This document shows positions 1-64,000 of a DNA stretch of 64,000 nucleotides, in pieces. The number at the start of each line of letters is the position of its first letter. Position 1 is the first letter of the stretch. This stretch comes from Perkinsus chesapeaki (taxonomy: Eukaryota; Perkinsozoa; Perkinsida; Perkinsidae), in the NCBI GenBank assembly GCA_013115145.1, contig JAAPAO010000049.1:39204-103203 (forward strand), given 5' to 3'. The position numbers and the translations under genes are program-made. The notes below the pieces were generated by a model that saw nothing but the letters and a program-made list of their open reading frames with translations, did not search any database and was not told the DNA's origin.

Positions 1-29
1 ATTGATCAACGGTAGAATTGGTTGATCAG

Positions 30-426
30 ATCTCATTGAGGACATCCTGCCCGAGTCCCGTAGCCGGACCAAGAAGCTCAGTTTCAGGCTGATCTACCCA
101 GACAGGAGTGGCCGCTTTGTGATGGCCAGAATAGGGGAGGTACTACTCGCTGGCCAGGATCCATTTTCCCACCAATTTCGTGGCGCGCGGTAAATATATT
201 GAGTTAGGTTTACAACAGTCATGAGGCCTTCCCTGATGGCCGCACCCTAGCTGAGGTGAAGTTCCAGCCCGGTGACTTCTTGGACGTGGCGATACTTGAC
301 AATGAGAAGTTGACCGCACCACTACCGGAGAGGCCTACCAGGGGGCCACGGGGGGCCATGCAGAGGAATGGTGACAAGGAGGATGGAGGAGGAGAAGAAG
401 AGAACAAGGCTGACGAGAAGGAATAG
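30..426 (+). CDS. SAP18-like protein, 3' part (partial gene)
   Basis: The visible exons are about 30-139 and 208-426, joined in phase 0 across an intron that begins GTACTA and ends TTAG. The frame reads a DLIEDILPESRSR start, then KLSFRLIYPDRSGRFVMARIGE, then a FQPGDFLDVAI motif. This is the order seen in SAP18 (Sin3-associated polypeptide 18), a ubiquitin-fold protein of the Sin3 histone deacetylase and ASAP splicing complexes. The tail is basic and acidic with a PRGPRG and GGGEEE run and ends at TAG 424-426. The N terminus lies beyond the left edge; the acceptor before base 30 is inferred. The stop is only 144 bases from the next start codon. Nuclear location is expected from the family. 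Confidence 0.75.
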
Positions 427-569
427 AACGATAAAACGCAATGACATTTCCTTCCTTTTTATCGGTATACGTGAGAGGTCTCATACCGCTCCTTCGTCTA
501 GTGTTCCACCGCCACCGCCGGCAGTCAACTCCACCATATCACCGTTGCCACAGTTGCCATTTTTAAGCC

Positions 570-2791
570 ATGCCCCGTCTTATTTCTCTCGCACTATTAG
601 CGTCTATGTTGCTGGTGAACCCAGTCCCGGCGACTAAAGACCAACAGCAGCAGCAGCAGCAGCAGCAGAAAGAGGAGGCCGTCGCCCCAACACCGTTCCT
701 GATCCACATATCCGACATACATGTCTCACAGTAGCCTTCCTACTTCCCTTGGTCGCTGAGGCCCTTTTCAGGTTCAACAACAAAACTTTAGATAAGCTGT
801 CGACGTTCTGCACACAATTCTTGCCTCGAGTCAAGGACCAGGGAATGGTTGCAACAGGTTAGTTATCCATAAACCGCGCGCCGCGAAATTACCGTAGTTT
901 CTTTTTGTCAGTTCTCGGCGGTGATCTTGTCGATTCCAATCCGCGAGTGTGGCGTGGCCAGCCTCTCGGGCCGATCCCAGAGGAGTGGGCCAAATTTAGA
1001 GAAGTTATAGATACCCAGTGCCGCCCCAACGGTCTTATCCTTCCTGTTCGGTACACAGCTAGAGGTGTCAGAATAAAGTTATCGTTTTCATTCTCAGAGG
1101 CAATCACGATGCCTTCACGGTTACCGACTACAATGACCAACGTAATGTTAACTACCGCTCCTTAGCTGATGAAGTGAGAACACCGATGCTTCCGTTTATC
1201 ATAAGATTTGTCTTTCATCAGTTGCTGTCCGATACTCCCGGACTGATACGGGACGCTGAGGGCAGTTGGATGCTGCCCGTCGCCAACGACTACCTCCTCA
1301 TTGGCCTGGACCTTAACCCCTCTACTGGCTCCCCTCGGTACTTCTTCGGACAGTTCCACACGACCACAGAGGAATGGCTCAGACGGGAGTGGCTTGAGAA
1401 GCGCCCCGATAAAAAGGCTATTTTGATATCTCATTACAACTTTGGTGATATTGCCATTGCCAGCCCAGCTCCTTTGACTGTATTTGCCAGGCTCGCTCTA
1501 CCCCGAGGATCGTCGCCGTTTCGTTGCCCTACTTCACGAAGCTCCACACTTCTATGTGTTGCTTAGTGGGCACACTCACACACTATTCGGTCATAGGATG
1601 TACGCGGAGATGGAGGGGCTGCCGGAGATGGAGGTAAGCGGCTGGTCTCCTGGGCGCATGCAAAGCGACACATTGTGGAATCTCGTTCAACGTCATCATC
1701 TAGAATGCTGCGCTCGTTCCTGTTCTGTGTGTTATTGGCGGTCTGGCCGTGATGAGATTTGAGGCCGATGTGGGCTGTCTACGCGCATTTCAGACAACAT
1801 CGGCTATACCATTCAGATACCAGACTTCAAGACCACGGGAACCGTCCGTTTACTCCAGTTGCCTTCAACCGATACTTCCCCGCGCGAATGGCGCTACACC
1901 GTACCAGCCAAAGGGGACCTCCCCCCCACTATCCTGCCCCCTATGGTCGGTGTCAACGGTGAGGTTGAGGTGACGGTTATCGGAGACTCTGTACGCAGTG
2001 TCGAGGTTGTCGCCAAGCACTCCCACACCACACTGCACACCAGAAACGGCAGGCTCTACTATGGCCGCATTGACCCGGTACAGCAGGGCCTCGACAGCAA
2101 TGCAGTGGTCCGAGTAACCTACGGCAGCTCCGGCCAATCCGTCGACGCCTACCTCGTTCCCAAAGACCTTCGTAAGGAGTATTTGTCCCAGCCATTCCGC
2201 TGGGAGTTCACCCACCTTCACGCGTTCATGTTCCTCGGCTCTGCCGGTGTCTGGCTCGGCAACATCGCCCTCACTTGGTTGCTGCGCCATCAACTTGAGC
2301 GTTCAGGCAAGCTCCTGTGGTACCTTATGTGGACGGTCCTTCTCCTTCTCCCTTTTGCTCCCTGGGCATTTGGTACCGGTGTGAAGGGATGCCCCGCGGT
2401 GGTGCTGCCCTACGGCACCCTCTGCCTCTCCCACCTCACCTGTCGCCTACCCAACGATGTGTATGGAATAGCCTTTGTCATACTTAGCGTGAAATACCAG
2501 TTGAGCCTTCTCGCAATACTGACACTTAGTCGTTGCAGCGGATGGTCCCTTGTTACCATTCCCCTTCTGCTCCGGTGGCAGCTGTACGCCACCAACTGGA
2601 TGGCCATAACCTACGCCCCCTTGGCCTTGCTCTGCCCCATCTCCACGATCGTCTGGGACCTCACTTTCTGGTATGATGTTATGCGTCGTTACACTAACCT
2701 CTTCGGCAAGAGAACGCCCCCGCTCGGTTACGAAGAGCTGCAGAAACCCCAACACACCTCGACCTCCATCGGGAGAGATTTGTCATCTTAA
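570..2791 (+). CDS. TMEM62-like metallophosphoesterase membrane protein, copy 1
   Basis: The gene has about seven exons. The first (570-730) encodes a signal peptide, a CAG-encoded polyglutamine run and the motif HISDIHVS, the first metal-binding block of calcineurin-type phosphoesterases. Introns lie at 731-771, about 868-909, about 1058-1100, about 1446-1491 and about 1635-1819. The spliced frame then gives LGGDLVDSN, RGNHD and SGHTHT, so all metal-ligand blocks are present. The C-terminal half (one open exon to 2791) has about five to six hydrophobic segments. This phosphatase-plus-membrane layout is that of TMEM62. The catalytic domain should face the ER or Golgi lumen. Substrate is unknown for the family. 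Copy 2 follows about 100 bases downstream with the same exon plan. Confidence 0.85.
645..668 (+). repeat. CAG microsatellite, eight units, coding
   Basis: Eight perfect CAG triplets follow a CAA codon just after the signal peptide of TMEM62-like copy 1 and encode glutamines. The downstream paralog lacks the run, so it arose after duplication and is probably length-variable. Confidence 0.9.
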
Positions 2792-2895
2792 CTCTTCAAT
2801 TTCAAGTTATTTAGCTACCATCGCACACGCTTATGTGCTGCCACAAACACTACCGTTTCGGAGTACCGCTGTTGTCGAGTTGTCCAAACAGTGAG

Positions 2896-5023
2896 ATGGC
2901 TAGTGGTGTCAGAATATCTCGTCCAATGGCTCTTGCCCGACTACTCCTTTACACTGTAGCATCAATAGTAGCAGGCCAGACCACCGCCCCAATAGAGCGG
3001 GTGCCCTTTATAATACACATATCAGATATCCATGTGTCACAGTAACCCCCTCGCCGCCCGACTATCCTCGGCATCCCCTCCCAGGTTTAATAACATAACT
3101 ATCGATAAGCTTTCTACATTCTGTCGGGATTTCCTTCCACGGGTGAAGGGCTACGGCTTGGTCGCCACTGGTGAGTTGCCTCTTGCCTTGCCTCTTGCCT
3201 TGCACCAGGACTGTTGCTTTCAGTTCTCGGCGGGGATCTTGTGGACTCTAACGTGGCAGCCTGGAGTGGCCAATATCCGGGGCCTATTGAGGAGGAGTGG
3301 GCCAAGCTCAGTCACGTGCTCATCAATGAGTGTGCGCCCCACAGCCCCATTCTCACTGTTCGGTGAGCTCCTGTGCTTTTGCTGGTTTGCCATCGCTCCT
3401 CCAGGGGGAACCACGACTCGTTCGCCGTTGCTGGTTATGATGATGAGAAGAATCATTTTTACAGAGAGATGGTGGAGCAGGTGGGCGCGTCGCTGGCAGG
3501 GGTCAGTTTCCAGGTTGCCTTATTTCAGTTGTGGCCGAAGTCTGCCGACTTCATCAGAGGGCCGGGGGGAAGCTGGATGCTCCCGATGTCGGACTACTTG
3601 CTCATCGGCCTCGATCTCACCCCATCTGCTGGCGCTAGCCGTCACTTCTTCGGTGTCTTCTCCAACGAGAATGAGGAATGGCTCAGAAGGGAATGGATCG
3701 AAAAAAGGCGGAACATTAGAACCATCATTGTTACTCACTACAATTTCGGTACACAGCTTCCAGGGCCTTGAGGGCTGCATCTGCCTCATTAGGAACACTT
3801 GAGCCGTCCGATCGCCGACGATTTGCCGATCTCTTGCATGAAGCCTCGGACGTTCATGTAGTTCTGTCGGGCCATACGCACACGGTGATGGGCCACTGGA
3901 TGTATGCCCAGTTCGAGCGACTTCTCGAGATGGAGGTGAAGTTGCTTTAGCTTCGGCCGCCGAAGTTCGGCGTTCTCTGTACAGCGCTCGTCAGGTACCC
4001 GACTTCAAGTTCGACGGCCTTGTTCGCCTTCTGCAACTACCGCCTGCCACATCGGAGAACAGCGACCCCCGAGAATGGCGGTATTCGATCCAGCCAGGTG
4101 AGGTCCCTCCCCCGACTATTCTGCCCCCCGTTCTCCACGCCGACGGTGAGATCTTCGTTACGGTGGTTGGGCCGAACAATATCGACAAGGTAGAGGCCAT
4201 CTGGGATGACCACGCTGTGCAGTTGGCGTTGGATGGCTCCGAGGATCATCTTTATAAAGGCCTGTTGGACCCTGCGTCTTCACTTGACTCTGGTATCGTA
4301 CGAGTCACTTACAACACCGGTGACTCTGTCGTAGAAACCAACATATCCCCTTTGAATCCACAGGCTCGGCTTATGGTATTCCCTCTGCAATGGGCGTTCA
4401 CTAACATGCATTACGCTATGTTTCTTGGCTCGGTTGCAGCATGGATTGGTAACATACTCCTTGCCTGGTCGCTCCAGGAGACCCTCGTTCGTTCTGGTAA
4501 ACTGCTACGGTATCTTCTACAAGGCATCGCCATCTTAATTCCCTTTTTGCCATGGAGCTTGGCTGTCGGATATCATAGTTGTCCGAGCATCGTGTTCTCC
4601 TTCGGAATATTCTGTTTGCGGACCCTCTCTTGGATGCCTAACGATACCTATGCAATTGCGTTCATTGGACTGAGTGTGAAGTTGGCCCTTTGCTTTGCGG
4701 TCGTGAAGTCGCTTGATGCTAAGAGTCGTTTGGCGCTTGTCACTATTCCTGTATTGCTATGGGGCCAATACTTCGCTCTGCGATGGACGGTGATGTCGTA
4801 TGGACCCTACGCCCTCATCATTGCGCCCGCGACCACACTGTGGGACGTAGTTTTCTGGTTTGGTATACTTAGAAAGTATATGGGATGGTGTAAACCCAAG
4901 AGGTCGGTCACCGTTCCGTATACTCAGTTGAGATTGGATCATGCTGATTCCACCAGCTCATCAGACAGTTCAGATGTGATAAATGGTACGTCAAGGCGAG
5001 CACGTCGTCGTGCTTCGCCGTAA
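2896..5023 (+). CDS. TMEM62-like metallophosphoesterase membrane protein, copy 2
   Basis: This is a tandem paralog of the gene upstream, with the same intron positions but diverged sequence. The start is taken at 2896 (M-A-S-G); ATG 2929 is an alternative and gives a tighter signal peptide. Spliced exons give HISDIHVS, LGGDLVDSN, RGNHD (acceptor at about 3414) and SGHTHT (about 3880), so the metal-binding set is complete. The final exon (about 3992-5023) encodes the PREWRYS block and then several membrane segments, and ends in a Ser/Arg-rich cytosolic tail. Introns are 40-55 nt. Expected to be a secretory-pathway membrane phosphoesterase, by family; substrate unknown. Nothing suggests a pseudogene. 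Confidence 0.85.
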
Positions 5024-5182
5024 GGTCTTTGATGTTGCGTTCGAGATAAACGCAAAATGTATATAATGTTGAGATGAAATGAAATAATAGTCTGACCTAT
5101 GCCGATGAGCAACAGGGCTATCGATAAGGTAGATGACAAGCTAAAATCCTTATAATAATCCATCATGCACCAGGCGCACTCT

Positions 5183-6412
5183 TCACAGAACCATTATTGA
5201 TCGGTAGACCCCAAAACAGGATCCGATAGCAGAGATAACCAGTAGCGCGCCAAGCCCGCCAACGACAGCCATCCTTTCGGCTGAACCGTCCAAACGTTCT
5301 CCTCGTAAGTAAGATATTCTAAGCCAAAAAATGGTAGGATAGAAGTTGTGAATAAGTGAAAAGCATACTGAGCCTAGAAGGCCTACAAGACCTTGGAAGC
5401 TAGGAATCAGTATAGGGACAAGTATAGTAAAGCCCACCATAATAGTTCGAACCAGGATTGACCATAATATATTCTTATCTTCGATTCTTAAAGCTTTCTC
5501 GACTATCCTGAATGATGGGTTCATAAGGACAACGTAATGTGTAGCACAGACAACCAGTATAGAGAAAATGGCAATATAAGCAATGACACTCAACTTATGA
5601 CCAGTGGGAGACATTGCATCAATAACTGTATCAAAAGTCAGCAACTCATGGCCCCATCCTGCATAACCGGCTGCAGCTATGAAGAAATAAAGTACTATTA
5701 ATATTGACATTGAAATGTTAATAACGCGACTGCGTTGCTCTGGGTACTTCATGTCATGCAATATTGTCGTCGATGTACATGACACGGCGTAACCAAAAGT
5801 CATACTGGCAAATGTAATGCCAAGACCAACAAAGGAGGCTGGCGTGGGATCATAAGTGGCGGAGGAGTCTCGATTTATAGCCTTGAAGATTCCTCCAACC
5901 ACAATGGAGACAAGTAGAACAAACACGGCAGCAACTCCGACAGTTCCACTCACATACCCCACATGCTTCATTGTTCGTAGCCAGGAAAAAGGTAACATAA
6001 TTCCGCCCCAGATAAGTATCCAATACCTCTGATCTATCTGAGGAGCAAGCTTTACCGAGTTGGAGCCGAGTAAGAGCATCAATAGGCAGCTAGTTCCAAT
6101 CAAGGCTGCATTAAGGGCTACCGTAACGCTTATCATACCAATTCGGCCGAAAGCTGCGCGGCCTATATCCTCATAGTTGTGAGTTTCAGAAGTCATACAT
6201 AGTCTAAGAAGTTGGATGTAAAGAATACCAAGTGCACCGCAGAGGATGAGGAGGACAAAGCCAAAGACATAGCCAGCCTCTGCAACGGCCCGAGGGATAC
6301 TTAACATTCCAACACCGACACCGGTGAGGAGCATGTTGGTAACCGCCGACCTCGAAGTCTGCTTACCGGCCTCGATCTTGATGGATGATGTCGACTCTAG
6401 AGTCATTGCCAT
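5183..6412 (-). CDS. Amino-acid transporter of the AAAP family, copy 1
   Basis: A single-exon frame of about 409 residues with eleven predicted membrane segments. It opens with the hallmark G-x-G-x-L-x-x-P-R block (LLTGVGVGMLSIPRAVAEAG), as in the Aa_trans family (AVT/SLC32/36/38), which carries neutral amino acids with protons or sodium across vacuolar or plasma membranes. The start is at 6412 (M-A-M-T-L) or 6406. The three paralogs to its right are homologous over the whole length but this is the most diverged together with copy 4. No intron is present, unlike most neighbours. Substrate cannot be told from sequence. Confidence 0.88.
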   Translation of the reverse strand: MAMTLESTSSIKIEAGKQTSRSAVTNMLLTGVGVGMLSIPRAVAEAGYVFGFVLLILCGALGILYIQLLRLCMTSETHNYEDIGRAAFGRIGMISVTVALNAALIGTSCLLMLLLGSNSVKLAPQIDQRYWILIWGGIMLPFSWLRTMKHVGYVSGTVGVAAVFVLLVSIVVGGIFKAINRDSSATYDPTPASFVGLGITFASMTFGYAVSCTSTTILHDMKYPEQRSRVINISMSILIVLYFFIAAAGYAGWGHELLTFDTVIDAMSPTGHKLSVIAYIAIFSILVVCATHYVVLMNPSFRIVEKALRIEDKNILWSILVRTIMVGFTILVPILIPSFQGLVGLLGSVCFSLIHNFYPTIFWLRISYLRGERLDGSAERMAVVGGLGALLVISAIGSCFGVYRSIMVL

Positions 6413-6648
6413 AAGATAACTCAATAATGAGGCTACTCAGGTCCTGAGGCATCCAGGTTCACGCACTGCTACCCTACGCCCCAGAGCTATACCGATATAC
6501 CCACGCGTGCGATAACTCAGAACTTTTTGATCAGAGGAAATCCATAGGTGATATGAGAAGTGTAGTCATTGGCATGCTCATCATCCATGGTGTTGCTGGC
6601 GCGATCATCACAATTTCCAACACCACCATAAGTACCAGGGCACAGGGA

Positions 6649-8619
6649 TTAAACCTGAGCCTGGAACTCCGAACTCTGCTCGATCTTGAACCAAACTAGC
6701 AATGCTTCGTACCATTCTTCATTCGTAAATGGAGGGTTCATGAAACTAGCAACCCACATTAAAGGATATGCTACTCTTTGTATTGTTGACTGTGATACTG
6801 CCCAGGCGACACTCTCACTTAGGGCATAACTAAACACAGGAGAGAACAGACAGACGCAGCAGCCACACTAACCTCGACACAAAGACCCCATCAACAACAA
6901 GCTCCCCTGTATCGGTGAGTGGGGCGAAAACTCCTTGCACGTCCCGAACTATGGCGATATCAACTAAGAGACTGCCACTCATCAATTTTTCAACATGCTC
7001 ACCGTTCTTACCTATCCGTGACAGAGAGGGCCGCGTTAATGCCCTAATCACCACGGAATCCCCAATAGCAAGATCTCCAGCTCGGCGGAAATCATCTTTG
7101 CCGAAATCAACGCGTACAAGGTGGTCAACCGAGGCACGCAGCGCTCGGCCGTCGGCCATGCGAAGGGAGAGCTGAAGTAACGCACTGCTTCAAGTCGTTC
7201 AAGAGGATACCGCAAGATAGAAGAGGTAGTAGCTTAGAGCTGACGACACAACTAACCGGAGACCTTTGTATCAGAAGTACCTACGTAATGCATCTTCCGA
7301 GAAGTATCTTTGTGGATCCAGCCAACCACTGTAGTCGGGACTCCTTCAATTCCCGACACAATCCTGTCCCCAATTGTGATCTCCGACATATACTTCATGG
7401 AGGAGGCTACAAGAAATAGTCAGCATTTAGATAACCAGCATTTCCTTCGATGCAGGCAGCTGATGCTACTCAACCTTGAGGCGACTTATCGAAGGGGCAA
7501 CCTGCCTTGGCCTCGTGATATCTCCACCAGTGCATTGCCAGGGAAGCATGCCGGTCGACACAGCGACGTATACTCTTCGACCTGATAGGAAGGCCGGAGA
7601 AACGAGTGGGCGACGAGCATACCATGAGTTTACCAAGAGTATTAAGAAGATGGGCACCTTGCTTCGAGCGCGCCTTAAACCTCCGTTCCCTGCAAAGCAC
7701 TAAGGCATTGATCTCGTCCCGGCATTCACGAGAACCTGCGAAGCGTACCGCTGTCCCCGATAAACGCGGAATTACAGAACTTCTTGTGATCTTTGGGCAA
7801 GTATGTGCTATGATGAAGCTCGCCACACTTATTGAGCTGAATAAGGCTGCACAAGCAATATGACAGAAATGGGTCGACGTTGCGGTATGCCGATGCCTGC
7901 AGATTGAGGTCTGCCTCACAATAGATGTCAACAGTATCTGAGCGAGAAGAGCGGAACTGAGCTTTCGCCGCATATCACTAGTGTGTACGATACCCAACTG
8001 AAACAGGTCTAACCAGTAAGTAGGAACCATTAGCACGTGTTATACTGGCGTCCCTCTTTACCTAGAGCCTCCCTACGAAGGGAACGAGTGTATCTCACGC
8101 TACTAAGTAGGCTCGGCTAGCTATCGAAGCCTTTACACTAAACACCTACCTTTATACTGCCCGATACTCGCGGTGCCCCATGAGGTACCTGGTATCTGAA
8201 ACAGATCACGTTCGGGATGCTCTAGGGACACACAGTCGGCCACAAAGCGAAAGCTCACTTGGGTCTTGGTTAGGCCATTACCAAGCGAATGCACCGTGCC
8301 TAAGAACCTTTTCAAGTCAGTTACCCACTTTCGACACCTTACTGGTTTCCGATAACAGGGGAATGCAACACCAGACCAGAGCCCATAAGAGCCCTCCAGG
8401 AAGACGAATCCGCTGCAGTCGGTAAATGGCAAGACCTGAAGGATCCCAGTATCCCGGAGACGCGCAGTCCATGGTAGAAAATGCAGCTGAACTCGCGGAA
8501 ATGATACTTCACAAGATTCCTAGGAAAACCGCATCCGAGAACAAGAACGAGAAGAAGACACTGTAGTGTAGATCCGGCGTCGGGACTTGTTCCAGAGAGA
8601 ACTCGAGGGGAGCATCCAT
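6649..8619 (-). CDS. Secreted or membrane protein with C-terminal Hedgehog-type Hint domain
   Basis: A multi-exon gene lying between two transporters. The Hint domain reads, in order: a Gly-Cys pair (Cys codon 7499-7497) followed by P-F-D-K, MSEITIGDRIV, a PTTVVGWIHKD block, LSLRMADGRALRASVDHLVRV, and GVFAPLTDTGELVVDGVFVS then S-Y-A. These correspond to the start cysteine, the 'GDRV' strand, the Asp/His block, the T-x-x-H block and the 'APLT..G.lvVdg...SCYA' block of Hedgehog C-terminal domains. Such domains cleave the chain before the cysteine. The expected Thr of T-x-x-H is Ser, and the Cys of SCYA is Ser. The N-terminal half (about 8540-7500) is cysteine-rich, with a hydrophobic leader, and matches nothing I recognise. 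Introns near 7474-7407 and about 6833-6875 are clear; the first two splice sites (very short) and the start 8619 are uncertain. Confidence 0.7.
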
Positions 8620-8646
8620 ATCACACGGCTGTTCTTAATGCACTCG

Positions 8647-9963
8647 TTAATGCAATGCAGATCTACGTATATCGACAGAACGCAACAGAGACCAAGGAAT
8701 AGACGAAGCGCAGATGGCTAACGTGATGACTGCATCATATATCCCACAGACAGAACCGACCAATGATATCAACAGCAAAAGGCAAAGAAGGACTATTTGA
8801 AGAATTGCCCGCTTAGATCCTGCTCTGAACTCACTCCAGAGAAAAAGGCTAATAAAAAATATAGGCGGATAGAAATTATGAATCAGAGAATAACAAACGG
8901 AGCCCAAAAGGCCGATAAGACCCTGGAAATTAGGTACAAATATTGCAACAATAACGGTAAAGGCGACTAAAGTGCTTCTTATAGCACAAGATTTGACAAA
9001 CTGGCCTTCCTTGACATTAAAGGCATGTTCAAGTATACGACTCGATGGATTCAGCATGACAGCATAATGAGTAATACATAACAACAGAATACTACATATA
9101 CTAATATAAGAGACTACATCATGACCAGAACCACTTCCAGTAACAGCATCAATAATATTCTGAAATTTAAGAAGAGAGTTTCCCCAACCAATATAACCAG
9201 ACAATGACACAAGGAAGTAGACAATAGCAATAATGCAAAGTCCCCAATAGACAACTCGTCGACGGGCTTGTGGATATTTCATATCATGTAACACGGTCGT
9301 ACTGGCACATGTTACGGCAAAAGCAAGCGTCATACTTGCGAAAGACATACCCAGCCCAATAGCTGTGACAGGGTACGGGTCATGAGATATATCGTCATGA
9401 ATCTCAGGATTCAACGCTCGAGCGAACCCCGCATAAATGAGCACCAACAAAAGACATATAACCGAAGACACTCCTACTGTACCACTTATATAACCGATAT
9501 GCTTCATATTAGGCAACCATGAGAGCGGTAAGAGGATGCAAGTCCATATGAGTATCCAGTAGGGCTGCGGGATTGCTGGATAAAGCTTATATGAGTTTTG
9601 GCCAAGGAGTAGCATAAGCAAACAACATGTACCAATTAAAGCACCATTGACTCCAAATGTAACAGCAAATAATCCCCATCGACCAAAGACATCCATACCG
9701 ATATCTTCATAACTACGCGTTTCTGGTTTCATACAGGCACGTAGAAGTTGAGTATAGAGGATTCCGACAACAGCACTAAATACCATAAGAATAAATCCAA
9801 ATGCATATCCAGCTTGAGCTATTGCCCTTGGTAGACTGAGCATTCCGACACCAATACCAGTGAGGGCAATGTTGGCCACGGCCGACATGTTCGACTGACC
9901 ATGCGATGGAGTGACACCTGACTTTATGCTGTCGATTGTATCAGATGCCTCTACGACTGGCAT
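8647..9963 (-). CDS. Amino-acid transporter of the AAAP family, copy 2
   Basis: An intronless frame of 438 residues from ATG 9963; an in-frame ATG at 10020 would add 19 residues, but alignment with the paralogs favours 9963. It has the G-x-G-M-L-S-L-P-R signature after a variable N terminus and about eleven membrane segments. The core from about residue 40 to residue 390 is almost identical at protein and DNA level to copy 3, while the last 40 residues and the N terminus differ. Function is inferred as proton- or sodium-coupled amino-acid transport in an organelle or plasma membrane. Confidence 0.88.
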   Translation of the reverse strand: MPVVEASDTIDSIKSGVTPSHGQSNMSAVANIALTGIGVGMLSLPRAIAQAGYAFGFILMVFSAVVGILYTQLLRACMKPETRSYEDIGMDVFGRWGLFAVTFGVNGALIGTCCLLMLLLGQNSYKLYPAIPQPYWILIWTCILLPLSWLPNMKHIGYISGTVGVSSVICLLLVLIYAGFARALNPEIHDDISHDPYPVTAIGLGMSFASMTLAFAVTCASTTVLHDMKYPQARRRVVYWGLCIIAIVYFLVSLSGYIGWGNSLLKFQNIIDAVTGSGSGHDVVSYISICSILLLCITHYAVMLNPSSRILEHAFNVKEGQFVKSCAIRSTLVAFTVIVAIFVPNFQGLIGLLGSVCYSLIHNFYPPIFFISLFLWSEFRAGSKRAILQIVLLCLLLLISLVGSVCGIYDAVITLAICASSIPWSLLRSVDIRRSALH

Positions 9964-10183
9964 TGTGAATAAATCAAGATCGTATTCCCCTGAATCGCCA
10001 AACGCGCCATCTAGATGCACACTGTGAAGAACGCAAATACTTCCGGTGATATGTGTTATTAAATGACTGCAACGATAGCATGACGGCTTCTCTTTTCAAT
10101 GATGATATAAAGTATGGGAAGCGATCCAGAATAACTATGGCGGGAAGCCACCACTCAACTACAAGGATCATCTGCTGGCACAC

Positions 10184-11437
10184 TCAAGACACAAGCGTCA
10201 GAACAGAGTCGTAGATACCACAGATAGAGCCCGCAAGGGATATAAAGAGTAGAATAGTTAGTCCTACGAATTGCATAATATGGTATTTCGACCCGCTCCT
10301 CACTTTTTCCCAGATAAACAGACGAATGTAGAAGATCGACGGATAGAAGTTATGGATCAAGGAAAAACAAACAGAGCCTAGGAGACCTATAAGACCCTGG
10401 AAGTTGGGGACAAATATTGCAACAATAACGGTGAAGGCGACTAAAGTGCTTCTTATAGCACAAGATTTGACAAACTGGCCTTCCTTGACATTAAAGGCAT
10501 GTTCAAGTATACGGCTTGATGGATTCAGTAAAACCGCATAATGCGTTACAGACAATAACAGAATACTACATATACTAATATAAGAGACTACATCATGACC
10601 AGAACCACTTCCAGTAACAGCATCAATAATATTCTGAAATTTAAGAAGAGAGTTTCCCCAACCAATATAACCAGACAATGACACAAGAAAGTAGACAATA
10701 GCAATAATGCAAAGTCCCCAATACACAACTCGTCGACGGGCTTGTGGATATTTCATATCATGTAACACGGTCGTACTGGCACATGTTCCAGCAAAAGCAA
10801 GCGTCATACTTGCGAAAGACATACCCAGCCCAATAGCTGTGACAGGGTACGGGTCATAAGATATATCGTCATGGATCTCAGGATTTAGATCTCGAGCGAA
10901 CCCAGCATAAATGAGCACCAACAAAAGACATATAACCGAAGCCACTCCTACTGTACCACTTATATAACCGATATGCTTCATATTAGGCAACCATGAGACC
11001 GGTAAGAGGATGCAAGTCCATATGAGTATCCAGTAGGGCTGCGCGATTCCTGGATAAAGCTTATATGAGTTTTGGCCAAGGAGTAGCATGAGCAAACAAC
11101 ATGTACCAATTAAAGCACCATTGACTCCAAATGTAACAGCAAATAATCCCCATCGACCAAAGACATCCATACCGATATCTTCATAACTACGCGTTTCTGG
11201 TTTCATACAGGCACGTAGAAGTTGAGTATAGAGGATTCCGACAACAGCACTAAATACCATAAGAATAAATCCAAATGCATATCCAGCTTGAGCTATTGCC
11301 CTTGGTAGACTCAATATCCCGACACCGATTGTGGCGAGTACCATGTTAACCACCGCTGAGAAGTTAGACTGGCCATGACAGGGTGTGAGCTCAAGCTTAA
11401 TGCTCTCAAGTGTTTGACTTGACTCTGGGATTGTCAT
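10184..11437 (-). CDS. Amino-acid transporter of the AAAP family, copy 3
   Basis: An intronless frame of 417 residues from ATG 11437, the position homologous to the starts of the paralogs (the frame itself stays open to 11548). The signature GVGILSLPRAIAQAG and eleven membrane segments place it in the Aa_trans family. Its centre is nearly identical to copy 2, with scattered single substitutions such as A/D after 'AGFAR'. Both flanks of the gene have diverged, which points to recent duplication followed by divergence at the ends, or to gene conversion over the core. Confidence 0.88.
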   Translation of the reverse strand: MTIPESSQTLESIKLELTPCHGQSNFSAVVNMVLATIGVGILSLPRAIAQAGYAFGFILMVFSAVVGILYTQLLRACMKPETRSYEDIGMDVFGRWGLFAVTFGVNGALIGTCCLLMLLLGQNSYKLYPGIAQPYWILIWTCILLPVSWLPNMKHIGYISGTVGVASVICLLLVLIYAGFARDLNPEIHDDISYDPYPVTAIGLGMSFASMTLAFAGTCASTTVLHDMKYPQARRRVVYWGLCIIAIVYFLVSLSGYIGWGNSLLKFQNIIDAVTGSGSGHDVVSYISICSILLLSVTHYAVLLNPSSRILEHAFNVKEGQFVKSCAIRSTLVAFTVIVAIFVPNFQGLIGLLGSVCFSLIHNFYPSIFYIRLFIWEKVRSGSKYHIMQFVGLTILLFISLAGSICGIYDSVLTLVS

Positions 11438-11548
11438 TGATTTCGAACTGAAATTAACCTGAAATATGCTATACTTAAAACAAAGCACGCTTATAGAGAT
11501 AAGACAAGCATCTCCTTTCCCTAGGTTCAATCCGATCTCATCACTCAA

Positions 11549-12564
11549 AAAGCAAAGATGGCAATAACGGGGCTAGAAAAGCAACGATAGTCTACACTTA
11601 GGTAATACCGCCCGATTCACCTAGAGCAATTCGAGAAGCGCAGCTTGGAGGCTCCGAATCAACTACCATATAGCCTGTGTAGGAGGGTGGAAAATCCCCA
11701 AGAAGAGCTCACTCTTCGCCAAGCAAGGGCTGCGAAGATCGCCCTAGTGTACGCGTGCTGTACCCCACATCCACGCGCACAACAATCTGTACAGTAATGG
11801 TTTGACTAAAAACATAGATAATTAATGATGTACGAGTGATCACTACCGACTACAACGAGATGTGTGCCTTAAAGTATTGCCCAGGATTACTCCTAGTAAC
11901 TGCTCATTCTATCGTAATGTTTGGGGTTTGGATGCGTCACGGACTAACGCATGCGTGCAAATACCGTTGTGACAGCAAAAGCGGTCTACTTCTTGGGTAC
12001 TAGTACTGATCTTATATCAGCGCGAAAATGCGTGTTCTTGGCTAATACAATCAGACGAGGAAGTAATATTCTTAGTCACAGAAGTGTTCCAAATACAATA
12101 TACCACCGAAACGGTAATCACGGCAATAGCTCAACTAAAGGGTATTCTCGAGGCCAATACTCTAGGCTGAGCCCTGGGATTTCTCCAACCCAACCACCTG
12201 TGGAAGACTAACTCAAGAGGACTTTAGTAAGGAACACAGTAGATGAAACAGTTAAGCAGTAACAACAGTAGTAGGATATTCTACAACTGATGAATCAGCA
12301 AATAGCCCCCCATGACCCTAGGCCAAAAGAGGGCATTGTTGTGCTGGCTTTCCATAGGAAAAGTGTTTACCATCATACAGCGACGGCAGCGCTCTTTGTA
12401 GCATCGGTACAGGTACATGACGGACGAGCAGAACTCCGAACGTCAAAGACCGGTGCTACTGGGGATAGACAAAACGAGACCGAACCAGAAACGAATCAGG
12501 ATCGACAATTTTGTGAATTGATTGAAAAGATGCTGTAAAATGTTAATGGTGGTTGTGGATTTAG
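11549..12564. other. Intergenic stretch, no gene supported
   Basis: About 1 kb between transporter copies 3 and 4. Two short plus-strand open frames (11951-12211 and 12290-12538) show no family motif, no convincing splice partners and biased, low-complexity composition. I see no repeat or RNA gene here. It probably holds the promoter of copy 3 (upstream of 11548) and the 3' region of copy 4. Confidence 0.5.
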
Positions 12565-13797
12565 TTACGCGCACAGCTCCTTTATAGCCGCATACACACC
12601 GAATCCAGAACCTATTACAGAGATGAACATCAGAAAACAAAGGAAAAGCGTAAATGCAATCCATTTAGGAGATCCAAAAATCTTCTCGCCTTTCAAATGA
12701 GAAAGGCGTAGATAGAAAACTGATGGATAAATATTGTGGATTAGCGAGAAACAAATAGACCCAAGTAGATTGATAAGAGCTGAGAAGCTTGGAACAAATA
12801 TCGCTACCAGAACGGTAACGGCGACTAGGCAACTTCTAAGCAAGACCGATCTCACAATCTGATTACTCTTGATACCAACCCATTCCTCAAATATTCTGCA
12901 CGCCGGATTCATCATAACAACATAATGTGTGGCACAGACTATAAGTATACCGACAATGCAAGTTGTAGCAACTGCAGAGTTATTACCAGGGACTGGTGCC
13001 ATAGCAGTAATGATAGTATCAAAATGCAATAGCTCTTGTCCCCAACCAATATACCCTGCTAATGATGCTAATAAGAATAGCATGATTAGACAGATAAAAG
13101 ATACCAAAAGGACCTTCGATTGTGCTTCAGGATGTTGCATATCCTTTAGAATAGTAGTGGTAGTACTCGTTACCGCATAAGAAAACGTCAACGTAGAAAA
13201 CGTTGTACCGAGCCCAACTATCGAAATTGGAGCTGCCCGGTACGGTACGGCTTCTGTAGTCTCGACTCGCTCCTGGACACCCGCAATTATAATCATGATC
13301 AAGACCACGACAACCGCCGCCACGCCCACAGTACCACTGAAATAACCAACTTGTTTCATAGTCCGCAGACAAGCTAATGGTAGCATTATAGCCGTCCATA
13401 TCAGTATCCAATACGTTTGGCTTATCTCTGGGGCTAGGAGAACAGAGTTCTGTCCCAATAGTAACATGAGTAGGCATCCAGTGCCCACAAGGGCAACATT
13501 TAATGCGATAGTAACCGCCATCATTCCCGGATATCCGAACGCATCCCGTCCAATATCCTCATAATTACGAGTACAGGGGTTCATACATTTCCGAAGCAAA
13601 TGGGCGTCCAGTAGACCCTCCGCCCCACATGCTACCAGAAGGATAAACCCTAGAACGTACCCGGCTTGAGCTATCGCTCCTGGGAGACCAAGCAGACCAA
13701 CACCGATACCGGTGAGAATTATATTCACTATGGCCGAAAAATTCGACTGACCGGTTTCTTCTACCGAAATCTTACTGGTTTCCGATGATATTGACAT
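12565..13797 (-). CDS. Amino-acid transporter of the AAAP family, copy 4
   Basis: An intronless frame of 410 residues taken from ATG 13797, aligned with the starts of the other copies; the frame stays open to 13890. It has the signature GVGLLGLPGAIAQAG, in which the usual Pro-Arg is Pro-Gly, and about eleven membrane segments. It is about equally distant from copies 1 and 2/3. Same family role as the others; substrate unknown. The change of the conserved Arg is the only odd feature. Confidence 0.87.
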   Translation of the reverse strand: MSISSETSKISVEETGQSNFSAIVNIILTGIGVGLLGLPGAIAQAGYVLGFILLVACGAEGLLDAHLLRKCMNPCTRNYEDIGRDAFGYPGMMAVTIALNVALVGTGCLLMLLLGQNSVLLAPEISQTYWILIWTAIMLPLACLRTMKQVGYFSGTVGVAAVVVVLIMIIIAGVQERVETTEAVPYRAAPISIVGLGTTFSTLTFSYAVTSTTTTILKDMQHPEAQSKVLLVSFICLIMLFLLASLAGYIGWGQELLHFDTIITAMAPVPGNNSAVATTCIVGILIVCATHYVVMMNPACRIFEEWVGIKSNQIVRSVLLRSCLVAVTVLVAIFVPSFSALINLLGSICFSLIHNIYPSVFYLRLSHLKGEKIFGSPKWIAFTLFLCFLMFISVIGSGFGVYAAIKELCA

Positions 13798-14237
13798 AAT
13801 AAAGGAAGTAACGTAACTGAATCTAGAAGAGGTGCAAATGTGTAAACGCCCAGCAAAAGTAATGCGGCAAATGCAATGGAACGCCATCACACAAACGACA
13901 ACGAATAAGCCCGCAGCCTAGTGTTCAAATGTGTACAAGGCTTTTAGCTAAGGAAAATCCATTGTATTCTCAGGACACAAATATATGAGCTGGCAAGGCA
14001 GCTCTCCGAAACCTGATGGTCTTCGAAGGATCTAGACAAACACCTGGTAATATTTAACGCGAACACGGGTTCCCACCAGCCCCAATGCTACTGGCACTGC
14101 AAACGGAACCGCATTGGAAGAGGAGCGTCACCGTGCAACTCACACGTCAATCTCGCGCGCCTCGAATATAGGATTTAACAGCGCTACTTCCATCTCGCTC
14201 GCCTGAAACTATCATATGTATTGTCACGGAAATCTTA
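13798..14237. other. Intergenic stretch before the retrotransposon
   Basis: Upstream region of transporter copy 4, ending at the target-site duplication of the LTR element. I see no gene, repeat or RNA in it. Confidence 0.5.
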
Positions 14238-14241
14238 AGGA

Positions 14242-14490
14242 TGATGGGATTCGCCATAACTGGTAACTCAATGCCGCTAGGCGCAAGTAAAACTAGCTAC
14301 AAATGATCTTATACTCAACTATCTTCAGATCTATATCATCTAGATACCCATTATCGAAGGCCACGGTTACAATATTGGGCGAGCGAGATCTAATAATAGT
14401 CCCAGGAAACCAATGCCGACGGTTGACACCGTTTAGCATAATATAAGCGACCGATATCCGCTGGCCAATCATGAGACTGGGAGTCTCATC
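14242..14490 (-). repeat. 3' LTR of the retrotransposon
   Basis: Direct repeat of 20947-21195 with three substitutions. The last 66 codons of the integrase frame and its stop codon (14293) lie inside this LTR. On the plus strand it begins TGATGG and ends CTCATC. Confidence 0.92.
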
Positions 14491-16206
14491 GCGCCCCCCT
14501 TGTGGGCCTCCACAAGCATCAGACGGGATCTTCCATTGCACCGCATCCAAGCGTATCATAACAGGGGTATTGTCATTACCATCCAAGAACCATACCCATA
14601 GTTTATTGGAATAATCGCAAGGATCGTATGTCACTCTAGCGGATCGCCAAGCGGAAGTGGAGTCCATTTTAACATCAATATACATACCTTCTCGAGAAAC
14701 AACAGCAGAACCATCGCACGGATAAGGGTACAACATAACAATATTGTAAAGGTTCTCGGTAGTGACCAAGCCATTTGCCAACCTTACTTTGACACGCCGT
14801 CCCGAGATGCACTCGATGATATGGCCCATCCGAAAACTCATACCGAGCTTACGGCCTCCCATATAGACCAAAACACAATCTCCAGGACGAAAGGTGCCTC
14901 GGACTTTACCGTCGCAAGCAGTAGATCGGCATTTCTGAGCAACAGCGGTGAGGGAACGGTCTTTGAGATCACGCCACAGCCACTGCATAAAACAGTTCCT
15001 AACCGCGCGAACGCGATTGGGACACAACGACTCGTGACCATTAGCAGATTCTTGGACCGCCTCGACACAGCCCCGCGACCGAGTACGGCCACAGTGCAAA
15101 CTATCTGGAGTGATGATATCGGCGCCTTCCTCAGAAACATAGAAGCTGCCCAGAGGGCGAGTGTTCAGCAGTAACATTACCTCCTCCAGTAGCTCATCCT
15201 GCGCGTCCGCATTCTCCGGCCAACGCCCCGCAGTATGGCGCAACATCACTCGCAAACGGTCACTAGCAATGCCGTGAAGCTTCTCGGATCCGAGCTCCCA
15301 AGGCGCCCGGCTGGAAATCAGCTCGACCCGAGCATTGATCTCAGAGCTGACTTTAGAGACAAAATTCTCCTCAGTCCGGAAATAACTAGCACGATCACAC
15401 ACCACGATAGCAACGGAACCAGTGCGTAACTTGAGCAATCGAAGAACACGGAGAGCTTCACGAGCGGTCTCGCTAGAGACTCTAAAAAGGCTTATGTGCT
15501 TACTATACAAACAGCAAGCCGACATAACTTTCCATTTATCCCCCACCGAGTAGAAGTCTATAGCAACCTTATAGTAAGTAGGCATCCTCGCCAGGAATGT
15601 TTCATCGGAGTGACCAACAGAAGGAAGCTGTGTCCAATCCCGTCTCGCACGCAGGATCTTACAAACGTGGCACTGAGCCACTAGGTCCTTCATTTGCCGG
15701 CCACAACCATCCATATGAAACATAGTACACCGCGACAAAGAATCTCGCACCCCAGCATGTCGACAAGCTCGATGGCCATCAAGAAGAATCTTTCGCCTCA
15801 CAGAATCTGCTGCCCTAGGTATAACATAACGGAGGACTTGAGTACCATAGGGACTACCCGAGCGAAAGACAACTAAACCATCAGCATCGCACAATAAGGG
15901 GCCACACGCGGGACCTTTGCCAGCTCGAATCTCCTGACATCGCACATCATCAGCTTGAGCATTTGCCACTACAACTTTACGATCGTCATCACTAAACATA
16001 TGGGGGTATTCCAGACCATTGGCCTCTCCGCCCCCCTTGACATTCCACTTTAATAGGTGAATGACAAAACGTAAGGCTTTAAACGAATGACAAATAGCAT
16101 CAAAGCTGAACGACTGCTTAGCCACACGATTAGACAGACTTGTCGTCTCATCAGACCGATCAGTCTCAGCAAACCGAATGTAGTCCTCGACCAGTTGGTC
16201 AACCAA
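14293..16206 (-). CDS. Retrotransposon integrase ORF (third frame)
   Basis: An open frame of about 637 residues reached by -1 frameshift from the RT frame. In order it shows an H-H-C-C zinc block (GHRACRHAG ... QCHVCK), then a D-D-E integrase core (AIDFYSVG, VCDRASYF, LGSEKLHG), then two small barrel-like segments: one with RRVKVRLANGLVTTENLY and, at the very end, HWFPGTIIRSRSPNIVTVAF, resembling a Tudor or chromo-like reader. There is no ATG suited to independent translation near the start, and a TAG closes this frame at about 16213, so the frame opens only inside the overlap with the RT frame. The C-terminal reader is encoded by the LTR. Confidence 0.85.
   Translation of the reverse strand: MVDQLVEDYIRFAETDRSDETTSLSNRVAKQSFSFDAICHSFKALRFVIHLLKWNVKGGGEANGLEYPHMFSDDDRKVVVANAQADDVRCQEIRAGKGPACGPLLCDADGLVVFRSGSPYGTQVLRYVIPRAADSVRRKILLDGHRACRHAGVRDSLSRCTMFHMDGCGRQMKDLVAQCHVCKILRARRDWTQLPSVGHSDETFLARMPTYYKVAIDFYSVGDKWKVMSACCLYSKHISLFRVSSETAREALRVLRLLKLRTGSVAIVVCDRASYFRTEENFVSKVSSEINARVELISSRAPWELGSEKLHGIASDRLRVMLRHTAGRWPENADAQDELLEEVMLLLNTRPLGSFYVSEEGADIITPDSLHCGRTRSRGCVEAVQESANGHESLCPNRVRAVRNCFMQWLWRDLKDRSLTAVAQKCRSTACDGKVRGTFRPGDCVLVYMGGRKLGMSFRMGHIIECISGRRVKVRLANGLVTTENLYNIVMLYPYPCDGSAVVSREGMYIDVKMDSTSAWRSARVTYDPCDYSNKLWVWFLDGNDNTPVMIRLDAVQWKIPSDACGGPQGGRDETPSLMIGQRISVAYIMLNGVNRRHWFPGTIIRSRSPNIVTVAFDNGYLDDIDLKIVEYKIICS
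14491..14501 (-). other. Candidate polypurine tract
   Basis: On the minus strand the bases just before the 3' LTR read AAGGGGGGCGC. A purine-rich run directly upstream of the 3' LTR is the expected priming site for plus-strand DNA synthesis. Confidence 0.6.
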
Positions 16207-18974
16207 GGGCTACATTCGGTTTCATGACCAACTTGGTCATGAACCTCATCGTTCACAGAAACTAGATATGAGACTTTATCAACAAGTGGCTGCTCATAAT
16301 GGGGTTGCCACTCAGAGTCTAGAGGATCTTCTGTGTGGTCGAAGATTGCCCAGGCATTGCTGCCTCGCATAGGATCACGAGCAACCTCTTCGTCAAGACC
16401 ACCTTCGTCACACAAACACTGATGTAACGATAATCCAGACGCAACCAATCGCGCCTCAAAGACTCTTGAAAGTAAGTCTGCCTCGTCGTTGCGGGAACCC
16501 TCGATGTGATGAACAGAGACATCTGAGAGCTCACGCATTCGTGATAACTCAGCCAGTAATCCACTCACTAACCTGGATAATACTCGGCGCTCGACCCCCC
16601 GAGACTCTTTGAGGAGATCAGCGCTATCGCAGGAAGTGGCCCACCGGACACATGACAGATTATCACAATAGATCTCAACCTTGATGCGACCCTCAACACT
16701 TGTGGTAGATGAGACTCCAGTAACACTTTGCCTGTACTCGAGGAAGTCGACAATCATCTGAGTCATCCTTAAAAGGACAACCAACTCGCGACGATTCGAG
16801 TGCCAGTTTACCTCGCTCTTCTTAAATCGGTAGACTTCACTGAAGAGACGAGTGGCGTCAGCAAAGGCTACAATACCACCACCAGATGAAGACGCATCGC
16901 AGTAGCAACGGAGAACGATCGGGCTGGCTTCGATTGGCCTAACCTCGGAAGTGTGCCGGCAGGTTTCCCTAACCAGCTCTTCCATCCAATCTAGCATACA
17001 CCGGAAAGCCGCATAAGCATTGTCGGTCAGACGAGAAAGATCAATCTGGGTGTCCCAAGGCTCTCTGTGAAAACATCGAGCAATAAGCGACCGGATAGCA
17101 TCGCCACAACCCCTAGCATATGGGTGTTGCTTCCCAGGGTCGTAGCTTAGACACCCACCGGCCTTGAAAACATCAATCTTGCTGACCTGAGCTGTCGTGC
17201 GACAACGCTCAATGAACGAAACCACCACAGCCAATCGTTTCTCTCGTTGACATGTCAATACTATTAAACTGCTCTCGTAACGGACTCGCATGCCGAGGAA
17301 GGAACCCTCGCTAGCAACAGCGATCTCGACACCGCATTCAGAGAGCAACGAAAGTAGTTGATGCTGTTTGTCTTCTGTAACCATTATGAACACTTTCCGC
17401 ATCTGTACATCAAACCCCGCCCGAAGGAGGAGACATAACAGCAACTTGAACATAAAGACGACCACGCGGATGGTTCCGGAGATGGCCATATCATCCACAA
17501 ACAACATCAACATCAACGTCCAGAGCTGTTGCAAAAGCAAAGCACACAGCTGCTGGATTCGGTGAAAATCTATAGACCGGGCAGAGCATACCAACCGACC
17601 AAGAGAGCCAGAGAGCCCACAGGGCCCAAAGACCACTCCGAAACATAAACGGCATGAGGCAAACAATTCACCGGTCCCTGACCGAAGGTGTAAAACGTTG
17701 TTCACACATCGGCATTTGTAAAAGGCTGCCCGAGCATCCAGAAGGAAGGTACACTCTCTGGACTCTGCTCGCAGTAATGCGATAGGGTGAAATAACAATG
17801 GCACATCACTGCTAGCGGGCGGTAACGCCTTATTTACACAACGGAAATCCACGACCAAACGGCTTTTGCGAGAGGTAGTTGGTGGTATGAGAAAAACCTG
17901 AGCGGCTGCTGCCGACTCGCCGACCCCCTTCACGGAGCACTCAGTACTCGAGGTCGGGATCCACCAACGAGAAAGGACATACTCTTGAACTAGCCGGCGA
18001 TACTCGCTTTTTAAAGGATCACTCAAGCGAGAATATAACGACGCCGCATAGGAACGACCTTTCTCCTGTACCGTCTTGGGTGTTGGAACCCAGATCTCAC
18101 AAACATGAGTCTGCTCCACGACATCCGTCGTTTCACAAGGAGCGAGCTCACGAACCCTGCTCTTGTAAGCACCGTTGGTCTTAGGGATAACCTTCCACCC
18201 TTCATGGACAACTTGGCTCAGGATTTCATCGACAATACCTGACTCGTGCGGTTGAAGATCGGCACGAAGAACTCGGTCAGGCTTGCTCGGAACGGTCGAT
18301 GATGAATCCACACAACCATGAGTGGTAGAAATAAAACCTTCATCCTTGTAGTCACCGATGTTATTTAGGACATCTATATCTAGCTCTACGACTTGTGCTA
18401 CTGAGCCTAGACCACCGAATTCTTCGGGAGAGTCACTCTGACGGTAAACACACTCCCCACCGACATGCATATAGGTCGCTCCTCGAGACTCTAACCCCCA
18501 CTCTTCGATAAGCTGTCGGCCAGCAAGGACCAATAACTCATCGTTAGGAACAACACCAGGAGATGGGAGTATACGGAGCTCACAGTCGACGAATTCGGAT
18601 ACCAAGGTTCTAGACTCAAAGCCGTAGACAGCTATTTTACAATCAATCTGATGCTGGATGGCCACTCTCTGACCGTTCGCCATGGCAACGAGGGTGCTAC
18701 CCCCGGTACCATTAACCGAACAGCCAATAGCATCAAGAGCCACTATGGCTTTATCTACACTTGATACTAATAAATAAGGCCGGCCAGCACCGGAATCTAC
18801 TACGCATCGTGCCTCCAAGAATGGAGAATCAGATGCAAAACGTGCAGGACTAATTCGCACCCTCAAAGACATCTCGGGTGGTACAGGAGTTAAAAGGGAA
18901 ATAACATCAAAAATAGAAGAAGTCGGATGTCCGAGAGCTAATGTATCACTAGGCACATCGCCCTCATCATTCAT
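16050..18974 (-). CDS. Retrotransposon protease, reverse transcriptase, RNase H ORF (second frame)
   Basis: A frame of about 974 residues from the first ATG; the frame is also open upstream through the gag stop, consistent with entry by frameshift. Near residue 55 is the aspartic protease block CVVDSGAGRPYL. RT follows with RLVVDFRCVNKAL, FLDARAAFYK, FGPCGLSGSL and the catalytic MLFVDDMAIS, then FLGMRV. RNase H shows CYCDASSSGGG, NRRELVVLL, YCDNLSCVRWA and SRNDEADLLSR, so its acidic residues are present. The frame ends at 16050, 25 bases past a second slippery heptamer that leads into integrase. Confidence 0.88.
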   Translation of the reverse strand: MNDEGDVPSDTLALGHPTSSIFDVISLLTPVPPEMSLRVRISPARFASDSPFLEARCVVDSGAGRPYLLVSSVDKAIVALDAIGCSVNGTGGSTLVAMANGQRVAIQHQIDCKIAVYGFESRTLVSEFVDCELRILPSPGVVPNDELLVLAGRQLIEEWGLESRGATYMHVGGECVYRQSDSPEEFGGLGSVAQVVELDIDVLNNIGDYKDEGFISTTHGCVDSSSTVPSKPDRVLRADLQPHESGIVDEILSQVVHEGWKVIPKTNGAYKSRVRELAPCETTDVVEQTHVCEIWVPTPKTVQEKGRSYAASLYSRLSDPLKSEYRRLVQEYVLSRWWIPTSSTECSVKGVGESAAAAQVFLIPPTTSRKSRLVVDFRCVNKALPPASSDVPLLFHPIALLRAESRECTFLLDARAAFYKCRCVNNVLHLRSGTGELFASCRLCFGVVFGPCGLSGSLGRLVCSARSIDFHRIQQLCALLLQQLWTLMLMLFVDDMAISGTIRVVVFMFKLLLCLLLRAGFDVQMRKVFIMVTEDKQHQLLSLLSECGVEIAVASEGSFLGMRVRYESSLIVLTCQREKRLAVVVSFIERCRTTAQVSKIDVFKAGGCLSYDPGKQHPYARGCGDAIRSLIARCFHREPWDTQIDLSRLTDNAYAAFRCMLDWMEELVRETCRHTSEVRPIEASPIVLRCYCDASSSGGGIVAFADATRLFSEVYRFKKSEVNWHSNRRELVVLLRMTQMIVDFLEYRQSVTGVSSTTSVEGRIKVEIYCDNLSCVRWATSCDSADLLKESRGVERRVLSRLVSGLLAELSRMRELSDVSVHHIEGSRNDEADLLSRVFEARLVASGLSLHQCLCDEGGLDEEVARDPMRGSNAWAIFDHTEDPLDSEWQPHYEQPLVDKVSYLVSVNDEVHDQVGHETECSPWLTNWSRTTFGLLRLIGLMRRQVCLIVWLSSRSALMLFVIRLKPYVLSFTY
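16077..16083 (-). other. Predicted -1 frameshift site between RNase H and integrase
   Basis: The minus strand reads TTTAAAG, positioned T-TTA-AAG in the RT/RNase H frame, matching the X-XXY-YYZ rule. A -1 slip there enters the integrase frame exactly, 25 bases before the RT-frame stop codon. Confidence 0.65.
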
Positions 18975-18979
18975 CCCTT

Positions 18980-20962
18980 CTAGTTTCCCGAACCAGACTT
19001 CTCGCCGCTCTTAACCATTGGGTCGCTCTTGTGGTTACCACTTTCGTCATCTTTCTTGACAAGGTCTTCTATTTCCCATACTCGGAATTTTCCAGATGGG
19101 AGAGAGGATACACTAGATAACCCGCCCTCTCGGTTGTGATAACCAACGATATAATAAGTACGACCGTAACGGTTATGACGAGAAAGAACGCCATCTGGTT
19201 TACACATAGATATCATCTCCTGCTTATTCCTGCAACCATAACCAGTCACGCCAAACGCCGCTGCGTACCGACCACAAAACTCTCTGAAGGCTGACCTCGA
19301 TTTTCCACCTTGGTCGCTAGATTGGTTTTGCTTATCGGTGCCGGGGACACCATGAATGGCCCCGACAGAGTCATTGATTGGCGGTGACCTTTGAGGAATA
19401 ATGCTGTTTGTCTCTTCCATAAGTCTGGCCTCGCTGCGGATGTACTCCACGATAGTGTCCTGAACAAATGGACCAGTGCAATGAAGAGGGACAGCACTTT
19501 CCCAATCGCTGTCTGATGATGCTTTTTGTTTACAGCGACGGATCACACCCTGGACCATATCTCTCGGCAACTTGGATAGAATTTGCCTCACGAACTGGAT
19601 CAACTGGGCATCGGTGGATCCTGCGCTATAAACCACGCGATAAATCTCGCAAGCCGCAACCACTTCCTTCAAATATGAATCGATGTCCCTGGCGGACTTG
19701 AACTTGAGTCCAGAGACAATGGAAGTGAGTTTCTCCACGAGAACACTCCTGCGAGCATGAACAGCCATACATGCCTGCTTTATAGCAGTCCAATCATTCC
19801 CATTGGTATTGTAAGTCCTCTTGGCAGTATCAAGAACATCAGGACACTTCTCTAAAGTGTTGAGGAATTTTTGGACACAGGCATGCTTTAGACCAAAATG
19901 GGGTTGAAAGTTACCGTTCTCGTCATAAAAACCACCACCAGCCTCATATAAAACTTCTTCAATCCTCAGCGCATGCTGGGCAAACTCATGGCTCTTGCCC
20001 AACGATTGAGTAGCAATTTTTCCAACATCTGCAGATTCGCACTTCTTGGGAAGATTCTGAACATTCACTCTTGGAGCTTCGACATTGGACGCTGAGTCGC
20101 CCGGGTACACATCACGCTGATGATCAGGGGAAGCTGATAACATAAGAGCCCTTGAAGCTTGGCTAGACTGGTGATAACTCATTGCCGATGCCCCAACTGC
20201 TATTACCGGAGATCCGCTAGGATCTATTGGTAAAGCTACTGGTTGCAAGGAACCCGGTAGAGGGACACCTTGCTGAATAGGAGCTTGATGAGGAACAGCT
20301 GGTCTATGAAACACTTGTTGGGGAACACTTTGTTGAAGAGCAGCTTGTTGATAAACAGCTTGTTGATGAAAGACTTGTTGTGCCGGAAGACTGTAACGAT
20401 CCTGTTGTGACACTGCTGAACGTGCTTGAAGTTCTCCACTTCGTCTCGATAAGGTAGAATGAACACTATCAATACGACCTTGATTGAGCACTTGTTGAGT
20501 AGCACTGCTCGGGGCAGGTGGTGTAACGTATTGACGAATTATACCAGAGTTCGAAGAGGAAACTCTAGAGGCATTTGACCGTCCCAATGCTTGGGAATTT
20601 AACTCGGTCAACTGATCATGCCTCAACTCCAAGGCTATCACGTATGCGCCAGCTTCTTCTAGAACAGCTCGGAGATCAGCTTCTTGCTCTGCGAGAGTAT
20701 CACAAACCCTCTCATCATCTTCACTCACAATAATAATGTTATTAAGTCTCTCAACAACATCACGCAACTTCGATCGAATCTTGCCTCTGTGAATCCTTGC
20801 CTTCTTAAGTTCTTCTCGCAAAGATTCTGGGGAGTCGAATAAGGCGGCTGACTCGATGAACGACGGCCTTCGAATAAGAACAGACGGGCGTTCTTGTACG
20901 CCAGCCGCAGACCCTTCTATCGGGTTCGGATGTGTAGGTGTCGCCATGATGGGATTCGCCAT
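18980..20962 (-). CDS. Retrotransposon gag-like ORF (first frame)
   Basis: A frame of about 660 residues. The N-terminal third is charged and coiled-coil prone (about residues 45-120), followed by a Gln-rich imperfect repeat (QQAVYQQAAL-type units, about residues 185-235). A helical central part resembles capsid (about residues 310-520). The C-terminal part has four cysteines but no canonical C-C-H-C zinc knuckle. The first ATG (20962) is inside the 5' LTR; a second in-frame ATG lies at the LTR/PBS junction (20949-20947). It ends with TAG 18982-18980, directly after a slippery heptamer. Confidence 0.75.
   Translation of the reverse strand: MANPIMATPTHPNPIEGSAAGVQERPSVLIRRPSFIESAALFDSPESLREELKKARIHRGKIRSKLRDVVERLNNIIIVSEDDERVCDTLAEQEADLRAVLEEAGAYVIALELRHDQLTELNSQALGRSNASRVSSSNSGIIRQYVTPPAPSSATQQVLNQGRIDSVHSTLSRRSGELQARSAVSQQDRYSLPAQQVFHQQAVYQQAALQQSVPQQVFHRPAVPHQAPIQQGVPLPGSLQPVALPIDPSGSPVIAVGASAMSYHQSSQASRALMLSASPDHQRDVYPGDSASNVEAPRVNVQNLPKKCESADVGKIATQSLGKSHEFAQHALRIEEVLYEAGGGFYDENGNFQPHFGLKHACVQKFLNTLEKCPDVLDTAKRTYNTNGNDWTAIKQACMAVHARRSVLVEKLTSIVSGLKFKSARDIDSYLKEVVAACEIYRVVYSAGSTDAQLIQFVRQILSKLPRDMVQGVIRRCKQKASSDSDWESAVPLHCTGPFVQDTIVEYIRSEARLMEETNSIIPQRSPPINDSVGAIHGVPGTDKQNQSSDQGGKSRSAFREFCGRYAAAFGVTGYGCRNKQEMISMCKPDGVLSRHNRYGRTYYIVGYHNREGGLSSVSSLPSGKFRVWEIEDLVKKDDESGNHKSDPMVKSGEKSGSGN
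18983..18989 (-). other. Predicted -1 frameshift site gag to pol
   Basis: The minus strand reads GGGAAAC, positioned G-GGA-AAC in the gag frame and followed at once by the gag stop TAG. It is a textbook X-XXY-YYZ heptamer; slipping by -1 gives an open path into the protease/RT frame. Confidence 0.75.
20934..20946 (-). other. Candidate primer-binding site
   Basis: Directly after the 5' LTR the minus strand reads TGGCGACACCTAC. A TGG start abutting the LTR is typical of a tRNA-primed element (complement of the tRNA CCA end). It overlaps gag codons. It does not match the elongator tRNA-Met that lies 330 bp away. Confidence 0.55.
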
Positions 20963-21195
20963 AACTGGTAACTCAATGCCGTTAGGCGCAAGTAAAACTA
21001 ACTACAAATGATCTTATACTCAACTATCTTCAGATCTATATCATCTAGATACCCATTATCGAAGGCCACGGTTACAATATTGGGCGAGCGAGATCTAATA
21101 ATAGTCCCAGGAAACCAATGCCGACGGTTGACACCGTTTAGCATAATATAAGCGACCGATATCCGCTGGCCAATCATGAGACTAGGAGTCTCATC
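20947..21195 (-). repeat. 5' LTR of the retrotransposon
   Basis: Direct repeat of 14242-14490. It contains a non-expressed copy of the integrase C-terminal codons and also the first gag ATG, so coding sequence spills into the LTR from both sides. Confidence 0.92.
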
Positions 21196-21199
21196 AGGA

Positions 21200-21530
21200 C
21201 AAGCGACTCCGAGATTCCAAGAGGCCGAGTATCCTTTGTCGTTTCCTTATTAGTGAAACGGTCAGCACGGATTTCTGAATTAAGACAACTTAAATGATTA
21301 GTAGTAAATTACACGTGATGATATAGCGCATGTTTATACCGACATTGCTAGCTCTCAGCTTGCTTCTCCCCGACGGCGGTTGCGTAGACACAAATCCATC
21401 AACTTGAAGGCATCAAGCTCTAATATGTGACAACAAATACCAACAAACTAGGACGGTTTCTTTATTTACCGCTGAGAGTCGCCACGAATAAGAAATCGCC
21501 ACAGCCAGCGATCTGACCGTCAAAACCAGA
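21200..21530. other. Spacer between LTR element and tRNA
   Basis: About 330 bases with no gene or repeat that I recognise; it should include the upstream flank of the tRNA gene. Confidence 0.5.
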
Positions 21531-21603
21531 GCGGCTTTGGCGCAGTAGGTAGCGCGTAGGTCTCATAATCCTAAGGTCGCGAGTTCGATCCTCGCAGGCC
21601 GCA
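21531..21603 (+). tRNA. Elongator tRNA-Met (CAT)
   Basis: A 73-base cloverleaf without intron. The acceptor stem GCGGCTT pairs with AGGCCGC, with discriminator A. The D arm GCGCAGTAGGTAGCGC, the anticodon loop CTCATAA (CAT at 21564-21566) and the T arm with GTTCGATCC are all present. The stem-closing T-T mismatch beside the anticodon loop is also typical of eukaryotic elongator tRNA-Met. A TTTTT run follows directly (Pol III terminator). Internal A and B boxes are in the D and T arms. Confidence 0.93.
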
Positions 21604-21667
21604 TTTTTAAAGGCATCGTGGCCTCAAAAGTTCCCGATCAGTTTGCTATTCGTCCAGGGCCGGTATG

Positions 21668-21925
21668 CGGATCCTGATCCACACGTGATCCTGAGAAAAA
21701 GATCACAGAAAAAGATCAACGCACTGATTTTCTGCCGTGAACCTGATTTTTTGGCTCAGATCAATAAATTCGGGATCACGCAGCAGGATCATAGCTCAGT
21801 CGGATGATCTGTGGATCACAGCACCTGTGATCCTGCTAGTTTTGGATCAGGATCGTAGATCATGGATCAACGACACATAATATCTGGATCATTCAAGATC
21901 CGATGACTGAGAGATCGTGCACCGC
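21668..21925. repeat. Left subterminal GATC array
   Basis: By hand I count about 18 GATC sites in 260 bases, mostly as GGATCA, AGATCA and TGATCC. Composition differs sharply from flanking DNA. Probably transposase or accessory-protein binding sites. Confidence 0.75.
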
Positions 21926-22016
21926 GAAACTGCTATTGCTCATTTTGGCGGAGCGATGCTGCTTCGCTCCGTCTTCTGCGCATATCCGATAACGAATTGG
22001 CTTGAATAGTTTTTAA

Positions 22017-22638
22017 ATGTCAGAAGTTTCGAGCGAGATAAAAATATACTTCGCGTCTTTATTCTTCGACGATAACAACGAAGTTCAGAAGATACTGCGA
22101 GGAAACATTGGTGGCAATGACGTTGCGAGGCGACAGCGTGAGCAATGGGAAAAGCTCGCATGCGACATCAACTCTTTGTTTGGGGTAAATTACACCTCTA
22201 AAAATCTTAAGCAGATGAAGGAGGATATGACACGCGGTAGTAATGTAGGGTGAAAATAAGTGACTTGCTTTCGTCTCAGTTGTTGGTCGGGTAGCTACAG
22301 CGCACAGACAAAGGTTATGCGCCGTGAAAACGGGTGGTGGTGAACCTTCGGAGGATCCTGAGCCATGCACCGAGCCGTGGTTGAAAGCGATTGAGCACCA
22401 TATCTTCAGCACTCCAAGATTCGTGGGGTTGGGGGACTTGGAAGCGGGGGTACAAATTCAAGACGGCATAGGTGCACCATTATCATACAAGCAGTTAACG
22501 CGTCTCAGTAGGGGATGTTCTGCGAAGCGCCAGAGGGAGGACAGCGGAAATGGAGATGCGGGAAAGTACAGAGCAACTGTTCAAGCTATGGATAGGATTG
22601 GGAAGGCTTTTAGAGGCTTGAACGCGGTTCAAAAGTGA
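22017..22638 (+). CDS. Transposon Myb/SANT-like DNA-binding protein
   Basis: Two exons: 22017 to about 22237 and about 22276 to 22638, joined in phase 1 (donor GTAATG, acceptor TCTCAG). The N-terminal part has the tryptophan-spaced helices of a Myb/SANT-like fold (REQWEKLACDIN ... LKQMKED), and exon 2 opens with the KTGGGEP motif that follows this fold in Harbinger accessory proteins. Such proteins bind the element ends and help import the transposase into the nucleus. Here the expected targets would be the GATC arrays. Assignment of family is from motif spacing only. Confidence 0.65.
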
Positions 22639-22777
22639 CGTCTCGGCAAGGTGACCCTGCGAGCATGGTGAGCATGTTTCTAGGTTCCTTTTGGCAATTG
22701 TCACTCTTGTTGGGTTGTTGGTGGTTATTCCGTTCTCATTCAAGTTAGTGTTGTTATTGTTACAAAACTCTTACTGC

Positions 22778-23440
22778 ATGCCAGCGAAAAAGGCGGAATT
22801 TCAGCCTCAAGAGAAGTTCGACCTCATCAATACTTTCACTAATTGGCTTGAGGATACAAAAGACATGGAGAAAAGATTCACAACGATGAAGGCATATGTT
22901 GATCACGTCAGAGTAGTATGGCTTTATATCGGTATAATATGAATATAGAGAATATACATATAGGTGCTTCAATCACAGGATAAAATAACGTTGCGTGATT
23001 GTTTCGACGATCAGCAAATCTCCAACTATGTGAAAAATTGGAAAAACCGCAATGGAAGGCCCGCTGAGGAGGTCCGAGCAAAAGCGGAGAGTGATTTGCT
23101 TGCAAAAACAAAGAGAATAAAGAAGGAAAACAAGTCCACAGGCGCCCTCAAAGCACCGGTCGCGGTTTCTTCTGCTTCCAGTGCAGTCGAGAGAGCTGCC
23201 GAGGCGATGGAGGAAGCCGATCGCTTGGCTACCGAAGTCAGCGACGAGATTATCACCGATTGCCCGCCACCACTTGCCAGACGAAAGCGCACGTACGCCG
23301 AAGCGATCGATATGGTGGCGTCTGCGGCTGAGGCTGTAGAAACATACTTCAGATTTATGTACAGAAAAGCCAAAGTGGAGAAGCTAGATCGGGCAACGAC
23401 AACTGACAACGATGGCGATGATGAAGGATGGACCAAATGA
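22778..23440 (+). CDS. Transposon accessory protein, unknown
   Basis: Two exons: 22778 to about 22915 and about 22970 to 23440, joined in phase 0 between AGA and GTG. The product (about 200 residues) is basic in the middle (KTKRIKKENK) and alanine/glutamate-rich and helical toward the C terminus, with an acidic tail. I recognise no domain. Its position between the Myb-like gene and the transposase remnant suggests a role in transposition. Confidence 0.55.
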
Positions 23441-23694
23441 GGATGCTGTCCTCAGGACTAGCACGAGCGCTGCTGCAGCATTGCTCCATCGTTTCTGTGG
23501 TACGTACTGTGTTTCCGTATTTATAGCCTTTATCATGATAGATGTTATCCGAGCATGACATTACTAGACTAGTAGTACTAGTTCGGTTTCCCTAAGTGGT
23601 CAGTTGTTTCGTTTAGCTAAGTTAATAATGCCGTAACAATTACTGTGAGAAAATGAATTGAAAAATTTATGAAATCGTCTACAGCGGAGTTTTT

Positions 23695-23952
23695 ATGATA
23701 AACAGGAATAATAATGAAAAACTACTGGGCAGCTACGTTTCCGACAAACTACTACTCCAAATGCCTCTCATCGACCCTACTGCCGGTGTGCCGGATGACG
23801 AGCTCCGTCTGCGATATCGTTTCTGCAGGCAGTCTTTATTTAATTTGCTGGACATACTTCAACTTCGCGATAATGGTAAAAGGCACCACGTAATAAAGAA
23901 ATTACTCGTAGCGGATTGTGGATTAGTACGTAAAGTGCCACTGATCCGCTGA
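23695..23952 (+). pseudogene. Truncated Harbinger-type transposase, N-terminal part
   Basis: An 85-residue frame with DDELRLRYRFCRQSLFNLLDIL, close to the 'D-x-x-F-R-x-x-Y-R-F-x-x-x-x-F-x-x-L-L' start of PIF/Harbinger transposases. It then runs into the right GATC array and stops. No DDE catalytic segment is present in the element. Internal deletion is the simplest reading. Confidence 0.55.
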
Positions 23953-24357
23953 CTGATCCTTGAGATGGATCAGGAGCTTGATCCAATGGTTGATCTGGAT
24001 CAGAGGATGATCTGCCAAGGTAAAATGGATCACGGATCAACGAAATTTCTCAAAGCCCTTGAGAAATTCTCAGCCCCTTGATCTATGGATCATGGATCAG
24101 ATTTTTTCTCAAGGATCACGGATCAGGATCAAAAACGAGGATCACACAAGATCCAGATCACAGGTCAGAGATCAGTATCGAAGTTCACGGTTCGAGATCA
24201 AGAGTCAAGGATCAGGATCAAAGATCACGGATCGAGATCAAGGATCATGGATCTAGCTCAAGCATTCCGGATCACGATTGATTTGGCTCAGACAAGAAGA
24301 TCACTGGGTGATCTGGGTCATCGGCTTGATCCATGGATCAGGATCCGCATACCGGCC
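23944..24357. repeat. Right subterminal GATC array
   Basis: By hand I count about 33 GATC sites in 415 bases, in both orientations, with recurring GGATCA and AGATCA. Long open frames on the plus strand here (for example 24085-24654) are artefacts of the repeat. The array abuts the truncated transposase. Confidence 0.75.
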
Positions 24358-24360
24358 CAG

Positions 24361-25141
24361 CTGGGGTATGCCCGACCCACAAGCATGGACGATTTGCCGA
24401 AAACTGAAGAGGGCAGCGGCCGAAATGTCGCCCTATTCAGAGCGCAAGACTGTAAGGATAGAAAGAAAGTGATTCTGCCCGGCAAGACGTCACCACGAAA
24501 CTCAACTCGAATCATTCTTCAGAGTGTGACGAGTATTTTATGTATCCTTCTTCTAGCTGCCGACTTCAAACTTCAGACACTTTCAGAACGAAGCAACATA
24601 AGGCAACTGAGCAAATCTAATGGTATTGGTAGCAGCAGAGCTAGGATAGCTTAGTTAGAAGGATAGCAATCATCTGGAACATCTGCGGATACCGGCTGAT
24701 GTCGCGTATCGGACTCATGCCAGCCGAAATCCACAAGATAAACGAATGGTTTAGCAGTGAGGTTCAGCAAGCAACAGTGTAGGTCGATATGATTGTATAC
24801 GATTAAGATATAAAGCTAGGCTTTGCATCGGTACTTTAGTAGCTTTAACGATAATTGTACAGAACAACGACGACACTGCTCCAACCAACTCTCCACGACC
24901 GTGTCGAGTATATATTCTACGATGCTAGATACGACATACTTTCCAAAGACAGCAGGACCATCATGAGCGGCATCAGCTGATCTAGGAGAAGTATCGGTAT
25001 GATACAACGATAGTGGTTAAAACGCCTACGGCAACGCCGCCCAAAGCGCGCCTATAGGCAATCTACGATTAGTTCTACGAATACGATGATAACGAATAAC
25101 CCTAACCTTGAGGATATGCTCGGTGCCCGATAATGCAGGCT
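24361..25141. other. Intergenic stretch, no gene supported
   Basis: About 780 bases between the transposon and the CCCH gene. Short open frames on both strands have no family motif and no splice-consistent extension. Confidence 0.5.
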
Positions 25142-25776
25142 CTAAGCTGAACTAGTATCAACAGACAATCGCCCACCAGAGGCGATCTCGATTAGATTGA
25201 GAAGCTGGTCGGTCGTGAGCTGCCACACGATTTCTCCGTTCTCATTGGTCGTGGCACCCACGCCGTTATGGGATCCTAGTCCCAGTGACTTAGCAGCTTC
25301 ACGAACTCGATCTTTAGTTATTAAATCTGACATCAACCCATATCAAGTTAGAAGCCTAGTCTGCTTAGCCTGTTACCTGGATGCGCATGCTCCGGTGTTA
25401 GCTGAGATGTTGAAGGGGCTCGAGCATCTGTATTCACACGTGCACTAGGACCCACCATCCCTGCATCGCCCAAGAGATTGCTGGCTTGATCCCGAACTCC
25501 GGTTAACAATTCATCTCGTGTATGAGCGAACCGGCAACAATCACCAGCATTACAGCCTCTGAAGCCTGGACCGATATACTTGCACATCTGTTGAATAACC
25601 CTCTGGTGGCCCACAACGAGCTCGCTCTTATCATGGGCGAAGGGACAATTTCTGTCGGTACATCTTGCACCACTCGGGCACATGACCGTCTTTGGATTGG
25701 CTAGCTCCTCAGGAGAGTGCGCAAAGGTGCAATTCTCTCCTTCAGTGCAGCCTCCTGCCAAGTAGTAGATGCACAT
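25142..25776 (-). CDS. Triple CCCH zinc-finger protein
   Basis: Two exons: ATG 25776 to about 25374 and about 25326 to 25142 (phase 1; donor GTAACA, acceptor GTCAG). Three CCCH fingers follow one another: C-x7-C-x5-C-x3-H at residues 2-19, C-x5-C-x4-C-x3-H near residue 33, and C-x9-C-x5-C-x3-H near residue 65. These are RNA-binding fingers, and the protein is probably a regulator of mRNA processing or stability. The C-terminal exon has no known domain. The gene lies just downstream of PIG-K on the same strand. Confidence 0.8.
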
Positions 25777-25999
25777 CCTCACCTTATATCTGACATTGAA
25801 CCCTATTAACCACCGCTTACTACCAAAACTACCTCTTCCTCAACCGTTCTGCATTGTTACGATTGGTCGGGGGAGACATGGTCGATGGTTAGGGTTTAAT
25901 GGTTCGAAACGATAGGGCTACCTGTTGAAAGAAGTCAACGCAGAAGCCAAGCAAGACTTCAACGCAGAGCCTTCAGACAGGAAAAATGAAACACATATT

Positions 26000-27656
26000 T
26001 CAGCTCATCAGCAGGAATGCCGAGGCTGCTGCCCCTACAGCGACGATTGCAACACTCAAGAGGGCTCTTATTCGCATTGAGACGGCCCCAAGCTGAGCCG
26101 GGTGGGCATCGACCTGCTCAAGCGAACCTGAACAGGGAAAAGTTGCGTGGTGATCTAAAATAGAGTAATGACCTTCCTTGACTTCGCCTTCCGCCTGTAC
26201 AAAAGTTCTTGGAGCATCTGCCACTTCAGGCAACACGCCGCTGTCATTCCTTTCTCTCTAAGCGCAGTTCAGTACACTTTACTCTAGCCGATCGACCTCA
26301 CCCCAGTAAGATTGATAAAGCTATCCACAAACATAAATTGATCAGTTGCCGCCAGGAACTCCGTTAGCAGCGTATCGCTGGCTCCTGATGGATACAAGTC
26401 CTCCCTAAACAACAACACTTTACCGACACCGAATTTGAGAGCATTCTACCTAAGAGTGGCGTGCGAATGAAGCTTACTCCACGGCAGTGTATCAACCAAG
26501 TCCCGCACAGTCCTGGTGCTCCGAGTGTCCTTGACACTGCTCGATAGGAACTTTGACACCCAGTATCTGACCATAGCCTTACCCAGCAATACCAGCGGCG
26601 ACAGACTACGTAAATCTATCGACGACACTGATGCCCAGAGACAAGTCCGCATGGTAGCTATAGCTGTTCTCATCGGGACCACTGCTCGACAGACAAAGCA
26701 TATTTGGAGAGTAGAACCTATTAGCTATAATGGCCACCAATCCAATAAGCGTATTACCTATCATGCAGAGTGGCAGCATGGCACGTATCAGCCAGCCATA
26801 GAAGCTTCTTGTATCTCTTCTGAGTGTACCTGAGTTCTCATACCATCTTTTACTCAAATCATCACCGCTACATCTGCTGGAATGCATCGGCTATGTCATG
26901 CGACGTCATCTCCTCCCAATCTTGGAACTTCACAAAGTCCGTGCCCGAATGTCCAGTAATATAAACCTAAGTTAGGTTATCCCCCTATTCCCTTATCCCA
27001 CCTACCAGGACATAGCTGTCCGCATCAGTATCAAGTCGCTTAGATCGAGGTGTGTCCGGCGTATGCCTGCCTAATGAGGGTAATACAAACAAAGGGGAAT
27101 GTAAGTTAAGTACCGGTAAGGAGGCGCATGAAGTTGTCAGTGGAAACCTCATCGCCTCGATAGTCCACCTCAACCTCAGGAGGGTACAGGTTCACATGGT
27201 TCTCTGGATCATTAAATACATACCCTATAAAACCTCACTCATCCACGATTTAACCGAAGAGCGGTATGAAGTCCCATTGCCTCTATTACCCGGAGCTGGA
27301 TTCCTAGCATTACACGCTATATCCTCTGCTAGCATTAGTATTATATTGGAGTCCGGTATACCTGACCAGAATCCTTCTTTATTCCAGCCATGTCTTCAAC
27401 AGCAATCCCTACCAAGCCTCTTAATCTGATAATACATACTCAATGTGTTGGCAACATGACGGTAGTTGTACCAATACCTGCAACAGCAGCCCAGGGGACA
27501 CCGGCGTCACAATTGCCTAGAGCCATAATATTACCGTGAGGTGTCAACAAGTAGAGCCCAGTTGTTCCGGCCAGAATCCGACTTCATTGCCCCACCGTAT
27601 CCTGCTATACACCACAGCAGCAGTACCGTCAAAGACCTTATCATCCCAATACGCAT
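26000..27656 (-). CDS. GPI transamidase catalytic subunit PIG-K/GPI8
   Basis: About eleven short exons on the minus strand assemble into a full protein. ATG 27656 gives a signal peptide ([19 protein letters not shown]), then [41 protein letters not shown], an [20 protein letters not shown] block, [54 protein letters not shown], and a C-terminal membrane segment. This is the order of GPI8, the C13-family cysteine protease that swaps the C-terminal peptide of a protein for a GPI anchor in the ER lumen. The catalytic His (in TGHSG, usually TGHGG) and Cys (in DTCHA) are both present. Introns are 34-67 nt. The junction at about 26830-26870 fixes the DTC exon. Confidence 0.9.
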
Positions 27657-27889
27657 CGCATAGACGAATGCCTCAAAAAACAGCAGCTTCAATGCCATCG
27701 ATTAACCACAACAGTCCCCCCCCACTGGAGCCCAAAAGAAGACGACAAGTGGTATCTTTTCACGGTTTCACACGAGTTAAGCCGACATGCCTCCTATACC
27801 CGTCAACGGCAATACTGTAACACCACACCAGATTGTTGAGAGTAACAGAATAGTTGCCAGGAACTGCTATACATTAGATACGCTAATCC

Positions 27890-28444
27890 TCACTCAGAAG
27901 GAGGCTTTTGCCCATCCTCCTTCCTACGATGGCCCCTCATTATTTTCTGCCCCGAATCCATACCGCTGAAATATCGTCTCATCTCCTCTTCCTCCGAGAC
28001 CCGCTCTATACGAAACACGTCATCAACATCTGGGTTCTCCACCGCCACATGGCTCTCCTCTCCATATCGTATTTCCCCCGGACTAGCGTTTGGAAGATAC
28101 ATAATATTGCTCTGCATGCCTAGCGCCATCAGACCCTCATCCAGCCCCAGCGTCTTGGTCAGCGGCTCCTTTTCCTCTTCCTCCTCTGGCTGCTCAGCCT
28201 TACTTATGGCTTCGTAATCGTACATATCGTCTACAAACCAATCATTGAACTCCTCTAGCTCCTTAACTGGATCCTCAACCATCTCATCCTCGTTTATCTG
28301 CTTCGCTCCGTCGACTTCGCGTTTTTCGTTTGGTCGATTTCGCATGTATACGTAGGCAGCGATCGCTGCCGCTGCTGTGGCGCCAGCAACTAGAACCAAT
28401 GGGCCTGTCAAGTCTGTACGAGACTCGACCTTCTTCTCTGCCAT
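27890..28444 (-). CDS. Small single-pass membrane protein, unknown
   Basis: A 184-residue frame from MAEKKVESR (28444; an extra ATG lies at 28450). One hydrophobic segment (LVLVAGATAAAAIAAYVYM, about residues 16-34) is followed by a long acidic, glutamate-rich domain with an EEEEEKE run. No known motif. Probably anchored by its N terminus with the acidic part cytosolic. It lies between PIG-K and the PPR gene, both on the same strand. Confidence 0.6.
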   Translation of the reverse strand: MAEKKVESRTDLTGPLVLVAGATAAAAIAAYVYMRNRPNEKREVDGAKQINEDEMVEDPVKELEEFNDWFVDDMYDYEAISKAEQPEEEEEKEPLTKTLGLDEGLMALGMQSNIMYLPNASPGEIRYGEESHVAVENPDVDDVFRIERVSEEEEMRRYFSGMDSGQKIMRGHRRKEDGQKPPSE

Positions 28445-28679
28445 TAACAATTACCTCTGCCCAAATCGAAGCCCTTTTGAACACTTAACTCAACGCTGAC
28501 TCAGCCTGCTGCTGGATGACTGTGATCGCGGCAACACTCCACACTACCGTCACCACCAGCTACAACAAGACCTATCCCTTTGGGGAAGGCATGACGATAC
28601 TCCTCCACACCAATAGGGTAGTATTAAAGACAACATTTAACTTTTCTATTAACAACGAAGTCCCTCAGGGATTTCATCA

Positions 28680-31600
28680 TCACCATTGCCTACGACGACC
28701 ATTGCCGCTGTAGTTGCTGCTCCTCTCGTTTCTATGGTAACGCTCCGAATACCCCCTGTGATAGCTGCTCGAAGGCTGCTGCCTCTGGCTCTCCTTATGG
28801 TACACTACCGAATTCGATCCGAGTAGAGATGGATTCTTGCCTGAGTTGGCCCACGCTCCTCCCAACACCCTACCCTCCACTGTATTACTATAGGCCTCCA
28901 CAATGTTATTCATTTGTTCAATGTACGTTTCACCACGTCTCTTCTTCTCCAGCATACCACTCAACTTCATTATCAATGGCGCATGCACGCTGCTCACCGT
29001 TGTGACCTAATCACGAGCCTGTCCACCCCAGCGGCAGCAGCAGCCTCCTTCTCCTCTACTCACCCTGAATTTAATGAACATCTCCAATAGCTGGAGCCCT
29101 GTGTCCAGGAGTCCAAAAGTGATAGCCGTCGCCAACAACGTCTCAACCGTCTGCTGCGTTATCTTATCCACCCTGTTTTTCGGCGCCGGATTGCCTAACG
29201 TGTCCGATGATCTCCGCAGCGTCGCCGCCGCCTACGTGTGTTTGCGGTGCCTTTTGGTACTGTCGGTTGGGGCTGGTCCGGCTGAAGATTGCGCAAATGA
29301 CGACTGACCATACTGCTACACACAGTGAGGGTCATATGACCGTTACGATGCCGTATCTATATCGAGGAGATCAAAGCACGAGCAACCTAGAGATACTCCT
29401 ACAGTCTGCTGCATAAGCTGGGTATACAGTCTCAGTTCTGGTATCACTCCATATACCGCTTCCATTTCACTCTAACAACAACGAAGTCAGCGCTGTTTCA
29501 TCACTCTGCCATTAGAAATTCCAGTCACTGTATATCTGCCATTTTCCATACGCGCCATGAATTCCCCATTAAGATCGTTGTTTGGCTACTAAGCTCGGAA
29601 ACCAACCAAACCAATTGATCACCAATGCAGTGAGCAACTCCTATCACCCCTCACCCTTACATCCAGCAGACTAAGACAGCGCGTGAAGGCTCGCTCGTAC
29701 AGCTGATGGCTATTGGCTGCAGATGGCCCAACACGTTCAATCTCATCACCGACTGTGGCCAGAAGGACCTTCATGTAGATACTAAAGGTAGCACTTGATG
29801 CCTCCACCTGCTCAAGGAGGAAGGCAATGGGACAGGATACAGCAATGCATTGCAGAACAGCATTACATGGTTGTCCATCATTCCCAGTAGGATTTGATCA
29901 GCCAAGCTCTTCCTGCTCGGTATAGTGGTCTCCAGATCCTTCAGCGGTATGCAACAACCATAAAGCAGGTTGTTATAGATGATCTCATCGGGCTTGTACC
30001 CCTCCGCCTACGGACCACCAGCTTAAACCTCTCCAGCCCACTACTGCCTACCAGGAGATCGTTCAGCAGCTTGAGGCTAATATCAAGCCTTCCAGCATCA
30101 CAATTTGACTTAATCAGAATAGAAAACGTAATTAAATCTGGCACCACCCCCGACTTGCGCATTTCCGTGAACCTAAAGGGCGGAGAGCTGCACACGTGCG
30201 GCTAGGAAAAGTGACAATTTCGGCCAAAGCCAGCGTTCGCCCCCAAGCGTAACGAGAATACTCCACATTCGAACTTAAGTTCTAATTCTCCTTTTACAGT
30301 GGAGATACAGTGTGTTGTATTAGTATAGTCCATTATCAAAAAACAACTATCCACTTACACTTCCATTGCCGCCTTAGCATTTCCCTCTTTAGCATATCCC
30401 TTAATAAGGGTAGTGTACATAACCTGACAGAGCCATCAGCATCATCATACATACTTAACAGATTATGCTACAGTGTTCAATCCTAAATGTCGCTTGTCCG
30501 TGACGGGTGTGCTATCTACATCGTTCGATTGGGCTGCTCTCATATCCTCAAACACCTTCTGTGCTCTCTTCATATCATCACCGTTAATGCAACAGTCCAA
30601 CAGTATACCATACGTTACCACTGTAGGCTGTATCTAACAGCGATACCACAGCTATCACCAGACCAATGCCACCACTCTACTCCTTCACACTATATAGAAA
30701 AGCTTCCAGCAAAGATTCCTTGAGATCATTTCATAGAGAGTCAGACAAGATTGGAAGACGAGGAACGTTCCGGAAGCTAGTCGACGGTTTGAGATTAGCC
30801 CAGACACTCCCACCTGGTGACTACCTCTTTATCCTTCAGGACTTGCATTAGCTCATCGCACTTGGCTACATTACCCTGCCTGGAGTAGCCCTTCATTACA
30901 GTATTAAAGGTAACCACATCCGCCACACTATGACCGAGATCCTCTCCCGTCTTCATAAGTTCGCGGAGGATAGTCTCGGCGATATCCATCCGGCGTGCAT
31001 TAACACAGCTGCTAATAAGAGTATTGCACCTGGTGGTCCACTGTCCCAGCCCATCAGCCAATTCCCCGGCTTACGTGACCACATCCGGCACGATCTCCTT
31101 GGATCTCATAACCTCTAGGAGCTTCAGACCCTCATCTGTCTTACCAACCGCGAAGTAGTACTTCATCATATTGGCGAAATCCTGTAACAGTGTCGCACTC
31201 TCTCCCGGTGCAGTCGCTGAATAGTAGTACCTTAGGGGCCGGAACCTCCCCGCTGGCGACGATTCTCCTAGCAAACTTCTCACACTCGGAGTAGTCCTCG
31301 GCCTCCACTAAAAGATCCTCACTACTCCGACAACTTCGGCAAGCTGACCTCTTACCAGAGCAGAACAGCAAGCAGCTGTTAACCGTCTTGTCGGTCGACG
31401 GTCGCCTGCGTAATTCACCTTCCAGTAGGTCTCTATGCAACGAGAGGCATTCCCTGTAGTGATGCTTCGACGTGGCTATCTTGGTTATACTCATAACCAA
31501 ATCATCGCTAATATCGATGCCAAACTGAGGACCAGCCATTCGATCTCAGCAGTCACCACCTTAGCTTCATCCTACCGTATTCATATCCTTGAGACACCTC

Positions 31601-32488
31601 TTGATAGTAAAGCTGGTTACAGGTGTCTTGGAACCAACCCTCACTGTGGCCACAGCCAATGCTCCGAACATACCGGTAACAGCCTCCTTAATGTCCTCTG
31701 GACTAGCAGTGGATGATGATGGCTACAATCACGAAGATCGCCCCCATGCACTTGTCCGCTACCTACCTCTGTTAGTATCTTCAATAAGGCACCGCTGTCT
31801 CTGAGCTTGCAATAGGCCGCCACAGCTGCTGTATAACGGGCACCTGTAAGCTCCGAGATAGCTCTTATCTCATCAAGGGGCTGACAATAACACAATGCAC
31901 TTCGATAACGGCAGCCAGTCACTACCCTGGACGGAGTCTCATCGTCGGCTTCTTCGGCGACTGGTGACAGGGGGGTGACACGGACCACTCCCTTGAGAAC
32001 CTCCGGAGACTGTGGTGAGTCTATTAGCTCCTCCTCGGGACAGATGCGGATGGGTGCGGTGAGCGGAGAAGGCTTTGCACTGGACTGCTCTGATGGTGTC
32101 CCGAGAGGAGAACTGCTTACTGGGCCTGAAGGCAAGGGTTAGCATTTGGAAGCAGGAGGAGAAGCGCACCTGATGGTATTGACTGAGCTCTAAGGTATCT
32201 AGAAGCCAGGAAGCTTGCTACGAACACCAGAGCGAATGTGAACTCCACCGACATACTCTGTACGACGTCCATGATGACCACTCTAGCGGCGTCGATAAGA
32301 GGGAGCGGAGGGACCACCACCACGTTGGAATCCATATCGCTACTGTGATGGCGATCGTTACTGGCCGATGAGCTGCTAGGAGCTCCAACGGCAACTTGTA
32401 ATAGGCTTGAGAGTAGTACTAGTGCAGGCAGCAGCAGAGCACTGCTTACTGTGGGGACTCGTGTGAACGAGGGGAAGGGCATACGCAT
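28680..32488 (-). CDS. PPR protein with N-terminal membrane anchor
   Basis: A long gene with at least a dozen exons. The N-terminal exon (about 32488-32172) has a signal-like leader and a second hydrophobic segment near residue 90. A Ser/Pro-rich linker follows (about 32125-31770), then pentatricopeptide repeats across 31700-29600: blocks such as VVTFNTVMKGYSRQGNVAKC, VTYGILLDCCINGDDMKRAQ, VMYTTLIKGYAKEGNAKAA and DLITFSILIKSNCDAGRLDI. PPR proteins bind organellar RNA, so this one should act in the mitochondrion or a relic plastid; the two hydrophobic N-terminal segments suggest membrane attachment. The last exons (about 29220-29060 and 28997-28680), with an Arg/Ser/Gly-rich tail, are joined here by inference and could be a separate small gene. 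The region 29240-29600 is unresolved. Confidence 0.65.
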
Positions 32489-32491
32489 CAT

Positions 32492-33138
32492 TAACAGAGA
32501 ACGATGTAAAGGGCTGATATTAAAGAAGTATCTTTCACACTTTAAAGAAAGATTCCAAATAGGTCAATAGTAGTACGATGATCCATATCGATAAAATGAT
32601 AGCCCGAGAGATGACAACATTACTTGGACTGCCAATTTGATTCTAAACAGGTTCAACGGACATCAATAACCTGCTCAAACGGCCCTCACTACCCGTCACC
32701 GGCGACCGGTGAACTCGGCAGAATCAAGCACATCGGGCCCTTCCCAAAATAACACTTTTTCTAGTCTACAGAGTAGATTACCTCGAAAAGCCCACGCCAA
32801 TCCGGTGCAGGCATCAAAGAGATCAGCGGGCCAACACTGGGCCATAGGGCGTTCCTATTGAGAAGTTGCGTCGGTATGTAAAAAGCGCGCGCCCCGGCGC
32901 GATGTGGCGAGACGGATACTTAGGAGACTTGGGAAATGCATACTCCCCCGAATACAGGCTGGTCGATTAAAGGGAATCTGAGAACTATACGCACCCTCAC
33001 ATTGCTTTTTGCGCTCTGAAATGTGCTATATAATTCGACTTTTGAGGTTGACCTTTTGAGCACGGGGTAGAAGGTTAACCTTGCATGAATCTTGATGGAA
33101 TGTCGGCTGGAAATATCTTTTTGCAGATTGTTACTACC
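32492..33138. other. Divergent intergenic region
   Basis: About 650 bases between the divergently transcribed PPR and ATPase genes, so promoters of both should be here. No gene or repeat seen. Confidence 0.5.
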
Positions 33139-37952
<4,814 letters not shown>

Positions 37953-38276
37953 CCTTTTATCCGACTGCAGCAACACCAACAACAAGATCTATATTTTTCG
38001 AGTGCATTCATATAGTGTATTAACAATGCTTCAATCGTCTTTGTCTAGATTTTATTATTATTCTTCCACCACGTTGCATGCTATTTAACCTTTTATGTGA
38101 TAGTAAGGTTGTCCAGTAAGAAGACCAAGAGTGTTGTGCAATAGTCTCTTTAGGGGTAATAGGGAAAATACCACAGAATTATATGGAGCCATCTGGCACT
38201 GGATACTCAGTACCAACCCAAGTTGAGACATTATGTATGATAAGCTCCTAACAGTGCTTCTCGTTTCCAACCCTCG

Positions 38277-40607
38277 ATGCCTGTCAATGGTGGTTTGAAC
38301 ATAACAAGGCGAAGCTCTACTGCTAGGATGCCCTCTGGAGGATACCTCTTCGCTGTTGTAAAGGAGAAGGTCCAAAGCTACCTCGCTGCCAATCAACAGG
38401 AGCCGCCGCCCAGACGCATCATCAGCCTGGGTAGAGAAGATTCATCTTTGTTCACATTACCGGTTTTGGTCAGGTAAGGGGGACACGCCCCTTCCACTGC
38501 CGCCGGTCCTGGCCGACTCCATGGCCGAGTATGCGAGAAATATGCAAACAGTAAGAGCAGCAGCAGCACCGTCAGCAGTCAGCTCGCATAGTGTTCCGCC
38601 GCAGGAGGCTGGCTTCGCCGGGTATGATTCCCGCCAAGAGCCGCTGCTTCGTCAACTCATTGCGGATAAATATTACGGTGATCGATGCCATGTAGAAAGC
38701 GATGAAATATTCTGTATTGAAGTTACCGTGTTCCCTTTAAGTTGACCGATCAGGTAATGATGGTAGCAAACCCGATATCGGTCGTCTGCAGTTGCTGTTC
38801 GATCCCTCGATGAGAGTCGCTGTTCAAGACCCTGCCTATCCTGTCAGTCCCAGCCGTACCAGGCTATGTCGTACCTCAGCGTTGGTAGGTGTACGCAGAT
38901 TCAGCAGTGTTGTCCGGCAGAAGCGAGGGTCGAATGGACGCCCATGGTCACTATAATGATATTGTGTCAGAAAATTACTTGGGGCTGAATGGGCAGGATG
39001 GCTGGTGGATCAGATACATGCCTTGCACTGTGGAAAACGACTTCTTCCCTGACCTCTCCCTCACCCTTCATTGTAATGGCAAGCATGCCGGCGCTGATAT
39101 AATATATTTTTGCAACCCCAACAACCCTACAGGAGTCTCCACCCATAGGAAGAGGCTCATCGAGCTGGTGAGGCATGCGCTCAACCGCGGCCTTGAAACT
39201 CCCACCAGGTCGAGTTTGCTCTTAAACACGGCAAGCTGATTATTTATGATGCCGCCTATGGAAGGTGAGGATCGTTGCCCTTACTCGGCATCCCAGCTTT
39301 TGCCCTGACAGCTACATCAGCCCCGACTCGGATGTCCCGCGATCGATCTATGAGATAGAGGGTGCGAGGCAGTGCTGTATCGAGACCAACTCCTTCAGCA
39401 AGTTGGCTAGTTTTACTGGGGTCAGTAGCGTCAGTCTCCCTTGATGCTAGCAGTCACTGTTTGTTCTATCTATCTTCGTACTAAACTGTATTTATTAGGT
39501 GCGATTGGGCTGGACTGTTATTCCCGAAGATCTCCATTTTACGGACGGCACCTCCTTCCTCACAGATTGGCGTAGAATATCCACAACTGTATACCAAGGT
39601 GACCCAGACCTGTTCACCTGGCCTTCCACGTATCTTAGCCGTGTTGCGGCATGGCATACGGCTCCGCAATCCTGCTGCTTTACATCAGTTCTAGAGTTCA
39701 TCAACTTCGTCGTTCGCATGAGTTAAGACAGTTTACCAAATTCAATTATCGCACCTTCCTTTGCTGCAGCAGCAGTACACTGTGAAGGTTCACAGTATGA
39801 AAGTACACAGTCGAGGGAGCTTCAGAGCCAAGCCAAGCAAGGCAATGGAATATTTCAGCACTGGCGACCGTTCCCTTCGTACTCGATCGATGTCTTGCTT
39901 GTATAATGAAGTAGCATTACATACATGTTAGTTACACACATAACATATATGGAGTAAATGAGCATACATTCTCGTACAAATGTATTCTCGGGTCATCCTA
40001 TCCGACGGTATCACACAAGAGTTAATTAAATTAGGATTTCTTATGGTTGTTGAGAGAACTGCCGGCCGAGTTCCACGCGTACTGTACAGGTTGCATGTGC
40101 ATTTCTGACACGAATTGTTCACATGCATTTTGGCACAGTTCTTCACCATATTAGGCTGCCCTCATTTAGGTGCCTCAGCTGTTTCCATTGCTGGTGGCAT
40201 CGCTGTTCTTAATAACCTAGAACCTGTGATGGAAAGGGTCCAATATTACATGGCCAACATGAAAGTAGTTCACAACTTGCCTCGTCCGCAGTTCCCTTGC
40301 AGATGATCCGGGAGACCTTTGCCAAGTGCGGTATACCCTGCTATGGAGGAGTTGACGCGCCATTCGTCTTCGCCAAATTTGGCGGTGACTCTTGGGAAGC
40401 ATTCGACCACTTCCTACACAAATGCCAAGTGATTCCCTGCGGGTCATGCTCGTCGTCGTCGTCGGTAAGGGTCTCCCTCAGATCGTCACCATCCCCGGGG
40501 CGGGGTTCGGTCCCGCTGGTGAAGGCTTTTTGCGTATATCCGGCTACGGCACTACGGATGATATCAAGGAGGCTTGCGATAGGATACTTGATGTTTTTGG
40601 AAAATAG
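38277..40607 (+). CDS. dapL: LL-diaminopimelate aminotransferase
   Basis: About ten exons. The spliced frame has [96 protein letters not shown] with the PLP-binding lysine, a [10 protein letters not shown] block, [10 protein letters not shown] and [16 protein letters not shown]. These match DapL, which converts tetrahydrodipicolinate to LL-diaminopimelate in lysine synthesis and was described in plants, Chlamydia and algae. It uses pyridoxal phosphate and glutamate. One intron (about 39600-40150) is about 550 nt, far longer than the rest. ATG 38277 gives a short basic leader before the enzyme; an upstream targeting exon cannot be excluded. Confidence 0.9.
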
Positions 40608-40955
40608 TTGTTCCATGAATGACAGTTTTAATGGAGGCTTTGTCTGTTGCTGTTGGCAGTGCTTTACATCGGACTTTCCTAGGCATTTACGGTGTTGTCT
40701 ATCGCTCGTGTGCGTCGCTATTACTGTTTGCTATCTTACTATTTCCACTAGAAGGTTCCAGGTTATGCGACTTTTCCGTCAGCCCGCGAGGACGGGGGCT
40801 GTTCTCCGGTGAATAACCCGCGTTTGAGAGGGCACTATAAGGACTCGCACACAACAGGACAATCGGTGAACATCAGTAACAACATCACTACAGCTAGGGG
40901 ATGGAGAAGGTAGGCACGCTCCTGTGATGGAAGGAAGATGGAGTAGGTGGGTTTA

Positions 40956-42470
40956 TCATATCACACGCTTCCTGTTAACAGCTCCATTGAATGTGTCAGC
41001 AGTATCAATAGGTCCATCACCAGGAACGTACCGAGCGACAGTCACTCGGGCATCGGCGTCTCTGCTGAGATGACGAAGGTATAGCCCATGGGCGGGGCTG
41101 TAGACGAAATCCACGTAGCCTGTGTTGGCTGCTGCTGTCCGACGTGACGTGTCGCTGCATTTGAACCCTCGTGGCAATATAGCTGTATCCTGCTCGCACT
41201 TGCTCTTCTTGACCTTATCATTCCACAGCTCAAAGCTATGAAAGCCGCCCTGGCCGGCGGCCTTGACAGCAGATACCAGGTACATGCCAACTGTAGAATC
41301 GTAGGACCCGGCTCTCGGAAGGGTCGTCTGGAATTCTACAGGATTCGCGTTAGTGAGAGATCTTAGCTCCTGGAATGAGAGCATGCCCTCCCAGTTTCTA
41401 CCACAGTCAAACCAAGCTGTCGTGAGGTGTGCTTGTAAACGGCATTGCTCGAAGCTTCCCTCATCGCCTGGTGATCGACGGCAAACGCAGGAATAAGCGA
41501 AGTGATCCGGAAGCTGTGAACGACCTTCAGAAGACCGAGTGCAGTAGCAGCCTCTTGCTCCGTCTCCGGCGGTGTATCTCGAGTTCAAGAAGATTACATC
41601 TTCACTGAACCGCTGTATGTAGAAAACAGCTGATAAGCTGTCACAGTTGAGACCTCTCGCTTTCTCGGGGTCCGGGAAGTAGACAGTAGGCAGTGCTTCC
41701 GCGTGATCGATAAGACTGCCCTCGGCGTATTTCCTCTCCCTGAGCGGCTTCCAGTTCGGCTCTCGAGCAAAGCATTTATCTTCATTCCAACTGCTAGCAA
41801 TTTTATGTAAGGCAAGATCCTCCACCAGGAAACCCTGCATCATAGAACTGTGCCCATCGGCCTTCCAGAGAGCTTCCTCGATTGGGTTCGGATACCCACC
41901 ACCGATTCCAGCCAAGCATGTGTGTGTCTGCTGCGTGACTCTACCCGGTTTATTAACCGCTGTCTTCTGAGAGCACTGCGCCCATTGCTTGAACCCCGCC
42001 TCTTGCAAGCTCGGCCCCAGCATCCATGGGAGACCCTTAGCAATGCTCCTCTCAGCCATCAAGTACGGTATAGCAGGGAGCTTCTGCTCGTAGTGTGGGC
42101 TGAAAACCAGAGTCGTAGCTTGGTCGAGCGTTGAGGTATCAAACATGACTGTGCCCTGCATCTCGCTTGGAACGTCCTTGCGTTCCTCCTCCTGGGCACA
42201 CTCTATATGAGTTTCTAGGTCTAAGGAGTTCTTTATAACTCCTTCACACTTCCATATTACGGGGTCTTCATGAGGGAAGTGGTATACGCTGGTATGTAGT
42301 TCGAGCTTCCCAGCGCTGGCTTGTACAGCGCTAATGGAGTAGAGAGTATTGCCGAAAGTCGATCTAAATGTTGGAGCATCATGAAACCACATGGACCTCA
42401 TTATAGATGATGATGAAAGCTTTGCTATAAGTACCACCCAGAGTACACTGGTGCCGAGGCGTTGCCACAT
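40956..42470 (-). CDS. Secreted cysteine-containing protein, unknown, paralog A
   Basis: An intronless frame of 504 residues with a signal peptide (about residues 1-22). It has many cysteines in C-x-C or C-x3-C spacing. Two halves have related patterns: residues 30-170 and 260-500 each hold a 'strand, Cys-x-Cys, strand' core. No known domain is recognised. It aligns along its length with the next gene (for example YIQRFSEDVIFLNSR versus YNRRFTEDKIFINLR), so the pair is a tandem duplication. Probably secreted or surface-exposed. Reads left from 42470. Confidence 0.7.
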   Translation of the reverse strand: MWQRLGTSVLWVVLIAKLSSSSIMRSMWFHDAPTFRSTFGNTLYSISAVQASAGKLELHTSVYHFPHEDPVIWKCEGVIKNSLDLETHIECAQEEERKDVPSEMQGTVMFDTSTLDQATTLVFSPHYEQKLPAIPYLMAERSIAKGLPWMLGPSLQEAGFKQWAQCSQKTAVNKPGRVTQQTHTCLAGIGGGYPNPIEEALWKADGHSSMMQGFLVEDLALHKIASSWNEDKCFAREPNWKPLRERKYAEGSLIDHAEALPTVYFPDPEKARGLNCDSLSAVFYIQRFSEDVIFLNSRYTAGDGARGCYCTRSSEGRSQLPDHFAYSCVCRRSPGDEGSFEQCRLQAHLTTAWFDCGRNWEGMLSFQELRSLTNANPVEFQTTLPRAGSYDSTVGMYLVSAVKAAGQGGFHSFELWNDKVKKSKCEQDTAILPRGFKCSDTSRRTAAANTGYVDFVYSPAHGLYLRHLSRDADARVTVARYVPGDGPIDTADTFNGAVNRKRVI

Positions 42471-42761
42471 AATGAAATATGAAAGGTCCCAAAGACGAAC
42501 AACCAGCTCTGCGCGTTCCGACGAAGCGGTCTCGCCTAACTATGTCTTTTATCATTAGCTGTATCTTTCCCACATCGAACGGTATTTGCCATTTGACGGT
42601 ACTATGCGGTCCTTTGATACGTAGGTAGGAGAGCTGTTAACTTTCCTCATTACCAACGCAACTGTTAGAGGTATTTTCACAGACAACTAAGACAGCATTT
42701 GGACATCCATGGGCATGAGTAGAGGAGTAAACCGTATTGAAAAGGTAACTTATGATGACAC

Positions 42762-44261
42762 TCATTGGTCACCGAATAGCCCTTGCGTATCTGACGATTT
42801 AGCCGTCACGACCTGTCCGGTGGCAGGGATAAGATAACGGATATACAGGCCATCAGTGGGGGCGTAGACGAAGTCGACAACTGCGTTGACACCATCGCCA
42901 ACGCAGATATATCTCCATTGAGCAGGTTGGCCATCTCTTTTGCAGCACTGTTCATAACCACGTCCCTCTTCGCCGGCCTCGCCATCAGCACGCACTAGTA
43001 AGTCGAACTTTTGGTGAGCCTCCGTAGAGTTGAGGTATCCCGATATTTGGTAAGTGGTCGAACCATGACGGTACTCACCAGGATAGGGTAGAGTAGTTTG
43101 AAAGCTTACCGGATGAGTGCTCATAAGAGCTCTTAGCAAGTTATAGTCAAACTTTCCGAGTGATTTATCATCACAGAGGAAGTTTACGCTTCCCAAATAG
43201 GCGGTAAAGTGGCATGAACCATACTGGGATTTCAAACCCTGTTTGGTGAGGCGGCAACGACATATGAAAGCCTCAGAGTGTATAATAGATTTCGTTTCTC
43301 CTTCCTCCGCGCATACGCAGCCACGTTCAGTGACGGAACCTCTTTCTGAACTGCGTAGGTTGATGAAGATCTTGTCTTCCGTAAAGCGCCTATTATAGAG
43401 TATGTCGGCCAGATTTCTGCAGTCTTCCTTCTCTAGTGAAGCCATGTCGGTGAGTCTAGGCCCTAATGTTTCCCACTCGTCATCATCGTCCTCGATGGAA
43501 TCATCACCCTTCATGGGGTCATAATCCATCTCGGCGGGCGGATCTGGGATGCTACTACGCAATAGGCTGCACGTTGCCTGATGCTGTGCGAGGATGCCAG
43601 GTGAAACACTAGCGGCAGGGTCTTTCATAGACAGAGCAACTTCAATTGCGTTTCCAGGACCGCTGCCAATGTCGACCAGACAACCTTGTCTCTCGATCAC
43701 GGCGGTGCTCTTAGGGCTTCTCCCTTCTTTCTCCGAAAAGATGCAATCATTCCACTGTTTGAGTCCTGGGCTATGGCGGAGCTTATCGTCAGACCATGGG
43801 ATAGAGAGGTCGGCCGTCTTCTGGGCAAATAAGTAAGGTATCTGGCTCGGATCATCTCCAGTCCTAGGGTCAAAAACAAAGGCATCGGCGTCCTTCAATT
43901 GGGGTGCATTGAATACGATTCTCCCATCGATCTTTCCGCCGTTGGACATTGTGCAGCTGCACGGGATCTTCCCGTTGAAGAGCTGCTTGGGACTTCTCTT
44001 ACACTCGCACCTTCCTTGTGAAGTGGCGTCCATGGTCTCTGGGTAGTCGAATATCTTAACGTCCAAATTGAATTTGCCATTCTTTCCACTCGCCAACTTG
44101 AACATATACTCAGTGCTTGTGAATGATGCTCGATATACGGTACCTTGAGGGAAGGGGTCCTCACCAAGGGTCTTCAGTTCCAAAGCCCCTGGCTTCTTGC
44201 GAGGCTTTGGTGCGCACACAGCATTGATGCAGAGGCAGACAGTGGCCACGTTCTTCATCAT
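42762..44261 (-). CDS. Secreted cysteine-containing protein, unknown, paralog B
   Basis: An intronless frame of 499 residues with a short signal peptide (MMKNVATVCLCINAVCA). It is paralogous to the gene on its left, with conserved cysteines, a shared FQTTLP motif near residue 400 and a shared C-terminal 'YAP-DGLYIRYL' stretch. It carries an acidic insert (about residues 250-265). Function unknown. Both copies are intact, which argues for selection on each. Confidence 0.7.
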   Translation of the reverse strand: MMKNVATVCLCINAVCAPKPRKKPGALELKTLGEDPFPQGTVYRASFTSTEYMFKLASGKNGKFNLDVKIFDYPETMDATSQGRCECKRSPKQLFNGKIPCSCTMSNGGKIDGRIVFNAPQLKDADAFVFDPRTGDDPSQIPYLFAQKTADLSIPWSDDKLRHSPGLKQWNDCIFSEKEGRSPKSTAVIERQGCLVDIGSGPGNAIEVALSMKDPAASVSPGILAQHQATCSLLRSSIPDPPAEMDYDPMKGDDSIEDDDDEWETLGPRLTDMASLEKEDCRNLADILYNRRFTEDKIFINLRSSERGSVTERGCVCAEEGETKSIIHSEAFICRCRLTKQGLKSQYGSCHFTAYLGSVNFLCDDKSLGKFDYNLLRALMSTHPVSFQTTLPYPGEYRHGSTTYQISGYLNSTEAHQKFDLLVRADGEAGEEGRGYEQCCKRDGQPAQWRYICVGDGVNAVVDFVYAPTDGLYIRYLIPATGQVVTAKSSDTQGLFGDQ

Positions 44262-44660
44262 GTTTACTGGTTAAGGTAGGAATCGTTATTTTGTGCAGAT
44301 GGGACCGCGCGCCCATTCGATCTGTTACTCGAGCGCCGCGGTTCCATAAGCACGCTTATACAGCAGCCCTCGAGTTTTCTTTAACTTCACTCTTAACTAC
44401 GGTATCTACGTCTCCTCGTAAGAGGACTCCTGGGGAAACGGAAGCCATGGAAAGATGTGCAAACTGCGGCGCACTTAAAGCTGCATTATGGTTGGACCCA
44501 CGCGTTGGATCCGCAGCTCGCAGAGTTCACATCTGAGGTGCGGTGCTCTTTGTGGCGAGTGCGTGCATAGAGATACACGTCTCTTTCCATCGGAGTTATA
44601 AAAAAGTTATGTTATCTTGAATGTACTACCTTAACATCCATGTCCTATTTCTCAGCACTA
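44262..44660. other. Intergenic stretch
   Basis: About 400 bases between the divergent secreted-protein gene and the NHL gene. Two Cys-x2-Cys pairs in a short plus-strand frame (near 44455 and 44545) are suggestive of a zinc finger but not supported as a gene. Confidence 0.4.
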
Positions 44661-44668
44661 TAAGCCCT

Positions 44669-46228
44669 CACATGGTGAATACACTGTACTTGGTTTTCCT
44701 TTTACCACGGATGTTTTGGGTTAAAGTTGAACCAACGGACGGTCCATCATCGATCGATTATTGGACACGGTTGCGAAGGGTCCGAAGTATGGTTCCGAAT
44801 CCTCCTGGATAACTCGGAAGCACCCCTATCCTATCTGCAGTAACATCTCCTCGAGCACGGTTTCGCGGACGCGCTCGAACTTTCTATACTATCAAGACGG
44901 AACTCTTGGGCGTCAGATAAGTTTTGATGCCCCACCTGACCCGAGGAGTTGCCTACTTATTGGAATGCCTAATCCTCGCCGAGTCCCAGACATCTTACTC
45001 ATACGGTGTTGCAGACTCATCGGGGCTGTCTCCGACAGGTATCAGCGTTCCTCCCCAGCTACTGGTTTAACCCCGAGCTTTTATCTCAGGCTTTAACAAC
45101 GCCATGTACAGTGGCTATAGCTACACCGGCACGCGTGTGCTCGAGACAAACTATTACTCCAAGGCATTTGAGGTCTTCAACTTCTCACAACAGGCGACAG
45201 TTGATCGAGATGGAGATGTCTGGATCGTTGATAAGAAGCTCCATGCAGTCCTTCGAGTGCCCAAGTCATCCCGGTGCGTTTGTACTCTGCGAGATGTATA
45301 AAGCAAACTAACAGGTACTTGGACTGGCCGTTGTATTACGAGCTAGTTGCCGGTCGTTGGGGCCGAGCTGGCTACCGCGATGGCAGCAATGGTGTCGCTT
45401 TGTTCAATGCACCACTAAGTCTGGCGGTATGGGAGAAGATAGACGAGTGGGTGTGAAGCTCTCCGGTGAAGGATGATAGGGATTGTCTCGTAGAACCGGC
45501 GTATCAAGAGGAAAATTCTTGCTGATAGCCGATACTGGAAACCATTGTGTGCGACGAGTTAGTATTACAGATCGCCGTACGGTAACGCTGGCTGGGAAGA
45601 GGTGAGCTGGCGATACTACGTACGAGCATGCAATCAGTGACTGTAGCGGGCATAGTGGTGGCCGCGATGGTGACGGCCTCATGGCCTTGCTGGATACCCC
45701 TACTTCTATTGGTGTTGAAGGAACTACAGGGAAAGTGATGGTCCTGGACGCTAGGGACAGGTTGCGACTAATCACGGTTCGAGAGACAGCCAACGACCTA
45801 TCAACAACAGTGAGGGCCCCCGACCCTATGAGGCACCCTGAGTCGGCATAGGTCACGACGATTGTTAAGGGAGCCTGCCGATCGATGGTTCAACACTTTA
45901 TCCTGTCTTCTATCGTCGTTCGAGAGGTCTGGTGCCATACGCAGTGGTTGGCCAGCTCGGTCCCTCAGGAGCGTGTGGAGATCTGGCAGTACCCCTATGT
46001 GAGCCTCGCCCTCAGACCACCGCAGCATGGCTGCCTCTTGTCAGGTCTGTGTTGGTCACATTGCCACTTGCGGCCCTCGAAACCACCCAGCCATATCTGA
46101 TAGGTCATCGGCTTGGCTTGAGAGTTTAGACAACTTCACTAAGAGCCAGAATCAAACCTCTGTCGACCCGGACCTGCAAACGGGGACCTTTGTGGTCGGC
46201 AGCAGCAGCAGCACCGGTGCCACATGAG
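44669..46228 (+). CDS. NHL-repeat (beta-propeller) protein
   Basis: The 5' end is uncertain; ATG 44669 or a nearby start. Clear NHL-type blades follow: NFSQQATVDRDGDVWIVDKK (about 45180-45240), AGRWGRAGYRDGSNGVALFNAP (about 45350-45415), a LIADTGNHCVRRV block (about 45518-45555) and DGDGLMALLDTPTSIGVEG (about 45670-45720). The 'G-x-G-x-x-D-G-x-x-x-x-A-x-F-x-x-P' pattern with a 'V-D-x-x-x-x-x-V-R' strand defines NHL propellers, which bind proteins or RNA. The chain probably ends at TGA 46226-46228. Frames change between blocks, so several short introns must lie between; I did not fix them all. Confidence 0.55.
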
Positions 46229-46308
46229 TTGCCTGCCAATGTGCGAGTATCTTTAGAACAATATGTGCTTGGTTATTCTGTAACGTCGAGAAGTAGTTCA
46301 TTATTGTT

Positions 46309-48144
46309 ATGCCGACCACTCTGCAGGACACATTCGCGGTCATATCGTCGGTCCTCCATCAGGGTTACTCAGTGCAGGTTGGTGATGTGACATCGGAGTT
46401 GCCTGGCATGAGCCTGCTGACGGCTCGGAAGTGTCTTTTTGCCTACGCTCAAAGGCATCCACGCGATGTGGAGGTAAGCTAAGGTTCGCACAGCACAGGA
46501 GATCTGCCGGCACCAGGTGGACTTCTGCATACTCGGCGTGGTTGAAGGAGGTCAAAGCGATATGGTTATCGTTCCAGGAAATGAGGAGCTCGAGAAAGTT
46601 TCCACTAAATTTGACAAAGTGAACCAAACTGCGCATTCGGATGGCATCTTATTCTAAGGTCCTCGCACGATATGTATATCGGCTGCGAGCTACCGGCAGT
46701 GGAGTGAAGTGCAGGTAGGGTGACGAGTAAGGAACAACTTCACGGGCTGGAATTCGCTCAGTCCACACGCTATGGCGCCAACAGTGCTGCATGCGGTGAC
46801 GAGCGATAGGTGTAGGAATATTATAACGGATGTTAAGAGCATTGCTCCGAAGGTGGGGGAGGGGAGGGACATTTGGAGCTTTATCGGATCAGGCCCATGA
46901 GATGCCCCTAAGCGCCACGCAGATAGAGATCACGAAGGCACAGGAGAAGGCTAACCCTTTGGCTGCGATGTTCGCCAAGGCTGCCCAGAAGAAGGCTGCC
47001 GCGAAGAAGTATCGCTGTCTTTGGGTTTGTGGTTATTGATGATTATGATGCTTTGTGGACAGGAAGGAGGATGATAAAACAGAGGTGAAAGCTGAGGCTG
47101 ACAAGAAGGCGAAGAGCCCTGTGAAGGAGGAAGGGGTTAATAAGACCAAGACTAAGACGCCTGTGAAAAGCAAGTCAAGCAAGGCAGGCTCGGCTAAGGC
47201 GAAGATGAAGCCGGTTAAGAAAGTGGGAACACCTCCGAAGGGCTCACAGGAATCGAGGTGAGGCAGAGGAACCTAACGACCACGGTATCGGCTGTGTTCA
47301 GCCCTGCTAGTGTGGATGATGACAGTGATGATGACGATGAGGATATTATGGTGATGCCCAAGAAGGGCCGCCGAGCTGGCACCGCGGTCAAGCGGCAAAG
47401 GGAAGAGACCACAACCGAGAAGGCTGAGAAGGCACCGACTGAAGCACAAAGTGGTAAGTTAGAATAGCTGAGAAGATCCTTTCATGGTCCTGTAGATCTA
47501 TTCAAGGATGAGGACACTACACAACAGGAGGCAATGAAGCCGGGTGACGGTAGGGGAGGGGCACCGCAGCTGGCCTACAATTTGCTACTTAATGCTGCAC
47601 GAGCGTCGGCTGCGCTGCCCTACGTTATTGATTACTGCATAAATATACAGACAGCCTCACATTCCGCTTGTACTGCCTAAATTAACGTATGGCTGCGTAA
47701 ACTACTTGTAATCGAGTAACTGCTTTCTGTTGTCAGAGAATTCCAGCGTAGGCCATAACGCTGTCGAGAGCAATGAAGTTAAGCGTCGAAAGTAAGCTTA
47801 TCTATCTACCCTATCCTAATAATATATTCAGGAAGACGACCGAGACTAAGTTCTCCCTCGGTGACGGTGGGTACATGGAAGTCGAGGACGTTGTTGGGTT
47901 CAAGGAGGACAGTCAGCCAGCAAAGAAGGCTGCTCCTCCTCCTCCAGCGGCGGCGGGCAAGTCAAAGCCTAAGCCAGTGAGTCGCTAGGCATCTATAGCT
48001 CAATCCAAGCGGATAGAGCGGACTAACTGTTGAAGTGTACTGCTATTGGCTGTGTCTCAGGTGTCTACCACTCGCAACAACACCAAACGTGGTGACCATA
48101 CCCATCAGACAAAGCTTACTAGTTTCTTTACAAAAAAGAGCTAG
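46309..48144 (+). CDS. DNA polymerase delta subunit 3 (POLD3/Pol32-like)
   Basis: About eight exons. ATG 46309 starts a small winged-helix-like domain: SLLTARKCLFAYAQRHPRD is the 'AK-x-x-L-x-x-Y' helix of the POLD3 N terminus, followed by QVDFCILGVV and YVYRL, matching the 'Y-x-I' strand. The middle is a long lysine-rich, acidic linker (46900-48000). The chain ends with QTKLTSFFTKK, a PCNA-interacting (PIP) box Q-x-x-L-x-x-F-F at the extreme C terminus, exactly as in POLD3. It should tether polymerase delta to PCNA in the nucleus. Overall similarity is low, as usual for this subunit, so identity rests on architecture plus the PIP box. Confidence 0.75.
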
Positions 48145-48313
48145 ACTCATTAACATTAATAACTATGCAAGCCCCGTCCGTTGTTAGTATTGTGTTTGCT
48201 ATAACACACATATCCCCACCACAACTTCCTGTCATGCTCGCCTGGGCGCGCGCTCTTTACATCCGCGCCGCGCACGCCGTAGGAAGTATCCCACCGAAGT
48301 TTAGACTCGGTAA

Positions 48314-48674
48314 TGAATGTATTGAACGCTCTCTCGCGTCGACGGTTCGGCCTTATCGGTCTTGTTGGCCAGACACGGTGAGTTTATGTAGTTTTTGTTG
48401 CTGTTGTCGGGTTAGTAATGTCAGCGCTCCCCGTCCGTGTTGCTCATGCTTGGGCTATTGTCTGGTTGGATATTTATCAGGTTAGTTCGTGAGCGTGGGG
48501 CGTATCTTACGGTTTCGTCCTCATCCCTAGACTCCCTGTGTGATAACTGAGAGCTTCACTGATGGCATTAAGGGCATGTTCCGTGAGATTGGCCGAGGCA
48601 AGCAGGAATATCCCTTCAATGCTCGTAAGCCACCCTTGACCCTCTACAGGATGAAGTCTCCCTTACTTCAGTGA
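48314..48674 (+). CDS. Small multi-exon protein, unidentified
   Basis: ATG 48314 begins a basic, hydrophobic leader (MNVLNALSRRRFGLIGLVGQ) like a mitochondrial presequence. A second part (about 48540-48674) encodes ITESFTDGIKGMFREIGRG and ends with TGA at 48674. A further open stretch to 48765 in another frame encodes a lysine-rich tail and may be an alternative last exon. I do not recognise the family. Splice sites here are ambiguous. Confidence 0.35.
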
Positions 48675-48871
48675 ACCCCGCTTCGGCCACGACCAACCGC
48701 TTGGGCCGCAAGAAGAAGTATTGCAACGACAAGGATTCTTTCCGTTTTGGGGCCACGTATTAGCCCTGAGTGCTGAGACAGTTTCGTGAAGAAGTATTGT
48801 AGGTTCTCCTAGCCGTTGGGATGTTGCGTTGCCGCCGTGGGGAACTCTGCCGGGTGTAGTTATTCGGTATT

Positions 48872-49995
48872 ATGTCGGCCTTCTTCGATCGCCTAGCGGA
48901 GCGATGCAGATCGATGAACTCTCTGCTGTGTGTGGGATTGGACCCTCATTTGCCGGAGCTGTCTGAGCCCACCGCGGAGGCAGCTTGCCGGTTCTGTGAG
49001 GAGCTCGTGGATGCCACCAAGGATGTTGCTGGTAGTGACCGACGGGAGAACCTTTTGATGAGCATCGTGCTCTGGCCTCAGTGGCCTTCAAGCCAAATGC
49101 TGCATTTTTCGAGCAGTTCGGGGCGGAAGGGTGGCAGCAGCTTAAGCGTGTGATAGAGCATATAAGGACTGTCACTGATGGCAAGGGGTTAGTGGTAGTG
49201 GTTGTTGGGGAAGGGTGTGATAGGAGGTGGTGATGCAGGTATTAGATGCTAAGAGGGGCGATATAGGGAGTACTGCCCAGGCCTATGCTAGGTCGGCTTA
49301 TGAAGTGTTGGGGGCTGATAGCATCACTGTGAATCCGTAAGGACACAGCTGGTTGTTGTTGTTGTTGGTGTGGTAGTGTGATTGTAAGGTACATGGGAAG
49401 GGATAGCATGGAGCCTTTCCTGGATGATGCTACTAGGGGAATATGGGCCTTGTGTAAGACTAGTAATAAAGGCAGTAATGATATACAGACATGCAAGCTG
49501 AGTAAGTATTGCTGAGGGTGGGTTTGTTAACACAGTTGTATGTCTCGGAATTCATACCTCCTCTCAGCTCCATCGTTCCTACGGAATGGTGAGTGCTAAC
49601 ATTGATGTGTTGTATAGGTGATGGCAGCCTCCTATATGAGCATGTTGCCAGAATGGCATTACAGTCAACGGACCGTGGCCCGGCCAGTGTTGGTCTTGTC
49701 GTTGGGGCAACAGATACAGAGGCGATGAGGAACCTGAGGCAGGCGTTGCCCAGTGGGGTATGGTTTTTGGCCCCTGGCATCGGGGCACAGGTGAGCCTTT
49801 GCCGTTGTTCTGGCCATGCAGGTAGTGGTATCGTATCAGGGTGGTGACCTTGAAGCTGCGGTGGCTGCAGGGTTGGACAGGCAAACAGGGGTGGGAATAC
49901 TGTTCCCTGTTAGTAGGGGTATATCTAAGGCAGTTGATCGTAGGGCAGCTGCTGTAGAGCTGAATAGGATGATTAACAATGCTAGGGAGAAGTAG
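48872..49995 (+). CDS. pyrF: Orotidine 5'-phosphate decarboxylase, bacterial type 2
   Basis: Six or so exons. The spliced product has [46 protein letters not shown] with the catalytic Lys/Asp set, [31 protein letters not shown] and [16 protein letters not shown]. This pattern is the 'type 2' OMP decarboxylase found in many bacteria, which releases CO2 from OMP to give UMP. It stands alone: no orotate phosphoribosyltransferase is fused, unlike animal UMP synthase. ATG 48872 precedes a well-formed start. An intron ends in GCAG just before VLDAKRG. Confidence 0.9.
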
Positions 49996-50092
49996 ATGTC
50001 ATGAGTTTTAAGAGTATTTTAGATTTATGGGGCTTTTCCAGGCAAAAAGAGTATATTTGTAGTGTTGAGTGAGGTTATAAGACTTTGCCAGG

Positions 50093-50873
50093 ATGGCCAT
50101 AAAGATAGTATTGGTGCCCGGGAACGGGGGAGGCGGGGATATTCGACCGGCTAACTTCTATGGATGGTTTGAAAGGCAGATGCTGGATAAAGGGTAGGCT
50201 GCAGCAGCAAGCAGCACCTATCGGTGCTCAGATACGATGTGAGGCTACCTGAGGGGGGCATGCCGGATCCTGTGAGAGCGAGGAAGTCGGTATGGCTGCC
50301 GTAATGGGGGGGGCAATCGTTGGGCTTTATAGCAGTAGATGTGGTAGATATATTCGAGACACGTTGAAGTGCGATGAGAATAGTGTTTTGGTGGGGCACT
50401 CTTCGGGAGCGGTAGCGGCACTAAGGCTGGCTGAGGGACAGAGGCTGAGGGTAGGGGTGACGAGGGGAGGGAAGGGTATCTGGTGATAGGGCATGGTGCT
50501 CATTGCTGTATATGATGACCCATTAGGAGATGACATGGAGGCAGCCAGTGGATACTTTGATGGCCCATTCGATTGGGGGGCTATAAGAGATAACTGTGGG
50601 TTCATAGTAAGGGAGGAGGGAAGGAGGCTTGTGGGGTGTAATAATGGTGTAGGTGCAGATCGACGGTACTGAGGACACTTTAGTGCCAATAGATGTCCAG
50701 AGGCGAGTGGCAGATAAGTTGAAGCCTAAGGTTGAGTAGGATAGGCTCGGCTTTGTTGAAGGCTGTTGAATGTCCGGCCGACTAGGTACATCGAGATTCC
50801 TGGGGAGGATCACTTTTTCATGCCACCCTTTCCGACTTTGGTCGAAGCTGTTGTGAAGCACTGCGAGGAATGA
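50093..50873 (+). CDS. RBBP9-like serine hydrolase
   Basis: About five exons. ATG 50093 gives the VLVPGNGGGGDIRPANFYGW start typical of the RBBP9/YdeN family. A nucleophile block VLVGHSSGAVAALRLAE follows (Ser in G-H-S-S-G), then a C-terminal Asp block (QIDGTEDTLVPI) and His block (GEDHFFMPPF). The Ser-Asp-His triad of an alpha/beta hydrolase is complete. Size (about 190 residues) fits. The substrate is unknown. It starts about 100 bases after OMP decarboxylase on the same strand. Confidence 0.85.
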
Positions 50874-50939
50874 GTTTCTAGTCCCTTTTGTCTCGTGTTT
50901 GTCACTTCCTTTTTATTCCGTGGCAGTTAATTTTTGGAC

Positions 50940-52914
50940 ATGCCAGCCCCACCATCCCCAGTGGCCTCTGACAGCGGTGAGTGTGGCTTAGCGGTGCCCT
51001 CCTCAGTGGAGGGGTATGAGTTGCCCTCACTCACTAAAGCCTCCTTTCGCTAAGAAAAACACTATCCAATGTTAAAAGGGAAGACACCAAAAAACTGCCG
51101 GAATTTCGCGAAATTTTTTCGGAAACTTTTCATGTCACATGGAGGCGACTACCCATCCATATTTCAACACTGACTGTTCTTGTTGTTAGGATGTCCCATA
51201 CCCCCAGCTCCAAAGGCTGATGGTGTGATGGAGGTGGATAGCAAGGTTAACAGGGTTCCGACGCCTATGCAACCACCACCACCGCGATCGTTGAAGAGAC
51301 CGAGACAGGAAGGGGGCCAACGGCAGCAGGGGGCGGCAGTTAAGGATGAGCTGGAGAACAGGTTGTACTTGAGCTGGCCTGAGCCCTGGATGCTGTGCTG
51401 GCAGATACGAGTTATGTGAGAAGCTAGGGGAGGGTACGTATGGTAAGGTATATAGGGGGATAGACAAGGTCACTAGGGAACCGGTGGCAGTGAAACGAAT
51501 GAAGTAGTAGAGGCAGGCGGGAGGGTGAGGAGGTATATTAGGATCAATCTGGAGGATGAAGGATGCCCGTCACTGGCGATAAGAGAGATTGCATTGCTCC
51601 GGAAGATACGGTCGGCTAATGTTGTCTCCTTGCTTCATGTAAGTGGCCTTGGAGGGGGGGGGCGGGTCAGAGTATGGTGTGGTAGATCCACGCGGACAGG
51701 AACAGCAGCTCACCGTGGGATTCACTGACGCTTGTATTTGAGTTGCTCACTTATGACTTGAGGCAGTTCATCAAGAGAAATTGTAGGAAGGAGCGGTATG
51801 AGGTTTGGTAGTTTTTGGCTGTGGCACCGCAGCTATACCATCGGCACCGTGCTTGAAGTACTTTATCTATCAAATACTTCGGGGTGTTAAGGCCTGTCAT
51901 GACCTGAGGATCATGCATAGGGACATCAAACCGCAGAACCTTCTTATTTCCCAGACGACAGGTGGGCAGGGATATCTGACCTACCGCTGCTGCTGGGAGC
52001 GCCAAATAGCAGGTCGGATTAAGCTGGCGGACTTTGGTTTGGCGAGGAGCTATATGCATCCAACTCATCGGTGTACTCATGAGATAGTTACATTATGGTA
52101 CAGGGCACCTGAAGTTATTATGGTAACTGGGTGGTGGTGGTGGGATATTGTGTAATAGGAGTCATCGTTGTTGTTGTAGGGGTCTCTGGACTACACCTAC
52201 AGTATAGATATCTGGTCTATTGGCTGTGTCATGGCTGAGCTCTTCACTGGAGGTAATAGGGGCGTTGCTCGAGGAGTAGTATATGGTGGGCTAGGCTGTG
52301 ATGTGAAGTAGGCGTGTTAGGACTAGCTAGGATAGATCCGAGCTTGAACCATCGGAATGAGGCTCCCCACAAATTACCAAAGTAGCTCACCTCGGTAGCC
52401 AGAAACAAGGAGCAGGTGTTGTTGCCAAGAGCAGCGACATCCATCTGCCAGTTGGGGGCTATGTAGCTCTTGCTCTTCATCATCTCCCCCGTACCAGAAA
52501 GGCGTTCCCAAAAGCTATGAGAGAACACTAGTACTCGTATTCTATTATTCCAGGTAGCCCACTGTTCCCTGCTGATTCCGAGGTGGAGACACTTTTCCAG
52601 ATCTTCCGGATGCGAGGGACACCCAATCCCGAGAGTTGGCCGGGGATAGTAAGATGGCGGGTAGGATGGCTTCTCAGAGAGCATCCTCAGGTGGAGTCAT
52701 GCCCAGACTACTGCTCATTGTGGCCTAAATGGAAGGATGATAAAGGCCTTCAAACGATGCAGCAAAGGAACTCTGAGGTGATAACACCACGGAAGTGTTC
52801 TCCTTGAAGGCGGCTGGAGCGCCGCTGACAGCTCCGGTGTTAATTTTGGATAACCTGGAAAATGGAAGTTGGGTTTTCCAGGACGGGAATCGTCTTCCCT
52901 ATCTATCGTGGTAG
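50940..52914 (+). CDS. Cyclin-dependent-kinase-like protein kinase with divergent C terminus
   Basis: About nine exons. After a Pro-rich N-terminal extension the kinase domain reads [20 protein letters not shown] (the ATP-site Lys), [16 protein letters not shown] (PSTAIRE-type cyclin helix), [49 protein letters not shown] and [15 protein letters not shown], then [11 protein letters not shown] and WPKWK. These are CDK hallmarks; it should bind a cyclin. The glycine loop, the activation-loop threonine and the catalytic Asp are present. After WPKWK the usual 'D-L-L-x-x-M-L-x-Y-D-P-x-x-R' and following helices are missing; the frame instead continues for about 50 unrelated residues to TAG 52912. 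It could be truncated, or a distal exon was missed. Confidence 0.8.
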
Positions 52915-53971
52915 CCGATAAGTGGTAACGCTAGATGCGCCTCGTGCCCCACCGACAACTGATGCACACTTTAAAGTATGTGACGTTCCTCGATGCCTTG
53001 ATTTCTTGTTCTGTCGTATCGTTGGACTCGCGGGATTAATTTCTGTATATCTTTATCGGTTCCATCTCGCGACGTTTCTCGCTTGCCCCATGAAACTCGG
53101 TACACGGTGACTGCGGCAGATACCAGACTGGCTCAATGAATTAGCATTATCTTGCCTTCGAGTGACGCCGGCAGCGAGGGCTACGGTGGGGGAGCTTATG
53201 GCACATGTGAGATGTAACAAAGATAGGAGGTGAATGGTTTTCCTTCTAGGCATGGTTCAAGGATATTGATGATGCCTGGGTTGGAGGGTAAGGCTGCTAT
53301 TAATTTGGGGCTCCATCTGGCCTCACGGAAATATGTTCCTCGAGTGTCAAAAATATTCCTACCTCCGAATAAAGGGTTATTAGAACCTTGTGAGCGTTTT
53401 CAAGTCCTTATTTGTCGCAAATAACTTGACATGAAAAACTCAAATTTCGTTATAATTATGAGGATATCATCATCGGGAATGCGCCTGCGAGATAATCCGG
53501 AATGAACGCTCTCTGGTGATGGCGTGCGGGTTGAAAAAGTGTTAGGGTTCGAATGGACCATTTATAGTTTTCAATAAATATGTTCCGAGAGCAAAAATAG
53601 ATATTGAATACACTCCTTTTGCGGACATCCCGTATACCTTTACTTTTCTGGCAGCCTGTCTGTTCTTTAGGGAGTTCTTTGTCTGTCCTGGGTTGTATTC
53701 TGACACGCAGCCCATCAAGGACGAGTCTGAGCCATCCTAGCCGCCTGAGTCCTTCCCCTATTACGGCCCTGTTCCGAGTCGACTATGTTACTCTAACCTG
53801 CTGCTGCTTCGGGTTGTTCTTGTTGACTATGTTACTTATGGTTCCTATTGGAGCCTGTTAATGCATGTTGTTAGTGAGGCACTGAGTGATCTACTCGGTT
53901 TCATCTCCCTTCATTGCTACTACCAATGTTGTGTTATCCATAGTGGCCAGAACTAAGTCCATCGCAGTAAC
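52915..53971. other. Intergenic stretch, no gene supported
   Basis: About 1.06 kb without a recognisable gene. A plus-strand frame at 53604-53861 is hydrophobic but lacks motifs. No repeats or RNA genes seen. The missing CDK C-lobe segment is not in this stretch as far as I can read. Confidence 0.5.
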
Positions 53972-55816
53972 ATGCTCATGTCACCTCTTCGACTGCTATT
54001 GGCCTCCTGTTTAGTCTTTCTAGCGGTGTCCGCAGAGGCGGCGCCATTCAGACGGATAGTAGCGATAGCGGATGTTCACGGCGATCGACGGAATCTGGTC
54101 CAAGCTCTGGAGTAGGTGGATGCCCATGGGCCTCGGTCACGGGTGGTGGCATTCAGGAACGCTCGAGTGTTGTCTCATAAGCGCTCGGCTGGTGGAGGGG
54201 AGGAGCTAGAATGGCACCCGGAGGCCTCGGACCCTGAGACCCCTGTTATGGTGGGCTCATTGCTTAGGGTGTTTTTAGACGGTCATTTTTAAGGTGGTGC
54301 AACTCGGGGATATGGTCGACCGTGGCCCGCTAGGTCTTCAGTGTTACCAGCTGATGCAGGACCTGTATGCAGCGGAGGGCGCCAATGAGATCGTTAGAGT
54401 CCTAGGTAGGAGGAGGGCAGGGTGCATGGGACAGCTTTTGTGACGCTGGGAAGTAGGTAACCATGAAATTCTCAATCTACTGGGAATGGCTGGGCGGTAT
54501 GTAACTGATGAGGACATTGCTGAGTATGGCGGAGAGGAGGCTCGGAAGCACAGCTGGTCACCGGGTGGGGATATTTGGACCATGATACGGGATCACTACG
54601 AGTTGGTCCACGTCTACGGCGGTAGGCTTCAGCATCGCCTTGCTGCTGCTGCTGCACTGACCATTCCTGCCTTGTAGGGTCCTTTACTTCCAAGTATAGC
54701 CGGGAGAAGGTGCCTGGGCTTCTGCCGCTGGATAGGGCTGATACGATGTAAGTTACATCATAGCCGTACTCAGCCGTATCATGTGGTACTATCGCTGCTT
54801 TGTTACACAATGCAACGAAGCAGCGAGTAGCTTTTTTGAATCTCCTGCCTGATTAGATTCGTCCACGGAGGGCTGCTGCCTGCCCTCACCGATAGATCCG
54901 TTGATGAGCTTAATAGACAAGCCACGAGAATGATAAACGATGGATCTATGAGGAATCCTTTATTTCTATCAGAGTCCAGCCCGGTTTGGTCCAGAGTAAG
55001 CCGGGGCCTGCTCTGTGCCTGATACGATGCTTCCTCGCAACCATTAATAGTCTGATGTAAAATGCGGTATGCATCTCATTGCTAGTAAACTTTATACGGT
55101 GCTTCCTCGCAATCCGCGTTGATAGTCCAGTGCGGTATATTGCTTTTTGCCGGTAAAATCTGCAATGTACCACTGGTAGTCTGCGCTATTCATACACAGC
55201 CTCGCATGAGTGTAGTGGCCGTAGCTGCCAACAGGCTTAGGAGATTCTTGGTCGCCTCCGCTCAGCTTGCCGTTAGCGCCTTTTCTTTGGATCTCTACTG
55301 TCACTTGTGTCAGTTGTATGCTCTAGGCAGCGATGCGGAAGCATGCCCGCCTCTCATCAAAGTCCTGAGGCATTATGGTGTAGCTCGTATGGTGGTCGGC
55401 CACACTCCTAGCGAAGACGGCAGGATGAAGGTCCGCTGCGGTGGGAGGGTTATCCTCGCCGATGTCGGTAAGCTCCCAGTTACCGAAGATTCTCAATCCT
55501 TTTCTGGTCAGCTTTGTCCCGATGGATGGCCCGCTACCCCCACCATGGCCACCCTGCAGCGTTGGAATTCACTCTCAAAAATGAGACTCATTTGGACCGC
55601 ATCGCAGGTAGGAGTACCCAGCATAAACCCTGCCTCATGTGTCTACTACCATCAGTCCATTACGGCCCGGAGAATGACACCGCTCCGGGCAAGCATCAGC
55701 TGCTATGGAGTGTGGAAGGCGGACTTATCCAGGTAGGGTGTGTTGCGCCCGGCAGCAGCAGTGAACTAGTCTTTTAGGATGAGTTCGCCGATAGTGAGGA
55801 TGATGAGGAGCTGTAA
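53972..55816 (+). CDS. Shewanella-like protein phosphatase (secreted)
   Basis: About eight exons. ATG 53972 gives a signal peptide (SPLRLLLASCLVFLAVSAEA). The metal-site blocks follow in order: AIADVHGDRRNL, GDMVDRGPLGLQ, VLGNHEILNLLG, LFVHGGLLPA and MVVGHTPSEDG, so both metals and the catalytic set are present. The D-x-H / G-D-x-x-D-R-G / G-N-H-E order with an HGG block is typical of the PPP-type SLP (SHLP) group known in plants, fungi and apicomplexans. The chain ends in an acidic tail (DEFADSEDDEEL) after a last intron. A lumenal or secreted location is inferred from the signal peptide. Exons between 54121 and 54300 are uncertain. Confidence 0.82.
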
Positions 55817-55921
55817 AGCAAATTCACTACAACTGTGTTTAGCGCTTTGTGCCTCTTTATGCAGCCTTATAGTGTTGTGTTGCAATAAGTAATATTAGCT
55901 TGTCTGGTAGGGTTGTAATTA

Positions 55922-57025
55922 ATGGCCTCCAGTATTCAATCTTGGCGGGGCTTGCTGTATGGGGGGAGCCGTGGTTGTCGCGTAGCCGTCGCTGTTATGC
56001 TGGGCCTGGGCTTGTTCTTACTGCTCACGTCGACCTCTTGGATGTACAATCCCCTGGACGTCAAGGGCGTCTATAAGGAGCGGTTGTACGATGACTACAT
56101 GGAAGCCTCTCAAGAGTACTTTACCTCCAAGCCCACTATGGTTGTGATGACAGTAGAGCGGAAGCAGCCTTATATTCAAGCCTTCCTTTGGTCATTTCTG
56201 GCCTTCAATCCGGAGCCTCGACCGCATCTCTTTATTATTAATCGTCAGGACCCTAATGTACCTCCAAGTGCCTATAATATGGATGGTGTAACAGTGCGAA
56301 ACGCCACCCCTATGAGCTCCACGGGATACTCGCAATGGAAACGAGCACTGTATTATGACCACATTGACGCACTTGACATATGTTTGGAGGAGGATAAGCC
56401 CTGGTGTTTGGTCTTCGAGGGGGACACCATTCTCACTGACGGCTTTGTTGAGAAGTTTATGCGGTACGTTTCCCAGGAGAAGGAAGGTGTCTCAATGGTG
56501 AAGCTGTTTGTAACCGATCACTGGTCGGGATGGAGTGCCTCGGACACCCCGCTGTTCATTTTGCTAGTAGTTGTCGTTGCTTTAGCTGTGTCACTTTACC
56601 TCCGGAAAGCAGCACCATTGTTAAGTCGTCGGCAGCGTTACATTTGGGGTATAGCGGCCGGCCTTGTATTTATTTTTCTAGTACTTGTGATTTCCAAGCA
56701 GACCTTGGATAGGGTGGTTCACACCCGACCAGGGGTGAGGCTCTTGCCCACAACTGTTGACGCAAGCTCAGTCGCTACAGCGTATCCTCGAGAGTCGGTT
56801 CAGCCTTTAAGGGACCATCTCAAGGAGTATGTTGAGCGGGAGAGCGATCCTTTGGGTATCGACCTGGAGCAGTATCGTTGGGCTCAGAGTCATGGTCGTG
56901 TGCTGAGGACTTATCCCTCCCTAGTCCAACATATAGGGGTCTATTCGAGCTCGAAGGCGAAGAATCAGGGTAACTTCCGTGCAGTGTTGCAAGACTCTGC
57001 CTTCATTGGCCCGATGTATCCATAA
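55922..57025 (+). CDS. PGAP4-like GPI-glycan glycosyltransferase
   Basis: A single-exon frame of 367 residues. An N-terminal membrane segment (about 20-41) is followed by a GT-A-like domain with MVVMTVERKQPYIQAFLWSF, a WCLVFEGDTILTDG block in the position of the metal-binding 'E-D-D' motif, then two tandem membrane segments (about 203-222 and 240-260), and a C-terminal block ending at LVQHIGVYSSS. Membrane segments inserted within a glycosyltransferase domain are distinctive of PGAP4 (TMEM246), which adds GalNAc to the GPI glycan in the Golgi. The acidic motif is EGD rather than EDD. Intronless, unlike its neighbours. Confidence 0.7.
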   Translation: MASSIQSWRGLLYGGSRGCRVAVAVMLGLGLFLLLTSTSWMYNPLDVKGVYKERLYDDYMEASQEYFTSKPTMVVMTVERKQPYIQAFLWSFLAFNPEPRPHLFIINRQDPNVPPSAYNMDGVTVRNATPMSSTGYSQWKRALYYDHIDALDICLEEDKPWCLVFEGDTILTDGFVEKFMRYVSQEKEGVSMVKLFVTDHWSGWSASDTPLFILLVVVVALAVSLYLRKAAPLLSRRQRYIWGIAAGLVFIFLVLVISKQTLDRVVHTRPGVRLLPTTVDASSVATAYPRESVQPLRDHLKEYVERESDPLGIDLEQYRWAQSHGRVLRTYPSLVQHIGVYSSSKAKNQGNFRAVLQDSAFIGPMYP

Positions 57026-57132
57026 TATTCTACAATTGATATACTTCCTATGTTGCCTATAATGCAGGCAAATGCAGCAGCTAACATAATGTATTTGTGT
57101 TTATCAATTGCCCCTTGAGTAGCCCCACTGTG

Positions 57133-58552
57133 ATGAGTGTAGATGATGAAAGGGCTCCCAACCCCTTCGTCCTTGGTCGATGGGTTGATGCCCGGCAGCA
57201 GTGTCGAGTAATAGCTGCCGTCTGCTTTGCTTGCCCTGGTTTTTTCAATGCTCTACAAGGTGAATCCATAAACCTGTATTCGTTTGAAGTTTGCCTTAGG
57301 TCTCGGTGGAGCCGGTATGAAGTCCACTGCCGCGGCCAACGCTGCTAACGTTGCTCTCTATCTCACCTTTGCCGTTGCCGGTTTCTTTGGTGGATCTCTC
57401 TTCAATTCTTTTGGCGTCCGTAGACTAGAGGTTGTTGGCTCTGCCACCTATAGTCTCTATGCTGCAATGGCTTATCTCGCTAAGGAAAGAGACTCCTTTG
57501 AGGCCTACCTTGCCTTCGTTCTTTCTGGCGCGCTGCTAGGTGTTGGGGCTGCACTGTTATGGACAGCACAAGGTGCTGTGATGATGTCCTATGCCGCCCC
57601 TGGAGAACGCGGGCAGTATATTGGCGAGTTTTGGCTGGTATTTAACCTTGGTGGGTTCCTAGGTGGAGTTTTGCAGTTTTTCATCAACTACAGTGGAGTT
57701 CAAACCTCCAGCTCTAACGGTTGGACCTATTTCGCATTCGTTTGCGTTATGCTTACGGGGACGGTGATCGCAGCTGTTATGATAGTATCACCGGACAGAG
57801 TAGTGCGCTCAGACGGCGTGCCGGTTATGGTGTCTCCAGCCAAGACGGTTAAAAGGGAGATACTTGACACTGTGGCGGTGGTTCAGGATAAGGCCATGCT
57901 CATGTTAGCGCCGTTATTCTTGGGAACCAATTTCTATTATACATATGTATTCAACTGTGTAAATGCATCAATGTTCAACGCACGTTCACGAGGCCTCAAC
58001 TCGGCGCTGTATTGGACCTCTCAGATGACAGGGGCATTGGCTATAGGGAAGTTGCTTGACCAGAGCAGGTTTGCCGCCCGCACCAGAGCCCTGCAGGCCC
58101 TCTGGCTCCTGATAGTCGTGGGCACTGGCGTCTACGTTTATGGTATGTGCGTTGAAGAATACATTATTGCGCCACGGCGAGGGGATATATCTCTAGATCT
58201 CATCTCGGATCCCTCTAGTTCGGTCGGCATCATCGTCCTGTTAGTTGCCTATGGCCTGCTAGAGTCTGTACTACAAGCATATTGTTATTGGCTATTGGGT
58301 GTGTTAGCTGCTGGCGACACGAGTGCTTCAGCAAAGTACACGGGATTCTACAAGTCGGCACAATCCTTAGGGGCAGCCTTAGGGTGGGCTCTGGACACTC
58401 CATCCATAGGGATCAGTTGCCATGGCCAATTCTGGCTGTCCTGGCTGGTCTTTACCATAGGATTGGCGCCTATATTCCTCGTTATTAAAAGGAACTTGCG
58501 ACACGGTGCAGAGCGGTCCCTATCTAATCGGGAATTGAATAACCTCGAATGA
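57133..58552 (+). CDS. UNC93-like major-facilitator transporter
   Basis: Two exons: 57133 to about 57259 and about 57300 to 58552 (phase 1; donor GTGAAT, acceptor CTTAG). The join gives CPGFFNALQGLGGAGMKSTA, the 'P-G-x-F-N-A-L-x-G-L-G' start of UNC93-like MFS proteins. About eleven membrane segments follow. UNC93-like proteins carry ions or regulate channels and receptors in membranes; substrate unknown. Normal length. Confidence 0.85.
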
Positions 58553-58629
58553 GTCTGTATCCCTTCCACGAGTGTTGCGCTGATAGTATTTGACGAACTC
58601 TGTGGAGTCTGACTGCTGCAGCTTTTATT

Positions 58630-60302
58630 ATGCTGTCTCGTATACATGTCCCTCTGCTACTCACCCTTCTGCAAGGCATGGACTACCGTTGTGTTGGTGT
58701 CCCGGGCGTGGTATCCGAGCTAGAATGGGAGCAAGTTAAGAACTTCGCAACCAACTGGCATATACCTGATGTATTTATCTGCCTTTGTCTCCCTATCTTC
58801 GTTACTCTCATTAGAGGTACTCTCTCCAACCACTACGCGTTCACTGGAGCGCCACTATACATTTAGTAACCTTCTCACTCGACTGATAGAGGGGCAAGCG
58901 ACTGGTAAAAGCCTAGGACGATAGCTTTGTCAACTGGCCGCACCTCAGGTTTGTCGGCAGTTCTCCAAGATTGCCTCCCTGGTGTGCTGGTTGTAATTCT
59001 CAACGCCTTGCCTGCAATTGATTTCGAGTTCGGCAAAGGCAAGGCGGGGGAGTGGTTGATGATGGCCAAGGCACTGGCCACAAAGTAACCAACACTCGCT
59101 CACCTAAGCAGCCACTCGCCATCATAAGATACATTAACTCATCTCAAAGTGTCTCTTCATGGGAGATTCAGCTTGATGACCTCGGCCCGCATATCGACAT
59201 ACTGCTCGGTGTTGCTGAGCACCGTCCACCCTGCGCGCAAGACTTGAAGGTTCATGTCATAAGCCCTCATCCTCGATCAGATGGCAGCTTGTTCTGTGGC
59301 AACCACGGGCAATGGGCTATCGAAGCTCTCATCCCCGCTTGGTTCGCCGAAAGTGCTTGCCATGTCAACGAGGCAAGTGCTGCTGATTTTGTCATCCTGG
59401 CCGACCACAGGACATGCCATCACCATCTCAACTGCGAAGGAGCCGAGTGTCAGTCGCAAGTTATACCAAACCAGTCTACCAAGGGGAGGCGTGCCGAACT
59501 TCTCCTCACTGCAGCCGAGGAACTGACCCAGCCTTGGTCCAGACGACTGATGATACTGGCTGACCAGGGATTACGCGTGAATTTCTCTCATATCGCACCA
59601 GGCTGGAAAGACAGTATGCCATCGCTTCAACAGTCGGTGTTCCTCACTACAGAGCCCTACACGAGTGGAGAGTTCCCTTCGGTTTTCTCTTTACCATATA
59701 AGGACATAGTAGTTCCCGGCTCGATATCTCCAGCGCGCTTAAGGGCATTGAAGGCTGCGTCACGACCTGTCTCTGAGAGAGATCTCCTCCTTAGTTTTCA
59801 TGGGCGCTTACCCGGCAATCACCGTTACTACCAGAACAATACAATTCGTAGAGTTGCAGAAAACTCGCTAGCAGGCGTTCCTGATCTCAGCATTGGCGGC
59901 ATCATCGACAACTTCTTCGATATTAAAGGAAAGTCCAAGTTCTGCCTTATCATGCCGGGCACTTCTAACTGGTCTAACCATCTCTATGAGTCCTTATTTA
60001 GTGGCTGTGTCCCAGTAATAGTTGGTGACAGCATTGTCCCTGCATTCGACTACATAGTTGATTGGACCCAAACCGCCATAAGATGGAGCGAGGCGCGCTT
60101 CTTATCCGATCCTCTGGAAATGATAGAGTCACTACGATCCTTGACTGCAACGCGTGTTGAGCAGTTGCAGCGGAACGTTATTAATATGGGCTGCTGGTTC
60201 GATTACACTCGAGTGTACTCGTCGTCATGCTCTCCTTACGTTGCGATTGTGCGGGGGCTGTCAATCCGCGCAGCCGTTCGCTCTCCTGCGTCATGGCGAT
60301 AA
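58630..60302 (+). CDS. Exostosin-family (GT47) glycosyltransferase
   Basis: The large exon (about 59052-60302) encodes the exostosin domain: a LSFHGRLPGNHRYYQNN stretch, then SKFCLIMPGTSNWSNHLYES followed by SGCVPVIVGDSIVPAF, the signature of the GT47 C-terminal lobe. The N-terminal part, with a signal anchor (LSRIHVPLLLTLL), is read from ATG 58630, and introns between 58680 and 59050 are not resolved. GT47 enzymes add glucuronosyl, xylosyl or galactosyl residues to polysaccharides or glycoproteins in the Golgi. Confidence in the C-terminal domain is high; in the 5' end it is low. Confidence 0.72.
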
Positions 60303-60699
60303 CAACAATGTGTCGAAAAGTTCGAAAGATGTTTGTATTAGTCATAACAGGGGGGTGAGAATAGTATGTATGTTACCCGCTCGACAGCGTCGAATGTGTA
60401 CTTGTCGGTTCTCACTAAGGTCTTATTGCCGGTGAATTGTGGACTCAGGTTGGATGAATTAGCTGTGCGCACGCGTACCGGATCTCTTCGGGCATTCTTT
60501 CGTTATTTATTCGTCGATGCGAGGGCACGTATTACAAAGTTGTAAGCCTGTCTTACTATCCTAACCAGTGCCACCTGTAGTACTCTCCTAAGCGTTTGCC
60601 ACCGATGCTTTCATTGGAAATGCTGCTTTTAGAGATCTTTGTCGTTTTCTCATGTCTCTGAGACTTGATTCTCCAATGCCAGTGCGGGCTGATGATGAA

Positions 60700-60863
60700 A
60701 GCCCGGGTATTACCGCTGCCTGTGTATGCACCACTATTGTTGACCGTCTGAAGGGTGATCAGATTACCGCAACTAAACGTGAACTTGCAAAGTACAATGA
60801 ACACTCAATAACGGTTGTCACCAACTTCATAGCGGGGGCGCTCGGACCCATCACTGATGTGTA
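60700..60863 (+). pseudogene. 3' fragment of uridine phosphorylase
   Basis: A 3'-end copy of the intact gene to the right. The bases from about 60704 to 60851 differ from 62252-62399 at only a few, mostly third-codon, positions. No upstream part of the gene is present; the tail after 'AGALG' is different and stops at 60863. It is a remnant of a duplication or deletion. Confidence 0.8.
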
Positions 60864-61353
60864 GGGCTCTCGCTCTTTGTATACAAGAAAGCTGAGCCAA
60901 AATCTACTCGGTTCGTATAACATCCTCTCTCCTTTCTATAGAAACTCAGTGTATTTGTATATTTGACAAGTATCTAGAGCGGAAGAGCTCACAGCTCCTT
61001 CTTCGTAATCCATTCTTGTTAGTCCTGCAAGCTCTCCGGTACTCCGCAAATACACCCAGTATTCTCAAATCAGACGGTAGCGGTCGCGAACGATTGAATG
61101 AGTGCGACCCGTATTATCCGGTCTTACGATCGAGGACATTTCTGCTGTTATTCTATTTCACTCCCTTTCGGTATGACTTACTTGGCTCGCGTTCCCCGAA
61201 TACAATTCTCGTGACTATCCGTTAAGGGGTTCTCGAGCTTCGAGAAGTCCGCTTGTTCCGCTAGGATGCTTGCTCACATGTAAGTATCGAGTTTCTCGCG
61301 CCCATTTGAATCTGTAGCCAGACGGGGTCTTAGCGTAATCAAGGAACACCCTT
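60864..61353. other. Spacer between uridine-phosphorylase copies
   Basis: About 490 bases with no recognisable gene. The 3' fragment and the next intact copy flank it. Confidence 0.5.
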
Positions 61354-61443
61354 TTGTCGCTCGCAATAAGTGGAAGTCAACGAAGCCGGAAATGCAAGAG
61401 TATGCGTTCCCGTAGGCAGGTAACTTTTCTCTCCTTTACCACC

Positions 61444-62412
61444 ATGGCCTCTCACCTACTTCCTCCTGTCGTTCCGACTCACGCTGATGACGGAGAATCC
61501 TCTGAGGGGTCGACTCCGCCGAGCTCCGAAAGGATGGCTGCCTACCCAAGGCATCTCCCGACTGATTATTATTATCATTTGGGATTGGATACCGATATGG
61601 ATCTTCATGGTATATTTGGCAATGTCAAATTCGTGGTGCTTATGGGTTCCGCTTCAAGAGCTGAAACTTTTGCTGAAGTCATGGCAAACGCAATTGTATC
61701 CAAAGGTATGCGGAAGCCGGCAGTTGCCCGTCTTGGTAAGACTGAACGTTACAGTATGTATAAGATCGGTCCTGTTGTCTCCGTCTCTCATGGGATGGGC
61801 GGCCCTTCATTGCATATTCTATTAAATGAACTGGCTAAACTATGTGATCGTGCAGGGATTATCGACTCTGTTAAATGGATACGTATGGGTACTTCTGGTG
61901 GATGTGGTGTTCTACCAGGAACTGTGGTGGTCACTACACAAGCCATGAATGAAGAAGTTAAACCTGTTTGGAGATGCGTTCAGCTTGGTAAAGTTGTAGA
62001 GTTACCAACAGACTGTATTGACATGAGCTTCGTCGATGCGATCCTGGCATCTGTTCCGGAAGACATCAATGCGGTTAAAGGGAAAACTATGGCGGCTGAT
62101 GACTTCTACGAAGGACAGGGTCGCCTTGATGGAGCTCTTCAAACTTGGTATAATGAAGAAGATAAACTTGCCTTTATGAAGCGTCTATATGACGCAGGTG
62201 TCCGCAACATTGAAATGGAAAGTGTCGCTATGATGGGCTTCTGCAATAGAGCTGGTATTACCGCTGCCTGTGTATGCACTACTATTGTTGACCGTCTGAA
62301 GGGTGATCAAATTACGGCAACTAAACGTGAACTAGCCAAGTTCAATGAACACTCAATAACGGTTGTCACCAACTTCATAGCGGGGGCGCTCGCGGCCTCG
62401 GGTGGATGGTGA
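61444..62412 (+). CDS. Uridine phosphorylase
   Basis: A single-exon frame of 322 residues from ATG 61444 (the frame is open to 61354, but the paralog at 63771 aligns with this start). It has SVSHGMGGPSLHILLNEL, IRMGTSGGCGVLPGTVVVT, DDFYEGQGRLDGAL, RNIEMESVAMMGFCNRAG and a C-terminal LKGDQI block. This is the animal-type UPP pattern, of the PNP/UDP phosphorylase family, converting uridine plus phosphate to uracil and ribose-1-phosphate. Cytosolic by expectation. Intronless. One of three units here. Confidence 0.92.
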   Translation: MASHLLPPVVPTHADDGESSEGSTPPSSERMAAYPRHLPTDYYYHLGLDTDMDLHGIFGNVKFVVLMGSASRAETFAEVMANAIVSKGMRKPAVARLGKTERYSMYKIGPVVSVSHGMGGPSLHILLNELAKLCDRAGIIDSVKWIRMGTSGGCGVLPGTVVVTTQAMNEEVKPVWRCVQLGKVVELPTDCIDMSFVDAILASVPEDINAVKGKTMAADDFYEGQGRLDGALQTWYNEEDKLAFMKRLYDAGVRNIEMESVAMMGFCNRAGITAACVCTTIVDRLKGDQITATKRELAKFNEHSITVVTNFIAGALAASGGW

Positions 62413-63770
62413 GGAGCGATCATTTCCCGGCCTTGGAGAAAGAGATTCTATTGCTATTTGAAATTTCTATGAAAATCTATTATCTCCCAGTAGGAATAGA
62501 CTAGTCATTTATGTTGATTGTAAAGCATCACTAACAACTGCTGCCTGTTGAGTTTGGGCAAAGGCGAACGATCAAACGATGCCAAGCCTGCTGCAGGCAT
62601 CCTTAGAACTTCGACACTTGTATGATACAAGTTGTATCGTATGTGTGAAAGCAAGCACACGATGTTGGGTCTCCTACAGTGTATACGTAGACCTGCACGC
62701 GCACGTACGCATGCTGTACGGCTCGTTTGTGATAGGAGGATGATGAATGTCTTCTGCTTGTGTCACATGTAGTATTGTCTCTTTCGCTCGCGTATGTGCG
62801 ACTTTAGTCCACGCATGGCATACATTGCATAGCTTTGGTCTTCTAATCGGCCGCGGGTTGACGCCTCATTACTTGCCTCGCCCTTAGCGGATCTTATCAA
62901 GTGTGCACGCAAACGGTGAGGCAACAGCGCTTCTTGTTGTGATCTGTATGCTCACGACGCGAGATGGGTGGCAAGTTAGGCTCGGCTGATACGATATTGG
63001 ATATTGACAGCTTAAAGCAAACGAACAAAAAAGAAGGTCAGCAGAAGATTCTATGGTTTCGTGGTGCTACGCGGATGGCGATTATGGCCAGGGGCAGCTA
63101 GACACCGTCGGTGTATTCACCAGACCACGTCACTCCATGCCTGCAAGTGTGACCGTCTGAGTCTCTTTCTATCCTAGAGTCTAGATTCTAGAGTAGCCGA
63201 ACCCGTATAGAGCCGTGGCCTGGCGATGTAAGACAGATGACATGAGTCAACCTCGCCCAAAGCAACGGAGGCCGTAGAGAGACGATCATCGGTGCGACGC
63301 GTCGCAGACTCGAGCCCATCGATGGATAGTCTCGCATACCATACTGAGGATTGATGTACAGGAGGAAGCGAGCCCGTACTGATGACAATCACTCTTATGC
63401 CTACAAGCGAAGAGTTCCATAATGGAACTTCCATTGACTCTGTGTGCTTTGCCTCACTGTTTTAGACCGAGCTACGCCACAGGTGCCAAGCACTTTTTCC
63501 GTAGCGAAACTTTCAAGCCTTCCCACTACTCCGCCAACATCAGGCACCGATGTTCACGTTGAAGGAGGCAGTGTAGCTCGTTAAAACTCCTAGAAATTGA
63601 CACAAGGGGCGGAAAGATGTTAGGCCACGCATGAGGCGGGTATCGCACAAAAGGAGACAGAGCCGGAAGATGCGCCTAGCTGTGGTGCTAGGCTGCAGTA
63701 TCGAAGGTGCGCCATAGTATACTTCACCACATCAACCTCAAGGTCTTATCTACCTTTGATCACAAGCAAG
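62413..63770. other. Intergenic stretch, no gene supported
   Basis: About 1.36 kb between two uridine-phosphorylase genes. Short minus-strand frames (63174-63434) lack motifs. No repeats or RNA genes recognised. Confidence 0.5.
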
Positions 63771-64000
63771 ATGTCTACTGATTCTACTCCCGCTTCCAGA
63801 CATAATATTTCTCCTTATGCTCAAGCTTTGACTTGTGATCATTACTATCATCTCGGTCTTGATACCGATATGGATCTTAAGGCCCTCTTCGGTGATGTTA
63901 AGTACTTCGTTATGATGGGTTCTCCTACTCGTGCGGAAACCTTCGCCGAGGTGATGGCTAATGCCTTTGTGGAGCAGGGCCTTCCTAAGCCTACTGTAAT
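63771..64000 (+). CDS. Uridine phosphorylase paralog, 5' part (partial)
   Basis: ATG 63771 starts a frame that runs off the right edge. HYYHLGLDTDMDLKALFGDV and MGSPTRAETFAEVMANA are nearly the same as in the intact copy at 61444. The N-terminal 18 residues differ. Intact as far as visible. Confidence 0.88.
   Translation, partial: MSTDSTPASRHNISPYAQALTCDHYYHLGLDTDMDLKALFGDVKYFVMMGSPTRAETFAEVMANAFVEQGLPKPTV

Follow-up and report, generated by a model that had tools for sequence, protein, structure and literature searches.

Introduction

Hog proteins without the Hedge ligand have been known from protists since 2008, and the chemistry in the literature cited here is that of fly and vertebrate Hedgehog. 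In the sections of Buerglin 2008 (PMC2362128) drawn on here, Hog proteins whose N-termini are secreted and contain conserved cysteines are described from several protist groups, among them dinoflagellates, Cryptosporidium, jakobids, and haptophytes; the alveolate representatives are the dinoflagellates Alexandrium, Amphidinium, and Karlodinium, as well as Cryptosporidium muris and C. parvum. In several of these protist groups, lineage-limited N-termini with conserved cysteines carry a signal peptide in those cases in which the start is certain. The same sections report that the cysteine of motif J is replaced with serine in "a few cases" in alveolates and with serine, threonine, or aspartate in mosses and red algae. 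HINT domains are also noted for chromerids, Cryptosporidium, and Gregarina in the cited part of PMC4501334.

According to the cited passages of PMC9163320, the H329A mutant of fly Hedgehog is inactive and T326A is much reduced in activity. The D303A mutant retains cleavage by thiol but not full cholesteroylation, showing that the two steps can come apart, and D46A in vertebrate domains behaves like fly D303A (PMC13060885, in part). The D303H mutant keeps its structure and activity and uses a broader range of sterols, its activity rising more than 200-fold with coprostanol and more than 300-fold with epicoprostanol. In simulation, the cysteine of motif J and the histidine of the HWY motif are both near cholesterol (PMC9163320). 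Inteins and bacterial intein-like domains have the Hint fold in common with these proteins. For splicing, an intein needs a part of its host protein on the far side.

Perkinsus chesapeaki is a mollusc parasite belonging to the perkinsozoan alveolates. Among the literature matches listed, no title or beginning of an abstract describes a Perkinsus Hog gene; the P. marinus column in the supplement to PMC4501334 may mention one. Here we describe a predicted Hog gene on the minus strand of a window of 64,000 nucleotides (bases 39204–103203 of contig C434; assembly total, 35,393,606 bases). An earlier note on this DNA had presented the protein as novel, a claim that the published protist proteins overtake: the gene is a good new example and not a new type of protein.

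Identification of the Hog domain

The gene model, which runs from 8472 to 6649 on the minus strand, comprises nine exons and encodes a predicted product of 394 amino acids, laid out as a hydrophobic leader, a cysteine-rich region, and a Hog domain. A Pfam search with this product matched PF01079 (Hint) with E = 1.9e-24 and 86.9 bits (cut-off, 29.7), covering profile positions 12–206 of 213. The domain is thus a Hint/Hog domain far above chance, and the Hedgehog-type Hint domain proposed for this protist stands.

Chance matches were assessed with a profile of eight non-Perkinsus Hog domains, which had been found with the window product as the query. The three best of the 2063 six-frame open stretches in the whole window hold exons 7–8, exon 6, and exon 5, respectively; only the stretch with exons 7–8 is significant when taken alone (E = 3.6e-12), the E values of the other two being 0.045 and 0.17. 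After splicing, the Hog part scored 104.5 bits, versus a best score of 6.1 in 5000 random joins of open pieces elsewhere in the window, 3163 of which received any score. Against the PDB, the single Hog sequence found fly Hedgehog, with the laboratory mutant D303H (D46H; 6TYY) as the best match (2.9e-7), followed by 6TD6 (7.4e-6) and the wild type (1AT0, 1e-5). An eight-row profile gave Sonic Hedgehog at 1.7e-46, fly Hedgehog at 3.4e-44, and a best intein-type match at 7.6e-7, a result that counts less because the profile includes Hedgehog-like rows. Foldseek with the half-domain model of a GenBank protein (P0001, described below) returned no match at E ≤ 0.001 and 66 matches at E ≤ 10, the weak matches including inteins and 6TYY.

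The earlier note had listed five Hint blocks in order, four of which, GDRIV, GWIHKD, SVDH, and APLTDTGELVVDG with SSYA, are present and ordered on the minus strand. The first block did not hold up. The Gly-Cys that had been taken for motif A, in AGCPFDKSPQG near 7502, is read in a frame other than that of the Hog exons and was rejected as a cleavage site; the motif A that we assign is CFPGNALVEIS, in which the predicted nucleophile, Cys197, is preceded by alanine and not glycine. Its codon (7546–7548) lies 46 bases outside the gene interval first proposed, which ended at 7502, whereas the model reaches 8472.

Gene model

The exons were placed by reading frame, homology, and the existing GenBank models, and all nine join in phase without a stop. 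Exon 1 (8343–8472; aa 1–43) holds a putative start codon and the hydrophobic leader, which is called by hydropathy only (17-residue peak of 1.91 from aa 24). Exon 2 (8150–8299; aa 44–93) encodes the following N-terminal region, and exons 3 (7776–7937; aa 94–147) and 4 (7623–7735; aa 148–185) the cysteine-rich region. Exon 5 (7506–7581; aa 186–210) carries motif A with Ala196 and Cys197 (Hint residue 1), the latter located by alignments. Exon 6 (7285–7406; aa 211–251) encodes GDRIV and His242 (Hint residue 46, fly Asp303), exon 7 (7012–7171; aa 252–304) SVDH with Ser265 and His268 (Hint residues 69 and 72), and exon 8 (6873–6963; aa 305–334) APLTDTGELVVDG. Exon 9 (6649–6829) completes SSYA and continues into a C-terminal region with EWYEALL and the stop codon TAA. 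All nine lie on the minus strand.

GenBank divides this gene between two models. The first, FOL47_007935 (P0002), fuses the front of the adjoining transporter to the N-terminal Hog exons, from the later part of exon 1 on, and ends just past motif A; it reads through the end of exon 5 to a stop without splicing, in a stretch that is an intron in our model. The second, FOL47_007934 (P0001), which starts inside exon 7 and contains that exon from its methionine on, accounts for the rest and is named Hedgehog protein Hint domain protein in UniRef. The joins 1/2 and 2/3 had been proposed before the comparison with P0002, which has both, and P0002 also reads motif A in the same frame. The end of exon 3, exon 4, and the start of exon 5 were adopted from P0002, displacing a model that lacked exon 4 and ended exon 3 elsewhere, and P0002 is therefore no independent check on them. 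Independent support comes from a partial protein of P. olseni, P0021 (FOZ63_003121), which aligns with aa 78–192 without a gap (77 of 115 residues identical) and covers the end of exon 2; since the alignment spans the joins 2/3, 3/4, and 4/5, it supports all three.

Two joins in the Hog part differ from those first proposed. Exon 6 ends at 7285 (TAC/GTAGGT), the phase of which fits exon 7, whereas that of a later donor (G/GTTAG) does not. A 48-nt intron precedes the APLT block in exon 8; it was adopted from P0001, in which the same 48 nt are removed. In Pfam, the Hog part still containing these 48 nt scored 77.7 bits, and the whole protein lacking them 86.9 bits. Exon 9 follows P0001 and the alignment with animal C-termini.

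The eight introns range from 40 to 212 nt in length, and five are shorter than 50 nt, in line with the range of 39–1622 bp, mostly below 100, given for Perkinsus in the cited part of PMC3101222. Seven have GT-AG borders. The fifth is GC-AG (AAG/GCAGGT), a departure from the Perkinsus pattern, as the introns in the same source were validated by GT/AG borders; the cited part of PMC5029490 mentions introns bordered by G(C/A)-AG in a dinoflagellate. A GT donor for exon 5 (CAG/GTTGCC) was rejected by eye, its phase fitting no acceptor before the GDRIV block. The 5/6 join is supported by two further Hint loci of this genome (L001 and L002), which, read by eye, are interrupted at the corresponding position, directly behind motif A, by a GT-AG intron of phase 1. 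We infer that the gene was broken in GenBank on account of the GC donor. The practical outcome is a corrected model of a gene that had been split and joined to a transporter.

N-terminal region

Seven cysteines lie between aa 100 and 162, and all seven are conserved in P0021. At E ≤ 0.01, PF01079 was the only Pfam match in the whole 394-residue product: the Hedge domain (PF01085) was absent, the VWA domain (a Vint feature) had no match, and the N-terminal region matched no family. P0021 likewise had no NCBIfam match and no PDB match at E ≤ 1, and a structure prediction from two sequences for the N-terminal fragment of P. olseni reached a mean pLDDT of 38.4. A genome search for a second copy of the region found the window itself only. 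The view that the N-terminus is neither a Hedge ligand nor another known domain thus agrees with these searches. Like the alveolate Hog proteins in the cited sections of PMC2362128, the product has a Hog domain with a motif J region and a possible motif K region, and it shares with a few of them the serine of motif J; going by the published descriptions, it is set apart by its own N-terminal cysteine pattern, matched only in P. olseni. With its leader, the product is probably secreted.

Relatives and active-site residues

A search of the genome with PF01079 found at least three further Hint loci, all above the cut-off: L001 and L002, both on a 22.7-kb contig (C528), and L003 on contig C1, which has one TGA within the Hint match that may represent either intron sequence or a genuine stop. 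These counts are lower bounds. The window gene itself was not among the matches of this search. When the window protein was used as the query, the window gene was recovered in three pieces together with, weakly, one locus on C528. The C1 locus has a relative in P. olseni, P0022 (FOZ60_006380). In a tree of 14 Hog rows, two of the 11 inner branches were well supported and six were open; the four P. chesapeaki rows did not form one group and were grouped in 43% of 200 bootstrap trees. A separate Hint protein, P0005 (449 aa), has SAHS instead of SCYA, and its C-terminus, a hydrophobic stretch followed by arginine, looks anchored.

Residues were counted in the alignment of these 14 rows, four of which are from P. 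chesapeaki. Cysteine at the first position of motif A is found in all rows by construction, as the rows were trimmed to begin there. His72 is found in all 14. At position 69, seven rows have serine, including all four P. chesapeaki loci, and seven have threonine; serine for threonine in TxxH, which had been called unusual, is therefore the rule in this genome. The position of the SCYA cysteine is occupied by cysteine (10 rows), asparagine (2), alanine (1), and serine (1, the window gene), a substitution that had likewise been thought unusual and that is among those already reported for alveolates (PMC2362128, in part). The residue before Cys1 is glycine in six rows and another in eight (alanine in the window gene). 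Position 46 is histidine in 10 rows, including all four P. chesapeaki loci, and aspartate in four. The agreement of the numbers 46, 69, and 72 with those of fly Hedgehog is no evidence in itself, because loop changes cancel out.

Like fly Hedgehog and vertebrate Sonic Hedgehog, the window gene thus has a Hint core with Cys1, His72, the APLT/VDG block, and a C-terminal extension. It differs from them in lacking Hedge and in having histidine for Asp46, serine for Thr69, serine for the SCYA cysteine, alanine for glycine before Cys1, and, aligned by eye in the motif K/L region, EWY for the animal HWY. The general-base histidine made in the laboratory in 6TYY is natural in P. chesapeaki. The APLT/VDG/SxYA block and the C-terminal extension also distinguish the gene from inteins, and, because the predicted protein terminates with the Hog domain (at 6649), nothing follows that could be spliced. 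A histidine as general base in all four loci, together with the sterol need reported for one species of the genus, is more interesting than the serine substitutions, and makes Perkinsus a compact case with at least four loci.

Proposed function and alternatives

We consider it about 65% probable that the gene encodes a secreted Hog protein, with a leader, a lineage-specific cysteine-rich N-terminus, and an autoprocessing domain, that cuts itself and passes a sterol to the N-terminal fragment. In the secretory route, Cys197 would attack the Ala196-Cys197 bond with the help of Ser265 and His268, giving an internal thioester. His242 would then activate a hydroxyl nucleophile, most likely a host-derived sterol, held by the C-terminal region, which resembles a sterol-recognition region. 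The N-terminal fragment would depart with the sterol on its C-terminus and stay at the membrane, cell surface, or wall. A host sterol is our first choice by inference, based on the histidine at the fly Asp303 position, the sterol data on D303H, and the reported sterol need of P. marinus, which reportedly requires sterols in its medium, the same passage arguing that synthesis may be possible (PMC2868825, in part).

The positions of the cysteine, His46, Ser69, and His72 are filled in the predicted protein, which favors this explanation, as do the ungapped P. olseni fragment with its seven cysteines and the C-terminus, which aligns with animal Hog and is predicted to be helical (aa 348–364 and 371–381, pLDDT about 62–71; P0001 model, mean 65.9). 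Against it are the predicted alanine before Cys1, the one GC-AG intron that has to be assumed, and the Patched family (PF02460), for which an exon-by-exon search of the genome, a weak one, gave no match.

An alternative, which we regard as unlikely, is that the domain cuts itself without attaching a sterol, in which case the thioester would be resolved by water or by a small thiol or alcohol, with release of the cysteine-rich fragment as the sole outcome. The motif-J cysteine and the HWY histidine appear as serine and glutamate in the window gene, which speaks against a sterol, and the fly D303A mutant provides a precedent for cleavage by thiol without full cholesteroylation; the general-base histidine that supports sterol transfer in fly D303H and the retained, putatively helical C-terminal region argue the other way. 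It is rather improbable that the domain is inactive, being kept as a fold only, or that the gene is on its way out: the loss of the motif-J cysteine, the GC donor, GenBank models that do not span the gene, and the TGA in the paralogue L003 would suit such decay, but nine stop-free exons in phase, the retained Cys1, TxxH-type histidine, and APLT/VDG block, and the gap-free P. olseni fragment with all its cysteines do not. The recent transfer of an animal Hedgehog gene, or contamination from the mollusc host, would be suggested by the mollusc hosts of Perkinsus and by Hog being known best from animals, but is scarcely credible given the lack of Hedge, identities of only 27% with P0006, a named fish Hedgehog, and 33% with P0004, a protein with a Hedge domain, the location on a 103-kb contig bearing P. 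chesapeaki gene tags, short introns typical of the genus, and the P. olseni counterpart, which speaks against contamination.

If the protein does transfer a sterol to its N-terminal fragment, one may tentatively speculate, with more doubt than confidence, that at least four Hog loci with natural D46H-type chemistry could attach several host-derived sterols to secreted cysteine-rich proteins, thereby marking the parasite surface or wall without a Hedgehog receptor pathway.

Genomic neighborhood

The gene was said to lie within a transporter array, and the amino-acid transporter family PF01490 was indeed found in all four neighboring same-strand ORFs tested. Downstream of the Hog stop, the ORF at 5183–6412 (minus strand) encodes a putative amino-acid transporter (E = 3.9e-48; 5186–6409 tested). 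On the other side, the ORF at 8647–9963 (minus strand), in part fused to the Hog gene in GenBank, matches PF01490 positions 2–406 of 410 by itself (8650–9966 tested), compared with only 2–279 in P0002. As this transporter ORF is complete alone, the fused model most likely arose from faulty gene prediction. No functional link between the Hog gene and its transporter neighbors was found.

Elsewhere in the window, two similar plus-strand ORFs (1763–2791 and 3842–5023) resemble the C-terminal parts of paralogous membrane proteins and had no Pfam match at E ≤ 0.01; the pieces upstream of them recall, as an impression only, calcineurin-like phosphatases. A minus-strand ORF of 638 aa (14293–16209), the only Pfam match of which was a sub-threshold one to Agenet (E = 0.0071), similarly gives the impression of a retroelement integrase. 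Between 8647 and 11572, two neighboring transporter ORFs have long near-identical stretches in common in their translations, which suggests recent duplication or conversion.
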